A stretch of DNA of 64,000 bases, from contig DF820469.1 of assembly GCA_000739535.1 (NCBI GenBank), forward strand, positions 315,513 through 379,512, written 5' to 3'. Positions 1 through 64,000 of the stretch are shown piece by piece. The notes under the pieces are model-generated. The model worked only from the letters and a program-made list of their open reading frames with translations. It was not told the DNA's origin and did no database searches. The stretch is from Candidatus Vecturithrix granuli (GTDB lineage Bacteria; Moduliflexota; Moduliflexia; Moduliflexales; Moduliflexaceae). The translations under genes were made by a program, and so were the position numbers. How positions within the stretch are numbered: the stretch's first letter is position 1; each line of letters starts with the position of its first letter.

Positions 1-52
1 AACACCCCGCTCCGTCAGGTGAGTTCCCCTGGCCAGTTCTCCACGCCAGCGG

Positions 53-589
53 TTGTGTATGATGCCGAGACCGATACGGCTCCCTGGCCCCACGGCGACA
101 TATTACGGCATTGCGGCAGGAATCCCACGCGTGGTGAACGGCACTACCGACCAGCGTCTTACGGATATTACTGATCGGTTGCTCTTATTGCCGCTGCCGC
201 GGGACATCTTTGTGTACCAGGGTACAACATTCATGCCTCGGCTGGGGAGTTATACGTTTGGAACGGTTGTAGTGGGCAGTAGTAGCCCTGTGGTCACGTT
301 TACTATAGAAAATCTGGGCTATCCTGAGTTACATTTGACAAGCACCCCTGCTATCCAACTGGGTGGCACGAACCCTGGTGACTTTAGCGTGACACAGCCT
401 GCCAGTACGACACTTGGACCGAGTAGGACAACCACCTTTACGGTGACCTTCACCCCAACCACGACCGGACCACGCACGGCCACCGTTTCGATTGCAAATG
501 ATGACGATGATGAAAGCTCATATACCTTTACGGTGAATGGAACCGGGCAGGCACAGGGATCAAATTCGTATCTGCTCTGGACAAAGTGA
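53..589 (+). CDS. Choice-of-anchor D (ASH/HYDIN-like) domain protein, C-terminal part
   Basis: The last ~110 residues read as one immunoglobulin-like choice-of-anchor D repeat: a FGTVVVGSS opening, a FTIENLG strand, a GDFSV turn, a VTFTPTTTGPRTATVSI core and a closing FTVNGTGQ. Such domains occur in large secreted or surface proteins, usually in tandem. The protein ends soon after this repeat (GSNSYLLWTK) with no anchor visible. The true start is not in the window. The 5' part is uncertain: frame 1 from base 1 reads plausibly (STPAVVYDAETDTA) before the sense frame changes near base 80-110, so a frameshift or a degraded upstream section is likely. The family call rests on the repeat alone; the function is unknown. 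Confidence 0.6.
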   Translation: MCMMPRPIRLPGPTATYYGIAAGIPRVVNGTTDQRLTDITDRLLLLPLPRDIFVYQGTTFMPRLGSYTFGTVVVGSSSPVVTFTIENLGYPELHLTSTPAIQLGGTNPGDFSVTQPASTTLGPSRTTTFTVTFTPTTTGPRTATVSIANDDDDESSYTFTVNGTGQAQGSNSYLLWTK

Positions 590-1088
590 CACAGGGGCGA
601 GAAGAACGAATGCCGAACAATCGCATGAACCGGACGTCAAAGGGGCGCAGGGGAAAATCATCTCAATCGTCACGTGCAGTGGCTGCACCCCTTTCACGCC
701 GGTGAAGCAGGGCGTTATCAAGATGGTTGGCATAGCGATAGCCATACTTTTTACGAGGCAATGGCTACAGGTGGTGAAACAAAAGTTGTAAATCTGATAA
801 TACATCCACAAAAAAAACCCCTTATGTCCATACCTGGGGTTCATTACTAATTCAAGATTTTAATAGAGGAACATATAACGATTGCGCGATTGTGGGAAGC
901 CTTAATCCATCAGCGTTTGCATTTCTGATCAAAACGGATTTCTGGGAAACCTACAGAAATCTGAGTCAATACGGTTGAGAGTCTTGTTTAGGAAAACCGT
1001 TGAATGATGAATATACCCCTGACTCAGGAAGAGGCCAGAGTCCTTATGCTATCGCGATTCAAGACTTCGAATATGGACATTTAGAGTA
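590..1088. other. Intergenic region with no supported gene
   Basis: About 500 bases between the end of the plus-strand anchor-D gene and the 3' end of the minus-strand EEP gene. No reading frame has a credible start or recognisable product. The only structured element is the hairpin at 811-842. Confidence 0.5.
811..842 (-). terminator. Intrinsic terminator, minus strand
   Basis: Read on the minus strand, AACCCC and GGGGTT arms (841-836 and 821-816) enclose a 14-base loop and run into a T tract formed by the A run at 811-817. It lies about 250 bases downstream of the minus-strand gene ending at 1089. The stem is short, so efficiency is uncertain. Confidence 0.45.
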
Positions 1089-2000
1089 TTATTCTGTCAC
1101 GCGAAAAGTTGAGATGATAGGGAGATGATCTGAAGCGGTGCTTTGAAGCACGCGGTGGTCAAGGAATTCCCAGGCGGCGGGGGCCAGGATAAAATCTATT
1201 TTCTGCTGCGGTTTGGAACTTGGGAATGTGAGCGGCCCGTTAAAAGCCCAGACGAACTGGCCGGTTTCGCGGAAAAGCTGCATGGGGGCTTCATGCGGCT
1301 GAGCGTTAAAATCGCCAGCGAGAATGGCCGGCCGACCTTTCAGATAGCCAAGAATCTGCTGTACCTGCACCAGGTTATTCTGCAAATTGTATGAATCGTT
1401 GTGAACTGATCCGAGCAAGATGTCTTCGCCTTTGATTGTCATTTTGCACCACAGGATGCGGCGGTTATTTTGAGTGACGTAAAAAGGCTTCCGTCCAACC
1501 AGCGAGGGGTTGGCTACCGTTTCCAGAGGCCAACGCGATAGAATGGCGTTGCCGCCCACAATCCGGTAAAAGGGCAGGCCGAAGTTATAGTTTTCCCCGA
1601 AAGCCCAGAACGGCATATCGGTTGCCTCGGCTAAAGTTGTAATCTGATTCACAGACGATGGTCCGCATTCAAAAATAGTTTCAGAGAGAAACACCAGGTC
1701 CGGTTGTTCCGCGTTGATGAGATCGGCGATTTGATGCAGACGTTTCAAGACCACCTCTTGCGCTGCAAACGAAATTCCGCCCTGATGGATAAATCCTTTG
1801 GCAATATTATAGGACATGATGGTGATTGTTGCGCCTTCAAATGGCGTTTGATTCGCAGCCGCCTGTGAAGTCTGCCCACTCAGCGGAATTTCATTATGCG
1901 CCAGCCACACTCCATTCACAACAAACAAGCCAATTCCCGCCACACAGATGACGAAGATAAGAAGACCCATCCACAGACCATATTTCAAGATTCGTCGCAT
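1089..2000 (-). CDS. Endonuclease/exonuclease/phosphatase-family protein, membrane-anchored
   Basis: A 303-residue protein with an N-terminal hydrophobic segment (residues ~8-30, GLLIFVICVAGIGLFVV), suggesting an inner-membrane anchor or uncleaved signal. The rest is an EEP (DNase I-like) fold: MSYNIAKGF (first Asn), LFLSETIF (metal-binding Glu), GSVHND, AGDFNAQP (catalytic Asp-x-Asn) and SDHLPI (Asp-His pair) appear in canonical order. Family members hydrolyse phosphodiesters in nucleic acids, phospholipids or inositol phosphates; the substrate cannot be told here. The ATG at 2000 follows a GGAGG ribosome-binding site. It is transcribed alone, about 60 bases downstream of the sigma-54 activator gene, so read-through is possible. 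Confidence 0.75.
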   Translation of the reverse strand: MRRILKYGLWMGLLIFVICVAGIGLFVVNGVWLAHNEIPLSGQTSQAAANQTPFEGATITIMSYNIAKGFIHQGGISFAAQEVVLKRLHQIADLINAEQPDLVFLSETIFECGPSSVNQITTLAEATDMPFWAFGENYNFGLPFYRIVGGNAILSRWPLETVANPSLVGRKPFYVTQNNRRILWCKMTIKGEDILLGSVHNDSYNLQNNLVQVQQILGYLKGRPAILAGDFNAQPHEAPMQLFRETGQFVWAFNGPLTFPSSKPQQKIDFILAPAAWEFLDHRVLQSTASDHLPIISTFRVTE

Positions 2001-2061
2001 TATTCCTCCCTTTTCCCCTCCGCATCGTTCGCTTCAAATAATTTTCTGAAAATCTATCGGA

Positions 2062-4083
2062 TCAGTTTTTTATTCCATATAAACGCATTTTGCGGTACAG
2101 GGTATTCCGAGATATCCCCAATTCATGCGCTGCCCGGCTCACATTGCCATGCTGCCGGTCTAACATCAGTGTAATTCGCTGTTTTTCGATCCTGGCGAGT
2201 TCGTGTTTGCGCGTATTTCTATCGGCAGAGGGACTGATATACGCCACAGATTCCAGGGGTTCACGGGCAGAAAGTTCCTCTGAAATGTCGTCTTCCTGGG
2301 GAAAATTGATCACGCGCAGTGTTTGATCCTCTGCCAGGCTGACCAGGCGTTCCACAAAACTCTTGAGTTCACGGATATTTCCGGGCCAACTGTAGTGTTG
2401 GATATACTCGAACACTTCCGGTTCTATGGTAAATTCTTTGCCTTGCAGGCTTTCATATCTTCTCAAAAAATGCGTAAACAGCAGCATGGCATCTTCACAG
2501 CGTTCTCGCAGCGGCGGGATCTGAATCGTGATGACATTCAAGCGATAATACAAATCATCGCGAAAGCGGCCGTTCATGACTTCGCGCAAAAGATGTTTGT
2601 TAGTAGCGCAAATCACGCGCACATCCACAGGAATCTCCTTGTTGCCGCCGACGCGGGTGATCTTGTTTTCTTGCAGCACGCGTAAGAGGGCGATTTGCTG
2701 CTCAAAAGGCATATCGCCGATTTCATCAAAAAAGAGCGTTCCACCAGAAGCGATTTCAAATTTGCCGACCTTTCCCCCTCGTTTTGCCCCGGTGAACGCG
2801 CCTTCTTCATATCCAAAGAGTTCACTGCTGATCAAATCCTTTGGGATTGCCCCGCAATTGACCGCCACAAAAGGGCCCTTCCTTCTTGGGCTGGCCTGGT
2901 GAATGGCCTGAGCAAAAATTTCCTTGCCGGTGCCGCACTCCCCCTGAAGCAATACAGTAGAGAGGCATTTCGCCGCTAATTGGGCAATGCGTTTCGCTTC
3001 TAAAATCCCAGAGTGATTGCCGATGACATCGGAGAAACTGTATGATGCGTTTCCGTAGCCGCCCGGAGTTTTATTTTTGACAATCTGCGGAGTTTTGTCA
3101 ATCGGTTTGAACATCACGATCCCGCCTGTCATATTGCCTGCTGCATCGCTAAAGGGTTCGCCGCAGAGAAAATAGGCTCTTCGAATCCCATGATAAGGCA
3201 AAGAACATTCATAGTTCAAACGGTTTGACCGTAATGCCGACATAATTGGTAAATCTTCCGATTTCCAGATTTCTTCAAAGAACTTTCCGATCATATCCGT
3301 TTCCGCTCGTTGCAGCAGGACGCTGGCAACGGAATTGGCGCGTTTGATCATGCCATGCGCATCGACTTCAATCATCCCGTCCGAGGCATGATTGAAAACC
3401 AGAGCAAAGCGTTTGTCAATCAATTGCAACTCCCGCGCCTTTTTTTCCAGGATTAATTGGATCGTCACGGCACTCGCGATGGCGGTGGCAAGACCTAAGA
3501 CCTGTTCATGGAAGGTTTGAGAGGGACCCGATATATCAATAATCCCCATCAGCATTCCCTGAGGATTGAAAATTGGCGCGGCCGAACAGGTCCACTGATG
3601 ATGTTTCTGGCAATAATGTTCGACCGCGGTCACATTGATCGGCTGCTGGAGTTGCAGTGAGGTGCCAATGGCATTGGTCCCGACTTCATTTTCGGTCCAA
3701 CGCGCGCCATCCATAAAATGAATTTTTTGCGCATTCTGAATCACCGGTTCATCGCCCAAAATAGCCAGAATATAGCCCAGTTTATCGGTCAACACAAATA
3801 CCACGCCCGTACCTTTTACAAACTGATAGTGATACTGGATGATCGGCATAGCGGTGTGGAAGAGTTCGTACTGTTCTTCCTTGGCCCGATTCAACTCGCG
3901 AGATTCAAGTATATGCTGACATTCTCCGCCCAGGGGATTGACACTGGCCTCATGACACCGTTTCCATGATTCAGCGATGGGCGGCTTAATCACTTCACAA
4001 TTGATCTCCCCTGATTGAAGATACTTTTTCCAGGCTAAGGCATAAGCTAAACTCGATGTCGGCAGACTTTTCTGACTCCCCAT
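2062..4083 (-). CDS. acoR: Sigma-54-dependent activator, AcoR-like (GAF-PAS-AAA+-Fis)
   Basis: The frame is open further upstream, but the ATG at 4083 ([10 protein letters not shown]) has a strong AAGGAGGT site 7 bases before it, whereas the ATG at 4188 has none; this gives 673 residues. Order: N-terminal GAF-type sensor, a PAS segment, then the sigma-54 AAA+ domain with Walker A GECGTGKE, the sigma-54-contacting GAFTGA loop, Walker [12 protein letters not shown] and a C-terminal Fis-type helix-turn-helix ([20 protein letters not shown]). This is the AcoR architecture: activators of acetoin or diol catabolism that sense the substrate in the GAF domain. It is divergent from the dehydrogenase operon, whose -24/-12 promoter at 4391-4407 is the obvious target. 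Confidence 0.88.
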
Positions 4084-4198
4084 ACCAGCAACCTCCTTGA
4101 ATGCGGCGTTGTCCTGTTTCACCTCAAACGTTCCGATCATTTTCAGCCCATAAAAGTTCTTTGAGGAATTGTCAATAGAAATTTTCATTGTAGCGAAC

Positions 4199-4239
4199 CT
4201 GTCACAGATCTGTCACGTAATGAGACACTTTTATGACAG
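4199..4239. promoter_or_regulatory. Putative upstream activating sequence for the AcoR-like activator
   Basis: CTGTCAC occurs twice as a direct repeat with an 11-base period (4199-4205 and 4210-4216), followed by the inverted form TGACAG at 4234-4239. Between them is a TGAGACAC motif whose 23-base surrounding (4213-4235) recurs with three mismatches at 15294-15316. It sits about 150 bases upstream of the -24/-12 element, a usual distance for an enhancer bound by a sigma-54 activator. The binding protein is inferred. Confidence 0.45.
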
Positions 4240-4354
4240 CATACACGCATTGTATCTTGTGATTCAGGAATAATGAAAACCGCGAGAGGCTATCGAATCA
4301 TACGAGAATAATTTTGTGTCATATTCGTACGGCACGTTTAGCGAAAAACAGAAA

Positions 4355-4385
4355 ATTCTTGCTTATTCTTCATTCTTGTAGTTAC
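4355..4385 (+). repeat. Dispersed palindromic repeat family 1, half element
   Basis: The sequence ending CATTCTTGTAGTTAC matches the right half of the complete palindrome at 50287-50354, including the inner TTGCTTATTC block. It lies directly upstream of the sigma-54 promoter. Other copies: 6020-6036, 15580-15614, 19917-19991, 48752-48780. Confidence 0.75.
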
Positions 4386-4390
4386 CAGGG

Positions 4391-4407
4391 TTGGCATCAT
4401 ATTTGCT
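4391..4407 (+). promoter_or_regulatory. Sigma-54 (-24/-12) promoter of the acetoin-dehydrogenase-type operon
   Basis: TTGGCATCATATTTGCT matches the sigma-54 consensus TGGCAC-N5-TTGCW at every key position, with the invariant GG and GC dinucleotides 12 bases apart. It lies ~75 bases upstream of the Lin0512 gene and is divergent from the sigma-54 activator gene, which is the expected pairing. Confidence 0.8.
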
Positions 4408-4479
4408 ATTATGTAATGGCATACATATAGAATCTATCCAGGAACATGATTGAAAAACATGCTGGAAGGAGGTGAAGAT

Positions 4480-4839
4480 GTGGGGCGTAAACGGTTTATT
4501 ATCGAATTTGGCACTGGAGCCGATCTCCACGGAGAGGATGTTACCAAAGCGGCACAGAAAGCAATGAAAGATGCAGTTTCGCATAGCTGCCTCTGCGGTC
4601 TGGTAGATATTTTGGGGATGACCGATCCGAATGAGATGGAGATTGAAGCCAAAGTGGGTTGTCCCTATCCTGAACGGGTGAACAAAGAAGAAGTGATCAA
4701 AGCGATTCCTTTTGGTACGGTTCATCTGGAAGTTGTGCCAGGTGGGCTGACAGTCCCCGGATTAAAGCTTCCTTTGTTGGCAGAAACCGATATGATTGTC
4801 ATTGCGGTGGCCGCCCTGACCGTATATATCGATCTTTGA
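4480..4839 (+). CDS. Lin0512 family protein
   Basis: The chosen start is the GTG at 4480, which follows GGAAGGAGGTG with a 7-base spacer; upstream in-frame codons encode that ribosome-binding site. The 119-residue product begins MGRKRFIIEFGTGADLHGED, the characteristic opening of the Lin0512 family, and keeps the conserved KAMKDAVSHSCLCGL and KVGCPYPE segments. The family is small and cytoplasmic with no established biochemistry. It often accompanies acetoin- or 2-oxoacid-dehydrogenase-type operons, and here it is the first gene after the sigma-54 promoter, so it probably acts in the same pathway. The role is inferred from context only. Confidence 0.8.
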   Translation: MGRKRFIIEFGTGADLHGEDVTKAAQKAMKDAVSHSCLCGLVDILGMTDPNEMEIEAKVGCPYPERVNKEEVIKAIPFGTVHLEVVPGGLTVPGLKLPLLAETDMIVIAVAALTVYIDL

Positions 4840-4967
4840 GAAAAACAACAGGCTTGAATTCAAAGAAAATATGTCAGTTTTAGCTGATGGGTTCGTAGTT
4901 CTTACTTTAGTGGGCTTTCCGATTAAAGTCGGCGCTGCAAACCTACAGCGTTTGGGAGGGAATTTGG

Positions 4968-5930
4968 ATGGAAATTACAAAGGATACCTTGCTTGGTTTT
5001 TACAACACCATGGTGACGATCAGAAAATTTGAGGAAAAGGCGAGTGAACTGTTTGCCATCGGGAAAATTCCCGGTTTTGTGCACCTATATATTGGTGAAG
5101 AAGCTGTCGCAACCGGAGTATGCGCAAATCTGGAAACCAAAGATTTTATTACCAGTACGCATCGCGGACATGGACATGTGATTGCAAAAGGTGGGAAGGT
5201 TGACCTGATGATGGCTGAACTGTTCGGAAAAGTTTCCGGTTATTGTAAGGGCAAAGGCGGTTCCATGCACATCGCCGATGTTGACCTGGGAATTCTGGGC
5301 GCCAATGGGATTGTGGGGGCCGGCCAACCGATTGCGACTGGCGCGGCATTTGCCTGTAAATACAAAAAAACTGATGCTGTTGTCATCTGTTTTTTTGGTG
5401 ATGGCGCCTCAAACCGCGGAACATTTCATGAATCTCTGAATATGGCCTCTATTTTTAAACTGCCGGTTGTGTTTGTGTGTGAAAACAATATGTATGGAAT
5501 CTCAGTGTCTCAGAAATATCACATGAACATCAGCGATGTTTCGGATCGCGCAGTGGCCTATGGAATTCCTGGCGTCACCGTAGATGGCAATGATGTGATC
5601 GCTATTTATGAAGCTGCCGCTGAAGCAATTCATCGCGCCAGAAAGGGCGATGGCCCCAGCTTAATTGAATGTAAAACCTGGAGACAGAAGGGACATTTTG
5701 AGGGCGATCCGCAAACCTATAAGTCCCCTGAAGAGCAGGCTGAATGGATAGGGAAAGACCCGATCCCTCGTCTGGAAAAGAAACTTCTGTCCCTGGGGTA
5801 TGTTCAAAAGGCGGATCTGGAAAAGATCAAAGCAGAAAAGGCGAAGATGATTGAAACTGCCGTCAGGTTTGCCGAAACCAGTCCTGAGCCTTCTCCAGCG
5901 GATGTGTTGACAGATGTCTATGCAGATTGA
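4968..5930 (+). CDS. acoA: TPP-dependent dehydrogenase E1 alpha subunit (acetoin dehydrogenase type)
   Basis: The 320-residue product spans the whole E1 alpha family. It has the thiamine-diphosphate motif GDGASNRGTFHESLNMAS ending in ENN (residues ~145-180), the YIGEEAVATG segment, the GGSMH active-site loop and the THRGHGH stretch. With the E1 beta partner it would decarboxylate a 2-oxo substrate or oxidise acetoin and pass the acyl group to the lipoyl E2. The ATG follows GGGAGGG. The acetoin assignment comes from the acoX neighbour and the AcoR-like regulator; pyruvate or branched-chain 2-oxoacid substrates cannot be excluded from sequence alone. Confidence 0.88.
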   Translation: MEITKDTLLGFYNTMVTIRKFEEKASELFAIGKIPGFVHLYIGEEAVATGVCANLETKDFITSTHRGHGHVIAKGGKVDLMMAELFGKVSGYCKGKGGSMHIADVDLGILGANGIVGAGQPIATGAAFACKYKKTDAVVICFFGDGASNRGTFHESLNMASIFKLPVVFVCENNMYGISVSQKYHMNISDVSDRAVAYGIPGVTVDGNDVIAIYEAAAEAIHRARKGDGPSLIECKTWRQKGHFEGDPQTYKSPEEQAEWIGKDPIPRLEKKLLSLGYVQKADLEKIKAEKAKMIETAVRFAETSPEPSPADVLTDVYAD

Positions 5931-6019
5931 CTTCTTGCTTAGAACGCATCATAAATTTTCTCAAAAACTCCATGAGTGCAGGGTAAACAAGCGCTGGTGA
6001 TAATGTGGGTGCTTGAGTA

Positions 6020-6036
6020 TCCTCTATTCTTGTAGT
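6020..6036 (+). repeat. Dispersed palindromic repeat family 1, fragment
   Basis: The TATTCTTGTAGTT end of the family 1 palindrome lies in the acoA-acoB spacer and finishes 12 bases before the acoB ATG. It has displaced any clear ribosome-binding site of acoB. Confidence 0.5.
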
Positions 6037-6048
6037 TCTCATGTAACG

Positions 6049-7020
6049 ATGAAACAGATGACTTATGCTGAAGCTTTAAGAGATGGCATGCGGGTAGAAA
6101 TACAGCGCGATCCTAATGTGTACCTGGCTGGTGAAGATGTCGGTCAATTTGGAGGATGTTTCGGCCAGACTGTCGGACTATTTCAGGAGTTTGGACCTGA
6201 GCGCATCATAGATACACCGATTACGGAAACGGTGATCGTCGGGCACGCGGTAGGAGCGGCAGCCGTTGGATTGCGACCGATTGTTGAAATCATGTTTATT
6301 GATTTTATGGGAATATGTATGGATGAAATCTTGAATCAAGCGTCGAAAATGCGCTATATGTTCGGAGGCAAAGCCAAACTTCCAATGGTCGTGCGAACAA
6401 CCTGCGGCGCAGGGTTAGGAGCGGCCGCCCAGCACTCCCAATCGCTGGAAGCGTGGTTTACGCATATTCCCGGTATTAAGGTCGTCATGCCTTCCACGCC
6501 GGCCGACGCCAAAGGATTGATGGTTGCTGCCATCCGTGATGATAATCCGGTGATCTATATTGAACATAAAATGCTGCTTGGCCTGCAAGGGGAAGTTCCG
6601 GAGGGTGAATATCTTGTGCCATTGGGAAAAGCGGATATTAAACGCCCGGGAGCCGATGTGACGATTGTGGCCTGGTCAGCGATGGTTCACAAAGCCCTGA
6701 AAGCCGCAGAAAGCCTGGCAAAAGACGGGATTGATGCGGAAGTGCTGGATCCGCGCAGTCTTTCCCCGCTTGACAAAGAGAGTATTTTAACATCCGTCGA
6801 AAAAACCGGAAGAGTGGTAATCGCTCACGAAGCCAACCGTAATAACGGATTCGGAGCAGAGGTTGCCGCGATGATTGCGGATGAAGGTTTTGATTTCTTG
6901 AACGCGCCGATTAAGCGCGTTACGGCCCCGGATACACCTGTGCCTTTCAGCCCGGTATTAGAAAGAAGTTATCTGCCCAGCGAGGAAAAAATTATCAGCG
7001 CAGTGAAGGAACTGTTTTAA
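6049..7020 (+). CDS. acoB: TPP-dependent dehydrogenase E1 beta subunit (acetoin dehydrogenase type)
   Basis: The reading frame is open from 6013, but the first codons lie in a dispersed repeat; the family-typical start MKQMTYAEALRDGM at 6049 gives 323 residues, the usual E1 beta size. Recognisable features: the EDVGQFGGCFGQT loop, RIIDTPITE, the EIMFIDFMG helix, the AQHSQSLEAWFTHIPG segment and a C-terminal transketolase domain (VEKTGRVVIAHEA). E1 beta completes the TPP site and carries the E2-binding surface. No strong ribosome-binding site precedes the ATG, so translation may be weak or depend on the RNA structure of the adjoining repeat. Confidence 0.87.
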   Translation: MKQMTYAEALRDGMRVEIQRDPNVYLAGEDVGQFGGCFGQTVGLFQEFGPERIIDTPITETVIVGHAVGAAAVGLRPIVEIMFIDFMGICMDEILNQASKMRYMFGGKAKLPMVVRTTCGAGLGAAAQHSQSLEAWFTHIPGIKVVMPSTPADAKGLMVAAIRDDNPVIYIEHKMLLGLQGEVPEGEYLVPLGKADIKRPGADVTIVAWSAMVHKALKAAESLAKDGIDAEVLDPRSLSPLDKESILTSVEKTGRVVIAHEANRNNGFGAEVAAMIADEGFDFLNAPIKRVTAPDTPVPFSPVLERSYLPSEEKIISAVKELF

Positions 7021-7033
7021 TGACGTCCAATAG

Positions 7034-7066
7034 AGAAACCGGGTTTTTGACAAAAACCCGGTTTCT
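7034..7066. terminator. AAACCGGGTTT hairpin between acoB and acoX
   Basis: AGAAACCGGGTTTTT and AAAAACCCGGTTTCT form a long perfect stem with a three-base loop, 14 bases after the acoB stop and 14 bases before acoX. The same design recurs at 21480-21512 and 50357-50390. Inside an operon it could attenuate transcription or protect the upstream mRNA segment. Confidence 0.6.
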
Positions 7067-7080
7067 TTCAGGTATAACAG

Positions 7081-8088
7081 ATGATAGGAATTATCGCGAA
7101 TCCGGCTTCCGGCAAAGACATTCGTCGCCTGGTAGCGTACGGTACAGTATTTAACAATCAGGAGAAAGTCAATATTGTCCGCCGCATTCTGCTTGGTTTG
7201 GCAGCCGCTGGCGTGAAAGAGGCCGTCTATATGCCCGATTATTACGGGATTGTTCCGAAAGCGATTGATGGTCTGCACAGTGAACACCACTTAGCAATGG
7301 AAATTCGTGCGCTTGATATGAAGTTGACCGGGACACAGATAGATTCCTTTCATGCGGCGCAAGAGATGAACAGACTGAAAGTCGGGTGCATTATTACACT
7401 GGGCGGCGATGGCACAAATCGCATGGCGGCCAAAGGTTGCGGAAATATCCCTCTTCTGCCAGTTTCGACGGGAACGAATAATGTGTTTCCGAACATGGTG
7501 GAAGGCACCACGGCCGGATTAGCTGCCGGCGTCCTTGTTTGCGGAAAAGCTGATCCAACACGATCTGTGAAACCGAGTAAAAAAGTGCTCGTCTATAAAA
7601 ACGGCCAGCTTGTTGAAATTGCCCTGATTGATGCGGTGGTGCTCAAAGATATTTTTATCGGTTCTCGCGCTGTATGGGACGTAGAAACCCTGCGTCAGGC
7701 CATTGTCACCAGAGGCGAAGCGCACAATATCGGGATTGCGTCTATTGCCGGAAACCTGACGCCGATTGGGAGCATGGATCCAAAGGGCCTTGTGATCGAA
7801 TTTACCTCGGAAAAGAAAGATCTATTAGCGCCAATTGCTCCCGGGCTTATTGTGCCGGTCGGAATCAAACACTATCGGTCAATAGAGATTGACGAACGTA
7901 TTCATCTTGCATGTTATGACTGTGCTGTCTGCCACGGATGCGTTATTGCGTTGGATGGCGAACGAGAGATCGAAATAAAAAGAGAGGATGAGGTTATTAT
8001 GCAGCTTTCAATGGACGGTCCGCAGGTTGTGGATGTGAACGAGGCGTTGCGGACAGCAGTAGAAAACGGCTATTCCCGCAATCTGTAA
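7081..8088 (+). CDS. acoX: AcoX-type NAD kinase-like protein
   Basis: The 335-residue protein begins MIGIIANPASGKDIRRL, typical of the ATP-NAD kinase/diacylglycerol kinase fold. It carries the nucleotide-binding GGDGTNR motif (residues ~113-119) and the PVSTGTNNVFP loop. A cysteine-containing segment (CYDCAVCHGCVIALDGEREIE) near the C terminus resembles AcoX proteins of acetoin operons. The enzymatic role of AcoX is not established in general. It sits between E1 beta and E2, as in many aco operons, which is the strongest reason for reading this as an acetoin-type cluster. Upstream is the hairpin at 7034-7066 and only a poor ribosome-binding site. Confidence 0.8.
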   Translation: MIGIIANPASGKDIRRLVAYGTVFNNQEKVNIVRRILLGLAAAGVKEAVYMPDYYGIVPKAIDGLHSEHHLAMEIRALDMKLTGTQIDSFHAAQEMNRLKVGCIITLGGDGTNRMAAKGCGNIPLLPVSTGTNNVFPNMVEGTTAGLAAGVLVCGKADPTRSVKPSKKVLVYKNGQLVEIALIDAVVLKDIFIGSRAVWDVETLRQAIVTRGEAHNIGIASIAGNLTPIGSMDPKGLVIEFTSEKKDLLAPIAPGLIVPVGIKHYRSIEIDERIHLACYDCAVCHGCVIALDGEREIEIKREDEVIMQLSMDGPQVVDVNEALRTAVENGYSRNL

Positions 8089-8123
8089 GATGAACAGCGG
8101 ATATGAGAGAAGGAGCGAAAACA

Positions 8124-9347
8124 ATGGCGATTGAAGTAAAAATGCCGAAAATGGGGTTGACCATGACGGCGGGAACCATCGCCGGATGGTTGAAGAAAGA
8201 AGGCGATCTCGTAAAAAAAGGCGAAACCCTCCTGGAGATTACCACTGAAAAAATTACCAATACGGTGGAAGCTCCGGCCGATGGCATCTTGTTGAAAATT
8301 ATCGCTGCGGAGGGCGAAGAACTTCCCATCGGCGGACTGCTCGGTCTGATCGGAGAAGCCGGAGAACAGGTTGCCGCGAGTTTACCGGCTCAGGTCAGCA
8401 GCGCGCCGGCTGCAGCAATTGACGAACCGGTTGCCAGTGAAAGCCGTGAAGTTTCCGCTAAACGCATCAAAGCCACACCTGCGGCGATGAAACTGGCAAA
8501 AGAGTTGAAGGTTGATTATACCCGGCTTGCTGGCACCGGGCCGGGCGGAAGAATTACCAAAGAGGATGTGGAAAAAGCGGCGTCCCAACCTCCTGTCATT
8601 CAGACCGTACCTGTCGCCGTCAAAGAAGAAGCAGAAAAGATCGAAAAGAGCGAAGACATGCTCTATGATCTTCTCCCCTATTCCGGGATGAGAAAAACGA
8701 TTGGCGAGAATATGAGCCGCAGTTGGATGAGCATCCCTCGAGTGACTCAGCAAACGTCAGTAGATGTGTTCAGGCTGTTGGAATTGAGAAAAATGGTGAA
8801 TGAGGATGCCGATGAGAAGAGTAAGGTTTCCATTACTGATCTGTTGGTAAAAATAGTCGCGAAAGCGATTGAAATGCGGCCTTTTATGAACGCCGCCCTT
8901 GATGGCAATATGATCAAGATTTTCAAAGAGATTCATCTTGGCATTGCGGTCGCTTTGGAACAAGGGCTGATAGTGCCGGTTGTGAAACATGCCAACAAGA
9001 AAAGTCTGACGCAAATCAGCAGCGAAGTCAAGGATTTAGCCAGAAAAGCTCGTGAAAACAGATTAAGTTTGGATGAAATGAGCAATGGCACGTTTACGCT
9101 CACCAATCTCGGCGCATATCGTTCGGTGGACTTTTTTACGCCCATTATCAATTCTCCCCAGGCCGCGATTCTGGGTATAGGCCGGATTGTGGAACGGCCG
9201 GCAGTGGTGAATGGTCAGATTGTCCCACGCCCCATGATGGGATTGTCGCTGGTGCATGATCATCGTGTGATTGACGGCGCGCCTGCAGCAGAATTTCTGG
9301 CCGTGTTGATGAACTTATTAGAAAACCCTGTAAAAGCCCTTGTATAA
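8124..9347 (+). CDS. acoC: Dihydrolipoamide acyltransferase E2 (acetoin dehydrogenase type)
   Basis: The ATG at 8124 (MAIEVKMPKMGLTMTAG) lies 9 bases after AGAAGGAG, giving 407 residues. Domains in order: one lipoyl domain (residues ~1-76, lipoyl Lys in TTEKITN), a flexible Ala/Glu-rich linker, a peripheral subunit-binding domain (~120-155, ATPAAMKLAKELKVDYTRL) and a 2-oxoacid dehydrogenase acyltransferase catalytic domain ending in the active-site HDHRVIDGAPAAEF. It takes the acyl group from E1 and transfers it to CoA. The matching E3 lipoamide dehydrogenase is not in the window and must be supplied from elsewhere in the genome. Confidence 0.9.
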   Translation: MAIEVKMPKMGLTMTAGTIAGWLKKEGDLVKKGETLLEITTEKITNTVEAPADGILLKIIAAEGEELPIGGLLGLIGEAGEQVAASLPAQVSSAPAAAIDEPVASESREVSAKRIKATPAAMKLAKELKVDYTRLAGTGPGGRITKEDVEKAASQPPVIQTVPVAVKEEAEKIEKSEDMLYDLLPYSGMRKTIGENMSRSWMSIPRVTQQTSVDVFRLLELRKMVNEDADEKSKVSITDLLVKIVAKAIEMRPFMNAALDGNMIKIFKEIHLGIAVALEQGLIVPVVKHANKKSLTQISSEVKDLARKARENRLSLDEMSNGTFTLTNLGAYRSVDFFTPIINSPQAAILGIGRIVERPAVVNGQIVPRPMMGLSLVHDHRVIDGAPAAEFLAVLMNLLENPVKALV

Positions 9348-9505
9348 GGGTCATCGAATAACACGAATACAACGAATGTGACACACGTACAGATGAAAAT
9401 CATAAGGTGCCCACAAAATACATGAAAAGACATGAAAGAACACGGTTTCTTTTTTGTGTGTTTCGTGTATTTCGCGGGCAAGATTTACGTGGGAGGGAAA
9501 TCATA

Positions 9506-9808
9506 ATGGCATTACAAGCAGCATTTATCTTTGTGGCTCCCGAAGCCGATCCGGCCAAACACCGGGCGATGATTGATACGCCCATTGTCAAATTGACAGT
9601 GGTTGGCGTGAAAAATTACGTCGAAGGGATTGCCGCGGCGCAGCAATTAGTCGAACAGGGAATTGGCGCGATAGAACTGTGCGCGGGCTTCGGCGTGGAA
9701 GGCGTTGCGCAAGTGAAAAAAGCCGTGCAAGGCAAAGCGGTTGTCGGCGTGGTGCGCTTCGATAATCATCCCGGCCTCGAATTCAAAAGCGGCGACGATA
9801 TTTTTTGA
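9506..9808 (+). CDS. DUF6506 family protein
   Basis: The ATG at 9506 follows GGGAGGG with a 9-base spacer; the frame is open upstream but through repeat-like sequence. The 100-residue product starts MALQAAFIFVAPEADPAKH and contains alternating strands and helices (GIGAIELCAGFGVEGVAQVKKA, VVGVVRFDNHPGLE), matching the small DUF6506 family. The function is unknown. It is last in the same-strand run with the dehydrogenase genes, 158 bases after acoC, so co-transcription is plausible. Confidence 0.65.
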   Translation: MALQAAFIFVAPEADPAKHRAMIDTPIVKLTVVGVKNYVEGIAAAQQLVEQGIGAIELCAGFGVEGVAQVKKAVQGKAVVGVVRFDNHPGLEFKSGDDIF

Positions 9809-9824
9809 AGCGTATGCTGGAGTT

Positions 9825-10205
9825 TCTTTAAAACCCCACCCCCGGCCCCTTTCCAAAAGAGAGGGGAGGGGCCGGGGGCTGACAGGTATGGGTTTTTGAT
9901 GGCCCTCTGTCGCCGAAGGCAACCAATTCCCCTCCTGGGAGGGGCCAGGGGTGGGTTGTCGAATCTGGCGACAACCTCTCGGCCAAGAACCCACCCCCAA
10001 CCCCTCCCCAGGAGGGGAGGGGTGTTAAGTTCTACCCCCTCAGTCCCCCGCAAGCGGGGGAGGTTGATCCATTTCCCCCGTTTGCGGGGGGAATAAAAGG
10101 GGGTCACAACTTTTCCCCGCGAGAACTTAACAGCCCTGCTCCCAGGAGGGGAGTTCACGGCTGCGCCGCAATAAACCCATACCTGTCAGGGGCCAGGGGT
10201 AGGGT
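9825..10205. repeat. GC-rich nested inverted repeats
   Basis: The gap from 9809 to 10263 has no supported gene. It is packed with variants of the inverted pair CCACCCCCGGCCCCT and AGGGGCCGGGGG, related GGGAGGGGCCAGGGGTGGG copies, and a TACCTGTCAGGGGCC unit near both ends. Units differ in length and spacing, which argues against a CRISPR. Related GC-rich hairpins stand at 51450-51712 and 54593-54645. Confidence 0.7.
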
Positions 10206-10263
10206 AAAAACGGCAATAGAAATTTTATGGTGCATTTAGTATATAAAAACACGCCCTATTGAT

Positions 10264-10584
10264 TCAGGGTTCCTGACTGTCAGATTTGTGACGGTTGGTC
10301 GTCACCCCGCGTTGAGCACAGAGTACGGCTATGACAAAAAGAATTCCGGCGATAATGTAATGACCGCGCACCGCGGTCATAAAACACGCCAATCCCACAA
10401 TACTGCTAAAAATTTTCCACCGATTCATCCTGAAATCCCAATCTGCGAAAAGGGCTGAAAGATCATCTTTGCTCCTATGGCATAATCCCAAAACATAAGA
10501 AATGACAAAGAGGTTGTCAACAAAAATTTGGGCATTTTTCTTCAACATTTCCCCCGAAAAACATGTCAAAATCAATAACGCCAT
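10264..10584 (-). CDS. Possible small membrane protein
   Basis: A 106-codon frame with two hydrophobic stretches near its C-terminal half (KIFSSIVGLACFMTAV, YIIAGILFVIAVLCAQR) and a polar tail. An internal ATG at 10428 would give a 53-residue two-helix protein. Neither start has a convincing ribosome-binding site and no family is recognised. It may be a genuine small membrane protein or chance. Confidence 0.28.
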   Translation of the reverse strand: MALLILTCFSGEMLKKNAQIFVDNLFVISYVLGLCHRSKDDLSALFADWDFRMNRWKIFSSIVGLACFMTAVRGHYIIAGILFVIAVLCAQRGVTTNRHKSDSQEP

Positions 10585-10647
10585 CCTTGAGCAACGGATT
10601 TAATTTGTTTCAATCGCTTGCTTTACAACTCATAGGGGGAAAACAGC

Positions 10648-11133
10648 ATGGATTTTATCAAAAAGGTGCAGGAGATCGAACGGCATTTTCCATTGAAAGA
10701 TTACACGATGACGTCAAAAATGTGTCTGGAAGTTGTTGAACAGATGCTGCGATATGTCCTGCAACACCAGGAAACGCGCTTAGGAGAATCAACGCAACTC
10801 AGAATCCGGGAAGCTGAGAATTTTATTGGCAGAGGCGAAGCGCACCTTGATCAATTTTCTTTATGGCAGCTTATTGGCGTGTTTCGCAAGGCGCGGTTTG
10901 TTGATGCCTGGGAACTTGCGTCAGGACGAGAACTCTCCGGCATCCGCTTAATGAATCTTGATGAGTTGCCCCGGCTGCACAAGAAATTTTTCCACGACCA
11001 GAAATCAGCTACTCGCACTGAAGCTGAATTATTGCTGTATTGCGTTCACGTATTGGGAGAAACCTTTGAACTTGTGCGGGCGTCGAAATTTCCGGCGTTG
11101 TCCCTGCTTTTCTCAGGCGGCGAACTGCAATAG
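10648..11133 (+). CDS. Hypothetical helical protein
   Basis: The 161-residue protein starts MDFIKKVQEIERHF after a GGGGG-containing site. It is predicted mostly helical and soluble: an amphipathic N-terminal region (LEVVEQMLRYVLQHQE), a central LWQLIGVFRKARFVDAWEL segment and a C-terminal LLLYCVHVLGETFELVRA helix. The pattern is reminiscent of HEPN-like helical bundles, but no R-x4-6-H motif is seen, so no function is assigned. It stands alone between repeat-rich spacers. Codon use looks normal and the frame has a proper start, so it is probably real. Confidence 0.5.
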   Translation: MDFIKKVQEIERHFPLKDYTMTSKMCLEVVEQMLRYVLQHQETRLGESTQLRIREAENFIGRGEAHLDQFSLWQLIGVFRKARFVDAWELASGRELSGIRLMNLDELPRLHKKFFHDQKSATRTEAELLLYCVHVLGETFELVRASKFPALSLLFSGGELQ

Positions 11134-11255
11134 AACCGCAAGATGCGTTCATTCAAAGAGAATTGCCTATTTTTAGGGGAGACAGTTGCCAATCGCAATA
11201 TCTTCAAAAGCGTCCACACTTGTCATAGCGATGTTTCAGGCTCCTTCACCCCGCA

Positions 11256-11336
11256 ATGCTGTTGAATGAACAATGGATCATTCACAATTGACAGATGTTG
11301 AATTGTCAATTGTCAAATTCCTTCACTCAACAGCAT
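11256..11336. repeat. Imperfect inverted repeat of CATTCACAATTG type
   Basis: ATGCTGTTGAATGAA at the left and TTCACTCAACAGCAT at the right form the outer arms; CAATTGACA and TGTCAATTG lie inside. A related sequence (TGAATGAACAATTCATCATT) occurs at ~15512-15550. The rest of the 273-base gap from 11134 to 11406 shows nothing else. Confidence 0.55.
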
Positions 11337-11406
11337 TAACGGTGAAATCGTACTCGCGAAGACGGGTACTATCATTCATTCAAAACAGGCGACTATTCCT
11401 TGTTCA

Positions 11407-12441
11407 TCACTTAACCGGCTGAGCTTGGGTTGTAGTCTGTTTGGCTTCTTGTAGTCGTCTCTTAGCGGCAATGTTTTTGATGACTTCATCGGCTCCGACA
11501 CCGATCATGACCACCAATCCTATGACGGCGAACTCGAGCTGTGTGGCAATACCGAGGATATTAATGGCATTGTAAAGGACTCTGACAATGGCGACACCAA
11601 TGATCACCCCCAGGATATTCCCTTCGCCTCCCTTGAGGCTGATCCCTCCGACAACGCATCCAGCAATAGCATAGAGTTCGTACATATTTCCGGCAGTTGA
11701 AGGTTGAACAGTGTTCAGGTCCAGAGAAAACAGAACCGCAGCCATGCCAGCGCACACGGCGGAAATGATATAGGCAATGATCGTCATACGGTCAGTGTTG
11801 ATCCCACTAAAGCGGGCCGCCTTTTCATTCCGTCCCAAAGCCAGAATATAACGCCCATAAATTGAGCGATTTAGAAAAATCGACAGGATGATCCCCACAA
11901 TCACCAGGATGATAAAAGGCATAGGCAGCGACCAGTCAGTAATAAATTTCGGCGCTTCGCCTTTGGTCCAAAGATCCGAGGGGAGTCTGCCGCTGGTCAG
12001 AAATTTCAATCCCTGGAATTCGTTGCGGTAGCCCTGGGTAATGTCTTTCATAGCAAAACGAATCACCCCCCGATAAACAAACAGACCGCAGAGAGTTACA
12101 ACAAAAGGCTGCATTCCGACCTTTGTGACTAACACCCCATGCGCCAGTCCCATCAGCAATGCCATTGCTAAACAGATCAGCAGGGCCAGAGGGATCGGCA
12201 TTCTGTAACCCATGATAAAATTCGCGGCAAACGCGCCGATAAAACCCACAATTGATCCGACCGAAAGATCGATCCCACCCGTCATGATCACAAACGCTTC
12301 TCCAAGGCTTAACAGTCCAAAAAGTCCTGTCCAGCGTAAGATATTCTTGATATTATAGGGATTCAAAAACGTCGGTTCAATGACAGCAGAGATAACCATG
12401 ATCGCTAGCAAAAGCACCGCAATTCCCGCAATTTTTTTCAT
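11407..12441 (-). CDS. Sugar ABC transporter permease (RbsC family), system A
   Basis: The 344-residue polytopic protein carries the signature of the ribose/xylose/galactose permease family: MTGGIDLSVGSIVGFIGA near residues 55-70, a central GVLVTKVGMQPFVVTLCG and a C-terminal VVGGISLKGGEGNILG loop. About eight to ten membrane segments are expected. It forms the channel of an importer with the ATPase immediately upstream and the binding protein at 14210. The ATG at 12441 follows AGGAGG and abuts the ATPase stop. The sugar cannot be named from sequence; the neighbouring isomerase, dehydrogenase and kinase suggest a pentose or polyol. Confidence 0.88.
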   Translation of the reverse strand: MKKIAGIAVLLLAIMVISAVIEPTFLNPYNIKNILRWTGLFGLLSLGEAFVIMTGGIDLSVGSIVGFIGAFAANFIMGYRMPIPLALLICLAMALLMGLAHGVLVTKVGMQPFVVTLCGLFVYRGVIRFAMKDITQGYRNEFQGLKFLTSGRLPSDLWTKGEAPKFITDWSLPMPFIILVIVGIILSIFLNRSIYGRYILALGRNEKAARFSGINTDRMTIIAYIISAVCAGMAAVLFSLDLNTVQPSTAGNMYELYAIAGCVVGGISLKGGEGNILGVIIGVAIVRVLYNAINILGIATQLEFAVIGLVVMIGVGADEVIKNIAAKRRLQEAKQTTTQAQPVK

Positions 12442-13965
12442 TTATTTGCCTCCTGTTGCTAAACTCACGACAGCTTCTTCCGTAAATTGTTCCTTATGTT
12501 GTAATTCTCCACTCACTTCACCATCGTGCATGACAATAATTCTGTCTGCAATACCGATGACTTCCTGCATTTCACTGGAAATAACCAGGATAGCGACTCC
12601 CTGGGATGCCAACTGTTCCATGAGTCGATAAATTTCTTCTTTGGCGATCACATCAATTCCTCTGGTCGGCTCGTCCATAAGCAAAACTCGGGGATGTAAA
12701 GACAGCCATTTGGCCAGGACCACTTTTTGCTGGTTACCTCCGGAAAGAGATTCAACCACCTGATTAATATTTCTCAGACGGATATTTAATTTCTGAACCA
12801 TTTCATGTGTGATCGATCTGACCTGATCAAATTGGATCATTTTCATTGTCTGATACCGATCTAAGCCAGCAAGCGTGGTATTTAATTCCACCGCCATCTC
12901 CACGATCAATCCGTGCAATTTTCGATCTTCAGGAACTAATCCGATTCCTGCTCGAATGGCATCCCAGGGGTTTTTGATCGTTATCGGTTTTCCATCCAGG
13001 AATACTGCGCCGCCTAAGGGTTCATCAATCCCAAACAGCGCGTGGGCAAGTTCCGTTCGCCCTGCTCCGACCAGACCTGCCACCACCAGAATCTCTCCGG
13101 CATGGATCGTAAAATTGATCGGTTTATTCGGTTGGCCGGGAACCAGGAAATCGCGAACTTCAAAGACCGGGGTTGTGCTGGCCTCATGTTCATGATGATA
13201 GAATTTTTCGATATCTCTGCCCACCATGAGCCGGATCATATTATCATAAACGATCTCCTCCCGCTTCAAGCGGCCAGAAACCTTTCCATCGCGCAGCACG
13301 GTTACTCGATCGGCGACCTCTTTGACCTCTCCCAAACGATGAGAAATATAAATAATGCCTACCCCTTGCAAGCGTAATTCTTTCATGACTTTGAACAACT
13401 GTTCGGCCTCATTCCGGGAAAGACTGCTCGTCGGTTCATCCATGATCAGGATGCGAGCATTAATCGAGAGTGCTTTGGCAATTTCCACCATCTGCTGCGC
13501 CCCAATCGTCAGATCTCTGACAAGGGTTCTGGGAGAACAGTCCATTTCGATCCGCTTGAGGATCTTTTCTGTCTCATGATAAATTTTTTTCCGATCAATC
13601 AAACGGAGAAACTCAGTTTGTCGAGGTTCTCGGCCCAGAAACACATTAGCCGCCACATCCAGATTATCAGAAAGGTTCAATTCCTGATGGACGAAAGCAA
13701 TGCCCAACTGAGTGGCTCTATGCACTGAATCAATAGCGACTTCTTGTTCGTCCAGAAAGATTTTACCCGTATCAGGATGATAGATTCCTCCCAGAATATT
13801 CATGAGGGTACTTTTCCCGGCGCCATTTTCGCCGATCACCGCCAGAATTTCCCCTCTGTCTAGCTCTATATCCACATTATCAAGCGCCTTCACTCCCGGA
13901 AAGTATTTCGTGATGCCGCGCATTTCCAATAGACACGATGCTTGTTGATCTGTCATAACCTCCAT
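12442..13965 (-). CDS. Sugar ABC transporter ATPase (RbsA family, two domains), system A
   Basis: The frame extends to 14082, but that N-terminal part is encoded by a dispersed repeat; the ATG at 13965 (MEVMTDQQASCLLEM) gives ~507 residues, the normal size. Two ABC domains in tandem: the first has Walker A GENGAGKST and a DEPTSSLS Walker B with a divergent signature; the second has a VGAGRTE loop instead of full Walker A, the signature LSGGNQQK and DEPTRGID. This asymmetry is typical of RbsA/MglA proteins. It powers the permease at 11407. The ribosome-binding site is awkward (AAGGG or GGAGG very close to either ATG). Confidence 0.88.
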   Translation of the reverse strand: MEVMTDQQASCLLEMRGITKYFPGVKALDNVDIELDRGEILAVIGENGAGKSTLMNILGGIYHPDTGKIFLDEQEVAIDSVHRATQLGIAFVHQELNLSDNLDVAANVFLGREPRQTEFLRLIDRKKIYHETEKILKRIEMDCSPRTLVRDLTIGAQQMVEIAKALSINARILIMDEPTSSLSRNEAEQLFKVMKELRLQGVGIIYISHRLGEVKEVADRVTVLRDGKVSGRLKREEIVYDNMIRLMVGRDIEKFYHHEHEASTTPVFEVRDFLVPGQPNKPINFTIHAGEILVVAGLVGAGRTELAHALFGIDEPLGGAVFLDGKPITIKNPWDAIRAGIGLVPEDRKLHGLIVEMAVELNTTLAGLDRYQTMKMIQFDQVRSITHEMVQKLNIRLRNINQVVESLSGGNQQKVVLAKWLSLHPRVLLMDEPTRGIDVIAKEEIYRLMEQLASQGVAILVISSEMQEVIGIADRIIVMHDGEVSGELQHKEQFTEEAVVSLATGGK

Positions 13966-14007
13966 TCCCTTGTGGATTGTGGATTGTTGCTTATAGCTTT
14001 TTGAATA

Positions 14008-14107
14008 TAGCGATCCTAAATTAGTTGTGTTTCGACTCCGCTCGACAACCGGTACGGACACTGAGCGGAGTCGAAGTGTCATGATTACAAATGATTTAGG
14101 ATCGCTA
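14008..14107. repeat. Dispersed repeat family 3, 100-bp TA-flanked MITE-like element
   Basis: Terminal inverted repeats TAGCGATCCTAAAT and ATTTAGGATCGCTA bound an internal hairpin of TTCGACTCCG and CGGAGTCGAA type. The element is flanked by TA on both sides (14006-14007, 14108-14109). A related copy at 45231-45328 interrupts a vapC gene, also at TA. It lies between the binding protein and ATPase genes of transporter A. Confidence 0.85.
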
Positions 14108-14209
14108 TATTTGAGTCAACAGGCCATAAGCAACAGTCATCAAACATCAAGCATAGTTGAGCCTGGAGTTACCCAGGCTCAACCTTCCAGAAGACATGAG
14201 AGAATGATC

Positions 14210-15235
14210 TTAGCGTTGTTCGAAGAACTCTCCGGCTTTTAACTGTGATTCCAGTTTTTTCTGGAATTCATCAACGTTTGCCTGAGTCACCTTCACGGCG
14301 GGCACATCAACTAAGGTATTCTCAGGAATGCCAGGATCTTCACCTTTGACAAGTTTGTACAGAATTTCGCAGCTCTTATAGCCATAGGTATATGGATCCT
14401 GAGCCATGGTCGCATAGACGTAGCCATCGCGGATTGCCTGCAAAACTTCGGTTTCCTGATCAAAGGCCACAATATGGATCTTCCCGAGTTTATCCGCATC
14501 GCGCACAGCGCTAATAATCGCCGGGGTGCTGTAGCTCCACATTCCAAGCAGCAGATCGAGGTCGGGATATTTGATCAGCACATCTTCCGCATTCGATTTT
14601 GCTCGACTCTCGTCGCCGCCATCAGTGCGAGTATCCACCAGGGTCCATTTCCCGCATTCGATATTCGGATCTGCCGGGGTCATCTCTCCGGGATAGCTGC
14701 TCTGATACGGTAATCCGCGCAGCTCATCAATGATCCCTTGACGGCGTTCGATTGCGTTCTGAGCGTCCAGCCGCCCAACAATAATGATAAACGTGCCTCC
14801 ATCGGGAAGCAACTCTCTAATCGCCTCACCGGCCATTCTTCCGGCAGCATAATTACTCATCCCAATATACGCTAAGCGTTTGCTAGCGGGGGCATCGCTG
14901 TCAAAACAGACGAGCGGAACCTGGGCGGCAACTTCGTCCAGGAAAGGCGTCAGGTTATCCGGGTCAATCACGCTGATCGCAACCCCATCGATCCCCTTGG
15001 CCAACATGGTTTCGATAAACCGTTTCTGTTCTTCAAGCATGGCTTGCGGTGGTTTGAAGAACTCGACTTTAATGTTGATATCTTGCTCGAGTTGAGCGAT
15101 ACCCGCCGCCGCATAGGTCCAGAATTGATAAGGACCATTGGAGATGAACGCCACGGTCACCGGGTCTTCTGCCCAGGCAGAGCCAATACCGGCTAACATA
15201 AGCACCATTGTGGCTACTGTAACAAACCTTTTCAT
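14210..15235 (-). CDS. Sugar ABC transporter substrate-binding protein, system A
   Basis: The 341-residue protein has a classical signal peptide (MKRFVTVATMVLMLAGIGSAWA, cleavage near AWA-ED) and then a two-lobe type 1 periplasmic binding fold of the ribose/galactose class: VAFISNGPYQFWTYA, a KGIDGVAISVIDPDN segment, an AYIGMSNYAAGRMAGEA helix and IHIVAFDQETEVLQAI in the second lobe. The periplasmic product would deliver a sugar to the permease encoded at 11407. The ATG follows GAGGAGG. First gene of its operon; the upstream region contains the palindrome at 15258-15274 and the TGAGACAC motif. Confidence 0.9.
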   Translation of the reverse strand: MKRFVTVATMVLMLAGIGSAWAEDPVTVAFISNGPYQFWTYAAAGIAQLEQDINIKVEFFKPPQAMLEEQKRFIETMLAKGIDGVAISVIDPDNLTPFLDEVAAQVPLVCFDSDAPASKRLAYIGMSNYAAGRMAGEAIRELLPDGGTFIIIVGRLDAQNAIERRQGIIDELRGLPYQSSYPGEMTPADPNIECGKWTLVDTRTDGGDESRAKSNAEDVLIKYPDLDLLLGMWSYSTPAIISAVRDADKLGKIHIVAFDQETEVLQAIRDGYVYATMAQDPYTYGYKSCEILYKLVKGEDPGIPENTLVDVPAVKVTQANVDEFQKKLESQLKAGEFFEQR

Positions 15236-15257
15236 GAAAACAACCTCCTCTTTGTTT

Positions 15258-15274
15258 GCATAGTTCCGCTATGC
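15258..15274. promoter_or_regulatory. Palindrome GCATAG-N5-CTATGC in the leader of transporter A
   Basis: A perfect 6-base inverted repeat with a 5-base spacer, about 23 bases upstream of the binding-protein ATG and next to its ribosome-binding site. It could be an operator half-site pair or a leader hairpin. No regulator is assigned. Confidence 0.35.
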
Positions 15275-15293
15275 CTTTATAACGAAACCATGT

Positions 15294-15316
15294 TCACACA
15301 ATGAGACACTTTGATG
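15294..15316. promoter_or_regulatory. TGAGACAC motif shared with the AcoR-like regulator region
   Basis: This 23-base block matches 4213-4235 at 20 of 23 positions (common core AATGAGACACTTT). A second TGAGACAC follows at 15320. It lies ~60-80 bases upstream of the binding-protein gene. A shared regulator site is inferred; no -24/-12 element was found near it. Confidence 0.4.
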
Positions 15317-15579
15317 TATATGAGACACGACACTATAGTTACTCAAAACACATATTCCTGATGTTTCAAGTTTTTTGCCATACAGGGACTATAAACTCCT
15401 GCCGCCCTCACGAAAGGATGTTCGTCAGGACAACCTGTTTCTCTGATAAATCTGAGCACAAGCCTGGCAAAAAATTATATTGACGTATGACCTCCAACCC
15501 CAACTCAATACTATTGAATGAACAATTCATCATTCACAATTCACAATTCTCTTTTTTTCCCCTATTATTCAGCAAAAGA

Positions 15580-15614
15580 CAGAAAATTGTTTCTTATATT
15601 CAATTCTTGTAGTT
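15580..15614 (+). repeat. Dispersed palindromic repeat family 1, half element
   Basis: ATTGTTTCTTATATTCAATT followed by CTTGTAGTTA matches the right arm of the palindrome at 50287-50354 with a few changes. The wider gap from 15236 to 15730 also holds the CATTCACAATTC-type repeat near 15530 and the family 2 element at 15647. Confidence 0.65.
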
Positions 15615-15646
15615 ATAAGCAAATATCAATAATTTCTTTACACTGA

Positions 15647-15702
15647 TGTAGCGCGAAATTCCTTTTCGCGGCTTAGTGCGTGAAAAGGAATTTCGCGCTA
15701 CA
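15647..15702. repeat. Dispersed palindromic repeat family 2
   Basis: TGTAGCGCGAAATTCC and GGAATTTCGCGCTACA are nearly perfect inverted arms around a short centre. Copies at 19803-19867 and 45719-45785 share the outer TGTAGCGCGAAA and inner TTTCGCG blocks. It lies just downstream of glpK and may act as its transcript end. Confidence 0.8.
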
Positions 15703-15730
15703 TAAAGAGTCTTTACCGGATTTTTATTAC

Positions 15731-17227
15731 CTATTTCGCCCATGCCAGAGAGCGTTGAACAGCTTTTTTCCAGCCATCATATAACCCCTCACGTTGATCC
15801 TTACTCATCGTGGGTTCAAAGATACGATCCAGTTTCCAGTGCTGTTCGATTTCTTGCTTATCCTTCCAAAAACCAACCCCTAAACCGGCCAGGTAGCCGG
15901 CACCGCGAGCTGCCATCTCGGTAACAGAAGGCCGTTCTACAGGTATCCCCAGGATATCTGCCTGGAACTGCATGAGAAAATCACTCCGGGTGGCCCCGCC
16001 ATCAACCCGTAAGGATTTTGCCTTTTCCCCGGAATCAGCCTCCATGGCATCCAAAACATCACGGGTTTGATAGGCCATAGATTCCAGAGTAGCCCGCGCA
16101 ATATGTTCACGGGTTGTCCCTCGCGTTATACCGATGATCAATCCCCGGGCATACATATCCCAGTACGGAGCGCAAAGTCCGGTAAATGCCGGGACAATAT
16201 AGACATCCCCAGTATCCGCAACCTTCTCTGCCAGGGTCGTACACTCGGCGCTTGAGTCAATAATCTGAAGTCCATCTCGAAGCCATTGAACTGCAGCGCC
16301 GCCAATAAACACCACGCCTTCCAGGGCATATTCCGTTTTGCCAGCAATATGCCAACCCAGGTCAGTTGTCAAGCCATTTTGTGAAAGGATCGCTTTTTCT
16401 CCGATATTCATCATCAGTGCCAGGGCAGTGCCATAGGTGTTTTTTGCCATTCCCGGTTTAAAACAGGTCTGTCCGAAAGTCGCTGCGTGTTGATCTCCGG
16501 CAACTCCGGCAATCGGAATTTCTGCTCCGAAGAAGGCGTCTTTCGATGTTGTTGCCATCACACCGCTGGAAGGCATTAACTCGGGCAGGATTTCTTTGGG
16601 AATCCCTACAGCCGCTAATAATTCTTGATCCCATTGGAGGGTATGAATATTAAGCAGCAAGGTGCGTGAAGCGTTAGAAAAATCTGTCACATGGGAGGCT
16701 CCTCCGCTTAAATTCCACATAATCCAGGAATCGATATTTCCCATAAAAATCTTACCCTGAGCGATCTTTTCCTTCACGCCGGGAACATTGTCAATAATCC
16801 ATCGAATTTTGGTGGCCGAGAAGTACGCGTCAATCACCAGGCCGGTCTTTTCCCGCACCATTGGTTCATACCCTTTGGCCTTCAGTTCATCGCAGATATG
16901 CGCGGTTCTGCGGCACTGCCAGACAATGGCATTATAGACCGGTTCCCCAGTATCTTTATCCCAGAGGATCGTGGTTTCCCGTTGATTCGTGATACCGATG
17001 GCCGCGATCTCTTCAGCTTGCGCCTTTCCGGTTTCCAGGACTTCCTGACTACACTCTTTGACCGTCTGCCAGTACTCTTTGGGATTATGTTCGACCCAGC
17101 CGGGATGCGGAAAGATCTGCTCGATCTCCCTGTAAGCCGTCGCATGAACATCGCCAGCATGATTAAAGAGGATGACTCTGGTTCCGGTCGTCCCCTGATC
17201 TATCGCCATGATGTATTTTTTATCCAT
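15731..17227 (-). CDS. glpK: Glycerol kinase
   Basis: The 498-residue product matches FGGY-family glycerol kinases throughout: N-terminal AIDQGTTGTRVILF (ATP phosphate loop), PGWVEHNP, the ITNQRETTILWD segment, VWQCRRTA, GVAGDQHAATFGQ and the C-terminal LRVDGGATRSDFLMQFQAD adenosine motif. It phosphorylates glycerol (or a related polyol) to the 3-phosphate. The ATG follows GGGGGAAG and lies 14 bases after the zinc dehydrogenase, so they form one operon with the isomerase-like gene upstream. In this sugar-uptake context the physiological substrate could be a glycerol-releasing polyol; glycerol itself is most likely from the sequence. Confidence 0.9.
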   Translation of the reverse strand: MDKKYIMAIDQGTTGTRVILFNHAGDVHATAYREIEQIFPHPGWVEHNPKEYWQTVKECSQEVLETGKAQAEEIAAIGITNQRETTILWDKDTGEPVYNAIVWQCRRTAHICDELKAKGYEPMVREKTGLVIDAYFSATKIRWIIDNVPGVKEKIAQGKIFMGNIDSWIMWNLSGGASHVTDFSNASRTLLLNIHTLQWDQELLAAVGIPKEILPELMPSSGVMATTSKDAFFGAEIPIAGVAGDQHAATFGQTCFKPGMAKNTYGTALALMMNIGEKAILSQNGLTTDLGWHIAGKTEYALEGVVFIGGAAVQWLRDGLQIIDSSAECTTLAEKVADTGDVYIVPAFTGLCAPYWDMYARGLIIGITRGTTREHIARATLESMAYQTRDVLDAMEADSGEKAKSLRVDGGATRSDFLMQFQADILGIPVERPSVTEMAARGAGYLAGLGVGFWKDKQEIEQHWKLDRIFEPTMSKDQREGLYDGWKKAVQRSLAWAK

Positions 17228-17240
17228 TTTCTTCCCCCCT

Positions 17241-18293
17241 TTATTTGGATGACTCTCCTGGCTTAATGATTGCTTTCATGATATTCTCATATTGCAAAGC
17301 ATGAAATGCGTTCTCAATATTTTGTAAAGCGAAAATTCGACTGATATATTTTTTGACGTTCAATTTTCGCTGTGCGATCCACTCTAGCACCAATTTGTTC
17401 TGGGGCGGAGTAGAAGCATGGACTCCATAGACAGCAAGTTCTTTATAATGGATCAAATTACTGTCAAGAAAGCCTGTGGCTTTTCCCGGAAGCCCCCCAA
17501 ACAAACTCACTCGTCCCCGTTTGGCGGTAACCTTTAACGCATCTATCTGAGCCTGTCCCGACGAGCAAGCAGTAATGGCTACATTCACCCCTTTCCCATT
17601 CGTAAGCTGTGTGATTTTTTCAAAAAGTTGTCCCTGACTCGGATCAAGCATAGAAACGTGCGGGAGAAGTTTTTGGGCTTGCTCCGCTCTGTTACGAGCA
17701 ATTTCGATGATGATAACCTGTTCGGCTTCCCGGAGGAATGCGAGTTCTGCATGTATGCAGCCGATGAAGCCTGAACCGAAAATAGCAACCGAATCACCTT
17801 TTTCGATCCGGAGGAATTCCTGTCCGTTGACAACACAGGCAATTGGTTCAGCGAGAACCGCTTCTTCATCAGCCACATGTTCTGCAACCTTGTTTACATT
17901 TCCCTGTTTGAAAGCCTGGAAGGGAATCTCCAGATACTCTGCAAAAGTGCCCTCATACTGAAAGCCTATGGTTTTCAGGTTATCACACAAATTCGTATAT
18001 CCTCTGGAACAAGCATAACAGTCTCCACAGCCAATCGCCGGCGCCACTGTTACCCTCTCGCCGGCCGAAACCCCTGTGATTTTGCTCCCCACATCTATCA
18101 AGACGCCACAAACCTCATGCCCAACTATTCGGGGAGGGATGATTTTACTGCTCCCGTGCAAATATGTTCGAAGATCGGTGCCGCAAATCGAACACGCCTG
18201 TACCTGGAGAATCGCATTGTCCTCTCTGGGAATCGGTTGGGGTTTCTCCTGTAATGAGAGCTTTCCTGCCTGGTCATACACATACGCTAGCAC
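17241..18293 (-). CDS. Zinc-dependent medium-chain alcohol/polyol dehydrogenase
   Basis: The 350-residue MDR protein has the catalytic zinc site (CSICGTDLR, GHEVCG), the structural zinc cysteines in CGDCYACSRGYTNLC and a Rossmann GSGFIGCIHAELA nucleotide-binding loop. Its closest type is sorbitol or threonine dehydrogenase-like sugar-alcohol oxidoreductases using NAD(P). The start is GTG at 18293, preceded by GGGAG; the nearby ATG is out of frame. It sits between the isomerase-like gene and glpK on the same strand, so it probably oxidises a polyol or sugar in that pathway. The exact substrate is not determinable. Confidence 0.85.
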   Translation of the reverse strand: MLAYVYDQAGKLSLQEKPQPIPREDNAILQVQACSICGTDLRTYLHGSSKIIPPRIVGHEVCGVLIDVGSKITGVSAGERVTVAPAIGCGDCYACSRGYTNLCDNLKTIGFQYEGTFAEYLEIPFQAFKQGNVNKVAEHVADEEAVLAEPIACVVNGQEFLRIEKGDSVAIFGSGFIGCIHAELAFLREAEQVIIIEIARNRAEQAQKLLPHVSMLDPSQGQLFEKITQLTNGKGVNVAITACSSGQAQIDALKVTAKRGRVSLFGGLPGKATGFLDSNLIHYKELAVYGVHASTPPQNKLVLEWIAQRKLNVKKYISRIFALQNIENAFHALQYENIMKAIIKPGESSK

Positions 18294-18383
18294 AACATGT
18301 TTCTCCCAGATGTAAAAAGAGCATCAGCATTCAGTGACCAGTCAGCAGACTGATCATTGAATACTGACCACTGAATACTGCTG

Positions 18384-19781
18384 TCAGACTTTCACATATT
18401 GAATACCGAGGATATCGCACAGCATTTTCCATTTCCTGGTATGATCCCCGAGGAAGAGGACCTGATGGTGGGTTCCGCCATTTTCCAGCCAAGCATCCAT
18501 ACAGGCTCTTACACCGGTATCCGGCCTGAAGTGGAAATATGGCATCGGGACATCGGACAATTCTTCCGTATCAAGCACGTCGCCTTTTGCGACAATCAAG
18601 CGGTAGTTCTCACCGGCAATCGGCGCCAGAGACACCATCGTAGCAGGGCCAGGCTGGGCACTAAAGACAACGGTCGGCGGATTTTCAAGGCCTCCGATTT
18701 CGAGTTCGCGATCAATAAGTTTAATGGGGCGATCTTTGCGGGCAATTTTCCAGTTTCCTTCCCCCATGTGGCTCATAAGAGCCGAGTCCTTCTCAAAATC
18801 AAGAGAATACATTTCAGTAAAATGGGCGTTGCCGATCAGGATATGTCCGGCTAATGTCATGGTGACTGTATGGGTATCACCTTCGGCGGAATAGCCGTAA
18901 CCTTTGGCCAGAAGATTTGATGCGCCAAGCATCGGAATTTGTTTAAAACGGCCATCTTCCTTGAAAACATCAAAATTGGGAGAAAAACCATCATAATTCT
19001 TCTCTTGCAGGAATTTTTCAAACCCTAACTGCAAACGCACGGCATAGCGGTGACTTTCCTCTGACAGCTTCGGATCGAGTTTGAAATTCTTCCGATCCTC
19101 TGCCATTTGTCGTTCAATTTCTTCGTTGGTCGCAGACTCCATATAACGATACACATCACCGATGCTTTCATGATTGACTTCTGGTCCAATTTTCCTGAAA
19201 AATGCGGCATCGTCACCGACAATGTCGCCCATACCGCGCATTCTTCCGAAGATGGCAATACGTGCTCTCTTTAACTCTGCGGCTGTCCGGGCGGCTCGTG
19301 CCCAATCATCTACAAACGAGGTAAAAGCTTTACTCTTCCAGTCTTCAGTGATAATCGCCGGTTTGAATCCGGCCCGTAGGATCATATTGGCCGTATCTTG
19401 TGCGCCGTGAATGCCTTGATTGGTAGTCAGAAGACTCCAATTCCAATTCTTTGTGACTGAAGGAAGAGGCTGAATATTAGCAAGCATCAAGGGCAGATAA
19501 TTACGCTGTAAGGCCTGAACTAATCGCAGCCCCGGACTATAGAGCAGCATGATAATCATGACCCCATCCAGTTCTTTTTCATGAAACTCCTTCATGAATT
19601 TTTCGATAAGATCTCTGCTTTTCGCTGCTCCGGGAAAATACACATCAGCCACATCTTTGAGATGAGCGACGATGTCTCGGGCAAATTTCTCCTGGTTTTC
19701 AGTAATTTCCGGCTGTTTTTCATCATACAAACCATGCATGATACCAAGCAAACCGATTCTGGGGCGACGTTTTTCTATCAT
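18384..19781 (-). CDS. L-arabinose/L-fucose isomerase family protein
   Basis: The start ATG at 19781 (MIEKRRPRIGLLGIMHGLYD) follows AAAGGAGG, giving 465 residues; the frame stays open upstream only through repeat DNA. It resembles the AraA/FucI-like group: an N-terminal Rossmann-like segment, VMIIMLLYSPGLRLVQAL, an ALQRNYLPLMLANIQPLP region, and C-terminal sequences with Glu and His residues (SAEGDTHTVTMTLAGHILIG, NGGTHHQVLFLGDHTRKW) that fit the metal-binding isomerase active site. It likely interconverts an aldose and a ketose. It is shorter than E. coli AraA (500 aa), and the particular sugar is unknown. First gene of the run with the dehydrogenase and glpK. Confidence 0.72.
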   Translation of the reverse strand: MIEKRRPRIGLLGIMHGLYDEKQPEITENQEKFARDIVAHLKDVADVYFPGAAKSRDLIEKFMKEFHEKELDGVMIIMLLYSPGLRLVQALQRNYLPLMLANIQPLPSVTKNWNWSLLTTNQGIHGAQDTANMILRAGFKPAIITEDWKSKAFTSFVDDWARAARTAAELKRARIAIFGRMRGMGDIVGDDAAFFRKIGPEVNHESIGDVYRYMESATNEEIERQMAEDRKNFKLDPKLSEESHRYAVRLQLGFEKFLQEKNYDGFSPNFDVFKEDGRFKQIPMLGASNLLAKGYGYSAEGDTHTVTMTLAGHILIGNAHFTEMYSLDFEKDSALMSHMGEGNWKIARKDRPIKLIDRELEIGGLENPPTVVFSAQPGPATMVSLAPIAGENYRLIVAKGDVLDTEELSDVPMPYFHFRPDTGVRACMDAWLENGGTHHQVLFLGDHTRKWKMLCDILGIQYVKV

Positions 19782-19802
19782 CGTTTTTTCCTCCTTTGAA
19801 AA

Positions 19803-19867
19803 TGTAGCGCGAAACTCCAGTTTCGCGCACCATTGATACGGCCGCGAAACTTCAGTTTCGCGGTACA
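19803..19867. repeat. Dispersed palindromic repeat family 2
   Basis: TGTAGCGCGAAACTCC and CGCGAAACTTCAGTTTCGCG arms around CACCATTGATACGGC. It starts only a few bases upstream of the AAAGGAGG site of the isomerase-like gene, so it is transcribed as leader RNA. Confidence 0.75.
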
Positions 19868-19916
19868 TCTGATTTTCATTGCGTCGAGTGAACGGCCCGC
19901 TCATGACATTTCCTGT

Positions 19917-19991
19917 GAAACTACAGGAATAAAGAATAAGCAAGAATTCGAGTTCAGCCACATTCTTGCTTATCGCCCTTCTTGTAGTTTC
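19917..19991. repeat. Dispersed palindromic repeat family 1, complete element
   Basis: GAAACTACAGGAATAAAG at the left and CTTCTTGTAGTTTC at the right, with AATAAGCAAGAATT and ATTCTTGCTTAT inside, form a full palindrome. In the gap from 19782 to 20373 it is bracketed by two copies of a GAACGGCCCG-type unit (19890-19905 and 20022-20036). The remainder, 20040-20373, is AT-rich leader and spacer with a TTTGAGACAAAC motif near 20200. Confidence 0.75.
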
Positions 19992-20373
19992 ATTGCGTCG
20001 CCTGTCTGCCACAGGCAGGGGTGAACGCCCGTTCATGCTAACTCCTTTGAATAAGAGATGTGTAGTTTGTGATACATGGTTAGTGATCATAAAAATGATC
20101 TGACAGCCATACAAAGCCCACCACACCACCTCCTTCCAAAGTTCAGGATTTCTCTCAAAACTGAGAGAAGTGAGATTTTTATAACAGATTATGATGGATT
20201 TGAGACAAACATAAAATATATGTCAAGAAAAATTTTTAAATAAAAGTGAAACGACTGAATGTATGAATTAATAGGAAGGTTTCGAGTGTCAAATTTGTTT
20301 TAAGAACTTAAAAATAGGTGTCAATAAGGAAGGTTAGGAGAATGTTGATGGTGTATGAAAATAATTCTAAACA

Positions 20374-21150
20374 TTATACAACATACAATTCTAATCCGAG
20401 CTTATCAATAATATCTCTATATTCTTCGGAAATCTCAGAATCTGTAATGACTATATCAAATTCATTTAAATTTGCGAAATATGCCGTTTTTATTACCCCA
20501 AATTTAGAAGAATCTACCGTAAGTATTTTAGTTTTTGCAGATTTAAGAGCTGCCTGCTTGGTGACGACTTCATAATGATTAGGGGTCGTTACCCCCAATT
20601 CTTCACTTACCCCGGCAGCAGAAATAAATGCTTTATCTGCCCGTGTTTTTTTGATCAGTTGAATGCCTTCCTGACTCTCAAACATGAGGGTATCACTATG
20701 ATAGTATCCTCCCGCCAAAATGGGATGACAATTTTTCTTACGATGAATTTCCGCTAAGATGTTCATGCCGTAGCATAAAATTGTTACCGGAACCTGTTCC
20801 GGAATAAATCGGGCGATATGTTCTGTTGTTGAACCAATATCTATAATAAGAGTCTCGTTCGATTCTATTAATGAAGCCGCCTTTTTTCCGATTCTCATTT
20901 TTTCTCTGGTTCTTTTCATTTCCGCATGGGTAATCAGATATGGTTCCTCCTCGTTTTCGGTCGCAGCTTCGATTTTCAATATTGCTCCACCAGGGATTAA
21001 TTCAATGATATTGTCTTTCGATAACAAATTCAGGTCTCTTCTGATCGTCATTTCCGAAACATTGAACTGCTTAAGGAGTTCTTTTATGCTAATTACATTC
21101 TTGACCTGAAATAAATTTGTAATTTGTTTGATTCTCTGATGCCTATCCAA
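20374..21150 (-). CDS. DeoR/GlpR-family transcriptional regulator
   Basis: The 258-residue protein has an N-terminal DeoR helix-turn-helix (VISIKELLKQFNVSEMTIRRDLNLL, residues ~18-45) followed by the GGAILK hinge and a sugar-phosphate-sensing DeoR-C domain of ribose-5-phosphate-isomerase fold (IDIGSTTEHIARFIP, CYGMNILAEIHRK, ADKAFISAAGVS, TVDSSKFG). The start is TTG at 21150 with GGGGGA upstream. It ends in the region between the isomerase-like operon and the oxidoreductase operon, and most likely represses one of these in response to a phosphorylated sugar. Its local AT content is higher than that of its neighbours. Confidence 0.87.
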   Translation of the reverse strand: MDRHQRIKQITNLFQVKNVISIKELLKQFNVSEMTIRRDLNLLSKDNIIELIPGGAILKIEAATENEEEPYLITHAEMKRTREKMRIGKKAASLIESNETLIIDIGSTTEHIARFIPEQVPVTILCYGMNILAEIHRKKNCHPILAGGYYHSDTLMFESQEGIQLIKKTRADKAFISAAGVSEELGVTTPNHYEVVTKQAALKSAKTKILTVDSSKFGVIKTAYFANLNEFDIVITDSEISEEYRDIIDKLGLELYVV

Positions 21151-21479
21151 GGTAATTTTCCCCCATTGATTTACCTCGATAATGTTATAAAAATATCAAA
21201 AAATGTTTTATATTTATCATTTGTAATATATTGGAAGGATATGAGTGATTTGTCAAGTACTAAATCATGGGAATATGATGAAGTGAATACTTCATCATGA
21301 TGGAAGACTGTATGAAAACCTTGTAGTGTCAGGGCAGGACAGAAGATGGGTCATTGAACCGCTTCAGCGGTTTTGGTGGTGCGAGTAATTCTACCACCTT
21401 ACCGCGGGCGCTGCTTTTCCCGAATGCGCGATCAATCCATTGTGGATGGACAAAAGAAAGAGACAGTTCCTCGTACACC

Positions 21480-21512
21480 AGAAACCGGGTTTTTTCGAAA
21501 AACCCGGTTTCT
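21480..21512. terminator. AAACCGGGTTT hairpin, likely terminator of the oxidoreductase operon
   Basis: AGAAACCGGGTTTTTT and AAAAACCCGGTTTCT pair around a short loop, ~60 bases downstream of the minus-strand gene ending at 21574. The gap from 21151 to 21573 holds no supported gene beyond this. Confidence 0.65.
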
Positions 21513-21573
21513 CGGCCTGTCAAAACTAACAAAAATTTATTGATATTTATTTACGATCTTTTTCATCACGTCT

Positions 21574-22551
21574 CTATCGAATTTCTACGGAGAGCCCCTC
21601 CGCAATCGATTTTTCCAATGCTTCGGTTGTTTTCTGGCACCAAATAGCATCGTCCATTGTAGATAGGGGTTCGCCGCCGTACAGGCACATATTCACAAAA
21701 TACTGATCTTCATTTGTAATCGTGGCCTGATATGCGGTGTAGGTATGGGAGTGCGAGATGCCCTTTTTGACCTCAACCCAATCATTATAGGTGTAATGCG
21801 TGGTACCGCCTAAACCGATGACCTTCGCGGTATAGGTCCAGGGCGACGGAGCCAGGTCGTCAGCCGCAAAACTCGAACAGATATGCCCTAACGCGCCATT
21901 TTCAAGCTCAAGATTCACCAGGGTGATGTCCTCTTTATCAATCTTTTCATAGTGCAGATTCGCCTTAAATCCTTGTACCCGTATAGGTTTACTGCACGTC
22001 AAATACATCAGGGTGTAGAGATTGTGCGTAAAAATATGGCGTACCATCCCTGGCAGCGTCGAAGCTCGTTCCTCGGAATGCTGGATATTGTACATCACAT
22101 AACAGGAGACAATTTTCCCCAAATCACCGTTCTTGACGAGTTTATGCGCGCGTTTGATACTCTCCTCGTGGATCATGTTATGACCCGGAACGCAAAGCAC
22201 GCCGGTCTTTTGTGAAATCGCCTTCATTTCTTCCACATCTGCCACTGTAGTGGCCAGGGGTTTTTCGACAAGTACATGTTTTCCGGCTTCCATAATGAGT
22301 TTGGCGTATTTCAAATGGGTTTCCTGATTTGTATTGATGATCACCGCATCAATCGAGGAATCTTTCACCAGTTCCTCTGCCGTGTCATATCGCTTACAAT
22401 GCTCTTCTTGCGCCCGCTTGATCGCTTTTTCGGGCGTACGATTCCAGAGTCCGATTAGCTCTGCATTCGGAATCTCACGCAGGGCAATGGCGTGCAGAAT
22501 TGAAATCTCGCCTGCCCCAATAAATCCGATACCAAGTTTTTCTTTTGCCAT
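21574..22551 (-). CDS. Gfo/Idh/MocA family oxidoreductase
   Basis: The 325-residue protein begins with a Rossmann NAD(P) motif (GIGFIGAGEISILHAIALRE), has the conserved EKPLATT segment (~residue 97) that holds the catalytic Lys-Pro, and a C-terminal alpha/beta substrate domain. Members oxidise or reduce sugars, inositols or sugar acids; the specificity cannot be read. The ATG follows AGGAGG and lies 15 bases after the RpiB-type gene, so the two form an operon. The IclR regulator upstream is the natural candidate to control them. Confidence 0.87.
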   Translation of the reverse strand: MAKEKLGIGFIGAGEISILHAIALREIPNAELIGLWNRTPEKAIKRAQEEHCKRYDTAEELVKDSSIDAVIINTNQETHLKYAKLIMEAGKHVLVEKPLATTVADVEEMKAISQKTGVLCVPGHNMIHEESIKRAHKLVKNGDLGKIVSCYVMYNIQHSEERASTLPGMVRHIFTHNLYTLMYLTCSKPIRVQGFKANLHYEKIDKEDITLVNLELENGALGHICSSFAADDLAPSPWTYTAKVIGLGGTTHYTYNDWVEVKKGISHSHTYTAYQATITNEDQYFVNMCLYGGEPLSTMDDAIWCQKTTEALEKSIAEGLSVEIR

Positions 22552-22566
22552 TGTCTGATACCTCCT

Positions 22567-23199
22567 CTAGTATTTGAGACGTTTTTGGAATGCGGCCCGA
22601 AGCGCTGGATCTTCAAGAGATTCTATCTCAATGAACGGCTTCATACCTGGATATTCAAGCGCAGGCAGCACCACGTCATCCGGAAGCACTTCAATAATCT
22701 CGGCCATTGAACGATGGCTCAGGCTCGAAATCTCTTCCAATTTCAAGCGGGCGGCTTTTTGCGGCTCTTTCCGGTGAGCCGGATAGCCTGAACCGGATTC
22801 GACACTGAAAATCCGGTCAAAGATGAATCTGAGGTTCACATCCGCTGCCCAACCATACCCCTGATTCAAGGCCAGCGAAATGCAATTCCCGCCATTAATC
22901 TGGGTAAAAAGCCAGGCATCCAACGCATTCAGGATATGTCCGCAAAAGACGCCGGGATACTGCATGGCTGAATCTAAGTACCCCTGACCTGTTCCGCACC
23001 CACCGACCACGAAATCGACGCGTTTGAGATTGAGTAGAATCGCCGTCATCAATCCCGTATGCGTGTAAAATAGTTCCGGTTTCGTCCCATTTTTTGTCAT
23101 CCCGACATTGAAAATTTCATGACCTCGTCCTTCCAATGCTGCCAGAATATCCGCATTTCTATCCGCAGCGCTTGTTTCATTAATCACAGCTATTTTCAT
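22567..23199 (-). CDS. RpiB/LacA/LacB-family sugar-phosphate isomerase
   Basis: The 210-residue protein has the RpiB-type core: MKIAVINETSAADRN, GHEIFNVGM, a VGGCGTGQGYLDSAMQYPGV motif that replaces the usual GCGTGIG, and GGNCISLALNQGYGWAAD. It is longer than typical RpiB (~150 aa) through a C-terminal extension rich in charged residues. It would interconvert an aldose and ketose phosphate or a related sugar. ATG after AAGGAG. It leads the two-gene operon with the oxidoreductase at 21574. Confidence 0.82.
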   Translation of the reverse strand: MKIAVINETSAADRNADILAALEGRGHEIFNVGMTKNGTKPELFYTHTGLMTAILLNLKRVDFVVGGCGTGQGYLDSAMQYPGVFCGHILNALDAWLFTQINGGNCISLALNQGYGWAADVNLRFIFDRIFSVESGSGYPAHRKEPQKAARLKLEEISSLSHRSMAEIIEVLPDDVVLPALEYPGMKPFIEIESLEDPALRAAFQKRLKY

Positions 23200-23313
23200 C
23201 GTAAACTCCTTCTAGTCGTTTTTTTTGTAACGGTTGTAGATACTCAGTTATAAGAGAGACTTATGATGGTAAAATTTCTACCACCCCCCAGTATTTCTCA
23301 GTTTCATATCACC

Positions 23314-24072
23314 TTAATGATTAAGCATCGACATTCTGGCGGTAATCTCTTTCGCAGTCCGGATGAGTTCGTCCCGAATGGCCTGCTTGCGTTCTTCGCT
23401 AATCCTTTCCATCGGCCCTGAAAGGGACACGCTCCCAATCACAATGCCGTTTTTTCCGAACACCGGAGCTGCGATTCCAAGAGAGCCGATATACACCTCC
23501 TGACAGGTAATCACATACCCTTGTTCACGTATTTCCGCTAAACGCTGTGTTAAGCGTTCAGGGTCGGTAATCGTATAGGGTGTAAACCGGTGCAGGCCCC
23601 CCTCGCAAATCTTCGCTTGCTGCTCCTGATCCAGAAAGGCCAAAATGGATTGTCCTGAAGCTCCGGCATACAAGGGGATCACTCGTCCTTTTTCCGGAGC
23701 TAATCTGAACGCTGATGGGCTTTCTACCCCATACAGGCAGATTCCATGATCGCCGCGCAGAATATTGAGCTGCACGGTCTCGCCGGAAAACGCCCCTAAT
23801 TTTGTTAACAGCGGTTTGGAGATCGCTTCGAGATCGATGCTGCTATGCACAACCTCTTCTAATTCCAACACGCGTAACCCCAGGGAATACTGACCGGTCA
23901 GCAGATCTCGTTCTAACAATCCATATTTTTTAAGGGTAAACAAAAACCGATAGACACTGCTTTTAGGAAGGTTGACAGCCTGAGCGATCTCTTCTGTCGT
24001 GAGAAAAGGCCGTTCTCGACTAAACTGGAAGAGAATATGTATCCCTCGCGCTAATGATTGAATCTCTTTCAT
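23314..24072 (-). CDS. IclR-family transcriptional regulator
   Basis: The ATG at 24072 (MKEIQSLARGIHILFQFS) has AGGA at the right distance; the frame is open to 24108 but without a better site. N-terminal winged helix-turn-helix (LTTEEIAQAVNLPKSSVYRFLFTL, residues ~22-47) and a C-terminal IclR effector domain (GETVQLNILRG, CLYGVESPSAFRLAPEKG, GASGQSILAF, GSLGIAAPVFGKNGIVIGSVSLSGP). It binds a small acid or sugar acid and usually controls adjacent catabolic genes. It lies ~115 bases upstream of the RpiB-type operon on the same strand and has a strong palindrome in its own promoter. Confidence 0.9.
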   Translation of the reverse strand: MKEIQSLARGIHILFQFSRERPFLTTEEIAQAVNLPKSSVYRFLFTLKKYGLLERDLLTGQYSLGLRVLELEEVVHSSIDLEAISKPLLTKLGAFSGETVQLNILRGDHGICLYGVESPSAFRLAPEKGRVIPLYAGASGQSILAFLDQEQQAKICEGGLHRFTPYTITDPERLTQRLAEIREQGYVITCQEVYIGSLGIAAPVFGKNGIVIGSVSLSGPMERISEERKQAIRDELIRTAKEITARMSMLNH

Positions 24073-24117
24073 GAGCGAATCCTGCATCAAACATATTGAC
24101 AGACACAAGGGGAATCA

Positions 24118-24155
24118 ATTATCACTATGTAAAAATCATTTTACATAGTGATAAT
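24118..24155. promoter_or_regulatory. Perfect 17-bp inverted repeat, probable IclR autoregulatory operator
   Basis: ATTATCACTATGTAAAA and its exact complement TTTTACATAGTGATAAT are separated by ATCA. It lies 46 bases upstream of the IclR start, just downstream of the minus-strand promoter at 24162-24190, a position expected for autorepression. Confidence 0.65.
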
Positions 24156-24161
24156 CAAGAG

Positions 24162-24190
24162 AATACTTTTTACAGGGATGAAGTTGTCAA
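24162..24190 (-). promoter_or_regulatory. Probable sigma-70-type promoter of the IclR gene
   Basis: On the minus strand a perfect TTGACA (24190-24185) is followed after 17 bases by AGTATT (24167-24162). The operator palindrome begins immediately downstream. Confidence 0.45.
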
Positions 24191-24313
24191 GAAAAAAATA
24201 CAAATATTGAATGTGCTACATACTTGCTCGTTTGGCAGGGGTGGCCTTTCGGAGAAGGGAAATTTGTACAGCCTCGGCTTTGGGATGCGTGTCAGCATAT
24301 GATGTGTTTTCAT
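24170..24313 (-). pseudogene. Truncated second copy of the 89-aa protein encoded at 25250
   Basis: The first ~10-15 codons (MKTHHMLTRIPKPRLYKF) resemble the start of the gene at 25519 (MKTQSVDTHPKAEEVQLN), and the DNA around the start (TCACACCTT and TTTTCATATTG) is nearly identical. It then diverges and stops early. It overlaps the end of the nucleotidyltransferase at 24310 just as an intact partner would. I read it as a relic of a duplicated two-gene module. Confidence 0.5.
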
Positions 24314-24636
24314 ATTGTCACACCTTCTTTGAGGATGTGCTCAACAAACGGCATGTTTCGATGGCGTTCATAGAGATCATGCTTTCCCATCATTTTCATA
24401 TCAAACGCCACGTCATCCTCTAATTCTATCGGGTAAAGCAAATCTATCAAGGTTTTTTCCAACTGCCAATCGAGCGGCATCACCTCATCATTCAGCACAA
24501 TCAGAATATCAATATCCGACGCATTGGTGGCCGAATTTCTCGCAACAGAACCAAAAACCAGAAGTTGTTCCAATGCCTTTCCAAAGTGTCCCTGAAGTTG
24601 GTGTTTGACTTTATAAAGCGTATGTTCATGTTGCAT
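24310..24636 (-). CDS. MNT-type minimal nucleotidyltransferase
   Basis: About 108 residues with the polymerase-beta nucleotidyltransferase signature: LLVFGSVARNSATNASDIDILIVL (Gly-Ser then Asp-x-Asp). Such MNT proteins act as antitoxins that modify (AMPylate) a HEPN toxin partner. Here no HEPN gene follows; instead the stop overlaps the relic at 24170-24313. The ATG at 24636 is chosen over an upstream GTG because it starts the conserved region; the ribosome-binding site is weak. The orphan state suggests a degraded toxin-antitoxin pair. Confidence 0.7.
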   Translation of the reverse strand: MQHEHTLYKVKHQLQGHFGKALEQLLVFGSVARNSATNASDIDILIVLNDEVMPLDWQLEKTLIDLLYPIELEDDVAFDMKMMGKHDLYERHRNMPFVEHILKEGVTI

Positions 24637-24663
24637 AATGTTCACATCTTATGTATAATCGTT

Positions 24664-25263
24664 TTAATCAGGCTTCTCCTCATCTATTCCGGCGTCACGG
24701 CAGACTTGCGTGAATAGGTCGCTCAGTCCCAATTCTTCAGCCCAATGGTGCAGATAAGGCATGTCCAGATGGCCTTTTTGCACTTTCAATACCCCCATGA
24801 CATCAGTCCACTGCCGCTCCGATATGCCGCCGCCCATCCGAAACCAATCAAGTTTGTGCAGGATAATGTCTTCAGGCGACGCCAGGAACAATTCTATGTC
24901 TTGTTCCTCATCCAACACGTCTTTTCGTCTTCTCTGAAAAGCTTCCCGATCATACGCGGAGGATTTCAGAATAAATACATCTATTTTCAACATGGTTTCA
25001 AGGTGAATCAGATTAAAGGATGCTTGTCGTTGAATGGCCTCTGTGATCATATCGCGGTCAGTGTAGTACGCTGATTCAAGCATATTTACAAGCAGCGGGA
25101 CATGTTTTCTCTGTATATCGGCAACGAGGTCAACATCCACCGTTGCACGAGGAATGCCATGAACTGAGCTGGTGACAGAGCCGCCAATATAATACGAAAT
25201 CCCTAACCGTTCAAAGGCTTGTATCAGCGGTTCAACCACGACAAGAGTATCAAGCAATTCCAT
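24664..25263 (-). CDS. AbiEii-like nucleotidyltransferase-fold protein
   Basis: The 199-residue protein contains a nucleotidyltransferase core (LGISYYIGGSVTSSVHGIPRATVDVDLVADI: Gly-Gly-Ser then Asp-x-Asp) and a downstream LASPEDIILHKLDWFRMGG helix typical of nucleotidyltransferases near toxin-antitoxin modules (AbiEii/DUF6036-like). The ATG overlaps the end of the preceding 89-aa gene by 14 bases, indicating translational coupling. It may be the toxin or modifying partner of that small protein. Assignment is to a fold, not to a proven activity. Confidence 0.7.
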   Translation of the reverse strand: MELLDTLVVVEPLIQAFERLGISYYIGGSVTSSVHGIPRATVDVDLVADIQRKHVPLLVNMLESAYYTDRDMITEAIQRQASFNLIHLETMLKIDVFILKSSAYDREAFQRRRKDVLDEEQDIELFLASPEDIILHKLDWFRMGGGISERQWTDVMGVLKVQKGHLDMPYLHHWAEELGLSDLFTQVCRDAGIDEEKPD

Positions 25264-25519
25264 GTTCTTTTCCTCGATTCAGATAGATTTGAAGGCGATC
25301 TGCCAGATCATCTCCATAACAATACCTGACAAATAACACGTTCAATGCCTGTTCACTCAGATCAGGATTCATTTCTCGAAGTGTTCGCCTCGAAAGCCTA
25401 AGCACCGTTTGCGAGAGCGACCGCATCAACCACGCCCGCTTGATAGGACCGGCCTTTCGCAGAAGATTAAGCTGCACTTCTTCGGCTTTGGGATGAGTGT
25501 CAACAGATTGTGTTTTCAT
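25250..25519 (-). CDS. Small helical protein paired with the nucleotidyltransferase
   Basis: The 89-residue product (MKTQSVDTHPKAEEVQLNLL to NRGKEHGIA) starts at 25519 after GAAGGTG. It is basic and helical (RAWLMRSLSQTVLRLSRRTL, ALNVLFVRYCYGDDLADRL). Its coupling to the downstream nucleotidyltransferase and the truncated copy at 24170 suggest it is one component of a two-gene module, possibly the antitoxin. No named family is recognised. Confidence 0.6.
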   Translation of the reverse strand: MKTQSVDTHPKAEEVQLNLLRKAGPIKRAWLMRSLSQTVLRLSRRTLREMNPDLSEQALNVLFVRYCYGDDLADRLQIYLNRGKEHGIA

Positions 25520-25692
25520 ATTGTCACACCTTCGACATCTTCCAGACAAACTTCCCGATATGGTCAATACAGGAAACCATCGTTGAACCTGATTTGAATT
25601 TTCAAGCGCGACGATGAAGGTTGAATCTCCCATGTGCTGATCTCGTACTTTGTCATCATTGCCGCTTATGTGTTCAGGAGTTCTTTCATGCG
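25520..25692 (-). pseudogene. Possible degraded small toxin gene
   Basis: Downstream of the 105-aa gene a potential ATG (25692 side, MKELLNT) runs into a stop after seven codons; another frame then reads RLKIQIRFNDGFLY and, past an in-frame TGA, PYREVCLEDVEGVTI. This pattern fits a short second gene that has lost its frame. Evidence is weak. Confidence 0.3.
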
Positions 25693-26003
25693 TGTTCCAC
25701 CTCTGCGGCTCTCTGCTGCCATATATTCAGGTTTTCAACCGCAAACTCCCAATCCATCAGGCCATCTTCCCATTCGAAATCTTCTTCATTCTCCATTGCC
25801 TCAATTTTATTCTTGAATTCAACAAATTTACAGCTATATTTGCTTTCAAAAAACCTGTTTTCAACCTCATCTTTTTGCAGCATCGTGTAAATCTGCGTTA
25901 AGGCATAATTTTTTAACAACATCACTGGCGAAATGGCGAGTTCCTGATACAGATTCGCCAATGCCGCCGGGATTTCCAATGATTGCTGAACTATTGCAGC
26001 CAT
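25686..26003 (-). CDS. Probable antitoxin-like small protein
   Basis: The 105-residue protein starts MAAIVQQSLEIPAALANLYQ after a perfect AAGGAGGA site. It has a helical N-terminal half (ALTQIYTMLQKDEVENRFFESKY) and a very acidic C terminus (AMENEEDFEWEDGLMDWEFAVE). Acidic small proteins of this kind are common antitoxin partners, and the sequence after its stop looks like a decayed small gene. The role is inferred from context only. Confidence 0.5.
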   Translation of the reverse strand: MAAIVQQSLEIPAALANLYQELAISPVMLLKNYALTQIYTMLQKDEVENRFFESKYSCKFVEFKNKIEAMENEEDFEWEDGLMDWEFAVENLNIWQQRAAEVEHA

Positions 26004-26094
26004 AATTCCTCCTTCGTAAGTTTACACTCCTACGATGATTTTTAGGCTGTGCATGTATCATCCATGTTATCAGCGTTCCTCATAAACATGTTAC

Positions 26095-26320
26095 AAGTAT
26101 CGCTGCAATTCGTTTGAGCAGCACATTCCAATCCCCCGGATACACCTCGATTTTCGCAATGATCGCCCTTTGGTGATTGTCCGTAACCGTGAGCTTCGGC
26201 GGTTCCGGTCGCAGAAAACACGTTCAGGTATTAATGGGCGTATAAAGACAAGTATCGTCCAGATCCCACACGCGCCCGTTGTACAATATCCGCGCCATCT
26301 ACTGCCCCTGCTCGCAAATG
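26095..26320 (-). pseudogene. Gene relic, copy 1 (direct repeat with 30930-31205)
   Basis: On the minus strand the segment reads RILYNGRVWDLDDTCLYTPINT and then, in another frame, PPKLTVTDNHQRAIIAK. The copy near 31 kb reads VSYNGRVWDMNDTCLYKPINT and MPKLMVAEKDQTAIIT, so the two are homologous at DNA and protein level. Both are broken by stops. The two copies face the same way and flank the BrxL-PglZ-VapBC block. The gap from 26004 to 26428 holds nothing else recognisable. Confidence 0.6.
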
Positions 26321-26428
26321 TGCCTGCAACGAGATAATACAATGCATGAACTGTATGAGCAGGGTTGTCAAGTTGAATTCTCAAAAATTCGCTGTAAAAT
26401 AGGGTTTCATTATAAAGGACATGAGACG

Positions 26429-27853
26429 TCATGATTTGATGTGAATATCAGGCAGATCTTCAGAAAATTCACCGTCAATGAGCGCGATCTGTTTTCGCAC
26501 AATGCCGCGTTTTTCGAGGGCGGGCTTCAGGCAGAAGTTCTCAAAATCCTCTTTGCTAATATCCTCAGGCGATTTAACATGCGGAAACAGAAGTTTCAAA
26601 TAGCCTGACGCAAGCTTTGTAACAGCTTTCGTATCGCGTTTATCGGCATTCTGAGGCACAGCCATCAATTCACTGGCAATCAATGAGTAATCTGAGATAG
26701 ATCGAAGTGAATGCAGAATTTCAGAAAAATACTCAACGTTTAATGTATAACCTTTGATGGTCAAATCCTCATGAATTCTTTTCAGTTTCCACCCTTCTAT
26801 AAATCCGTGAAAACGATCTAACAGCGCTGATGATTGAAAAAATTGCGGCAGATTCGTAAAATATTTCTGATGAACAGGCTGATTATGATTGGATAAAGGG
26901 ATATTGCCTAACAGCATTAACCCGGCTAAAGAGGTACCTCGTGTATGAGCAACCGTAAACACCCCGCTTTCCAGATAGTTTTTCAAGGCCCCCTGCAACT
27001 CGTTCTCATCCGCAAATCTGATGGTTTCGATTTCATCCATCGAAATGCAGTCATAGTTAGTTATCAAGCCCATAGATTTTCGTGAGACATCATAAAACAA
27101 TTTCGCCCGTGTGACCGTGCCTCCGCTGATTAACCAGCCATATTTGCTGATATTGCCAAAAATATAGGATTTGCCGGTGCCCTTGGGCGCAAGTTCGATC
27201 ATATTCAGATTTGGCTCCACAAAGATTAACAGGCGGCTGATAAACAAAAGTTTTTGCGTGAAGCTGTCAAATCCATCCGGGTTGTATTCCATTGAACGAA
27301 TTAAGACATCAATCCACTCCGTCAGTGAAAATTCTTTGCGAACAGTCCGAAAATAGTCAACATCCACATCGTAGGGTTTGAACGGCTTAAAATTCACGAG
27401 TTCAATCGCGCCTTTTTCTTTGCCTTCAGGGGGAATATAGACCAGGGTAATCACGCCCCAGATTTCTCCTTCTCGGAGTTCTTTATGACGTTTGGCGACA
27501 TAATCCGGGATTCTGCCTTCATTCGCTTTAATACTCAAATCAGGAATCGAGAATCTGAGGGCGTTCTTTAAAATATCAATTTCGACAATAAAACGCGTTA
27601 AAATTGTGACTTCTTCGCCGTAAGTTCTCACTCTGTTTTTGATGTCGCTGTTTTTATGAGGAATATGTTCTTCCAGAAAAATAAGCAGTCCATGCGTATC
27701 AAGATTGCCCTGCTCATCCGTAAATTTTCGAATGAGCCAATCTTTGATAAAGGACGGTAAATTTTTGCCCGAAAAAATGCTGTAACGTTCAGGAATTTTA
27801 TAGACCGATTCATCAGGAAAATGGGTTCTAATTTTTTCATCCAATTGATTCAT
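26429..27853 (-). CDS. brxL: BREX system BrxL-type AAA+ protein
   Basis: The ATG at 27853 (MNQLDEKIRTHFPDESVYK) follows AGGGAG and overlaps the PglZ stop as ATGA, so the genes are translationally coupled; 474 residues. It contains the BrxL AAA+ core: ELAPKGTGKSYIFGNIS (Walker A, ~residue 215), CISMDEIETIRF (Walker B), and the GVFTVAHTRGTSLAGLMLLGNI and SALLDRFHGFIEGWKL segments. It is shorter than BrxL proteins of ~680 aa because no C-terminal Lon-like protease domain is visible; a shorter BrxL class of about this size is known. BrxL is a DNA-binding ring ATPase needed for phage exclusion in several BREX types. Confidence 0.85.
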   Translation of the reverse strand: MNQLDEKIRTHFPDESVYKIPERYSIFSGKNLPSFIKDWLIRKFTDEQGNLDTHGLLIFLEEHIPHKNSDIKNRVRTYGEEVTILTRFIVEIDILKNALRFSIPDLSIKANEGRIPDYVAKRHKELREGEIWGVITLVYIPPEGKEKGAIELVNFKPFKPYDVDVDYFRTVRKEFSLTEWIDVLIRSMEYNPDGFDSFTQKLLFISRLLIFVEPNLNMIELAPKGTGKSYIFGNISKYGWLISGGTVTRAKLFYDVSRKSMGLITNYDCISMDEIETIRFADENELQGALKNYLESGVFTVAHTRGTSLAGLMLLGNIPLSNHNQPVHQKYFTNLPQFFQSSALLDRFHGFIEGWKLKRIHEDLTIKGYTLNVEYFSEILHSLRSISDYSLIASELMAVPQNADKRDTKAVTKLASGYLKLLFPHVKSPEDISKEDFENFCLKPALEKRGIVRKQIALIDGEFSEDLPDIHIKS

Positions 27854-30240
27854 AATAACTCCCTTTCTTTGAAGCCGCCTGTCATTGTGAGGGTAAGATC
27901 GAACTTCTGGTCGAGCACCTGTAATTCGAATTGATATTCGCCCGCTTTGAACCCGCGCAGCAACACGCCCCAATGGTCATCCTGTTTTTCTAAAAGAAAT
28001 TCTTTGCCTTTCCAGAGTAAGACTGGTGCAGACGGTGGCAGCGGTGTGACGTCCACGAGCAGCAATGGCATGCGCACAGAAATTTCCGGCGTCAAGAGGT
28101 TGATATGATACGTAATTCGGTCATCAATCTTCGAAATCACCAGATAAGGGGTCACAACTTCTTCAGGGGTTGCGCCGCCATGTACCTCGCGCGCCGGAGT
28201 GGTATAGAGCGACGTATGTTTCAACGCCACCAGCGTTTTTTGGCCTTCATGCTCGCCATGCTGAATGGTGTGCACTAAGAAATCGCTGTCCGCTTGATGT
28301 TCCTGGTCAGTCCACAGACAGCGGCCTTCATGATCGGAGGCCTGGAAATCGTATTTTTTGAAATTCCCGAACCGTTTTTGCGCCAGAAAGGTACAGCCAT
28401 GATCAGAAACAACCACAATCCGTTCGTATGGATTTTCGATGATGTCGCGTTTTACAATGGCTTGCAGCAATTCGATTTGGCGGATCAAATCATCCGGGTA
28501 AGTATAAGGCTTTTCGTCGTGAATGTAGGCATCGAAGTCTCGAATGTATATTGCCTGTTCGAACCGGTTATGTTCCGTTGTCGTAGGTAAATTGGCCGTA
28601 CTCAGATAGGCTTTGGCGACATGTTTGTTTTTGGTTTGCCCATAGCTGTTAATCAGATAAATCAGCAAAGGCAGCCATTCGGCCCCTAAGCCGTCAATCC
28701 AGATCAGGCATGTGTTTCCGTCATGTTCCTGATGTTTGCCCAGGTGATAGTACCAGGCATAAAAACTGTTTTGATCTTGGTTTTTCTCGTTCAAAAGGGC
28801 TGTCAAAGTTTCGGTTTTGCAATCGAAGACTTTCGAGCGGGCATATTCCTGAAAATACGCCGGCAGCCAATCCTCTAGGGTCGGATTGTCCAGCATCACC
28901 TGCCAATGCAGATAATGAAATAATTCGGGATAGACCTGTCTGAGCAAAGCGTCATAGCGTTCTTGCTGGTCTGCGCCAATGGTTTTCAGGAGTTCGAAAA
29001 GATAGGTTCGCTCTGCATGCGAAATATTGGTCAGATATTGTGCTTGAACTTCCAAATGTTTCTCAACAAGTTCTGAGAGCGTATGACGCAACTTCTCTTC
29101 AAGAGAATGGTAGGGCAGTTTGTACTCCTCATGCAGCAGTTTCAGATAGGTTTTGCGTTCCGTAAAAATCTCGGCGTTTGATGGGGTGAATTCGAAAATA
29201 TCAAACCAGAGATGAGTGATCAGTTCATCGTCACTATAGAGGACGATGGCAGATATCATCTTGTAAAGATAGCCTATCTGTAAATGTGGCTGATTGAGCA
29301 CCCAATGCCGCAGCAACCAGCGACTGAAAGCATCAGGATATTGAAACCACAATTTTAATAAGCCTTCGGATGTCATGGCTCTGACATTCCGAATGTTAAA
29401 ATGCGTTGCGACAACATGATGAAAATCCACAAATCCGGCCTCATGCCTGTGTTTGCTTTCCTTGTGCAGCAAGGCGTCCCAAAATCGCGCTTCCTGGGGT
29501 TGATATGGCATCGGCAGCGCGACGCCCAGAATTTTTTCTAAATAGGCTTTGGGAGTGTCGATCGGTTCAGGCTGAAAAATGGCGTCAGGCAGGAAATCTT
29601 TATATAAATACGCCATTGAGCGGGATTTGCACACCACGGCTTGCAGCGGCGTATGTTTCCACAGGTCTAACCAATCCGATGTCGTACGGATGATGGTAAA
29701 ACCCGCTGGCGCAATATCAACTTCAACGCCTGTGTAAGCGACAAGCTGATAAATCCGAATTTTTTCTGCACGGTCTTCCTCGACGCTCCAGATCGGCGCT
29801 CAATGCCCGCGGCGATGAAAGGTTTTGAACACGTTGTTTTCACAGCGGCCTTTGAGGCCGACAAAGGGCAGATAGATCCGGCGGGACGCCTGTTCAGGAG
29901 CATTTTCAATTTCGAATAAACTGAGCAATAGGGACTGTAATTTACCATCCTGAAAAAATCGCACCACTTCGGACATGGGAACAATCAGGCTATCTGTTTC
30001 CTGAGATGCGACGATCCGGTACAGATCCTCTGAGGTGAGCCAGCCATCTTGATGCGGCAGACAGGATTTCAATTGAATGAGAGGGATTTTTGCTAAATGC
30101 GACGTCAGTTTTCGCAAGGCATGAAAGGTATTCAAGAAAATGAGGCGTACCGGATAGCGCACCGCCCCTGGAGATCGATCGTCTTTATCCTCCTCAATAG
30201 CGGCAAATAAGGCGTCATTGGATTGCAGATGAGTAATCAT
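27850..30240 (-). pseudogene. pglZ: PglZ alkaline-phosphatase-superfamily protein, interrupted by one in-frame TGA
   Basis: Two open stretches, 29800-30240 and 27850-29799, are in the same frame and separated only by the TGA at 29800-29802. Together they encode ~796 residues of a BREX PglZ. The context (FHRRGH-stop-APIWSVEEDRAEK) suggests a Trp or similar codon was lost. Downstream lie the PglZ phosphatase motifs WIDGLGAEWLPLL (metal-binding Asp) and VVVSDHG (Asp-His), then AREVHGGATPEEVVTPYLV. The ATG at 30240 has AGGTG nearby. PglZ is a core BREX protein, so loss of the full-length product would be expected to disable the system unless the stop is read through or translation restarts near 29610. 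Confidence 0.8.
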
Positions 30241-30246
30241 AACACC

Positions 30247-30663
30247 TCACATCCACTTTTCGATACGAAGCGGGAAAGAGTGTTGAATAACCTGATAATG
30301 CTTGACATTATTGGTGACGAGATTCATGCCATGAAAAAGGGCCGTTGCTCCGATGATCAGATCGAATTCTCCTGACAATTCTCCTTGCGGCTTGAGAACA
30401 CTATAAATATCTGCCGCTTTATCCAACACGCCCTGATCCACATACAGCACATCCGTTTTCTCAAGAAATTCGTGAAAGACTTGTAAACGTTTCGTAGCTC
30501 CGACAGCTTTATAGCCGCGCAAACATTCGTAATAAGTCAGACAACTGATTGTAAACCGGCCATAGTGCCTCAGATAAACTTGACTCCTCTGATAGAAGGG
30601 TTCTCGCTGTTTCAAGATATAACTCAACACATCCGTATCAATCAAACACAAAGCTTCGTTCAT
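30247..30663 (-). CDS. vapC: VapC-type PIN-domain toxin
   Basis: The 138-residue product begins MNEALCLIDTDVLSYILKQ, the PIN-domain opening with the first catalytic Asp. YYECLRG supplies the conserved Glu, ELSGEFDLIIGATALFHG the central acidic residues, and LVTNNVKHY the terminal conserved block. VapC toxins cleave tRNA or rRNA. The start overlaps the antitoxin gene by ~26 bases. It lies 6 bases before pglZ, inside the BREX-like cluster. Confidence 0.85.
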   Translation of the reverse strand: MNEALCLIDTDVLSYILKQREPFYQRSQVYLRHYGRFTISCLTYYECLRGYKAVGATKRLQVFHEFLEKTDVLYVDQGVLDKAADIYSVLKPQGELSGEFDLIIGATALFHGMNLVTNNVKHYQVIQHSFPLRIEKWM

Positions 30664-30895
30664 GATTGCGCTCCCGTTGGGTATAGATTTCATCAAGCAG
30701 CAGATCAGCTTCATCCATGATCGCCGTATATTTTTGAGTGATCTCGTTCAGCCAGGCGACCGGATCGTCTTGAGAGGGTTGCCAATCGATCACAATCACT
30801 TTGACGCGATGGTGCTGTAATGGGAACATGCTCTTTGGAAGCACAATGACGCCATCTTCCCGAATCGTTGAATCAAATTGATAGGTTTTGATCAT
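30638..30895 (-). CDS. VapB-like antitoxin
   Basis: The 85-residue protein starts MIKTYQFDSTIREDGVIVLP after AAAGGAG. The N-terminal part (REDGVIVLPKSMFPLQHHRVKVIVIDW) resembles a swapped-hairpin DNA-binding antitoxin, and the charged C-terminal helix (AIMDEADLLLDEIYTQRERNHE) would wrap the toxin. The overlap with the PIN toxin gene supports a type II toxin-antitoxin pair. Confidence 0.75.
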   Translation of the reverse strand: MIKTYQFDSTIREDGVIVLPKSMFPLQHHRVKVIVIDWQPSQDDPVAWLNEITQKYTAIMDEADLLLDEIYTQRERNHERSFVFD

Positions 30896-30929
30896 AGTAA
30901 TCTCCTTTCCCATAACCTATTCATAAATA

Positions 30930-31345
30930 TCGCTCTAAAATAGCAATGATTTCTTGATGTTCCTGCACAATTCTTTTGAGCAGCGCTTGCCAATTCCCCG
31001 AATACGCCTCGATTCTCGTAATGATCGCCGTCTGGTCTTTTTCCGCGACCATGAGTTTCGGCATGTCCGGTGCCAGAGAGCACGTTCAGGTATTGATGGG
31101 TTTGTAAAGACAGGTATCGTTCATATCCCACACCCGCCCATTGTAGGATACCCGCGCAATCTGCCGCCCCTGTTCGCAAATCTACCCGCCGGTCCAATTG
31201 CCGCCGCCTAAATTATGTTTCGCAATATAGGCTTCACACGCCGCGCTCGCCTCCTGCCAATTGTTGACCTCGAGGTGAGGGCCGGCGACATCTCATTATT
31301 CGGATTTTCGCGGAAATCAGGATTGCCCTGCGATGCCATGGTCAG
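30930..31345 (-). pseudogene. Gene relic, copy 2 (homologous to 26095-26320)
   Basis: Minus-strand reading gives NPDFRENPNNEMSP, a frame change, NWQEASAACEAYIAKHNLGG, NWTGG, a stop, ICEQGRQIARVSYNGRVW, DMNDTCLYKPINT, then MPKLMVAEKDQTAIIT and YSGNWQALLKRIVQEHQEII. It is a longer and better-preserved version of copy 1 but also broken. No function can be given. The stretch from 31346 to 31580 shows no feature apart from the leader of the GHKL gene. Confidence 0.6.
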
Positions 31346-31580
31346 TTGCACAACGTAGTATTTTCTTCTTCATTTAACACAGCAAATTCTTTGTTCATTC
31401 GACAATCTCATTCATGAATTGCTTGTGCAAGGCTGTCAAGTTTAAATTAACAAATTAACTGAGTGTGATTTCTTCTGCCTGCCCAACAAAAAACCATTGA
31501 CAAATCTTCTTCTCACTGGAAAATCCGTCAGCATATCGAATTGAACAAGCAACGATCACTCCTGTGGAAAGAGGTTGTCT

Positions 31581-34031
31581 ATGGATTTGTTTAGCCAAAA
31601 CATGACATTGGAACAAAAAATATTTCACGCCTTATTTTTCGCGCCAACAGAAGATGCTGTTGATGAGGTGTTTCTCCAATACCCCCAAATCTTTCAAACC
31701 GATCAAAACTGGTATCCGCTCGGCGGGAATGAAAGTAATTTTGGCGTCATCGAAAATCAGTAATCCTCGCCAATTGCAGCCTTAATCGAAAAAATTACCA
31801 ATTCAATTGATGCCATTTTAATGAAAAAGTGCTATGAAGCGGGGATTGATCCGAAATCTCCAAAAGCTCCAAGATCAATTGAGGATGGAGTTGAACGCTT
31901 CTTTCCGGATTGGAAAAATTGGGATTTGTCTTCTTTTCGAAAAGCGCAGGCTGAGGAGATTCAAATTCTGGCAGATGGCCCCAAATTGATCCCTTCCCTG
32001 ATCGTTTATGATAATGGTGAAGGACAGCATCCTGAAGATTTTGAAGGCACGTTCTTATCTCTGTTGCGAGGCAATAAAAATGAGATTCACTTTGTTCAGG
32101 GGAAATATAACATGGGAGGCACCGGGGCAATCGTGTTTTGCGGGAAAAAACGCTATCACCTCATTGGGTCACGACGATTTGACGGAACCGGTAAATTCGG
32201 TTTCACCCTCATTAGAAAACACCCATTAAGCAGGCAAGAACAGCAAACGAAGAAAAACACCTGGTATGAATACTTAAAAATCAACAAACAGATCCCTGGC
32301 TTTGACATCACGGAGTTAGATTTAGGCTTGTATCATCGAAAATTTACAACCGGGACGCTTATCAAGCTGTATTCCTACGATCTGCCTACTGGGGCGCGCT
32401 CCGTGATTTCAAGAGATTTAAACCAGAGCATCAATGAATATCTGTTTGTGCCGGCTCTGCCGATTTACACGATTGATAAAAAAGAACGTTACCCCCAGGA
32501 CCGAGCGTTAGAACGGGAACTTTACGGATTAAAACGCCGACTTGAACAGGATGACAGCAAATACATTGAAGATTTCTTTTCCGAATCATATCAAGACCAA
32601 AAAATTGGTGGGATGAAAGTGACATGCTATGTCTTTAAGCCGAAAATCGAAGACAAAAGCATCAAAGAGAGTCGCGAAAGCATCAGGCGCGAATTTTTCA
32701 AAAATGACATGTCGGTGCTGTTTTCTGACAATGGCCAGGTTCACGCGCATTATACCTCCGAATTCATCACGCGTTCCTTACAATTCCCGCTGCTCAAAAA
32801 TCATTTGTTGATTCATGTGGATTGCACAAACATGCATCTTGAGTTTCGAAATGAATTGTTTATGGCGTCGCGCGACCGTTTAAAGGGTGGCGATGAAGCC
32901 CGCTATCTGCGTGAAAAGTTAGCGAATGTCTTGAAACGCAGCAAATTAAAAGAGATCAACAAACACCGTAAAGAAGCCATTACCGTTGAAGGCGGGGAAG
33001 CACAAGACCTGCTGAAATCCCTGACCAAAAACCTCCCGCTGAACGAAGACTTGCTCAAACTGTTGAGTCAAACCTTTAAATTGGAACAAAAGAAAAAAGA
33101 ACCGCCGAAAACGCATGAGAAGAAACATGAAAGAGCGCAAGAAGAAAAAGAGCCTTTTGTCGGAAAACGGTTTCCAACTTATCTCAGATTAACTAGGCAC
33201 ACTGATGACGCAAAGCCTATCGCTCAGATTCCGATTGGCGGGGAACGAACCATTCGGCTTTTAACCGATGTCGAAAATCAATACTTTGATCGAATTGAAG
33301 ATCCGGGTGAATTTGAAGTGGCGTTGTTAAATATCAAACGTAATGAGGTGACTGGCGGAGATCAGGCAGGTACGCCGCGCGAAATTTCGGAAGTGTTTAA
33401 TGTGGTCAAAACAAGTCCGAATAATGGCGTAATCAAGGTCTTATTGAATCCAACGGACGTCGTTCAGGTTGGCGATGCGGTTGAAATACAAGCATCGTTA
33501 GCCGGAGCAGGTGAAACCTTTGAAGAAATCTTTTGGGTCAAAATCAGCGAGCCGGAACAAAAACCCGAACCCAAAAAGGAAAAAGAAGTTGAAGATGATC
33601 GCCTCGGGCTGCCAAAGCATATCCTGGTGTATAAGGAAGCAAGAGAAAATGTGATCACGTGGGAGAAAATGGAGAGCGAAGGAATCGAAATGGAGTGGAA
33701 AACGGTCATGCACCCCTATATTGAAGGCGAGACGCTGGAATCCATCTATATCAACATGGATAGCACCGTGTTGAAAAACTATAAATCCAAACTGAAATCT
33801 GAAGAACAATATCAATTAGCCGACAAACGCTATATCTCCACCGTCTATTTTCATACGCTTTTCCTTTATTCCATCAATAAAAACCGACAATACGCCATGA
33901 AATGCCTCGAAGGTGAAGACGAAAAAGAGGTTGATTTGACCGAATACCTCAAAGATGTGTTTGAGAGCTACTATTCGGCGTTCTTGCTGAATTTCGAGAT
34001 CAGCGAATTGATAGAAAGTCTGGATGTATAG
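31581..34031 (+). pseudogene. GHKL (Hsp90-like) ATPase, interrupted by one in-frame TAA
   Basis: The ATG at 31581 (MDLFSQNMTLEQK) after AGAGG opens a frame that continues to 34031 except for TAA at 31761-31763. The stop lies in FGVIENQ-stop-SSPIAAL, just before the GHKL N-box (IEKITNSIDAI), and a single C-to-T change in CAA would create it. The rest is intact: DNGEG (G1 box), YNMGGTGAIVF (G2 box), a middle domain, a Lys/Glu-rich linker (EQKKKEPPKTHEKKHE) and a C-terminal region, ~816 residues in all. GHKL ATPases of this size work as dimeric clamps and occur in defence islands. Plus strand, facing the PIN/ATPase operon. Re-initiation at 31821 would lack the catalytic N-box. Confidence 0.75.
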
Positions 34032-34034
34032 ACA

Positions 34035-34676
34035 TTAAGCGGCTAATTGGTTGGGAGTGATAATTTCATGCATCCAATGGCGGTTGGTGGTCACATGGTC
34101 TGCTCTGACATATTTGGCGATATTCTGCTGAAAATCCTCAAACTTAAAATGATTGGCGTTTCTGACAACATACCCTTCCTGCTCTTTCCCAAAGACTGAT
34201 TTTCCTGTCCAACATGCTTTAATTGCCGCTTCATCCCATTTCCCGCGGTATAAGACCGGAACCGTTTCTAAACCGAGGAGTTGACACCATTCCACGGTAT
34301 CGTCCCAACTGAGACAGACATCCTCCTGAAAAATGGCGAATACGTAGAAATAGGTGGTCAGGGCATCGTAAAAGATGCTGTGTTTCGCGTATAAATTTTC
34401 ACCGCAAATTCTGACATCCTGGGGAATATCGTGTTTGAGGCCGGCATGAAAGTGTTTGATCCAATCTCTGGAGGGATGGGATTTGGAATCAAGGCTGCGG
34501 GCATGCAGGTAATCGTGGTAGAGCGTGGTGTTTTCACCATCCAATTTTTCAGTGACAACAATATCGTCTAAGCATTGAAGTTGTTCGATGGAATTTAAGG
34601 CAATGTCATCTTCTAATCTTCCAAACGACCAGGATAAATGAGGTATGCGAGGAAATTTCTTTCGTTTTGTCTTCAT
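34035..34676 (-). CDS. RNA ligase-family protein
   Basis: The ATG at 34676 (MKTKRKKFPRIPHLSWSFGR) is preferred over an upstream TTG; 213 residues. It has a complete covalent nucleotidyltransferase set: motif I TEKLDGENTTLY (AMP-accepting Lys), ICGENLYAKHSI (motif III), YFYVFAIF (IIIa), KEQEGYVVRN (IV) and NIAKYVRADHV (V, Lys). This is the adenylation core of Rnl2-type RNA ligases without a large C-terminal domain. Such enzymes seal broken RNA. It follows the PIN nuclease gene with two bases between its ATG and that stop, suggesting a linked cut-and-repair or self-protection role. Confidence 0.75.
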   Translation of the reverse strand: MKTKRKKFPRIPHLSWSFGRLEDDIALNSIEQLQCLDDIVVTEKLDGENTTLYHDYLHARSLDSKSHPSRDWIKHFHAGLKHDIPQDVRICGENLYAKHSIFYDALTTYFYVFAIFQEDVCLSWDDTVEWCQLLGLETVPVLYRGKWDEAAIKACWTGKSVFGKEQEGYVVRNANHFKFEDFQQNIAKYVRADHVTTNRHWMHEIITPNQLAA

Positions 34677-34678
34677 GC

Positions 34679-35518
34679 CTATATTTTCCAAACATGGTCA
34701 TTTTCAATAGCTTTCTGTCGGTCGTCAATATATTTAATCTTCACTCCAATATCAGATTCTAAAAAATCTCCAAAAAGTTGGGCAAATTTCTTTTCAGCGC
34801 GTTTAATTTTTACAACATTAGGATCCCTTTCTAATTCCCGTAACTTTAGAACATCGTTATTTTTGATATACTCGGAAAGTGTAGAAAGGGTATGCTGAAT
34901 TGGTGGACTATCTCGTATCTTCCTCATGGTTTCAATTTCATCGATTAAAGGGCTTATTTTGCTATTATACAAGGCTTTTAATGAAATACAAAAATTCAAA
35001 ATTTCTTTTTTTGAAATATATTCTTTCAAGTAACAAAGAATTACGATGTCTATTGAATCAAGGAATTGTCCTATTTGATTAATCCTAACAAAATCTCCAA
35101 AATCATCTTTGGCAATATCATCATCAGAGACAAAGCAGGTTTTTAGTACATTTTCATTGAGTTTAATTTCTCCCATGCGGCTTAAATACAGAGATAAAGC
35201 AATTGAATAAAACTCCCCATTATCTTTCGTATATTTTGTAACAGTTTTTAGAAAACCACAGAACTCATCAACATCTTCATATGTAGTGAATTGCGGGATA
35301 TATGAACTGATAAGATTATCTAAATCATCTTTCAGTTTTGCAAGTTCACTTTTTTCCTTCGCATAAAGATTATCATACTTGTTGTCATTGACTTCTTCAA
35401 AAACCTTTGGATGAATGACAATCTGATCGAACAACCTTTGAAGGTGTTCAATATATTTTCCATCAAAAACACTCTGCAATAGGTTAAGTATTGTACAAGC
35501 ATCAACAACAGCTATCAT
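34679..35518 (-). CDS. PIN-domain nuclease-like protein with C-terminal extension
   Basis: The 279-residue protein starts MIAVVDACTILNLLQ. PIN-like acidic residues are in order: Asp6, Glu41/Glu42 (HPKVFEEVND), Glu102 (GEFYSIALSLYL) and the SDDDIA block at 131-136. Residues ~170-279 form a helical extension (KEILNFCISLKALYN, LRELERDPNVVKIKRAEKK) that VapC toxins lack. The gene is strongly AT-rich. It overlaps the upstream ATPase by four bases (ATGA) and abuts the RNA ligase gene. Probably the nuclease effector of the four-gene cassette; the substrate is unknown. Confidence 0.7.
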   Translation of the reverse strand: MIAVVDACTILNLLQSVFDGKYIEHLQRLFDQIVIHPKVFEEVNDNKYDNLYAKEKSELAKLKDDLDNLISSYIPQFTTYEDVDEFCGFLKTVTKYTKDNGEFYSIALSLYLSRMGEIKLNENVLKTCFVSDDDIAKDDFGDFVRINQIGQFLDSIDIVILCYLKEYISKKEILNFCISLKALYNSKISPLIDEIETMRKIRDSPPIQHTLSTLSEYIKNNDVLKLRELERDPNVVKIKRAEKKFAQLFGDFLESDIGVKIKYIDDRQKAIENDHVWKI

Positions 35519-36705
35519 GCTTCACCTTCCCATGAAATGATTTCTTCTTTGATAGAATTCACGAATTCAATAGACAGTGTTTCAACTTCTTGTATTAACG
35601 CAAGTTCCAAAATAATAGAAAATACTTCGTTGATTTTTCTCATAGATAATCTGCCGATATTTCTCAAAACATATTTCACAATATCTTCAGAAAAAGGATA
35701 CAAATTATTTTCATTATTAACATCTTCTTTATCTCTGAAAACCGGGTGATTCAACAAAACTTCTAAATAATCTATTGATTCTTCAAGAGTTGGTTCGGCA
35801 AAATAGATTTTTAATCGAGCTCTGCTTAATAATGCCTCGCCCAAGTAAATTGATAAATCTTCAATATTCAAAAACCTCTTCGGGGTAAAATTAAGAAAAA
35901 TTGTTAAATGATTGGGAGTTTTATCTATGAGTTGCCTTAAAAAAGTTGTAAAACGGTCAGCAGCAGATTTATTAACAGTATCAATATCCTCAAATTCATC
36001 GATCCAAAGAAAAATCTCCGAATATATTTTCTTTTCGTATGAAAGACAATTGAACATCGTACTGAGCAAATTCACAACCTGTTCATCATCCTCAATTATT
36101 CCGGTAGGAAAATTTAGAGAGGTCAAGGTCGCCTTGGTTTTGTCGCCATAGAGGTAATTTTTTATATCATCTATTTTTTCTTGATCAGGAATTCCCAAAT
36201 CCATTGAAATTTGAGTTTGATTCTTCTTATTTAAATAAATTGTGGCAATTTCTGTGAAAAGTTCTGCTACGATACTATCATTTGCGTTGACATTTATAAT
36301 CCTCTTGTAATCAGATGGGAATAATTGTCTCAGCCGATTGAAATCTTTTACAATAAAATCAAATTCAATTTGCCCCAATAACGCTCTCCAAAAAGCTTGC
36401 ACAATATCTTTAGACGCTCGTGGCAAATTTACCTTGATACTCTTAGCCGGGGCGACAGAAATTTCATCAGATAATTCTTTTAATCGGGGAGTTCTGGAAA
36501 AATAATTTGCTGCATGTGTTTTGCCACTGCCATAGTTCCCCCAATTAATGATGATACGAGAAGCAGAAGTTCGCATTGACATTCTGATTCTATTTTCGAG
36601 CTCCGTTTTCAGTTTATCCATTCCAGCCCAAATAATTTCCTCTGGATTAAGTGGAGGGGTTAAGCGAAAAGGATTTTCTTTAAGTTTAAAGCTGTTATAT
36701 TCCAT
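35515..36705 (-). CDS. P-loop ATPase (ORC/AAA-like) of the AT-rich cassette
   Basis: The 396-residue protein opens MEYNSFKLKENPFRLTPPLN. Walker A GNYGSGKTH spans residues 56-64 and Walker B IFLWIDEFEDID lies near residue 240. Later segments (LTIFLNFTPKRF, SRARLKIYFAEPTLEESIDYL, IGRLSMRKINEVFSIILELA) match the sensor and lid regions of ORC/Cdc6-like AAA+ ATPases. It is translationally coupled to the PIN gene (ATGA overlap) and starts two bases after the 592-aa gene, so the three form one tight operon. Similar ATPases act as switches that couple recognition to nuclease action. Confidence 0.78.
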   Translation of the reverse strand: MEYNSFKLKENPFRLTPPLNPEEIIWAGMDKLKTELENRIRMSMRTSASRIIINWGNYGSGKTHAANYFSRTPRLKELSDEISVAPAKSIKVNLPRASKDIVQAFWRALLGQIEFDFIVKDFNRLRQLFPSDYKRIINVNANDSIVAELFTEIATIYLNKKNQTQISMDLGIPDQEKIDDIKNYLYGDKTKATLTSLNFPTGIIEDDEQVVNLLSTMFNCLSYEKKIYSEIFLWIDEFEDIDTVNKSAADRFTTFLRQLIDKTPNHLTIFLNFTPKRFLNIEDLSIYLGEALLSRARLKIYFAEPTLEESIDYLEVLLNHPVFRDKEDVNNENNLYPFSEDIVKYVLRNIGRLSMRKINEVFSIILELALIQEVETLSIEFVNSIKEEIISWEGEA

Positions 36706-36707
36706 GA

Positions 36708-38486
36708 TTATCTCCTTTTTTGTAGTGAACCATCTTGCTCTTTTGCATACCAGTCAAGACTGAATTTTAGATTTTGCCTATTTTCTAAAAATTTCTTTAC
36801 TTCTGTAAATTCTATAATACAAGAATCTTTTAGCAAAAATTTATAACAAACGTAATAGATTGCTTGAAAAGCTGAGATACTATTAGGCGCGATTGTTTTG
36901 AAATATTTGAAACTTTCATCAAGGTAAATCCCAATTTGTCCAGAAAGTTCTTGTGTATAGCTTCTAAAATTTAAATTATAAATGTTATTGATAATCTGAA
37001 AGTAATGGTTTTGAATGATAAAATCTATCATTGTAGATTTCTGTAAAAACATATCATAAAATGAGATTAAAATATTAAAAAGTGTTTGGCCTGAATTGGA
37101 GAGTTTAAGTGATTTTTGATCAAAAGCTTGAGAATCTAATAAATCTAAATCTAAAAGCCAGTTTATACGTGGTTCGATAACATGAGGAAGATATTTATCG
37201 GGCTGCCATTTTCTGATTCTCTGAATAATTTGTAAAATTTTCTTCCTATCAATATTGGGTAACTGCAAAAGCTTTTTCAATTTATCACCTTTTCCAGGAT
37301 CACCAAATCCTGGAAATTCGAGGACATCTGTATCATTAAGTTGCCGATATAATTCATTCAAGATGTATTGCTGGAATTCTTGCTTGATCTCCTCTATCCA
37401 ACTTCCTTCTTGAAGATAGATCATCTCTATCAACGCCTCAAAATACAATGCGTCTTTTAACAGAATTTGATGAAGAAAAAACGCCTTCTCAAAAACCGTC
37501 AGTTCAAAAGGATTGTCTTTTTTTAAAAGAGGATACTGTCCAAATACATCGAATTGAGTGATAAATTCATTTATATTCCTTTTTAATTGGGTATTGATGA
37601 CACGATAAATTTTACTCTGCTTTGTTAAAATATATGACCTATTAATTTGAGTAATCAAAGCTAAATTCTCAGTCAAGTCTATATAAGGTTTTGCAGAAAT
37701 TCCACTTTTAGATGTTTCAATTACCCCTTTGTCATTTTTATACGATGACAAAAATTGTCTTATTGTTTTGGCTTTTTGTTCCACTTTGTGAGAAAAATAA
37801 TCTAACGGATAATAATCAGATTCTTCAAAAAGATCTAAAATTAATTTTAAGTACCCAAGCCTTCGAGATTTTGTGTTCGATGGTAAAATTTCACTGACTT
37901 TTAGGGTTTTCCATAATTTGTTATTTGGATTCTGTAGATAATATAATTTTAAAAATTCAACATTTTTGAAATCTTCATAATTTAGAATAGTTTCTTTGAG
38001 CAGATAGATAAATTGCACTGTTGTTTGATCAAACGCGTTACCTAAAAAAATATCAAAATACGCATTTTCGCCCGGACACATTTCATAATACTGAATATCT
38101 CTTTTATATTGAGGTAGTTTATGAAATAGTCTCCAAAATATTCTTAAAACAGTATATAATTCAAGTGACAAATTATAAGTTACGCTTATGTCATCTTTTT
38201 CTTTGTCCACTTCAAAAACGGGATATGATATTATCTTACGAAGGTTAACACTATGGATTGCTATTTTGGAAAGAACTTCAGTATCTTCTAAAAAACTATC
38301 AGCATTTATAGACTTAACATACTCTACATCTCTTTTTTCAATATTTAAAACAATGAAATAGTCAGAGAAATTTGATTTAGATTTTAATACATCTATCCAT
38401 AATCCGGGTTCGCCGTAAGCATCCTGATCAAAATAGACCTGCCCACTGGAAAAAGTACGTAAATATTGAATTTCTTCAGAAGTCAT
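36708..38486 (-). CDS. Uncharacterised 592-aa protein of the AT-rich cassette
   Basis: No family is recognised. The 592-residue protein (MTSEEIQYLRTFSSGQVYFD) is rich in Tyr, Phe, Ile, Lys and Asn. It has an N-terminal alpha/beta part, a long helical middle (IRQFLSSYKNDKG, AFFLHQILLKDALYFEAL) and, near residue 440-490, a winged-helix-like segment (IEPRINWLLDLDLLD, then LKLSNSGQTLFNIL). The C-terminal third is helical. The base composition is visibly more AT-rich than the BREX core genes. The ATG at 38486 lies one base from the target duplication of the IS element. Without the IS it would follow brxP by 21 bases. A DNA- or protein-recognition role is a guess. Confidence 0.65.
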   Translation of the reverse strand: MTSEEIQYLRTFSSGQVYFDQDAYGEPGLWIDVLKSKSNFSDYFIVLNIEKRDVEYVKSINADSFLEDTEVLSKIAIHSVNLRKIISYPVFEVDKEKDDISVTYNLSLELYTVLRIFWRLFHKLPQYKRDIQYYEMCPGENAYFDIFLGNAFDQTTVQFIYLLKETILNYEDFKNVEFLKLYYLQNPNNKLWKTLKVSEILPSNTKSRRLGYLKLILDLFEESDYYPLDYFSHKVEQKAKTIRQFLSSYKNDKGVIETSKSGISAKPYIDLTENLALITQINRSYILTKQSKIYRVINTQLKRNINEFITQFDVFGQYPLLKKDNPFELTVFEKAFFLHQILLKDALYFEALIEMIYLQEGSWIEEIKQEFQQYILNELYRQLNDTDVLEFPGFGDPGKGDKLKKLLQLPNIDRKKILQIIQRIRKWQPDKYLPHVIEPRINWLLDLDLLDSQAFDQKSLKLSNSGQTLFNILISFYDMFLQKSTMIDFIIQNHYFQIINNIYNLNFRSYTQELSGQIGIYLDESFKYFKTIAPNSISAFQAIYYVCYKFLLKDSCIIEFTEVKKFLENRQNLKFSLDWYAKEQDGSLQKRR

Positions 38487-38497
38487 ATTATTCTCAC

Positions 38498-39726
38498 TTC
38501 ACTTCCTTACGTTTTTTATAAGAACCTGTTGACAGAAAGGCTCGCTGTTTGATCAACGATTTGGTTATGACCAATTTTACACGATGTACCAATATGCTCA
38601 TCACCGTGTTGGTTGATCTTGATCTTCGGCTGTCGCTCCCGCTTCGCCGCCTGATCGCCACCGTCATGGCGTGTCTTCTAGAAGGCACCGATGCGCATCT
38701 CAGCGATCTTGCGGAAGCCTTGCCTGATATTGAGAGCGACCAGGGCACCAAAGAGCAACGTCTCCGACGATTACTCTCACATCCCGAACTGTCGCCGCAA
38801 CGCTTTTTGCCAGCGTATCTCCGGCTCCTCTCACCGATCCTGCAACGACTGCCCGAACTTGTCCTCTCGATGGATCGCACCCACTGGAAAAAGCGCAAGC
38901 GCCATGTCAATATCCTCATGGTCGCGGTGCATTTTCAGGGGCGCGCCATCCCGCTCTATTGGACCGTCCTGGACCGGGCGGGCAATTCCGGGATTGCCGA
39001 ATGGAAGACCGTCCTTCGTCCGGTGATCACCGCAATCCGGGCGACGCCGGCCCTCGCACACCATCCCCTCATCGTCGCTGCCGATCGGGAGTTTGCCTCA
39101 CCCCAACTCGCCGAATGGCTCCACCAGACCTTCGCCGTCGACAGTGTCCTCCGCGTGAAACGGAGCGAATACCTGTGCGATCAGACCCATGACATCACGC
39201 TCGCCGACCTCGTGGCGTTCTTACCGCAGGGGGAGACGCGGTATGATCACCGGGTGACGGTCACGAAAACGAGTACCTGGCTGGTGAATGTGACCATCAC
39301 CTGGGCGGTGGATGCCCAGGAACCGCTCCTGGTTCTGAGTACCTTGACCGGCGCGGCGTTGTCGTTGGCCACCTATCAGCGACGCTTCGGCATCGAACCG
39401 ATGTTCAAAGATCAGAAAACCACGGGGTTCACCATCGAACAGACCAAAGTGACCGACCCGAAACGGATCGAAACCCTGTTGATCCTCACGACCTTCGCCC
39501 ATATTCTGTGCACGACCGAAGGTGATCGGCAAGAACAGCAGGGCGAGATCAAAAAAAATGGTATCGCCGTGCCTTCGTTCGCCCTCGCGGGCTCTTTCTT
39601 GTTGGCCTCATCGCCTTTAAGCAAGCCATTCGTCAAGCGAGTTCCCGAGTCTTTACACAATTTATCCACTGCTTATCACGTTTTATGGTACAACCATTGA
39701 AGTTATAAAAAGTGTAAGGAAGTGAA
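38498..39726. mobile_element. IS4-family insertion sequence, 1229 bp, complete
   Basis: Inverted ends TTCACTTCCTTACGTTTTTT (38498-) and, on the opposite strand from 39726, TTCACTTCCTTACACTTTTT match over ~24 bases with three mismatches. The element is flanked by the 10-base direct duplication TTATTCTCAC (38488-38497 and 39727-39736), typical of IS4-family target duplications. It encodes one intact transposase. It separates brxP from the 592-aa gene. Confidence 0.93.
38549..39700 (+). CDS. IS4-family DDE transposase
   Basis: The ~383-residue product shows the DDE acidic residues in SMDRTHWKK, AADREFASPQ and the YQRRFGIEPMFKDQK block, the last being the IS4 Y-R-E-K-type signature around the catalytic Glu. 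The start is TTG at 38549 after AAAGG; an ATG at 38567 is the alternative. The reading frame is uninterrupted and GC-richer than the host cassette, consistent with recent arrival and possible activity. Confidence 0.9.
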   Translation: MINDLVMTNFTRCTNMLITVLVDLDLRLSLPLRRLIATVMACLLEGTDAHLSDLAEALPDIESDQGTKEQRLRRLLSHPELSPQRFLPAYLRLLSPILQRLPELVLSMDRTHWKKRKRHVNILMVAVHFQGRAIPLYWTVLDRAGNSGIAEWKTVLRPVITAIRATPALAHHPLIVAADREFASPQLAEWLHQTFAVDSVLRVKRSEYLCDQTHDITLADLVAFLPQGETRYDHRVTVTKTSTWLVNVTITWAVDAQEPLLVLSTLTGAALSLATYQRRFGIEPMFKDQKTTGFTIEQTKVTDPKRIETLLILTTFAHILCTTEGDRQEQQGEIKKNGIAVPSFALAGSFLLASSPLSKPFVKRVPESLHNLSTAYHVLWYNH

Positions 39727-39746
39727 TTATTCTCACAAGAATAAAT

Positions 39747-40856
39747 TTAAACAAAACACGCTACACATCCTTCAAGTTCACTCTCATCCAACAAAATATC
39801 TAACAACTTATTCGATTTTTTCATGTTACATGCTCTTGTCGTTTTCGTCAAGTATTCTTCCTTGATTCGTTGCATCCGTTCTGGTTTCACTAAATCTTCC
39901 AGCCTTTCTCCTTCATTCCAGGTGTATCCACTTTTTTCGTATTCTTGAGCTTTCTCAAATAGATCGAGGTGCTGTTCATAAAGCCAAATCCACTCGATTT
40001 TTTGCTGGAAAAAGCAGAAATAACAGCCGGAGCGGCTCCGGAAATAGGTTCCTTTTTGTCCATTGATGGCGAGGGGGAGTTCGGTGTAGTATTTTGGTTT
40101 ACCGACGCCGCTCTCCTCTAATAAACGAAACACATCTTCCCGTCCTAATACATCCTGATTGTCAAGCAGCGGAAAATCTGCGACCGCGCCCAACGGGTAT
40201 GGCGTGGTTTTCAAAAATTCAAAGACCACCTGATTAAAGAGGGACACATTGAGGTCAAGCAATGCGCGTAATTTCTGGTCCTGATCAAAATCGAACGATA
40301 CCGGGTATTTGGCAACTTCGAGCAACATGTTCCGTTTTTTGCCGTTGGCAAGCTGGCAATAAATTTCGACAAGCGATTCAAGGTTGTCGTTGTTCAAAAC
40401 TTTGTCAATCACCTCTTCACTCCAAATATTTTTCCGAAACGGATAGATCGTTTGAATATTGGGCTTGTGCGAAACATAGCCCTCTCGATCCTCGTCGCCG
40501 CGAATGGCGACATAGGAGACAGTCGGATCATTGCCAACAAAGGCTTCGAAGGGTTCCAGTTTCAGATGGCGCGTACACCAACGGGCTTGTTTCGAGGGCA
40601 GATAGCCGCCATAACGGGCTAAAAAATGATCAAACGGGTCAACCGGGCTATCTTTGACGGCGCGTAACTGCAAGATTTTCTGTCCTAAATACACTTCCAG
40701 ATTGTTGATGAACTCATAAGTTTCATCAAGTTCCTTGCCGGTATCTGCAAAATAATACTCTATTTCCAATGTCGGATAGGTGTTTTTCAGATAAATGGCT
40801 AAGGCCGCGCTATCTTTCCCGCCGGAAATGCCGAGCACATGGCGAATTTTATTCAT
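39747..40856 (-). CDS. brxP: PAPS reductase/DndC-like protein (BrxP type)
   Basis: The 369-residue protein carries the PP-loop ATP pyrophosphatase motif SGGKDS (residues 11-16), FADTGKELDETYEFI, ARWCTRHLK, and clustered cysteines (RSGCYFCFFQQKIEW and a C-terminal EGCVACFV) that could hold an iron-sulfur cluster or shuttle sulfur. The family includes DndC/SspD of DNA phosphorothioation and the PAPS-reductase-like protein that replaces the PglX methylase in BREX type 4. The ATG overlaps the end of the BrxC-like gene. It probably activates DNA or sulfur for self-marking; no methyltransferase is present in the cluster. Confidence 0.82.
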   Translation of the reverse strand: MNKIRHVLGISGGKDSAALAIYLKNTYPTLEIEYYFADTGKELDETYEFINNLEVYLGQKILQLRAVKDSPVDPFDHFLARYGGYLPSKQARWCTRHLKLEPFEAFVGNDPTVSYVAIRGDEDREGYVSHKPNIQTIYPFRKNIWSEEVIDKVLNNDNLESLVEIYCQLANGKKRNMLLEVAKYPVSFDFDQDQKLRALLDLNVSLFNQVVFEFLKTTPYPLGAVADFPLLDNQDVLGREDVFRLLEESGVGKPKYYTELPLAINGQKGTYFRSRSGCYFCFFQQKIEWIWLYEQHLDLFEKAQEYEKSGYTWNEGERLEDLVKPERMQRIKEEYLTKTTRACNMKKSNKLLDILLDESELEGCVACFV

Positions 40857-43800
40857 GGCGTGACTCCTCTTGCAACAGTCTGGTTAATACCGCAACTCTG
40901 ATTCTTGCATCTTTGGTTTCGGCAAGCATTTCTCGTATTTTGGCTTCTAAGTTTAACTCTGCCTCGGCCTTATTTTTGGGCAGCCGTACAAGTTCCCTTT
41001 GGTTTCCCTTTGCATAAGAGGTGACTTCCACTTTAAAAACTTCCTCCTGGTCGTCGTCAATCTCCATGTCCGCCAGTTCGCAAAGGTTGTCGAGTTCGCG
41101 GATCGCGTTGCTCAGACGATCAAACACGAGCTCTTCTTCCTCATCCTGCATCTGTTCGATATTTTTGCGCAAAACCGCTTGCACAATCGAAGCGATCCAG
41201 GCCTGACGATCATCGAGTTTCGACAACAGCCGATTGTAGAAGACCTTTTGATGATCCAGGAGCAAATGCTTTTTCAGGCTGCGATAGCGTTTGACCAGTT
41301 CCTCTCGATACTGTGGGAAAACCAGCCCAACATAGCCGCACTCGCTCAGCAGATAGGCTTCGATCCGGTTGATCAGTGTGTCAAAGCAGGTTTGAAGCTC
41401 TTTCAGGCTGGTTTGGAGCTGCCTGACATAATCCTGCAAGTGCGCGTCATCCGCTGCTTTAGGATTGAAACGGGCATAGCCTAAGGCCTTCGGAAAATCC
41501 TCAAAGAACGTTTCTTCCGGGTCTTGCGCGTTCGCAATCACATCCCGCAGCCGCAGCGCGCTCGTTTCAAGGCGTCTGGTCTTTTTGGTATATTCCGGCA
41601 ACTTCTGGTAAAAAATCAAAAACGGTTTGACCGTTTCAATAAAGCTTGTGGTGGTGAATGACTCTCCTGCCTGCTGCTTGACGAAAGCGCGGTATTTATT
41701 GAATAAGTCCAGTTTTACGCCCTGCACGTCAAAGGTTTTGATCTGGAATTTTTCCGGTTGTTTGCTCATCAAATCAAACGTTTCGACATTTAATTCCGGC
41801 GTGTAACGCTGATCGTAATAGAGTGCGAAATCCTCCCGTTTGATGAAGAGAAAGAGCGGCAGCCAGAACTCAATCAACCCTTGTTTAAGCTTAAATGGCT
41901 TTTCGGACAGGAGTTTGAGCAATTCCGGCAGACCGCGCCGCGCCGGTTTGGCGCGCTCTAAAAAAACTTCGCATTGCTGCCAGAGTTTCTGAAAGGATGG
42001 CGCGGCCGGCGCGCCAAGTGTATAACCGTCGGCGCTCTGGCGATGGATGCCGGTTTCTTTTAACAAAGTCAGATAAATCGTCTTCTCCGGAGGAAATTTG
42101 TCTGAGGGAAAGCCTAAATCTGCCTGCATCCAGCGTTCAAGCAAAGCCTGGAGCAAGTTGCGCCGCGCCATTGAAATCGCGCCTGACAACTTATGGCGAT
42201 TCACCAATTCATTCCTGAACACCGGCGTATCAGGATAAATCTGCTCACAGATTTTGGATAAAAACGCATTGAAGTTTGACAACTCTTCAAGACAGACTTT
42301 TTGGCCGTTGAAAAACCATTCAACCTCGCCGCTGCCGGCATACAAAGCATGGAGCACGTGCCGGTTCAACTCCTCAATGTAATGCTGGCGCAGATTGTCC
42401 AATTCCTGCACCGCCACCCGGTCGTCACGATTTTTGCTGCTGACGTGTTTGATCTTTTCAAGTTCAAAAAGAATCTGCCGGATTTGCTTTGTCTGTTGAT
42501 AGACTCCGTAGAGAATGGCCTGCCCAATCTGCCCTGAGAGGGTCTGCACCCGCTGCCGGTCGAGGTGCTCGGCAAACACCAGATTAATGATCCCGTCCGT
42601 TTCGCCGGTCGGCGGCGTTTCAATCAGCGTTTCCGATAATTTGAACTCGAAAAAGCGCGGCGTTCCCTTCTGATACGTGACCGCTTTTGCCAGGAAATAG
42701 GGAAAATCAAAGTGTTCTTCCAACGGCTTCACTACATCTTGCACCGCGCTCACGTGCGTTGCCGCATGGAGGATCGCAAGTTCAATATCTAAGTCAGTGC
42801 CTTCGAAAAGAATAAATTTCTGCTTAAACTCGATATAGCGGATGATCTTAAAGGTTTCTAAAGCGTTGAGGGCTTCTTCAGGCTGTGCGACGCCGAGCGC
42901 GAACGCGGCATAAGGAATCAGAAACTCGCGGTGGATTTTAGCGTTTTCCGCGCCGAAAATATTCAGCAAACCAATCACTTTGACCAGTTGCACGGCGGAG
43001 TTCATAAGCTGGGCCGGCAGGCTGCCCTCGGTGCGTTCAATCGCCTTTTTGATCGCGCCCCATTGGGTATAGTGCGGATTGTATTTTGTTGAAAGAAACG
43101 CATAATTGTTGTACAGCAGATAATCATACAACACCGCTAAATTGTAATACGGAGCGGCAGCCGGATCAAACTCGTGCAGTCCAAAACGATCATTGGCGTT
43201 CAGAAAGGTGAACAGCGAGCGCTCATTTTGACCGTAGTGCTGCAAGGCTAAGGTCAAGACCGCGGCCGTCAGCGGATCGAACGGCGACAATTCGCGGGCG
43301 AACTCGACAGTTAACGCCGTCCGGTGGGGAAAGGTTCGAGATTGATTGATGATTTCTACCAGCGTTGCCACCGTTTCAGGCGGCGTCTGAGTGCGCGTAC
43401 TGTGCAGATGTTCGGCTGCTAAGTGCAATAAGATTTCAACCGGTTCGTTAAAGGTAATTTCTTTTAAGCGGCCTTTCACCTTTTCCCATTCCTGCCGCTG
43501 AGAAACCTCAAGGTTGCGGCCATACGCTTCAAAACCCTGGTGCAGCGTGGTCAGGAACAGGACGTGCTTGCTGGCGTCGTTCGCATATTCGGCTAACTGC
43601 TGGATGAAATATAACTCTTTTTCAGGCGTATTCTGGGCCGCATATTCCAAAAATTTGCCCAATTCATCAATGACAATCACCAGTCCCTGCTTTTGTTCGC
43701 GCAGACGGGCATAATAACGATCTAAAGCAGAGAAAATCGTCTGTTGCGTCAGGGCATCGGTTGGCAATGCAAGCGTTTGAGCAAAACTGTCAAGCATCGA

Positions 43801-44088
43801 ACGGTATTCCCCAACGATATTGAGATAGTCGAATGTCTGAATGTCCCCGAATTGTCCGTTGAGCAGTTGCGAGTATATTCCATCTCCGTTCAAACTGCGT
43901 TCCAACATCAGCAAAAATGCGGATTTACCCGTGCCATAAGACCCGATGATGTTAAACGAACGGATGCCGATTTTGTAATCGTTGACGATTTGACTGAACA
44001 CCCGTTCCGTGTTGGCGGTCGGAATATAGGCAAATTCTTGCTCGACATCGCGAATGATGTTGATCGAAGGGGAAAACCTAATTTGCAT
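40849..44088 (-). CDS. brxC: BrxC/PglY-like P-loop ATPase
   Basis: The 1079-residue protein has an N-terminal AAA-type ATPase with Walker A GSYGTGKS (residues 49-56) and Walker B GLVIVIDELGKFLEY (~135-149), a segment with FLTTLHQGFEAYG typical of BrxC/PglY (SMC/ORC-like), and a long, mainly helical C-terminal region with acidic stretches (QMQDEEEELVF, DMEIDDDQEEVFK). BrxC proteins are large core ATPases of BREX. The start overlaps the DUF4007 gene by 11 bases and the end overlaps brxP by 8, so the three are one translationally coupled unit. Confidence 0.83.
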   Translation of the reverse strand: MQIRFSPSINIIRDVEQEFAYIPTANTERVFSQIVNDYKIGIRSFNIIGSYGTGKSAFLLMLERSLNGDGIYSQLLNGQFGDIQTFDYLNIVGEYRSMLDSFAQTLALPTDALTQQTIFSALDRYYARLREQKQGLVIVIDELGKFLEYAAQNTPEKELYFIQQLAEYANDASKHVLFLTTLHQGFEAYGRNLEVSQRQEWEKVKGRLKEITFNEPVEILLHLAAEHLHSTRTQTPPETVATLVEIINQSRTFPHRTALTVEFARELSPFDPLTAAVLTLALQHYGQNERSLFTFLNANDRFGLHEFDPAAAPYYNLAVLYDYLLYNNYAFLSTKYNPHYTQWGAIKKAIERTEGSLPAQLMNSAVQLVKVIGLLNIFGAENAKIHREFLIPYAAFALGVAQPEEALNALETFKIIRYIEFKQKFILFEGTDLDIELAILHAATHVSAVQDVVKPLEEHFDFPYFLAKAVTYQKGTPRFFEFKLSETLIETPPTGETDGIINLVFAEHLDRQRVQTLSGQIGQAILYGVYQQTKQIRQILFELEKIKHVSSKNRDDRVAVQELDNLRQHYIEELNRHVLHALYAGSGEVEWFFNGQKVCLEELSNFNAFLSKICEQIYPDTPVFRNELVNRHKLSGAISMARRNLLQALLERWMQADLGFPSDKFPPEKTIYLTLLKETGIHRQSADGYTLGAPAAPSFQKLWQQCEVFLERAKPARRGLPELLKLLSEKPFKLKQGLIEFWLPLFLFIKREDFALYYDQRYTPELNVETFDLMSKQPEKFQIKTFDVQGVKLDLFNKYRAFVKQQAGESFTTTSFIETVKPFLIFYQKLPEYTKKTRRLETSALRLRDVIANAQDPEETFFEDFPKALGYARFNPKAADDAHLQDYVRQLQTSLKELQTCFDTLINRIEAYLLSECGYVGLVFPQYREELVKRYRSLKKHLLLDHQKVFYNRLLSKLDDRQAWIASIVQAVLRKNIEQMQDEEEELVFDRLSNAIRELDNLCELADMEIDDDQEEVFKVEVTSYAKGNQRELVRLPKNKAEAELNLEAKIREMLAETKDARIRVAVLTRLLQEESRHE

Positions 44089-44938
44089 AATATAGTCTCA
44101 ACAGTTCTTCTTTCTGAAATTCTTGTTTGAATTGCAGTTCCCGGATGCCGGCGTCGTCGCTGAAAATGATGTCAGAAAATTTCGCCGTGATTTCCCGAAT
44201 TTTGCGCATTAAGCCGTTTGCGCTCAGGGCATACACTAAGCCCACGCCATTTTCAGCATTCAGCAATTTGTCAAAGGAGATGGACACATTGCCAGCTTCT
44301 TGATCAAGGATAGCGTACAACACCATTTCTACCGGCAGGTCGTCGCGTTCGCTGTTTTCGACTTTATACCACGTCGTGCCCCCGCTGCTGAATTCTTGCA
44401 GCAGATCCAAATCAATCAGCAAGCCTGAGAAATCATCTTCAATGTTTTGCGTGCTGCGTTTCGGACGCAAGTAGTTTTTGATCAAAATGTCAATATCATT
44501 GCTTAACGAATTTTCGCTGATCGCCAGATTCTGAGCTTCACAGGTTCTTTTCAGGAAATGCAGGAATTGCGCTTTGGTGAACTCAATCCGTTCTTTACGG
44601 AATTGGTTGAAGAATAACCCGTAGATTGACGCCGGCCCGTACGCGACCAGATAATAGTGCAGCAGCCAGATGGTGCCGATATGTTCAAGATAGGGGTCTT
44701 TGCCGTTTGCGCCGAAAATCTCGCGCGCTAATGCGTTGGGCTGCTCTTGCTGGTCAACCAGGTCAAAGGCTTTCAGCCAATAGCGAATCGAGTTCACCAT
44801 GTTTTTCCCGACGCCTAAAGCGACCACGGCGTTTTCATCTGAAAATCGCCCTTTTTGTTGCACAAAGTCATACCCTTTTTTCAGCCAGAACTGACGGCAA
44901 TGGAATTTTTCATGCCCTGAAAACGTCAATTTATTCAT
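44078..44938 (-). CDS. DUF4007 family protein of the BREX type 4-like cluster
   Basis: Starting at the ATG at 44938 (MNKLTFSGHEKFHCRQFWLKK; 286 residues), the protein shows the DUF4007 hallmark FSGHEKF-x-CRQFWLKKGYDF, then VALGVGKNMVNSIRYWLKAF and GTIWLLHYYL. The family recurs next to PAPS-reductase-like proteins and BrxC-type ATPases in phosphorothioation and BREX type 4 clusters; it is thought to bind DNA or regulate. First gene of the operon here; its promoter should lie in 44939-45011, where no clear -35/-10 was recognised. Confidence 0.85.
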   Translation of the reverse strand: MNKLTFSGHEKFHCRQFWLKKGYDFVQQKGRFSDENAVVALGVGKNMVNSIRYWLKAFDLVDQQEQPNALAREIFGANGKDPYLEHIGTIWLLHYYLVAYGPASIYGLFFNQFRKERIEFTKAQFLHFLKRTCEAQNLAISENSLSNDIDILIKNYLRPKRSTQNIEDDFSGLLIDLDLLQEFSSGGTTWYKVENSERDDLPVEMVLYAILDQEAGNVSISFDKLLNAENGVGLVYALSANGLMRKIREITAKFSDIIFSDDAGIRELQFKQEFQKEELLRLYYAN

Positions 44939-45011
44939 GAATTTTACCATAAAAATTTTTCAAAACATTTGCTGAAACTTCTCGCTCTATTATATTCAAA
45001 AACATAACTCT

Positions 45012-45441
45012 TTAGCTCTTCTTTTCGCCGTAGGCGATAGAGTATTGTAGAAAAAAGATTCTCCGGTCCTGCCGCTTCTTCGCCGTAGGCGATCCACAAC
45101 CGCTACGCGGTAAGCAGGGAGTGGTGGAAACGATTATCGTTTCTACTTTTTGCTTGATGACATCTTTCTTATCATCAGGTGCATTCGCCCATCCGTATTC
45201 AAGTTCGTATAATGTCAGGATAGAGATATATAGCAATCCTAAATCATTTGTCTCATGTCACTTCGACTTCGTTCAGTGACCGGGCGGTTGTCGAGCGAAG
45301 TCGAGACACGAATCATGTAGGATCGCTATAGCCCCGGTCAGCATCCGTCAAAGATGCCAACTTTTGAGAAATCCCTGGATACGTGGCTGAAAACTTATCA
45401 TAGAAATCCGAAATAATGTTTGAATCAAGGAGATATTTCAT
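45012..45441 (-). pseudogene. VapC-type PIN toxin gene split by a MITE-like repeat
   Basis: From 45441 the frame reads MKYLLDSNIISDFYDKFSA to LTDADRG, then enters the family 3 repeat (45231-45328). Beyond it the PIN sequence resumes with ISILTLYELEYGW and the ANAPDDKKDVIKQKVETIIV region. Removing the repeat and one TA restores GAC CGG GGC TAT ATC (DRGYI) in frame, so the repeat inserted into an intact gene. The 3' end is also lost in a second repeat containing two GCCGTAGGCGAT units (45026-45100). The toxin cannot be functional. Confidence 0.82.
45231..45328. repeat. Dispersed repeat family 3, 98-bp TA-flanked MITE-like element inside vapC
   Basis: Ends TAGCAATCCTAAAT and GGATCGCTA with an internal GACTTCGTTCAGTGA/TCGAGCGAAGTC hairpin match the element at 14008-14107. 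TA at 45229-45230 and 45329-45330 is the duplicated target. Confidence 0.88.
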
Positions 45442-45442
45442 A

Positions 45443-45703
45443 TCACTTATCATGCATCAGAGTGAAATGATTTCGAAATTCCCGGATATCTTGTTTGAAT
45501 TGTTCAGAATATCCGTCAAGATGGACAGGATCGTTTTGGACTCGTTGCACAATTCTCGCCCATTTTGACGGACGAGAGGCCGTCTGAAAAACATAAGTGT
45601 TGAAGGCCCTGACAATCGCCTCACTGACAAATTCGTCAGGATTCGGTAACTGATGAAGTTTCCGAACAAGTTCATCAGAAAGCGTAAGTGTAATTTCCAT
45701 CAT
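45443..45703 (-). CDS. Antitoxin-like protein upstream of the broken vapC
   Basis: The 86-residue protein (MMEITLTLSDELVRKLHQLP) resembles a ribbon-helix-helix-like antitoxin start followed by a charged tail (SKWARIVQRVQNDPVHLDGY, REFRNHF). GGGGAGAAG precedes its ATG. It ends two bases before the vapC ATG. As the toxin is broken it is now an orphan, though it may still be expressed. Confidence 0.65.
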   Translation of the reverse strand: MMEITLTLSDELVRKLHQLPNPDEFVSEAIVRAFNTYVFQTASRPSKWARIVQRVQNDPVHLDGYSEQFKQDIREFRNHFTLMHDK

Positions 45704-45718
45704 CTTCTCCCCTGAAAA

Positions 45719-45785
45719 TGTAGCGCGAAATTCCTTTTCGCGGCCATTTCAGGCTGATGCGCGAAAAGGAATTTCGCGGGACATC
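45719..45785. repeat. Dispersed palindromic repeat family 2
   Basis: TGTAGCGCGAAATTCC and GGAATTTCGCGGGACA arms with CGCGGCCATTTCAGG between. As at 19803 it begins immediately upstream of a ribosome-binding site, here that of the antitoxin gene. Confidence 0.8.
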
Positions 45786-45866
45786 TGATCGCTTCTGAAC
45801 AGAGATTTTTCATCTACCGTGGTGTGTTTGCCAAAACACATGAAGAACTCCTTATGAAAAAAGTCG

Positions 45867-46049
45867 GGTAGTGGTGAAATGGGAAGTGATGACTCATGGC
45901 CAGGGGGTGGTCAAGAGTGCGACGCGGTCGTCGCAACGGCATCTCTGATGCCGTGCCTGTCAGGGCGTTACCCTGATGCGATGACCTCATCGCACTCCTG
46001 TATCCTGGACACTGTTCCGACATTTATCACTTCCCATTTCACCACTACC
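45867..46049. mobile_element. 183-bp MITE with 24-bp terminal inverted repeats and 8-bp target duplication
   Basis: The left end GGTAGTGGTGAAATGGGAAG and the right end, read in reverse, are identical over 24 bases. AAAAGTCG flanks both sides (45859-45866 and 46050-46057). There is no coding frame of note inside, so it must depend on a transposase elsewhere. Confidence 0.85.
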
Positions 46050-46260
46050 AAAAGTCGTTATGTTCTGATTATTCTTTCGAAAAGATAGAGTTTGCCTCTG
46101 GTTCTGTCAAATACTTTTTGGCTTTTCCGTGCATGTTGTGGAAAAGCAGTTTTGATACTTTCCATTTGTTGTTCTCAATATGCTTTTTGGTATTCAGCAA
46201 ATGCCCAGGCCGTTAGTCATCATAACATTTGAATTTTTCAACTGAAATTTTGCGGTATTC
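46050..46260 (-). other. Spacer with a weak coding relic
   Basis: On the minus strand TAWAFAEYQKAY, a TGA, then EQQMESIKTAFPQHARKSQK and VFDRTRGKLYLFERIIRT can be read. It may be the end of a lost gene into which the 183-bp MITE inserted. No start or family is visible. Confidence 0.25.
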
Positions 46261-47193
46261 TTATACTTCTCGCAACCGGTCGAGCAAAACCGCGCCGACG
46301 ATGATCAGGCCTTTGACCACGGCCTGCCAGTATGAGGAGACGCCGAGCAGATTCATGCCGTTGTTGATCGTGCCGATTAGCAGCGCGCCGATCAGGGTGC
46401 CCCACACGCCGCCGCGCCCGCCCATCAAACTTGTGCCGCCGATGACGACTGAAGCGATCACATCGAGTTCATAGCCGGTGCCGGCAATCGGTTCGCCGGC
46501 GTTTAAGCGGGCGATCAATACCACTGCGCCCAGGGCCGAGGCTGCGCCTGAAATGACGTAGGCGGCAGTTTTATACAGATCCGCATTGATGCCTGAGAGT
46601 TTGACGGTTTCTTCATTGCCGCCGATGGCATACGTATAGCGTCCTAATCTGGTATGGCGCAGCACAATGGCGGCGATGATAAGGGTGAGTAGAAAAATGA
46701 GAATCGGCACCGGGATTTCGAGAACATGGCCGCTGCCAATATAGCGAAAGGAGCGTCCAAAGCCGCTGATCGGGTAGCCGCCTGCGTAAATCAGGGCAAA
46801 CCCACGCGCAATACTCATCATGCCTAAGGTGACGACAAAGGGCGTCACGCGGCCTTTGGTAATCACGACGCCGTTTAAAAGCCCTAAAAACGCGCCAATG
46901 AGTAACGCGAGCACCACAATCAACAGCACCGGTATGCCTTTATGTTCAAAATCGGCGCATAACACTCCGGCTAAGGCCAGAACCGAGCCAACGGACAAAT
47001 CAATGCCGCCCGTTAAAATAACAAAGGTCATACCAACCGCCATAATGCCGTGAATCGAGGTCTGTCTCACAATATTGAGCAGGTTTCTGGTGGTGAGAAA
47101 TGCATCGGAGAGAATGGCAAGAACAACGATAATGATCAAAAACCCGACAAAAATTCCGTATTGCTTCATAATGAGTGCGAATTTTGCTTTCAT
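46261..47193 (-). CDS. Sugar ABC transporter permease (RbsC family), system B
   Basis: The 310-residue polytopic protein shows the family signature ILTGGIDLSVGSVLALAG, the GVVITKGRVTPFVVTLGMMS cytoplasmic-loop region and VVIGGTSLMGGRGGVWG near the C terminus. It is ribose-permease-like in length. Its ATG overlaps the ATPase stop (ATGA), so the two are coupled. Together with the ATPase at 47190 and probably the RbsB-like protein at 50417 it makes a complete importer. Confidence 0.88.
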   Translation of the reverse strand: MKAKFALIMKQYGIFVGFLIIIVVLAILSDAFLTTRNLLNIVRQTSIHGIMAVGMTFVILTGGIDLSVGSVLALAGVLCADFEHKGIPVLLIVVLALLIGAFLGLLNGVVITKGRVTPFVVTLGMMSIARGFALIYAGGYPISGFGRSFRYIGSGHVLEIPVPILIFLLTLIIAAIVLRHTRLGRYTYAIGGNEETVKLSGINADLYKTAAYVISGAASALGAVVLIARLNAGEPIAGTGYELDVIASVVIGGTSLMGGRGGVWGTLIGALLIGTINNGMNLLGVSSYWQAVVKGLIIVGAVLLDRLREV

Positions 47194-48731
47194 GCCTCTC
47201 CTCCTAATAGTTCTTTTGCGTATTTAGCAGACTCTTCCCCGCCGCCGATAGCGTAACTCAAAATAGCTTCTTGCGTGGCCTCTGCTCTGGTAAACTCCTT
47301 CACAATCTGTCCGTTATACATGACCAGAATGCGGTCGCTCATATTGAGCACCTCCGGCAGTTCGGAGGAGATCATAATGATGCCCGCGCCTTGTTTTGCC
47401 AGTTGTTCCATTAGCCGGTAAATTTCGGTTTTGGCCCCGACATCAATCCCGCGCGTGGGTTCATCAAAGATATAAATATCACAATCACGAGAAAACCACT
47501 TGGCCAGCACGACTTTCTGCTGGTTGCCGCCGCTCAGATTTTTGACAAGCTGTTTGGGCGTCGGCGTTTTAATCCCGATCTTTTGAATCATCCCGTCCAC
47601 AATGGCGCGTAAGGTTTTGCCTTTCAGGAATCCTGACACCGAGAACCGATCCAATAAAGTGAGCGACACGTTGTCAAAGACCGATAAGCCGAGCACAAGC
47701 CCCTGATTTTTGCGTTCTTCCGGGATCAAGCCCATGCCTTCGCGCACTGCATCCGCGGGGGTTTTGATCGGGAGGGTTTTGCCCTTGATCGTGATTGCGC
47801 CGCTGTCGCGTTTCTGGTAGCCGAAGAGCAGTTGAATCATTTCCGTGCGTCCTGCGCCGACTAAGCCGGCGACGCCTAAAATTTCGCCCTGGCGCAAATT
47901 GAAGGAGACCTTCGCGCAGACGCCCTGTTTGGACATGTTTTCGACGCGCAGCAGTTCTGCGCCGACCGGAATCTCTTCTTTCGGATATTTGGCCGACACT
48001 TCACGGCCGACCATGTGTTTGATAATTTCCTGCATCTTGATCTGCGCCAGGTCGGTTGTGATGATTTTTTCCCCATCGCGCAGCACAGTGACACGGTTGG
48101 CAACCCGCCGGATTTCTTCGAGCCGGTGCGAAATGTAGATGACGGAGACGCCTTTTGTTTTCAGGGTATCAATCATCTCAAACAGGCGTTCGGTTTCATG
48201 ACCGGTCAGGGTGGCGGTCGGTTCATCCATCACGATCACATCTGATTCGAGCGACAGGGCTTTGGCGATTTCGACGATTTGCTGGTAGGCGATTCCCAGG
48301 GTATAAACTTTGGCTTTTGGATCCAGCTGCACATTGAACGGTCCTAAAATTTCCTCGACCCGGGCATACATCGCCGGCCAGTTAATCAATTTTGTGCCCT
48401 GTTTAAGCGGTTCTCTTCCTAAAAAAATATTTTCAGCGACCGACAGATAGGGGATAAGATTGAGTTCCTGATAAATGACGCTGACGCCGGCATCCATCAT
48501 GGCTTTCGTACTGTGAGCCTGTACGCGTTCGCCTCGCAGCCAGATTTCGCCTTCATCAGCCCGATACACGCCGGCCAGAATTTTAATGAGCGTGGATTTT
48601 CCGGCACCATTTTCACCGACCAGAGCATGAACTTCCCCTTTTTTCAGGTCAAAATCCACCTTCTGCAAGGCCTGAACCCCCGGAAAGGCCTTACTGATGC
48701 CCTCCATTTTTAAGATAATCTCATCAGTCAT
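47190..48731 (-). CDS. Sugar ABC transporter ATPase (RbsA family, two domains), system B
   Basis: The 513-residue protein has two ABC cassettes: the first with GENGAGKSTLIKILAG and DEPTATLT, the second with the degenerate GLVGAGRTEMIQLLF loop, LSGGNQQKVVLAKW signature and DEPTRGIDVGAKTE Walker B. This is the RbsA/MglA arrangement. ATG after AAGGGAG. Upstream, where the binding-protein gene would normally adjoin, sit a family 1 repeat half and two HEPN/MNT modules, so the operon was opened by an insertion of ~1.6 kb. Confidence 0.88.
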   Translation of the reverse strand: MTDEIILKMEGISKAFPGVQALQKVDFDLKKGEVHALVGENGAGKSTLIKILAGVYRADEGEIWLRGERVQAHSTKAMMDAGVSVIYQELNLIPYLSVAENIFLGREPLKQGTKLINWPAMYARVEEILGPFNVQLDPKAKVYTLGIAYQQIVEIAKALSLESDVIVMDEPTATLTGHETERLFEMIDTLKTKGVSVIYISHRLEEIRRVANRVTVLRDGEKIITTDLAQIKMQEIIKHMVGREVSAKYPKEEIPVGAELLRVENMSKQGVCAKVSFNLRQGEILGVAGLVGAGRTEMIQLLFGYQKRDSGAITIKGKTLPIKTPADAVREGMGLIPEERKNQGLVLGLSVFDNVSLTLLDRFSVSGFLKGKTLRAIVDGMIQKIGIKTPTPKQLVKNLSGGNQQKVVLAKWFSRDCDIYIFDEPTRGIDVGAKTEIYRLMEQLAKQGAGIIMISSELPEVLNMSDRILVMYNGQIVKEFTRAEATQEAILSYAIGGGEESAKYAKELLGGEA

Positions 48732-48751
48732 GTTTGATGTTTTCTCCCTTT

Positions 48752-48780
48752 GAAACTACAGGAATTAAGAATAAGCAAGG
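48752..48780 (-). repeat. Dispersed palindromic repeat family 1, half element
   Basis: GAAACTACAGGAATTAAG and AATAAGCAAGG match the left arm of the element at 19917 and 50287. It lies between the transporter B ATPase gene and the HEPN pseudogene, forming one edge of the toxin-antitoxin insertion. Confidence 0.7.
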
Positions 48781-48804
48781 ATGCTCCCGCTCATACGGTT
48801 ATGG

Positions 48805-49203
48805 TTACGAAAGGATATATTGTTCAATTCTGGTCAGAAAATCTTTCATATCCATAAGCATCTCAGCAACATCGTCTTTGGCAAAGCTGACAAAGACGCC
48901 ATAATCGCCACTGGAACGATTTTCATAAGCATCGTTAATGATCTTCGTGTATTTGGGAGCAATCTTCCCTTCTTTGACGAAATTTTTGTTAAACCAGCCG
49001 ATTAACTGCTGATGTTTCGACGTATGGAAATCATATTGAACGGCCAATGCCGACAACATGTAAAACATCCCATAATAAATTCGATTGACTGCGATGGTCA
49101 ACCTGTCATTTTCAAATAAAAATGCCGCGTCAGCATACGCCGCGTTTGCCTGGGCAATTCGCTCTCAGATGACTGCCTCTTTGTCAATGTTATCAGTAAT
49201 CAT
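48805..49203 (-). pseudogene. HEPN-domain protein with in-frame TGA, module 1
   Basis: The frame from ATG 49203 reads MITDNIDKEAVI, TGA, ERIAQANAAYADAAFLFE, NDRLTIAVNRIYYGMFYML, and continues to 48805. It aligns well with the intact HEPN at 49550 (shared RIYYGMFYML, SKH-QLIGWFNK). The stop at codon 13 removes the first helix unless translation restarts at TTG 49101. The ATG overlaps the MNT stop, as in module 2. Confidence 0.75.
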
Positions 49204-49523
49204 GCAAATACTCCGTGTTCAAGGGCCTGGATAAACACAGGATTTTTCCCTTGAATGGTATAATGTAACTCATTGAAAGAAATGATTTTAATATCAAGAA
49301 AAATGTCATATTTCAATCCAATATCATAACACACATAGCGCAGCGCTTTCTTGCGTTTCCAGGTATAGTCACGTTTGAGCACAATCAACACGTCATAATC
49401 CGAATCCTTGCGGGCAGAGCCGGCAGCCTGGGAACCAAATAAGACGACATCCTGAATGTCACCAGGAAAATGCGCTTGCAATAACTGCTTGAGTTCACGT
49501 AAGATGGTCAAGGTATCTGGCAT
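49200..49523 (-). CDS. MNT nucleotidyltransferase antitoxin, module 1
   Basis: About 107 residues from MPDTLTILRELKQLLQAHF. The active site is intact: DVVLFGSQAAGSARKDSDYDVLIVL (Gly-Ser, Asp-x-Asp). MNT enzymes neutralise HEPN RNases by AMPylation of a Tyr near the catalytic motif. Very similar to the MNT at 49954 and coupled (ATGA overlap) to the damaged HEPN gene. If HEPN 1 is dead, this antitoxin may still act on HEPN 2. Confidence 0.8.
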   Translation of the reverse strand: MPDTLTILRELKQLLQAHFPGDIQDVVLFGSQAAGSARKDSDYDVLIVLKRDYTWKRKKALRYVCYDIGLKYDIFLDIKIISFNELHYTIQGKNPVFIQALEHGVFA

Positions 49524-49549
49524 ACATATATACTTGCAAGATCGAGTCT

Positions 49550-49957
49550 TCAGCATCCTTGCGAAAGGATATATTGTTCGATAGCCGCGATAAATTCTTT
49601 CATCTGTTCGAATTGCGCGGCAACTTCATCTCTTGTCAATGTCACATACGCTTCATAATCGCTATTCATTCGATTTCTAAAAGCATCGCGAAGTATTTGC
49701 CCATATTTTCTGGACAACGTTTCATCTTTCATAAAAGTTTTGTTAAACCAACCAATCAATTGAGCATGTTTTGAGGTTTCAAAATGATATTTTAGTCCCA
49801 ATGCTAACAGCATGTAAAACATGCCATAATAAATTCGATTCATAGCAGGTTGTAATCGCTCATTGGCAAGTAACAATTCAACATCTTTGATTGCTTCTTT
49901 CGCCTGTTCAACACGGTATAGGATTAATTCCTGGCGTTTACTTTCATTTAAACTCAT
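49550..49957 (-). CDS. HEPN-domain toxin, module 2
   Basis: The 135-residue helical protein (MSLNESKRQELILYRVEQAK) has the HEPN bundle: ANERLQPAMNRIYYGMFYML, a LKYHFETSKHAQLIGWFNKT loop and a C-terminal MKEFIAAIEQYIL helix. HEPN partners of MNT proteins are RNases. Start overlaps the MNT stop (ATGA). This copy is uninterrupted. Confidence 0.82.
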   Translation of the reverse strand: MSLNESKRQELILYRVEQAKEAIKDVELLLANERLQPAMNRIYYGMFYMLLALGLKYHFETSKHAQLIGWFNKTFMKDETLSRKYGQILRDAFRNRMNSDYEAYVTLTRDEVAAQFEQMKEFIAAIEQYILSQGC

Positions 49958-50280
49958 GCGTAAATCCCTTGCCTGATCGCATTGATAAAAATGGGTTGCG
50001 CCCCGCGTAACGTATGCGCAAGTTCATACGTTGAAATGATGTGCATATCAATCAAAATGTCATACTCTATTTCTAACTCATAGATAAGATGACAGATATG
50101 CTCTCGATATTTCCAGTCATAGTTATCCTTGTTCAGGATGATCAGCACATCGTAATCCGAATCCTTGCGGGCAGAGCCGGCAGCCTGGGAACCGAATAAG
50201 ACGACATCCTGAATGTCATCGTGAAAATGCGTTTGCAATAACTGCTTGAGTTCACGTAAGATGGTCAAGGTATCTGGCAT
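49954..50280 (-). CDS. MNT nucleotidyltransferase antitoxin, module 2
   Basis: About 108 residues starting MPDTLTILRELKQLLQTHF, nearly identical in its first 60 residues to the MNT of module 1, with DVVLFGSQAAGSARKDSDYDVLII at the active site. The C-terminal half diverges (YRFISTYELAHTLRGAQ-like), as expected for specificity toward its own HEPN. The start lies 6 bases from the family 1 palindrome, which leaves no good ribosome-binding site. Confidence 0.8.
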   Translation of the reverse strand: MPDTLTILRELKQLLQTHFHDDIQDVVLFGSQAAGSARKDSDYDVLIILNKDNYDWKYREHICHLIYELEIEYDILIDMHIISTYELAHTLRGAQPIFINAIRQGIYA

Positions 50281-50286
50281 AAACAT

Positions 50287-50354
50287 GTAACTACAAGAAT
50301 GGAATATAAGCAAGAATTGTCTGATTTTTGCTTATATTCCATTCTTGTAGTTAC
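50287..50354. repeat. Dispersed palindromic repeat family 1, complete type element
   Basis: GTAACTACAAGAATGGAATA and TATTCCATTCTTGTAGTTAC are exact complements; the arms extend inward through AAGCAA/TTGCTT to a short loop. This is the best-preserved copy in the window and stands at the other edge of the HEPN/MNT insertion. Confidence 0.9.
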
Positions 50355-50356
50355 TT

Positions 50357-50390
50357 AAAAACCAGGTTTCTTGAAGAAACCTGGTTTTTT
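50357..50390 (-). terminator. AAACCTGGTTT hairpin, terminator of the binding-protein gene
   Basis: AAAAACCAGGTTTC and GAAACCTGGTTTTTT pair around TTGAA, 27 bases after the stop of the minus-strand gene at 50417 and ending in a T run. Same design as 7034-7066 and 21480-21512. Confidence 0.7.
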
Positions 50391-50416
50391 GCGGAACTCC
50401 AGAAAGAAGTCAGGAC

Positions 50417-51343
50417 CTACTCAACTTTGTGTTCGGCCTGGTCGAGGTTCTCAGATGTAATGGCGACAGGCGTAATATAGACTTCTTTGGAAGGCGGTTC
50501 TTTGCCGTCTCTGATGTACTCGACGAGGAAACGTAAACTTTGTTTGGCCTGTTCACCCGGAAATTGTTCGATCGTCGCACTGAGTTTGCCGTCTTTAATA
50601 TAATTCAAGGCATCAGGAATGGCGTCATATCCAATAGTGATCACTTTTGCCGGATCAACGCCAGCGGCTGACATGGCTTCGACAGATCCCAGAATCATTT
50701 CGTCATTGGCGGCAAACACGCCCTGAAAATCCTTGTGAACTTGCAGCAGGTTCTCCATGACTGATTGTCCCATGGCGCGTTCAAATTTGGCGGTCTGGCT
50801 GACCAGAATTTTAATCTCTGACGTGGCAATCACTTCATCAAACCCGGCTTTACGGTCAATCGCCGGTGATGCGCCCGGCGTGCCTTCTAATTCGAGCACA
50901 TTCCCTTTGCCGCCGAGTTTTTCAATCAGATAGCGGGCTGCCACGCGGCCGCCTTCAACATTATCTGCGCCCACGTGCACGAACACATCGCCGCCTGCAA
51001 CTTTACGATCAACCGTTGCCACCGGAATCCCGGCGTCATTCAACGCTTCAACCGCAGGCACCAGCGCATCTTCCCCGATCGGGGACATTAAGACCCCTTT
51101 TACGCCTTTGGCGATAAAGTCTTCCACAATTGACATCTGTTTTGCTGCAACATTTTCAGCATCAATCGCAATCACCTCCACCCCGAGTTTTTCAGCTTCA
51201 TCCATCACGTTTTTCTGTAAATAGACGAAGAAAGGGTGCGAGAGAGAGGGTAAGGTCAAACCAATCACAATTTTATCCTGCGCGAACGCGAGGGAAGGAA
51301 TCAAAAATGTCACCACTAACAACGCAATAAGTACTTTTCTCAT
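50417..51343 (-). CDS. Ribose-type ABC transporter substrate-binding protein, system B
   Basis: The 308-residue protein has a signal peptide (MRKVLIALLVVTFLIPSLAFA) and the RbsB fold: VIGLTLPSLSHPFFVYLQK, GVKGVLMSPIGEDALVPAV, VDRKVAGGDVFVHVGADN, FQGVFAANDEMILGSVEA and ITIGYDAIPDALNYIKDG. ATG after AAGGAGG. Of the three binding proteins here it is closest to D-ribose/allose binders. It most likely serves the permease/ATPase at 46261-48731, from which it is now separated by the two HEPN/MNT modules and a terminator hairpin. Confidence 0.88.
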   Translation of the reverse strand: MRKVLIALLVVTFLIPSLAFAQDKIVIGLTLPSLSHPFFVYLQKNVMDEAEKLGVEVIAIDAENVAAKQMSIVEDFIAKGVKGVLMSPIGEDALVPAVEALNDAGIPVATVDRKVAGGDVFVHVGADNVEGGRVAARYLIEKLGGKGNVLELEGTPGASPAIDRKAGFDEVIATSEIKILVSQTAKFERAMGQSVMENLLQVHKDFQGVFAANDEMILGSVEAMSAAGVDPAKVITIGYDAIPDALNYIKDGKLSATIEQFPGEQAKQSLRFLVEYIRDGKEPPSKEVYITPVAITSENLDQAEHKVE

Positions 51344-51449
51344 GATATATCCTCCTTATTGAAACAAACACAGTTATTGTCTTTGATGATCAAGATTTAA
51401 TACACAGTATAAACGATCTTTTCCTCCCGGCAACCACCTCCTTTTTTTG

Positions 51450-51712
51450 ACCCCACCCCCGGTCCCATACGCAGCAAGCTAACGGTTTTCGTCCTGGAAG
51501 GACGGTTGAGAATAGCCCACCGTTTCAACGGTGGGGGAGCATGACGGGGCATTGATGAGTCCCGTAGGGAGGACTGACGGCGAAACTCAGTCGTCCCTAC
51601 GGGACTCTCTCAATTGATCTCCCTTCCCCACCGTTTCAACGATGGGCTATTCTCACCTGTCCCACCGGGACAAAGAACGTTAACTTGATATGCATAGGGC
51701 CGGGGGTGAGGT
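51450..51712. repeat. Composite inverted-repeat cluster
   Basis: The outer arms CCACCCCCGGTCCC and GGGCCGGGGGTGAGG enclose two further inverted pairs: GCCCACCGTTTCAACGGTGG with CCACCGTTTCAACGATGGGC, and GTCCCGTAGGGA with TCCCTACGGGAC. The gap from 51344 to 51723 has no gene; the first 100 bases hold only the leader of the binding-protein gene. Confidence 0.7.
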
Positions 51713-51723
51713 CTTTATACATA

Positions 51724-52926
51724 TTAGACCTCTGGCCCGAAATGTTTGAGCATGACCAGGGGATCGGTTTCACTGTCATTCGTGATCACAATCCCATCCT
51801 GCGCCGCTTTGGCGGTCACAAAAATTTCATCATTGGTCATTTGTCCAAACCGAATCATGGCTGGCGCTTCAATATCAAGCACGCCGAATTTGCCCGTTCC
51901 CTGAACGACAATCGCACCATACGCCGCATTTTCTTTGATCGTTACAGAACGTTTCGGCAGGATTGTCAACTCTTTTGCGCCAAAATACTCAGAATTATAT
52001 ACGATATGATATTCTTCATACCCTTCAGCCCGCATTTCTTCCAGCGGCTTGACCGGTTTCGGGTCTAAATAATGGTTGGCGTAAAAATTCGGGTCAACGT
52101 TGGCTTCCCAATCGAGCATATTGACAATATAATCCAGATCGTGCTTATATTCTTCCGGCACATCTTTCACCAGCAAATCCCAGGGCGTGTACATATCCCA
52201 GACCAGAGATTGAAACATCGCAAACACGTCGGACGCGCGCTGCGGTTCATAAGTCAACAACGACCCCGGCGCATGGAGAATGCCGGGCGGAACGTCCCAA
52301 CCGCTGCCCGGTTTCAATTTATACGCGCTGGAAAGGTAGAGAATGCCGTTATCGCCTTTATCCCAGTTTTCCAGGCATTTTTTGACATCCTCTTTCGTGG
52401 TGCCCGGATTCAGGCCAAAGAAGGTATAGGGGAAGTAACCGCCGTGATTATTCAATTGGGGCGGAAAATAATAGCCTTCGGGTTTGCCTTTTTGGCCGAC
52501 GTTGGCGGCAGTTTCATCATCCTGGTGCATGTGGTGCGGCAGGGGTTCTTCATTATCGAAAAACTTGCTGAACATCAGCCAGCCGCCGAATTTTTGCATG
52601 ACCTCTTTGCCCAGAATGTCATTACCTGCCACTTCGATAGCGTCTTTCAAGAGCACCTTTTCGATCTGTCCGCCGTCGCGGAGATAAATATAACTCAAGC
52701 CTTCATCCGGCAGCGTTTCCGGGCCATTATCCGCTTTGGTGGTTGAGGCAAACCAGCGTTCATCAATGCCGCCGCGATGCGCGCCAAAGGCGTAATAATC
52801 CTGCGGATGCAATTTCAAGCGTTTCCCGGGGATGCAAAAAGCGCGCGGCACCCAGTTCGGCGCTAAGCGTAAAACCCCCTTGCCTTGCTCTAAAGCGTTT
52901 TGGATAATTTGTTGTGTCTTAGCCAT
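51724..52926 (-). CDS. Mannose-6-phosphate isomerase-like cupin protein
   Basis: The ATG at 52926 (MAKTQQIIQNALEQGKGVLR) is chosen because AGGAGG is 7 bases away; the ATG at 52932 is too close. The 400-residue protein has a cupin metal site: PLPHHMHQDDE (His/Glu ligands) and a second set around PGSGWDVPPGILHAPGSLL, plus a C-terminal cupin half (TIKENAAYGAIVVQGTGKFG). This fits class I mannose-6-phosphate-isomerase-like proteins. It presumably isomerises a sugar or sugar phosphate imported by the neighbouring transporters. Specificity is not determinable. Confidence 0.75.
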   Translation of the reverse strand: MAKTQQIIQNALEQGKGVLRLAPNWVPRAFCIPGKRLKLHPQDYYAFGAHRGGIDERWFASTTKADNGPETLPDEGLSYIYLRDGGQIEKVLLKDAIEVAGNDILGKEVMQKFGGWLMFSKFFDNEEPLPHHMHQDDETAANVGQKGKPEGYYFPPQLNNHGGYFPYTFFGLNPGTTKEDVKKCLENWDKGDNGILYLSSAYKLKPGSGWDVPPGILHAPGSLLTYEPQRASDVFAMFQSLVWDMYTPWDLLVKDVPEEYKHDLDYIVNMLDWEANVDPNFYANHYLDPKPVKPLEEMRAEGYEEYHIVYNSEYFGAKELTILPKRSVTIKENAAYGAIVVQGTGKFGVLDIEAPAMIRFGQMTNDEIFVTAKAAQDGIVITNDSETDPLVMLKHFGPEV

Positions 52927-53076
52927 CTTCATGCCTCCTAACGAATTATTCGGATGAAATTTCGTAAGGATTGATGCTTCTTTTTACAAAACTCATCCAT
53001 ATTTCAGCAAAGACTTCAAAAGTCTCAAAGGCTTTTGAAGCCTCAGAAGGTATAAATAATTTTGCTCAGGTACTTA

Positions 53077-54024
53077 TTACAAATTCAAGAGTACTTCTTC
53101 CCGTTCTCTGAAATACCTGGCAGTCTGCTGCACAAGTTTGTCAAGCAATTCTTTATTTGGTTTGCCATACATGGCCGGATACGGATCGCCGCCTGGTCCG
53201 AGCGGCTCCGGAGTCACAAAACAGCCATTCCGGTTATAGCCGATCAGATAGAGCGCCATGATAAGTGTATCCAGATCCAGGGCACCTTCCCCTAAAGCGC
53301 AGCGGTTGCTATCGGCGACATGCAGATTGGTCAGCATCTCTCCGGCCTCAAGAATGGCTTCACCGATATGCGTCTCTTCGGATTGCATGTGATAGACGTC
53401 GCCGTTGATATGCCTGACGCCCGGATGATTCACGGCCTGAATGTAGCGTTTCGCATCCGCGATGGTGTGGACGAAACTGACTTCGGCGGAACGAATCGGT
53501 TCTATGGCCGCTTTGACCGCGTGCGTTGTAAACAGATCCGCGACAAGTTGCAAGGTTTCGACGCTGCGATCAAATTCCATATTGTCATACGCCGCAGGCC
53601 GTCCGACCGCGCCGGGGACAACCAGAATATAACTCGCGCCAACCGCTGCCGCGAACGGCACTTCCCGTTTCAGGTAATCCAGCGCGGCCTGCCGGTGGAT
53701 TGCGCGGTTGCTGGATAAATCATTCTCGACTGAAAACATCCCGCAAATCCCGGCCACTTTGAGATTGTGCTCGCCGAGAATGTTGAGCGTTTCTTGCGGT
53801 TTATACCCCAGATCAGTGCCATAATGGTTGCCATGCAGTTCAATATACTGAATTCCCGCTTGTTGCAGCCGCGCCGCGGAATCTGCCAGGGATTCCATGC
53901 CAAAGCCCCAGTTACTCCAGGAGAGATTCAGGCGTTGCGCAAATTTCTCCGGGTGGTTTTTCTTGGCATTCAGAAACGCTGTTTGAATTTTCTCATTTTT
54001 GATTTCAAAATTTTGCTTTTGCAT
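53077..54024 (-). CDS. Sugar phosphate isomerase/epimerase (AP endonuclease 2-type TIM barrel)
   Basis: The 315-residue protein is a xylose-isomerase-like TIM barrel: LQQAGIQYIELHGNHYG, GICGMFSVENDLSS, VGASYILVVPGAVGRP, AAIEPIRSAEVSF (metal-binding Glu), HINGDVYHMQ (His/Asp) and NLHVADSNRCALGEGALD (His, Glu). Family members epimerise or isomerise ketoses such as tagatose or psicose. It lies between the fucU-like gene and the cupin gene on the same strand, so they are likely one catabolic operon controlled by the LacI regulator at 58366. Confidence 0.85.
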   Translation of the reverse strand: MQKQNFEIKNEKIQTAFLNAKKNHPEKFAQRLNLSWSNWGFGMESLADSAARLQQAGIQYIELHGNHYGTDLGYKPQETLNILGEHNLKVAGICGMFSVENDLSSNRAIHRQAALDYLKREVPFAAAVGASYILVVPGAVGRPAAYDNMEFDRSVETLQLVADLFTTHAVKAAIEPIRSAEVSFVHTIADAKRYIQAVNHPGVRHINGDVYHMQSEETHIGEAILEAGEMLTNLHVADSNRCALGEGALDLDTLIMALYLIGYNRNGCFVTPEPLGPGGDPYPAMYGKPNKELLDKLVQQTARYFREREEVLLNL

Positions 54025-54099
54025 GCGTTGCAGCCCTCCTTCATCTGTTTTGGTCCTTTGGCGATTTCGGATTTTGGAATACCCTCCTGACCTGAAAAA

Positions 54100-54537
54100 T
54101 TATGCGACCACGACGCCTTTTTTCAAAATAATATTCGCATATAAGGCGCGCTCGCTTGTGGCGACCACGGCGAAAGCTTTTCTGGCGCGTTCATAAAACG
54201 CAAATCGCGCCTCAAACTCAAAATCGCTAAAATGGTTGTCGTGCTTTCGAATGATTGTGCGATACTCCTCCCATATTGTCGGTTGCGTGGAATCTCCCGG
54301 CACAACTTCCATCAGCGCCACAGGGTACTCGACAAAGGTATCCAAAGGAAGCAGTTGCAGAATGGCATCTAATAATTCAGGCATCGCATGTCCGTCGCAC
54401 CGTACCAGGCGTTTAGGTTTAGCATACGCAGCGGCCGGAAAATTGCCATCGCCGAGCACCAATTCGTCGCCATGTCCCATTTCCATCAGCACCCGCATTA
54501 AATCGGGAGAAATAATCGGGGGAATGCCTTTTAACAT
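54100..54537 (-). CDS. fucU: RbsD/FucU-family sugar mutarotase
   Basis: The ATG at 54537 (MLKGIPPIISPDLMRVLMEM) follows GAGGAGA; the longer open frame upstream runs through a GC-rich repeat. The 145-residue protein has the FucU signature MGHGDELVLGDGNFPAAAYA (catalytic His/Asp region), LVRCDGHAMPELLDAIL and YPVALMEVVPGD. It interconverts sugar anomers after uptake, typically fucose or ribose. It follows the binding-protein gene of system C. Confidence 0.82.
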   Translation of the reverse strand: MLKGIPPIISPDLMRVLMEMGHGDELVLGDGNFPAAAYAKPKRLVRCDGHAMPELLDAILQLLPLDTFVEYPVALMEVVPGDSTQPTIWEEYRTIIRKHDNHFSDFEFEARFAFYERARKAFAVVATSERALYANIILKKGVVVA

Positions 54538-54592
54538 CAGTGATCTCCTCTTGCTCCCTGACAGGCTTTGATGAACATACAGAAAATCATTC

Positions 54593-54645
54593 GGAACCCC
54601 ATCCCCGGCCCCTCTCCTTTGGGGAGGGGCCGGGGATGGGGTTCC
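54593..54645. repeat. GC-rich perfect hairpin between SBP and fucU
   Basis: GGAACCCCATCCCCGGCCCC and GGGGCCGGGGATGGGGTTCC are exact complements and the arms extend a few bases further around a short TTT-containing loop. It separates the system C binding protein from the catabolic genes and should reduce read-through. Confidence 0.85.
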
Positions 54646-54684
54646 GGACAACGCCCATAACGACTGTCAGGGGTTCGTGGCAGG

Positions 54685-55641
54685 TTAGAATTTATCCGGC
54701 GTTTGCAGCAGTTTCTGCGTTTCCGGTTTATCATAATTCTCTGCCGTGATCACAGCGACCGGAATCTGAATCTTTTTGTTATCAATAGCTCCGCCTTTGA
54801 TGATCGTATCCAGCAATTCAACACCGCGATAGCCCATTTGATAGGGATCCTGGGCGATAATCCCATGAATTACGCCTTCTTCGAACAGAGGCAGCACTTC
54901 AGGGCTGGGGTCAAACGTGACCAGCTTGATTTTTTTGTCCAGACCTCGGGCTTTCAAGGCTTGCGCGGCTCCGACTCCCATCGGCGCGGCTGCGGAGAAA
55001 ATACCGTTAATATCTGGATTCGAGGTCAACAAATCCGAGGTGATATTCATAGCCGTCGCCGCTTCTGCCGAAGTCCACTGGACGGGCAATAACACGATAT
55101 CAGGGTATTCCTGAATCGCTTTGATGAAACCTTCGCTGCGCTGCACGCCAGTTTCCGAACCAGCGGTAATCCCTAAGTTGATCACTTTGCCTTTGCCGCC
55201 GATCATTTCAGCCAGCAATTTTCCGGCTTTGTATGCGCCGTCAAAATTATCGGTCGTGATGCTGGCATAGGGGGCGTCGGAATCAACGCCGGAATCCACC
55301 ATGATGATCGGCACGCCGTCTTTAATCGCCTGTTCAACCGGCGGCACCAAAGCTTTGGCGTCAGTTGCAGCCATTAAAATCCCGGCGGGTTTGGAGGCGG
55401 CAATATTACTCACCAGACTCACCTGCCCTGCGATTTCCGATTCCCGCGCCACGCCCTGATAATCTATTTTATAGCCTAATTCATTGCCTTTATCAGCCGC
55501 GCCTTTTCGGAGAAAGAGCCAGTAAGTCACATCCGTTGATTTCGGAATAAAAACGATTGTATCCGATTTTTGCGCAAAGACAGCAGCAGCGAATGAAAGC
55601 ACAAACATGGTCACGAGTAATGCAACGATATACTTTTTCAT
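54685..55641 (-). CDS. Sugar ABC transporter substrate-binding protein, system C
   Basis: The ATG at 55641 (MKKYIVALLVTMFVLSFAAA) follows GGGAGG; 318 residues. A signal peptide ending at VFA-QKS precedes a periplasmic binding protein with IVFIPKSTDVTYWLFLRKGA, KPAGILMAATDAKALVPPV, MVDSGVDSDAPYASITTDN, GIFSAAAPMGVGAAQAL and VTFDPSPEVLPLF. It belongs to the LacI/GalR-like binding-protein group that works with RbsA/RbsC-type importers. The substrate is likely a pentose or deoxyhexose given the fucU neighbour. Confidence 0.88.
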   Translation of the reverse strand: MKKYIVALLVTMFVLSFAAAVFAQKSDTIVFIPKSTDVTYWLFLRKGAADKGNELGYKIDYQGVARESEIAGQVSLVSNIAASKPAGILMAATDAKALVPPVEQAIKDGVPIIMVDSGVDSDAPYASITTDNFDGAYKAGKLLAEMIGGKGKVINLGITAGSETGVQRSEGFIKAIQEYPDIVLLPVQWTSAEAATAMNITSDLLTSNPDINGIFSAAAPMGVGAAQALKARGLDKKIKLVTFDPSPEVLPLFEEGVIHGIIAQDPYQMGYRGVELLDTIIKGGAIDNKKIQIPVAVITAENYDKPETQKLLQTPDKF

Positions 55642-55814
55642 AGAATTTCCTCCCTGAATACTCCGGCCGCTCTGCCAGCCTGCCATGTTTACAACATGAG
55701 GCCGACATCGCCTGAGTCTATGTTCTTGTCAATTGTTCATCGTTTTTGAAAAATTCGATTTTTCTCTACAAATCAACTTCGAAAAGAACTATCACCTCCC
55801 TTTTTACAGAAACG

Positions 55815-56795
55815 TTAATTCCTTCTGCGGATTTGATCAATGGCGACAGCGATGATGATAATCAGACCATTGACCACATATTGCCAGAACGCATATACAC
55901 CCAGAATATTCAAGCCGTTTCTGATAGTTGTGACGATCAAGGCCCCGATCAATGTGGCGATAATGTCACCCTCACCGCCGAACAGACTGGTGCCGCCAAT
56001 CACGACCGCACCGATAGCCAATAATTCATAGCCCGCGCCGCCAGCCGGTTGAATCGTGCCGAGACGCGCAGATTCAATCACGCCGGCAATCGCGGTTAAC
56101 ATGCCGCACACCATATAAATTCCAAGCGTCACATGATTGATATTAATACCTGATAAGCGGGTCGCTTCGGCATTGCTGCCGATAGCATAAGTAAATCGGC
56201 CGAATTTGGTATATTTCAGCACCCAAAACGCCAGCAGAAAGATGATCGCCACAATAATGGTCGGCACCGGGATGATCCCCCAAATTTTCCCCTGACCGAT
56301 CCACATATATCCCTTTGTCAAACCATAAATCGGGATGCCTTTACATAGAATCAGCGCAAATCCTCTGGCAATCCCCATCATTCCTAACGTTGCCACAAAA
56401 GGCGGAACTTTTAATTTCGTGATGCACGCGCCATTCACCAGTCCGGCAAAGGTACCCGCAAGAATGGACACGATAATAGCAAGCAGGGTATTGCCCGTGA
56501 ATTGAAAAGCCAGGCCGCCCACAATCGAAGAAAATGCAAATACCGAACCGACCGAAAGATCGATGCCGCCGGAAAAAATGACAAACGTTTCTCCGGCCGC
56601 AATAATCGCAAATACGGCGGATTGAAGCGTAATCTCAAAGAGATTGTTCACTGTGAAAAAATAGGGGGACAGAAATGAGAGAATCACCCAGATGAGCAGC
56701 AGGATGATAAACATCGAAAAAGTCTGTTTTCTGAGCAATTCGCCCAGATACGCTCCGGGAGATGACGATGTGCTGGCAAATTTATTTGGTTCCAT
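55815..56795 (-). CDS. Sugar ABC transporter permease (RbsC family), system C
   Basis: The 326-residue polytopic protein contains IFSGGIDLSVGSVFAFSSIV, CITKLKVPPFVATLGMMGIA and VVIGGTSLFGGEGDIIATL, the three most conserved blocks of the family. It pairs with the ATPase at 56822 and the binding protein at 54685. Its ribosome-binding site is weak, 26 bases after the ATPase stop. Confidence 0.88.
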   Translation of the reverse strand: MEPNKFASTSSSPGAYLGELLRKQTFSMFIILLLIWVILSFLSPYFFTVNNLFEITLQSAVFAIIAAGETFVIFSGGIDLSVGSVFAFSSIVGGLAFQFTGNTLLAIIVSILAGTFAGLVNGACITKLKVPPFVATLGMMGIARGFALILCKGIPIYGLTKGYMWIGQGKIWGIIPVPTIIVAIIFLLAFWVLKYTKFGRFTYAIGSNAEATRLSGININHVTLGIYMVCGMLTAIAGVIESARLGTIQPAGGAGYELLAIGAVVIGGTSLFGGEGDIIATLIGALIVTTIRNGLNILGVYAFWQYVVNGLIIIIAVAIDQIRRRN

Positions 56796-56821
56796 ATTGT
56801 GTTCTCATCGTGTAATGATCG

Positions 56822-58312
56822 TTAGTGAGTCGTTAAACAATATTCCATAACACGTTGTTTTGTGGTCTCTTTCGGATTCAGCTCAGCCACAAATTTCCCC
56901 TGCGCCATAACCAGAATCCGGTCTGAAATATTGAGAATTTCCTGAATATCACTGGAAATGAAAAGTATCGCTTTTTGCGTTTCTCTGACAAACTGATGAA
57001 TCAACTCATAAATCTCTTCTCTGGCCCCCACGTCAATCCCTATCGTGGGTTCGTCTAAAATCAGGAATTGACACTCTGCGGACAGCCATTTGGCAAAGAC
57101 GACTTTTTGCTTGTTGCCGCCGCTCAAATATTTCACATATTGCGACATACTGGCAGCTTTGATGCGCAAATGTTGAATAGAGTTGTTGGCAAGCTGTTTT
57201 TCTTTGCGATTGCTAAAGAGCGCGCTCCTGAGCTTTGCTAAAAACACCAGCGAGATGTTTTCTTTCACCCCCATATTGAGGCACAATCCGTCAACATCTC
57301 TGTCTTCAGGGAGGTAGCCTATTCCCATCTGAATCGCGTGTTTAGGAGATTGAATCCGGACGTCAGATTTGTCCAGCGTCATTTCGCCCGCATGTAAAGG
57401 ATCGATGCCGAAGATGGCGCGGGCCAGCTCAGTTTTTCCTGACCCAACTAATCCTGTTAGTCCCAGGATTTCCCCTTTGTGTACTGTGAAATTCAGATCG
57501 TGAAGCACGTTATGGATTGTGATATGACGAAATTCAAAGAACGGATCGCGTGTCGCCATTTCGCGGCTTCTGGTAGTTCGGCGAATTTCATGGCCGGTCA
57601 TCAAACTCACAATCTGATTTAACTCGATTCCTTCGACATCGAGGGTTTCAACATTCATTCCATCGCGCAGGATCGTGATGCGATCCCCGATTTGTTTGAT
57701 TTCTTCAAGTTTGTGCGAAATGTAAATAATGCCGATCCCCTGTTGTTTCAATTCATGGATCAAGGCGAACAGGAGTTCGATTTCTTGTTTGCTGATGGCC
57801 GCCGTCGGCTCATCCATGATCAGGATTTTCGCATGTTTGGAGAGTGCAATCGCAATTTCCAACATCTGCTTTTCAGCGACGCTTAAATCCTGCACTTTCC
57901 GTTTGGGGTCCATGGCAAATCGAATGGTTGCTAAAACTTCTTGCGCTCTGGCATACACCTCTTTCCAGGCAATGACGCCGCGTCGGACGGCAAAATCGGA
58001 CAGAGAAATATTCTCGGCCACGCTCAGGTGCGGAATAAGGTGAAAATTCTGGTAGATAGTAACAATCCCGTGTTCACTCGCTTTTTTGGGATTATAAGAA
58101 GTTGGATCGATTTTCTGCCCTTCAATCAGAATGTCGCCCAAATCTAAACGATAGGCCCCGCTCAGGATTTTGATCAGGGTTGATTTCCCGGCGCCATTCT
58201 CACCCAGAAGAATGTGGACTTCTCCGGCAGAAAGATCGAAGTTGACATTCTTTAACACCTTCACCCCAAAGAAGGCTTTATGAATGTTCTGCATGGACAG
58301 AAGGTTTGACAT
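56822..58312 (-). CDS. Sugar ABC transporter ATPase (RbsA family, two domains), system C
   Basis: The 496-residue protein has two ABC domains: GENGAGKSTLIKILSGAY and DEPTAAIS in the first, GLVGSGKTELARAIFG, LSGGNKQKVVFAKW and DEPTIGIDVGAREE in the second. First gene of transporter C, directly downstream of the LacI gene and preceded by the palindromic operator at 58333-58362. Confidence 0.88.
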   Translation of the reverse strand: MSNLLSMQNIHKAFFGVKVLKNVNFDLSAGEVHILLGENGAGKSTLIKILSGAYRLDLGDILIEGQKIDPTSYNPKKASEHGIVTIYQNFHLIPHLSVAENISLSDFAVRRGVIAWKEVYARAQEVLATIRFAMDPKRKVQDLSVAEKQMLEIAIALSKHAKILIMDEPTAAISKQEIELLFALIHELKQQGIGIIYISHKLEEIKQIGDRITILRDGMNVETLDVEGIELNQIVSLMTGHEIRRTTRSREMATRDPFFEFRHITIHNVLHDLNFTVHKGEILGLTGLVGSGKTELARAIFGIDPLHAGEMTLDKSDVRIQSPKHAIQMGIGYLPEDRDVDGLCLNMGVKENISLVFLAKLRSALFSNRKEKQLANNSIQHLRIKAASMSQYVKYLSGGNKQKVVFAKWLSAECQFLILDEPTIGIDVGAREEIYELIHQFVRETQKAILFISSDIQEILNISDRILVMAQGKFVAELNPKETTKQRVMEYCLTTH

Positions 58313-58332
58313 GGTTTATATGCCTTTTTTGC

Positions 58333-58362
58333 TTTGCAAACGATTGTGCAATCGTTTGCAAA
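58333..58362. promoter_or_regulatory. LacI-type operator upstream of transporter C
   Basis: TTTGCAAACGATTG and its exact complement CAATCGTTTGCAAA flank a central TG: a 30-base dyad in the short gap between lacI-type regulator and ATPase gene. It shares the ACG/CGT half-sites with the operator at 59409-59426. Confidence 0.75.
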
Positions 58363-58365
58363 TAA

Positions 58366-59367
58366 TTAAATCTGCCTGGTCGTTTCACGCACAATTAACT
58401 CTGGTTCCAGGACAATGGCTTTTTCTAAAATCGGCTGTCCTTGTTTCTGGAGCAAAATCAACTCGACCGCTTTTTCGCTCATGGCTTGAAAAGGCTGCCG
58501 GATTGTCGTCAACGCCGGAGTCATCATGGTGGCTAAAATAATATCATCCATCCCCATGACCGACATCTGCTGGGGCACATTTATGCCCTGTTTATAGAGT
58601 TCTTTCATTACGCCGGCCGCCATAACGTCATTATGCGCCCAGATCGCGGTAACTTTCAGGGGATGCTGCCGAAAAAACGCCGCACCTTTCATGCCGGATT
58701 CCAGTTTAAAATCACCCTCAAAGATATGGGTGTCGTCAAATTCAAGCTGATGCTTGAGCAAGGTATCTTTGAAGCCCTTCACACGTTCTCGACACAAGGT
58801 AATATTTAATGGCCCGGTCAAACAGCCCATCTGTCTATGGCCTGAGCTGATGAAATGTTCGGCCGCCAACACACCAGCGCGATAATTATTGACCACGACC
58901 GTGGGCACGCTCTCATCCTCCAACGCTCTGTCAATCACGACAATCGGGATATTGCGTTTATTCAGAATACGCAAGACACGACTTTCATCGGAAACGCGAG
59001 AAAAAATAATGCCATCCACGCTACGACGCAGCAAACTATCAATGAAACGCTCTTCAATATCGGGATTGTCGAGATTGTTGCCCAGGATCAGGTTAAAATC
59101 GTGGCGAGCCGCGCTTTCTTCAATGTATTTGATGATATACGCAAAGGCATGGAGGGGCACAAAATCGGGAACGACCAACCCAATCAAATTGCCGCTTTTC
59201 AGGCGTAGCCCTTTTGCCAGCAGATTCGGCCGGTAATTGAGTTTTTTGATCGCTTCTTCAACACGCTGCCGGGTACGTTGATCCACAGGGATATTCTGGT
59301 TGATGACACGCGACACGGTGGAAATGGAAACCTCGGCTAATCGGGCAACATCTTTCATGGAACTCAT
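58366..59367 (-). CDS. LacI-family transcriptional regulator
   Basis: The ATG at 59367 (MSSMKDVARLAEVSISTVSR) follows GAGGGAA; 333 residues. N-terminal LacI helix-turn-helix and hinge (MKDVARLAEVSISTVSRVIN, RRPNLLAKGLR-like region), then a periplasmic-binding-type effector domain (IGLVVPDFVPLHAFAYIIKY, VDGIIFSRVSDES, FISSGHRQMGCLTGP, AIWAHNDVMAAGVMKEL, MGMDDIILATMMTPALTTI). It should repress the downstream transporter and catabolic genes until the sugar is present, binding the two dyads at 58333-58362 and 59409-59426. Confidence 0.92.
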   Translation of the reverse strand: MSSMKDVARLAEVSISTVSRVINQNIPVDQRTRQRVEEAIKKLNYRPNLLAKGLRLKSGNLIGLVVPDFVPLHAFAYIIKYIEESAARHDFNLILGNNLDNPDIEERFIDSLLRRSVDGIIFSRVSDESRVLRILNKRNIPIVVIDRALEDESVPTVVVNNYRAGVLAAEHFISSGHRQMGCLTGPLNITLCRERVKGFKDTLLKHQLEFDDTHIFEGDFKLESGMKGAAFFRQHPLKVTAIWAHNDVMAAGVMKELYKQGINVPQQMSVMGMDDIILATMMTPALTTIRQPFQAMSEKAVELILLQKQGQPILEKAIVLEPELIVRETTRQI

Positions 59368-59408
59368 AGCATTCCCTCGAACGAATGTAACATGTTGCTG
59401 GTGATGAG

Positions 59409-59449
59409 AACGTTTGTGCAAACGTTATCATGCAAGAGAATTCTGTCAA
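59409..59449 (-). promoter_or_regulatory. Promoter and autoregulatory operator of the LacI-type gene
   Basis: On the minus strand TTGACA (59449-59444) is followed ~16 bases later by a TAACGT -10-like box that overlaps the dyad AACGTTTG-TG-CAAACGTT (59409-59426). The operator lies ~42 bases upstream of the ATG, so bound repressor would block its own promoter. Confidence 0.65.
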
Positions 59450-59516
59450 GAAAAATTTGGAAATTTTTGATAAATTTGAAAGGGCTATCGTGATAAAGTA
59501 TGCGGCCGATTCTCGC

Positions 59517-60710
59517 TTATGTGCGTGTACTTAATACCAGATAGAAACCAGCAGAAGCAAAGATAATGTGAGAAATCCATGCGGCCAGTAAGGGAGGTAA
59601 AATATGGGCATGCCCCAGGGAAATCGCCATTTGCAAAATAATCCAGTAGGTTAGTCCGATGAAAACGCTTAATCCCACACCAAAAGCAGCTCCGCTCCTG
59701 GGAGATTTCAGGGCAAAAGGAAAACCGATAATGACCATGACCAGACTAACGAAGGGATATGAAAGTTTGGCGCGTAAATCAACGATATACTCCGACATGT
59801 CATAACCGGAAGCGGTAAGCGTTTGAATGTAACGCGCTAATTCTCGATAGTTCATATCTTCCGGCTTTTTAGTGTCCCGTCGAAATTCTTCAAAAGAGTG
59901 GGGGATGACATAATCCCGACGCCTTTGAAACTGGATAATGGACTGATGCTGTCCCGGCTCAAGTGAACGTTCAGCGCCCTGATATAAGGTCCAGGTTCCA
60001 AGGTTTTCCTCAGCAACTTCCCCGTTTTCTGGAGAAAAGAAAAAATCAAGTGGATTTTTCGGCAAGAATTTTTTCCACCCTTCAGATGGCTGCTCATTCT
60101 TATTTTTGGGAGGATGATATCTGGCCTGCTCGGCATCTAATCGTTTAATTGGCAGAAATTGATCATTAAGTTCAAACACGGTAAGTCCCTGAATTCCTAG
60201 TTTTTCCGGAATAAGGGCATTGATGTAATAAATCCGATTGTTTTCATTTCCTCGAAACCAGATTTGAATTTTAGCCATTTGGCGGGTATCTGGTTTCTGT
60301 TTCATAATCCGTTTACATTCTTCAGTAATCTGATTCGCTGTCGGCACCACAAATTCATTCAAACCGAGCATCAGCACGCTCATCACAAAACCGATGACCA
60401 ACAGCGGCGCCATCAGTCGGTAAATGCTGACCCCGCCCGCTAACATGGCGATGATCTCGCTGTTGCGGGCAAATCGTCCAGTGACTAACAGGGTCGTCAG
60501 AAGAATGGAGATCGGGGTGATCATGAATAACACCAGGGGAATCCGGGCCAGAAAAAAAGTAATCGTGACAGAGAAAGGGGGCTTATACTCAACAATGTCA
60601 TCAACACGTTCAAAGATGTCAACAACGGTTGAGACCAGAACCAGGGCGATGATCCCAAATACAAACATTTTGAGAAATTCACGGCTGATATAACGATCAA
60701 GAATCTTCAT
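59517..60710 (-). CDS. lptG: LPS export ABC transporter permease LptG
   Basis: The ATG at 60710 (MKILDRYISREFLKMFVFG) overlaps the lptF stop as ATGA; 397 residues. YjgP/YjgQ-family topology: three N-terminal membrane segments (FGIIALVLVSTVVDIF, FFLARIPLVLFMITPISIL, a third at ~100-120), a large periplasmic jelly-roll domain (~residues 140-300) and three C-terminal segments including SYPFVSLVMVIIGFPFAL. With LptF and LptB2 it extracts LPS from the inner membrane, evidence of an LPS-bearing outer membrane. Confidence 0.9.
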   Translation of the reverse strand: MKILDRYISREFLKMFVFGIIALVLVSTVVDIFERVDDIVEYKPPFSVTITFFLARIPLVLFMITPISILLTTLLVTGRFARNSEIIAMLAGGVSIYRLMAPLLVIGFVMSVLMLGLNEFVVPTANQITEECKRIMKQKPDTRQMAKIQIWFRGNENNRIYYINALIPEKLGIQGLTVFELNDQFLPIKRLDAEQARYHPPKNKNEQPSEGWKKFLPKNPLDFFFSPENGEVAEENLGTWTLYQGAERSLEPGQHQSIIQFQRRRDYVIPHSFEEFRRDTKKPEDMNYRELARYIQTLTASGYDMSEYIVDLRAKLSYPFVSLVMVIIGFPFALKSPRSGAAFGVGLSVFIGLTYWIILQMAISLGHAHILPPLLAAWISHIIFASAGFYLVLSTRT

Positions 60711-61954
60711 CGGCGCGCCACCCGGATCAGCAAGAACAGACCTACTATCCCTAACAGGATATTGGGAGTCCATACTGCTAAAAAAACCGGAAGTTTTCCG
60801 CTATCACCGAGACTTTCTCCGGCAGTGATGAAAATGTAATAGATTAATAACAGAACCACGCTGATGGCAAATCCTCCGGATTTTCCAGCCCGTTGCGATT
60901 GAATTCCCAAAGGGGTCGCAATCAACCCGAAGACCAGACAGGCTAAGGGAATTGAATAGCGTTTATGAATTTCAACCAGATAGGAACTGGATAACCGTCC
61001 TTGAATCACAAAACTATCAGCGATGAGCCTGGGAACAATCTGTGCATAACGACTCACACTGTCAAAAAAGGAAGTCCCTGGTTCAGGACAGACGAGCGTC
61101 GCCTGCCCGGCAAGTTGTTGCTCGTGACGTTGCAATACGAAATATTGCTCGATTAATTGGCAGATGGTCATATCCCGATCTGTACGAGGGATGGTCATCT
61201 GCCCCTCGCTCATCTCTTCATCTTGCAGGCTTAAAAGGATATCCAGAGTCGGAAATTCAACGATTTGATATTTCAACGGATTTACCACCGTTTGAGGATG
61301 GCTGGCTCCATCTGTCAAACGGAGAATAACCCGTAACGCTTTTTCATCGGAAATAAGTTCGCCTTTGCGGGCAAAAATCGTTTGAGGATTATTTTCATCT
61401 CTGGAATCAGAAATCATAATCCCATAAAACAAATTATCAACATTCGATAACTCGTCGATATAAATCACCAGGCCCCGAAAAAGAGAATTAAACACATGTT
61501 CTTTTAATTCCACCGCCGCTTTGGTACGCGCCAATTCGTATAATGTTACCCGGAACTGATGGTTACCCCAGGGCAGCGCTTTGGCGTAAAGAAAAAATGT
61601 CAGTCCATTCGCAAGCACAGCAAAGATGAACACCGGCACAAAGAGAGAATAGAGACTAATACCCGAAGCTTTCATGGCCGTGATCTCGCTATCCGTTGAT
61701 AATCGTCCAAACGCTGAGAGCGTCGCGACCAATACGGCCATCGGGATCGTCAGCACCAGGAAAGATGGCATGATATACACGATCAATTCAAGCACTGAAC
61801 GCAGACTGACCCCTTTGTTGATCACCAGTTCAATCAAATCGAGCATTCTTTCCATTAGCAGGACAAAAGTGAAAATCAACAACCCCAGGAAAAATGGCCC
61901 GATCAATTCTTGAAAGATGTATTTATTGAGAGTTTTCTTAAATTTTAGTCTCAT
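60707..61954 (-). CDS. lptF: LPS export ABC transporter permease LptF
   Basis: The 415-residue protein starts MRLKFKKTLNKYIFQELIGP after AAAAGGAAC. It has YjgP/YjgQ features: FFLGLLIFTFVLLMERMLDL, IVYIMPSFLVLTIPMAVLVA, ALSAFGRLSTDSEITAMKAS-type cytoplasmic loop, a periplasmic beta domain (~140-310) and the C-terminal IPLACLVFGLIATPLGIQS segment. First in the lptF-lptG pair, the partner ATPase being elsewhere. Confidence 0.9.
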   Translation of the reverse strand: MRLKFKKTLNKYIFQELIGPFFLGLLIFTFVLLMERMLDLIELVINKGVSLRSVLELIVYIMPSFLVLTIPMAVLVATLSAFGRLSTDSEITAMKASGISLYSLFVPVFIFAVLANGLTFFLYAKALPWGNHQFRVTLYELARTKAAVELKEHVFNSLFRGLVIYIDELSNVDNLFYGIMISDSRDENNPQTIFARKGELISDEKALRVILRLTDGASHPQTVVNPLKYQIVEFPTLDILLSLQDEEMSEGQMTIPRTDRDMTICQLIEQYFVLQRHEQQLAGQATLVCPEPGTSFFDSVSRYAQIVPRLIADSFVIQGRLSSSYLVEIHKRYSIPLACLVFGLIATPLGIQSQRAGKSGGFAISVVLLLIYYIFITAGESLGDSGKLPVFLAVWTPNILLGIVGLFLLIRVARR

Positions 61955-62334
61955 GTCTGTGTTCCTTTTTTGTGGATGCTATCGTGACAGTAAAACATTT
62001 AGTCAAGGAAAATATGGCATCAGGATTGTCAGGAATGCACAAATCAGCAAAGGATCCGGCGAGTTTGGCGAGAAATAGATGAAAAATATCTTTTTTATTT
62101 GACTGTTTTCCCTGGAAAACAAGGATACATCAATGATACATACAGCAATACTTCGGACAGTTGTTCAACTGTTTCGGGAATGAGTCTTCGAAATTTCCGA
62201 AACAGAGGGCATGTTCAGGTTTCGGGACATCGCTCCGCTCATTTCCGAAACAACCCGTTATGTGGGCATTTTCAAAAAGCTATCCGAAGTATTGATACAG
62301 TGATATTGTATAAATTTTTAGAGAAAGGGGAACA
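61955..62334. other. Divergent intergenic region
   Basis: About 380 bases between divergent lptF and the heptosyltransferase gene. It contains an inverted set of TTTCCGAAAC and GTTTCGG copies between 62170 and 62255, of unknown role, and a TATAAA-like box near 62310. No gene is seen. Confidence 0.45.
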
Positions 62335-63381
62335 GTGTATAACCGGCATATTCAAAACATTGTAATCATTCGCTTCAGTTCTTTTGGCGATATTATTCTT
62401 ACGACCCCGCTGATTCGAGCACTCAGGACGAATTTCCCGGAGGCCAGGATTGATTTTATTGTTAAGCAGGAATTTGCCGAATTACTCCAAACCAATCCGC
62501 ATCTTACAACGGTATATCCGTATCGTAAAGAAAGCGGGGGACGGGGGCTTCTCCTATTGGCAAAGCAACTTCGGCGTAATCACTATGATTTGTGCGTTGA
62601 TATTCACACAAATTTTCGTTCGTATCTGGTGCGCTGTCTGATTCGTCCGACTTACACGACAACATGGACAAAGCATCTGCTGAAGAGATTGCTCCTGGTC
62701 AAGGCAGGAATTAATCGCTATTCTCGAATTATTCAGGTTCCGGATCGCTATCTTAACAGCGTGGCATCATTCGGGGTAGTCAATGATGGACAGGGCTTAG
62801 AAATTTTTCCAACCCTGCAACATGAAACCAGGGTACAGGCGATTCTGGAGCAGGAACATCTAGCTGAACAAAATCTGGCAATCGGCTTTGGCACGGTTGC
62901 TGCTCATCCGTTGAAACAATGGCCCCTGGAAAAATTCCTGCAACTCGGTCAACAGCTTGTTCAGCGCCACCAGGCCAGAATTCTCTTGTTCGGCGGGCCG
63001 GCCGATGTTGACCAAGTCAGGGAAATTGCTAAACATCTTCCAAACAATCCGATCATGTTGTGCGGCAAGCTCTCGCTGCTCGAATCCGCGTCAGCGCTGA
63101 AGCGTTGTGCCGTATTTGTCGGAAATGATACTGGCATGGTCCACCTTGCCGCTGCCATGAAATGTCCGATTGTGGTGCTGTTCGGCCCGACTGTTGAAGA
63201 ATTTGGATTTTATCCTTATACAGCCAACGCTGTAGTCATCAGCACGCCTCTGCCCTGTCGTCCCTGTACCCATACCGGCAAAGGCCGGTGTAAAATTCAG
63301 GAAACCCATGCCTGTATGGAACGGATCGAGGTTGAAGAGGTGATGACAGCCGTTGAAGAGAAGTTACAAAGCGTGGTGTAA
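62335..63381 (+). CDS. Glycosyltransferase family 9 (LPS heptosyltransferase type)
   Basis: The start is GTG at 62335 after AAAGGGG; 348 residues. GT9 features: IVIIRFSSFGDIILTTPLIR (N-terminal), ARIDFIVKQEFAEL, the YDLCVDIHTNFRSYLVRCLI core, IGFGTVAAHPLKQWPLEKF, RILLFGGPADV and the C-terminal nucleotide-binding FVGNDTGMVHLAAAM followed by VVLFGPT and a cysteine-containing CRPCTHTGKGRCKIQ segment. Such enzymes add heptose to the LPS inner core. It is divergent from lptFG, fitting an envelope gene group. Confidence 0.87.
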   Translation: MYNRHIQNIVIIRFSSFGDIILTTPLIRALRTNFPEARIDFIVKQEFAELLQTNPHLTTVYPYRKESGGRGLLLLAKQLRRNHYDLCVDIHTNFRSYLVRCLIRPTYTTTWTKHLLKRLLLVKAGINRYSRIIQVPDRYLNSVASFGVVNDGQGLEIFPTLQHETRVQAILEQEHLAEQNLAIGFGTVAAHPLKQWPLEKFLQLGQQLVQRHQARILLFGGPADVDQVREIAKHLPNNPIMLCGKLSLLESASALKRCAVFVGNDTGMVHLAAAMKCPIVVLFGPTVEEFGFYPYTANAVVISTPLPCRPCTHTGKGRCKIQETHACMERIEVEEVMTAVEEKLQSVV

Positions 63382-63405
63382 AAAAGGAAGGAGGTTCAGA
63401 TTGCT

Positions 63406-63442
63406 TTCCCCTTGCGAAGCGTAGAAAGCTTCACAAGGGGAA
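63406..63442. terminator. Bidirectional hairpin between convergent genes
   Basis: TTCCCCTTGCGAAGC and GCTTCACAAGGGGAA pair with one mismatch around GTAGAAA, exactly between the two convergent gene ends. No long T run follows on either side, so termination efficiency is uncertain. Confidence 0.55.
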
Positions 63443-63447
63443 CAAGT

Positions 63448-64000
63448 CTATCCAAAATAAGCGGGAGCATTGTCAGGTTTCCATTTGATATTACAGCCAA
63501 TGCTGGCGCGTTGGTGTTTACTGACCGGTTTTCCGGCAAGTAGATTATCAAGAGCTGCTCGCAGATCTTTGCCTGTGACCGGAATCCCATTTCCTGGACG
63601 CGCATCATCAAATTGTCCGCGATACACGCAACGCATGTTTTTATCAAAAATATAAAAATCGGGCGTGCATGCGGCTTTATACGCTTTGGCCGTTCCCTGA
63701 GTTTCATCGTATAAATATGGGAACGGAAACTGTTTGCGTTCTGCGAATTCCTGCATTTTTTCAGGACCATCTTCAGGAAATTGCTCAATATCATTGGCAC
63801 TGATCGCGATGAAAGACACCCCTTTGGAAATGTAATCCTTTGCCGCCTGAATCAATCCATCCTGGATGTGCAGGACAAAGGGGCAGTGATTGCAGATAAA
63901 GACAATGACTGTGGCAATGTCTGATTTGGCTTCTTGTAATGAAAGTTGCTGTCCTGTTACGACATCGGGTAACGTAAAATCTGGGGCTTGCGTACCTAAT
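63448..64000 (-). CDS. Thioredoxin-fold peroxiredoxin-like protein, 5' end outside window
   Basis: The frame is open from the window edge. It reads LGTQAPDFTLPDVVTGQQLS, then FICNHCPFVLHIQDGLIQAA, where CNHC is the redox-active pair; KGVSFIAISANDIEQFPEDG, FPFPYLYDETQGTAKAYKAA, CTPDFYIFDKNMRCVYRGQF and the C-terminal IGCNIKWKPDNAPAYFG follow. This is the AhpC/TSA-like thioredoxin family often listed as redoxin-domain protein. It probably reduces peroxides or disulfides in the cytoplasm. About 184 residues are visible; only the first few are missing. Confidence 0.88.
   Translation of the reverse strand, partial: LGTQAPDFTLPDVVTGQQLSLQEAKSDIATVIVFICNHCPFVLHIQDGLIQAAKDYISKGVSFIAISANDIEQFPEDGPEKMQEFAERKQFPFPYLYDETQGTAKAYKAACTPDFYIFDKNMRCVYRGQFDDARPGNGIPVTGKDLRAALDNLLAGKPVSKHQRASIGCNIKWKPDNAPAYFG

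What the first reader, a model, noticed from the sequence alone, without database searches (positions are those of the whole stretch)
34035..38486. Candidate undescribed defence module: 592-aa protein, ORC-like ATPase, PIN nuclease and RNA ligase in one tight operon
Three AT-rich genes overlap or abut (2-base gap, then ATGA overlap) and an RNA ligase with a full adenylation motif set follows two bases later. A recognition-size unknown protein, an ATPase switch, a nuclease and an RNA-sealing enzyme form a logical abortive-infection or RNA-targeting system. It sits inside a BREX type 4-like cluster and its composition differs from the BREX core. I do not recognise this gene combination as a named system. 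Function is inference; gene content and spacing are seen.
Basis: partly seen in the sequence, partly recalled or inferred. Interest (0 to 1): 0.88.

Follow-up and report, generated by a model that had tools for sequence, protein, structure and literature searches.

The report
Phosphorothioation operon with ATPase-nuclease trio
Three AT-rich genes (a probable DNA-recognition protein, an ATPase and a likely nuclease) sat at the end of an operon that puts sulfur marks on DNA, and the same trio occurs in a second, unrelated genome; they look like an undescribed effector arm of sulfur-mark-based anti-virus defence, while the RNA ligase beside them is probably a bystander.

Summary
(1) The block is not free-standing: it was the tail of an sspB-sspC-sspD phosphorothioation operon (Ssp/BREX-4 type). 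An IS with a 10-bp target duplication now splits it off; before that, the 592-aa start lay 21 nt after sspD. (2) The conserved unit is three genes, not four. A second genome (G501) carries sspD - 592-like - PIN-like - ATPase - sspB - sspC - cysteine desulfurase, with no ligase on that contig. Thiomargarita nelsonii has the ATPase-PIN pair twice, without ligase. (3) The ligase has ordinary base composition (44% GC against 29-33%), belongs to a widespread family and was found with no other copy. The PIN call rests on four acidic motifs conserved in four homologues, not on a profile or structure match; the 592-aa protein is an unclassified, fast-evolving protein, perhaps DNA-binding. Best reading: a rare, apparently undescribed effector module coupled to phosphorothioate marking, in which the ATPase and 592-aa protein license the PIN-like nuclease. 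Defence function and substrate are untested.

The parts
36708..38486 (-). 592-aa protein (P0004): no family match; its core (about residues 203-571) is homologous to a 369-aa protein in the G501 sspBCD operon; the first 200 residues are an extra N-terminal part
   Evidence: BLASTP 24% identity, E 8e-21 to P0012; no Pfam, PADLOC, NCBIfam or PHROG match
35515..36705 (-). 396-aa ORC/BrxD-like AAA+ ATPase (P0003)
   Evidence: Walker A/B, sensor-1 Asn and a candidate Arg finger invariant in four homologues; weak BrxC_BrxD/BrxD matches; 56% identical to the T. nelsonii homologue
34679..35518 (-). 279-aa PIN-like protein (P0002), putative nuclease
   Evidence: D6, E42, E102, D132/D133 motifs conserved in four homologues; only sub-threshold PIN_6 and PDC-S70 matches
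39747..40856 (-). SspD-type PAPS-reductase-like sulfurtransferase; directly upstream of the 592-aa gene before IS insertion
   Evidence: PADLOC SspD E 1.8e-94, PF01507
40849..44088 (-). SspC/BrxC-type ATPase
   Evidence: PADLOC SspC 1330 bits
44078..44950 (-). SspB (DUF4007)
   Evidence: PF13182 E 1e-79; PADLOC SspB E 1.8e-109
38498..39726 (+). Insertion sequence (transposase ORF 38549-39700, DDE_Tnp_1) that split the operon; target duplication TTATTCTCAC at 38488-38497 and 39727-39736
34035..34676 (-). RNA ligase (218 aa from TTG, shorter from ATG): adjacent, probably co-transcribed, but not a conserved member of the module
   Evidence: PF09414 E 1.6e-38; GC3 48%; absent at G501 and both T. 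nelsonii loci
26429..30240 (-). BREX-4-type PglZ (two fragments: 29800-30240 and 27850-29637) and BrxL (26429-27973): cluster context
   Evidence: NF033445 E 7.5e-126, TIGR02688 E 1.5e-146; PglZ N-terminal fragment

Best explanation
The 592-aa protein, the ORC-type ATPase and the PIN-like protein form a three-gene effector module that was encoded at the 3' end of an sspBCD (Ssp/BREX-4) phosphorothioation operon. Proposed action: SspB, SspC and SspD, with a cysteine desulfurase encoded elsewhere, mark host DNA with phosphorothioate; the 592-aa protein engages DNA and reads its status; the AAA+ ATPase assembles on DNA as a nucleotide-driven switch; and the PIN-like nuclease is licensed to cut when unmarked or invading DNA is met. 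Shown: gene order, the operon as it was before IS insertion, linkage of all three genes to sspBCD in two genomes, conserved ATPase motifs and conserved PIN-type acidic residues. Inferred: DNA sensing by the 592-aa protein, ATPase gating, nuclease activity, the role in defence, and whether the substrate is DNA or RNA. The RNA ligase is a neighbour of separate origin. In this genome the IS cuts the module off from the 5' part of its operon, so it may be poorly expressed.
For: Pre-insertion operon reconstructed from the target duplication: 592-aa ATG 21 nt after the sspD stop. Independent locus G501/L088: sspD - 592-like - PIN-like - ATPase - sspB - sspC - cysteine desulfurase, with 592-like starting 23 nt after sspD; BLASTP E 8e-21, 0.004 and 2e-46 for 592, PIN-like and ATPase. 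ATPase-PIN pair also at two T. nelsonii loci. Distant relatives of the ATPase are linked to a transglycosylase gene in 27 of 30 haloarchaeal loci, i.e. again beside a putative DNA-modification gene. Literature: 84% of 2,678 sspBCD loci had no known restriction partner (PMC8092258); Orc/Cdc6 ATPases and PIN nucleases are recurrent around phosphorothioation and BREX genes (PMC10853773, PMC12839542).
Against: Only two sspBCD-linked copies are known. The T. nelsonii genome gave no match to the one SspC model tried and none to the 592-aa protein, so the ATPase-PIN pair can exist without either; neither search is proof of absence. The PIN assignment is motif-level only. Structure models failed. No function has been tested, and nearby pglZ and GHKL genes are interrupted, so this copy may be in decay.
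Confidence: 0.5

Rival explanations
1. A self-contained ATPase-controlled PIN ribonuclease (abortive-infection or toxin-like) that settles in defence loci as a backup effector and does not read phosphorothioate marks.
For: ATPase-PIN pair without detectable sspBCD or 592-like gene in T. nelsonii; PIN endoRNases are described as backup effectors in BREX loci (PMC12839542); AT-rich composition points to separate arrival of the block.
Against: The complete trio lies inside the sspBCD operon in two genomes, in G501 between sspD and sspB, and before IS insertion it was the tail of the same operon here.
Confidence: 0.28
2. The reader's four-gene system including the RNA ligase, an RNA-cutting and RNA-sealing defence unit.
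For: The ligase follows 2 nt after the PIN-like gene on the same strand and carries a full adenylation domain (PF09414).
Against: No ligase beside the homologues in G501 or T. nelsonii; different composition; relatives in 56 plasmid records, and in the three inspected none lies beside this ATPase or PIN family; a truncated second copy elsewhere in this genome stands without the module.
Confidence: 0.1
3. A transposition-related AAA+ ATPase (TniB/TnsC-like) with accessory genes, i.e. remains of a mobile element rather than an effector.
For: The G501 ATPase passes Pfam's TniB cut-off (25.1 bits against 22.4).
Against: No cognate transposase gene was seen beside any of the four loci; the IS in the window is a separate element with its own target duplication.
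Confidence: 0.05

Closest known systems
SspABCD-SspFGH phosphorothioate defence (PMC8092258)
   Same: Three-gene module next to sspBCD, with one Walker-A protein
   Different: SspH has an FtsK/SpoIIIE-like C-terminus; none of the three proteins here has such a domain, and a PIN-like protein is present instead
BREX type 4 (PMC12839542)
   Same: DUF4007, BrxC/SspC, PAPS reductase, PglZ and BrxL in the same cluster
   Different: The trio is extra to the core as that paper describes it; PIN endoRNases are mentioned there as occasional backup effectors, without this gene set in the text read
Haloarchaeal transglycosylase-linked ATPase loci (L002, L003, L055-L082)
   Same: Distant full-length relative of the ATPase, encoded after a transglycosylase gene and a ~300-aa protein
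   Different: About 20% identity; no PIN-like or 592-like gene detected there
Orc/Cdc6-centred operons in the Dnd reappraisal (PMC10853773)
   Same: Orc/Cdc6 ATPase coupled to a nuclease, sometimes with a multi-winged-helix protein
   Different: Those described use REase and HerA/FtsK partners; no PIN partner in the passages read

Membership tests
Ssp / BREX-4 phosphorothioation core | SspB (DUF4007), SspC and SspD adjacent in one operon | tested here: met
Ssp / BREX-4 phosphorothioation core | PglZ and BrxL of BREX-4 type nearby | tested here: met
   NF033445 and TIGR02688; pglZ is interrupted
Ssp / BREX-4 phosphorothioation core | Phosphorothioate in genomic DNA | not testable with these tools
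   needs mass spectrometry of DNA
SspFGH | SspH with FtsK/SpoIIIE-like C-terminus | tested here: not met
   no such Pfam match in the three proteins
SspFGH | Direct sequence homology to SspF, SspG and SspH | not tested
   those sequences were not fetched; PADLOC gave no Ssp hit for the trio, but whether it holds F, G, H models was not checked
PIN-domain nuclease | Four conserved acidic residues in PIN order | tested here: met
   D6, E42, E102, D132/D133 in four homologues
PIN-domain nuclease | Significant profile or fold match | tested here: inconclusive
   PIN_6 E 0.084; hhalign to the window's VapC-type PIN nil; model pLDDT 46
ORC/BrxD-like AAA+ ATPase | Walker A, Walker B, sensor 1 | tested here: met
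   invariant in four homologues
   absent at G501 and both T. nelsonii loci

The most novel reading that the evidence does not exclude
The trio is a new restriction arm of phosphorothioate-based defence in which an ORC-type ATPase and a DNA-reading partner unleash a PIN nuclease, possibly against RNA, when unmarked DNA is present: a modification system that answers foreign DNA with RNA cleavage.
Probability: 0.25. Interest if true: 0.75.

Novelty: new variant of a known kind. Interest (0 to 1): 0.5.

Why it matters
About 84% of sspBCD loci surveyed in PMC8092258 had no known restriction partner. This gives a concrete, testable candidate partner with a nuclease type not described as an Ssp effector in the papers read here. 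It also shows that one ATPase family recurs beside phosphorothioation genes in bacteria and transglycosylase-linked loci in haloarchaea.

Tried and rejected
Single-protein searches with the 592-aa, ATPase or PIN-like protein found no close relatives in viral contigs, phages, plasmids or related genomes; the plasmid search gave only weak haloarchaeal ATPase hits, and these made the alignment that found T. nelsonii. Later alignment scans of viral contigs were empty. AlphaFold models of the PIN-like protein (2 sequences, pLDDT 46) and the 592-aa protein (1 sequence, pLDDT 34) were too poor for a fold search, so none was run. hhalign of the 592 family against SspB and the haloarchaeal 300-aa protein gave nothing; PDB profile searches gave only noise. 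Three SspC loci in other genomes lack the module. L044 pairs a related ATPase with a 696-aa protein that looked PIN-like to the eye, but Pfam found nothing in it, so it is not used as evidence.

Full report
What was checked. The four ORFs are present as described. The 592-aa gene (36708-38486), ATPase gene (35515-36705) and 279-aa gene (34679-35518) are intact, closely spaced and strongly AT-rich (GC3 24-29%, against 52 +/- 6% for 36 other window genes). The RNA ligase (34035-34676) lies 2 nt further on but has ordinary composition (GC3 48%).

Surroundings. Upstream on the same strand are SspB (DUF4007), SspC and SspD. Downstream are PglZ and BrxL of BREX-4 type. Between sspD and the 592-aa gene lies a DDE_Tnp_1 insertion sequence with terminal inverted repeats (TTCACTTCCTTAC...) and a 10-bp target duplication, TTATTCTCAC at 38488 and 39727. 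Reading across the duplication, the 592-aa start codon was 21 nt after the sspD stop, so the three genes were the 3' end of one sspBCD operon. No sigma-70-like site was found in the IS region, which is weak evidence; current expression is uncertain.

Relatives. Single-sequence searches gave no close relative. An alignment of the ATPase with two haloarchaeal relatives, used to scan a collection of 84,980 species genomes, found Candidatus Thiomargarita nelsonii: an ATPase 56% identical and, 3 nt downstream, a protein 39% identical to the 279-aa protein, followed by an unrelated gene on the other strand. That contig starts 382 bp before the ATPase; no 592-like coding lies in that stretch, and a search of that genome with the 592-aa protein was empty. 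A profile search of 233 genomes around it found a second T. nelsonii ATPase with an interrupted PIN-like gene upstream, a broken ATPase in G404, and G501.

G501 is the key locus (L088): sspD (BrxP-like, cut by the contig end) - 369-aa homologue of the 592-aa protein - PIN-like - ATPase - sspB - sspC - cysteine desulfurase. BLASTP against the window proteins gives ATPase 28% (E 2e-46), 592 core 24% (E 8e-21), PIN-like 19% (E 0.004), SspB 28% and SspC 24%. The two SspD proteins are not recognisably similar by BLASTP, so the trio accompanies two different sspBCD lineages. No ligase is on that 10-kb contig. The organism behind G501 is not named by the tools.

The proteins. The ATPase has Walker A and B, a sensor-1 Asn and a candidate arginine finger invariant in four homologues; the G501 member passes Pfam's TniB cut-off and a haloarchaeal member matches BrxC_BrxD. 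The PIN assignment rests on four acidic motifs (VDxC, E, GE, DD) aligned in four proteins, not on a significant profile or a model. The 592-aa protein has no family match. Parts of its core read like winged helices by eye (inference; HTH_45 E 0.047, below cut-off, for the homologue), and its first 200 residues are absent from the G501 homologue.

Haloarchaeal cousins. In 27 of 30 haloarchaeal loci the ATPase relative follows a transglycosylase gene and a ~300-aa protein; two of the other three begin at a contig end and one (L059) lacks both. The link to the window protein is by profile (E about 1e-21 to 1e-25). Reading these loci as DpdA-type DNA modification is from general knowledge of the family, not tested here.

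Ligase. Relatives occur in 56 plasmid records. Of three inspected, one is paired with an AAA ATPase that does not match the module's ATPase profile and two stand without one. A truncated second copy elsewhere in this genome has no module beside it.

Assessment. Because the complete set occurs twice inside sspBCD operons, the most likely role is an effector or restriction arm of phosphorothioate-based defence. The count is small, the ATPase-PIN pair also occurs apart from sspBCD, and no activity has been shown. The family is rare: in about 1,900 genome searches run in stages with different queries, only the window genome, T. nelsonii, G404 and G501 gave clear matches; weak hits in other genomes looked like generic AAA ATPases. 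I found no description of the set in the papers searched, but supplementary tables could not be read and most subscription papers are not held.

Noticed in passing
window 27850-30240, minus strand: pglZ is split: 29800-30240 matches PglZ residues 5-145 and 27850-29637 matches from about 204 on, in another frame. Real decay or a sequencing error cannot be told apart here.
   Followed up: partly
window 31581-34031, plus strand: A GHKL-type ATPase gene (HATPase_c_3, weak) convergent with the ligase has an in-frame TAA at 31761-31763 that cuts off its N-terminal part, including a likely N-box stretch (EKITNSIDA).
   Followed up: partly
window 30247-30714, minus strand: A separate VapC-type PIN domain protein (PF01850 E 2.8e-14) next to pglZ; unrelated by hhalign to the PIN-like protein of the trio.
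   Followed up: partly
window 51490-51535, minus strand: Rfam match to Acido-Lenti-1 RNA (48 bits, gathering 37).
   Followed up: no
L044 (G090:C200) 907-4149: A 696-aa protein with a PIN-like stretch by eye, directly upstream of a distant relative of the ATPase; Pfam found no domain in the 696-aa protein.
   Followed up: partly
L002, L003, L055-L082: Haloarchaeal transglycosylase - 300-aa protein - BrxD-like ATPase array in 27 of 30 loci, annotated only as hypothetical or BREX ATP-binding in the plasmid records.
   Followed up: partly
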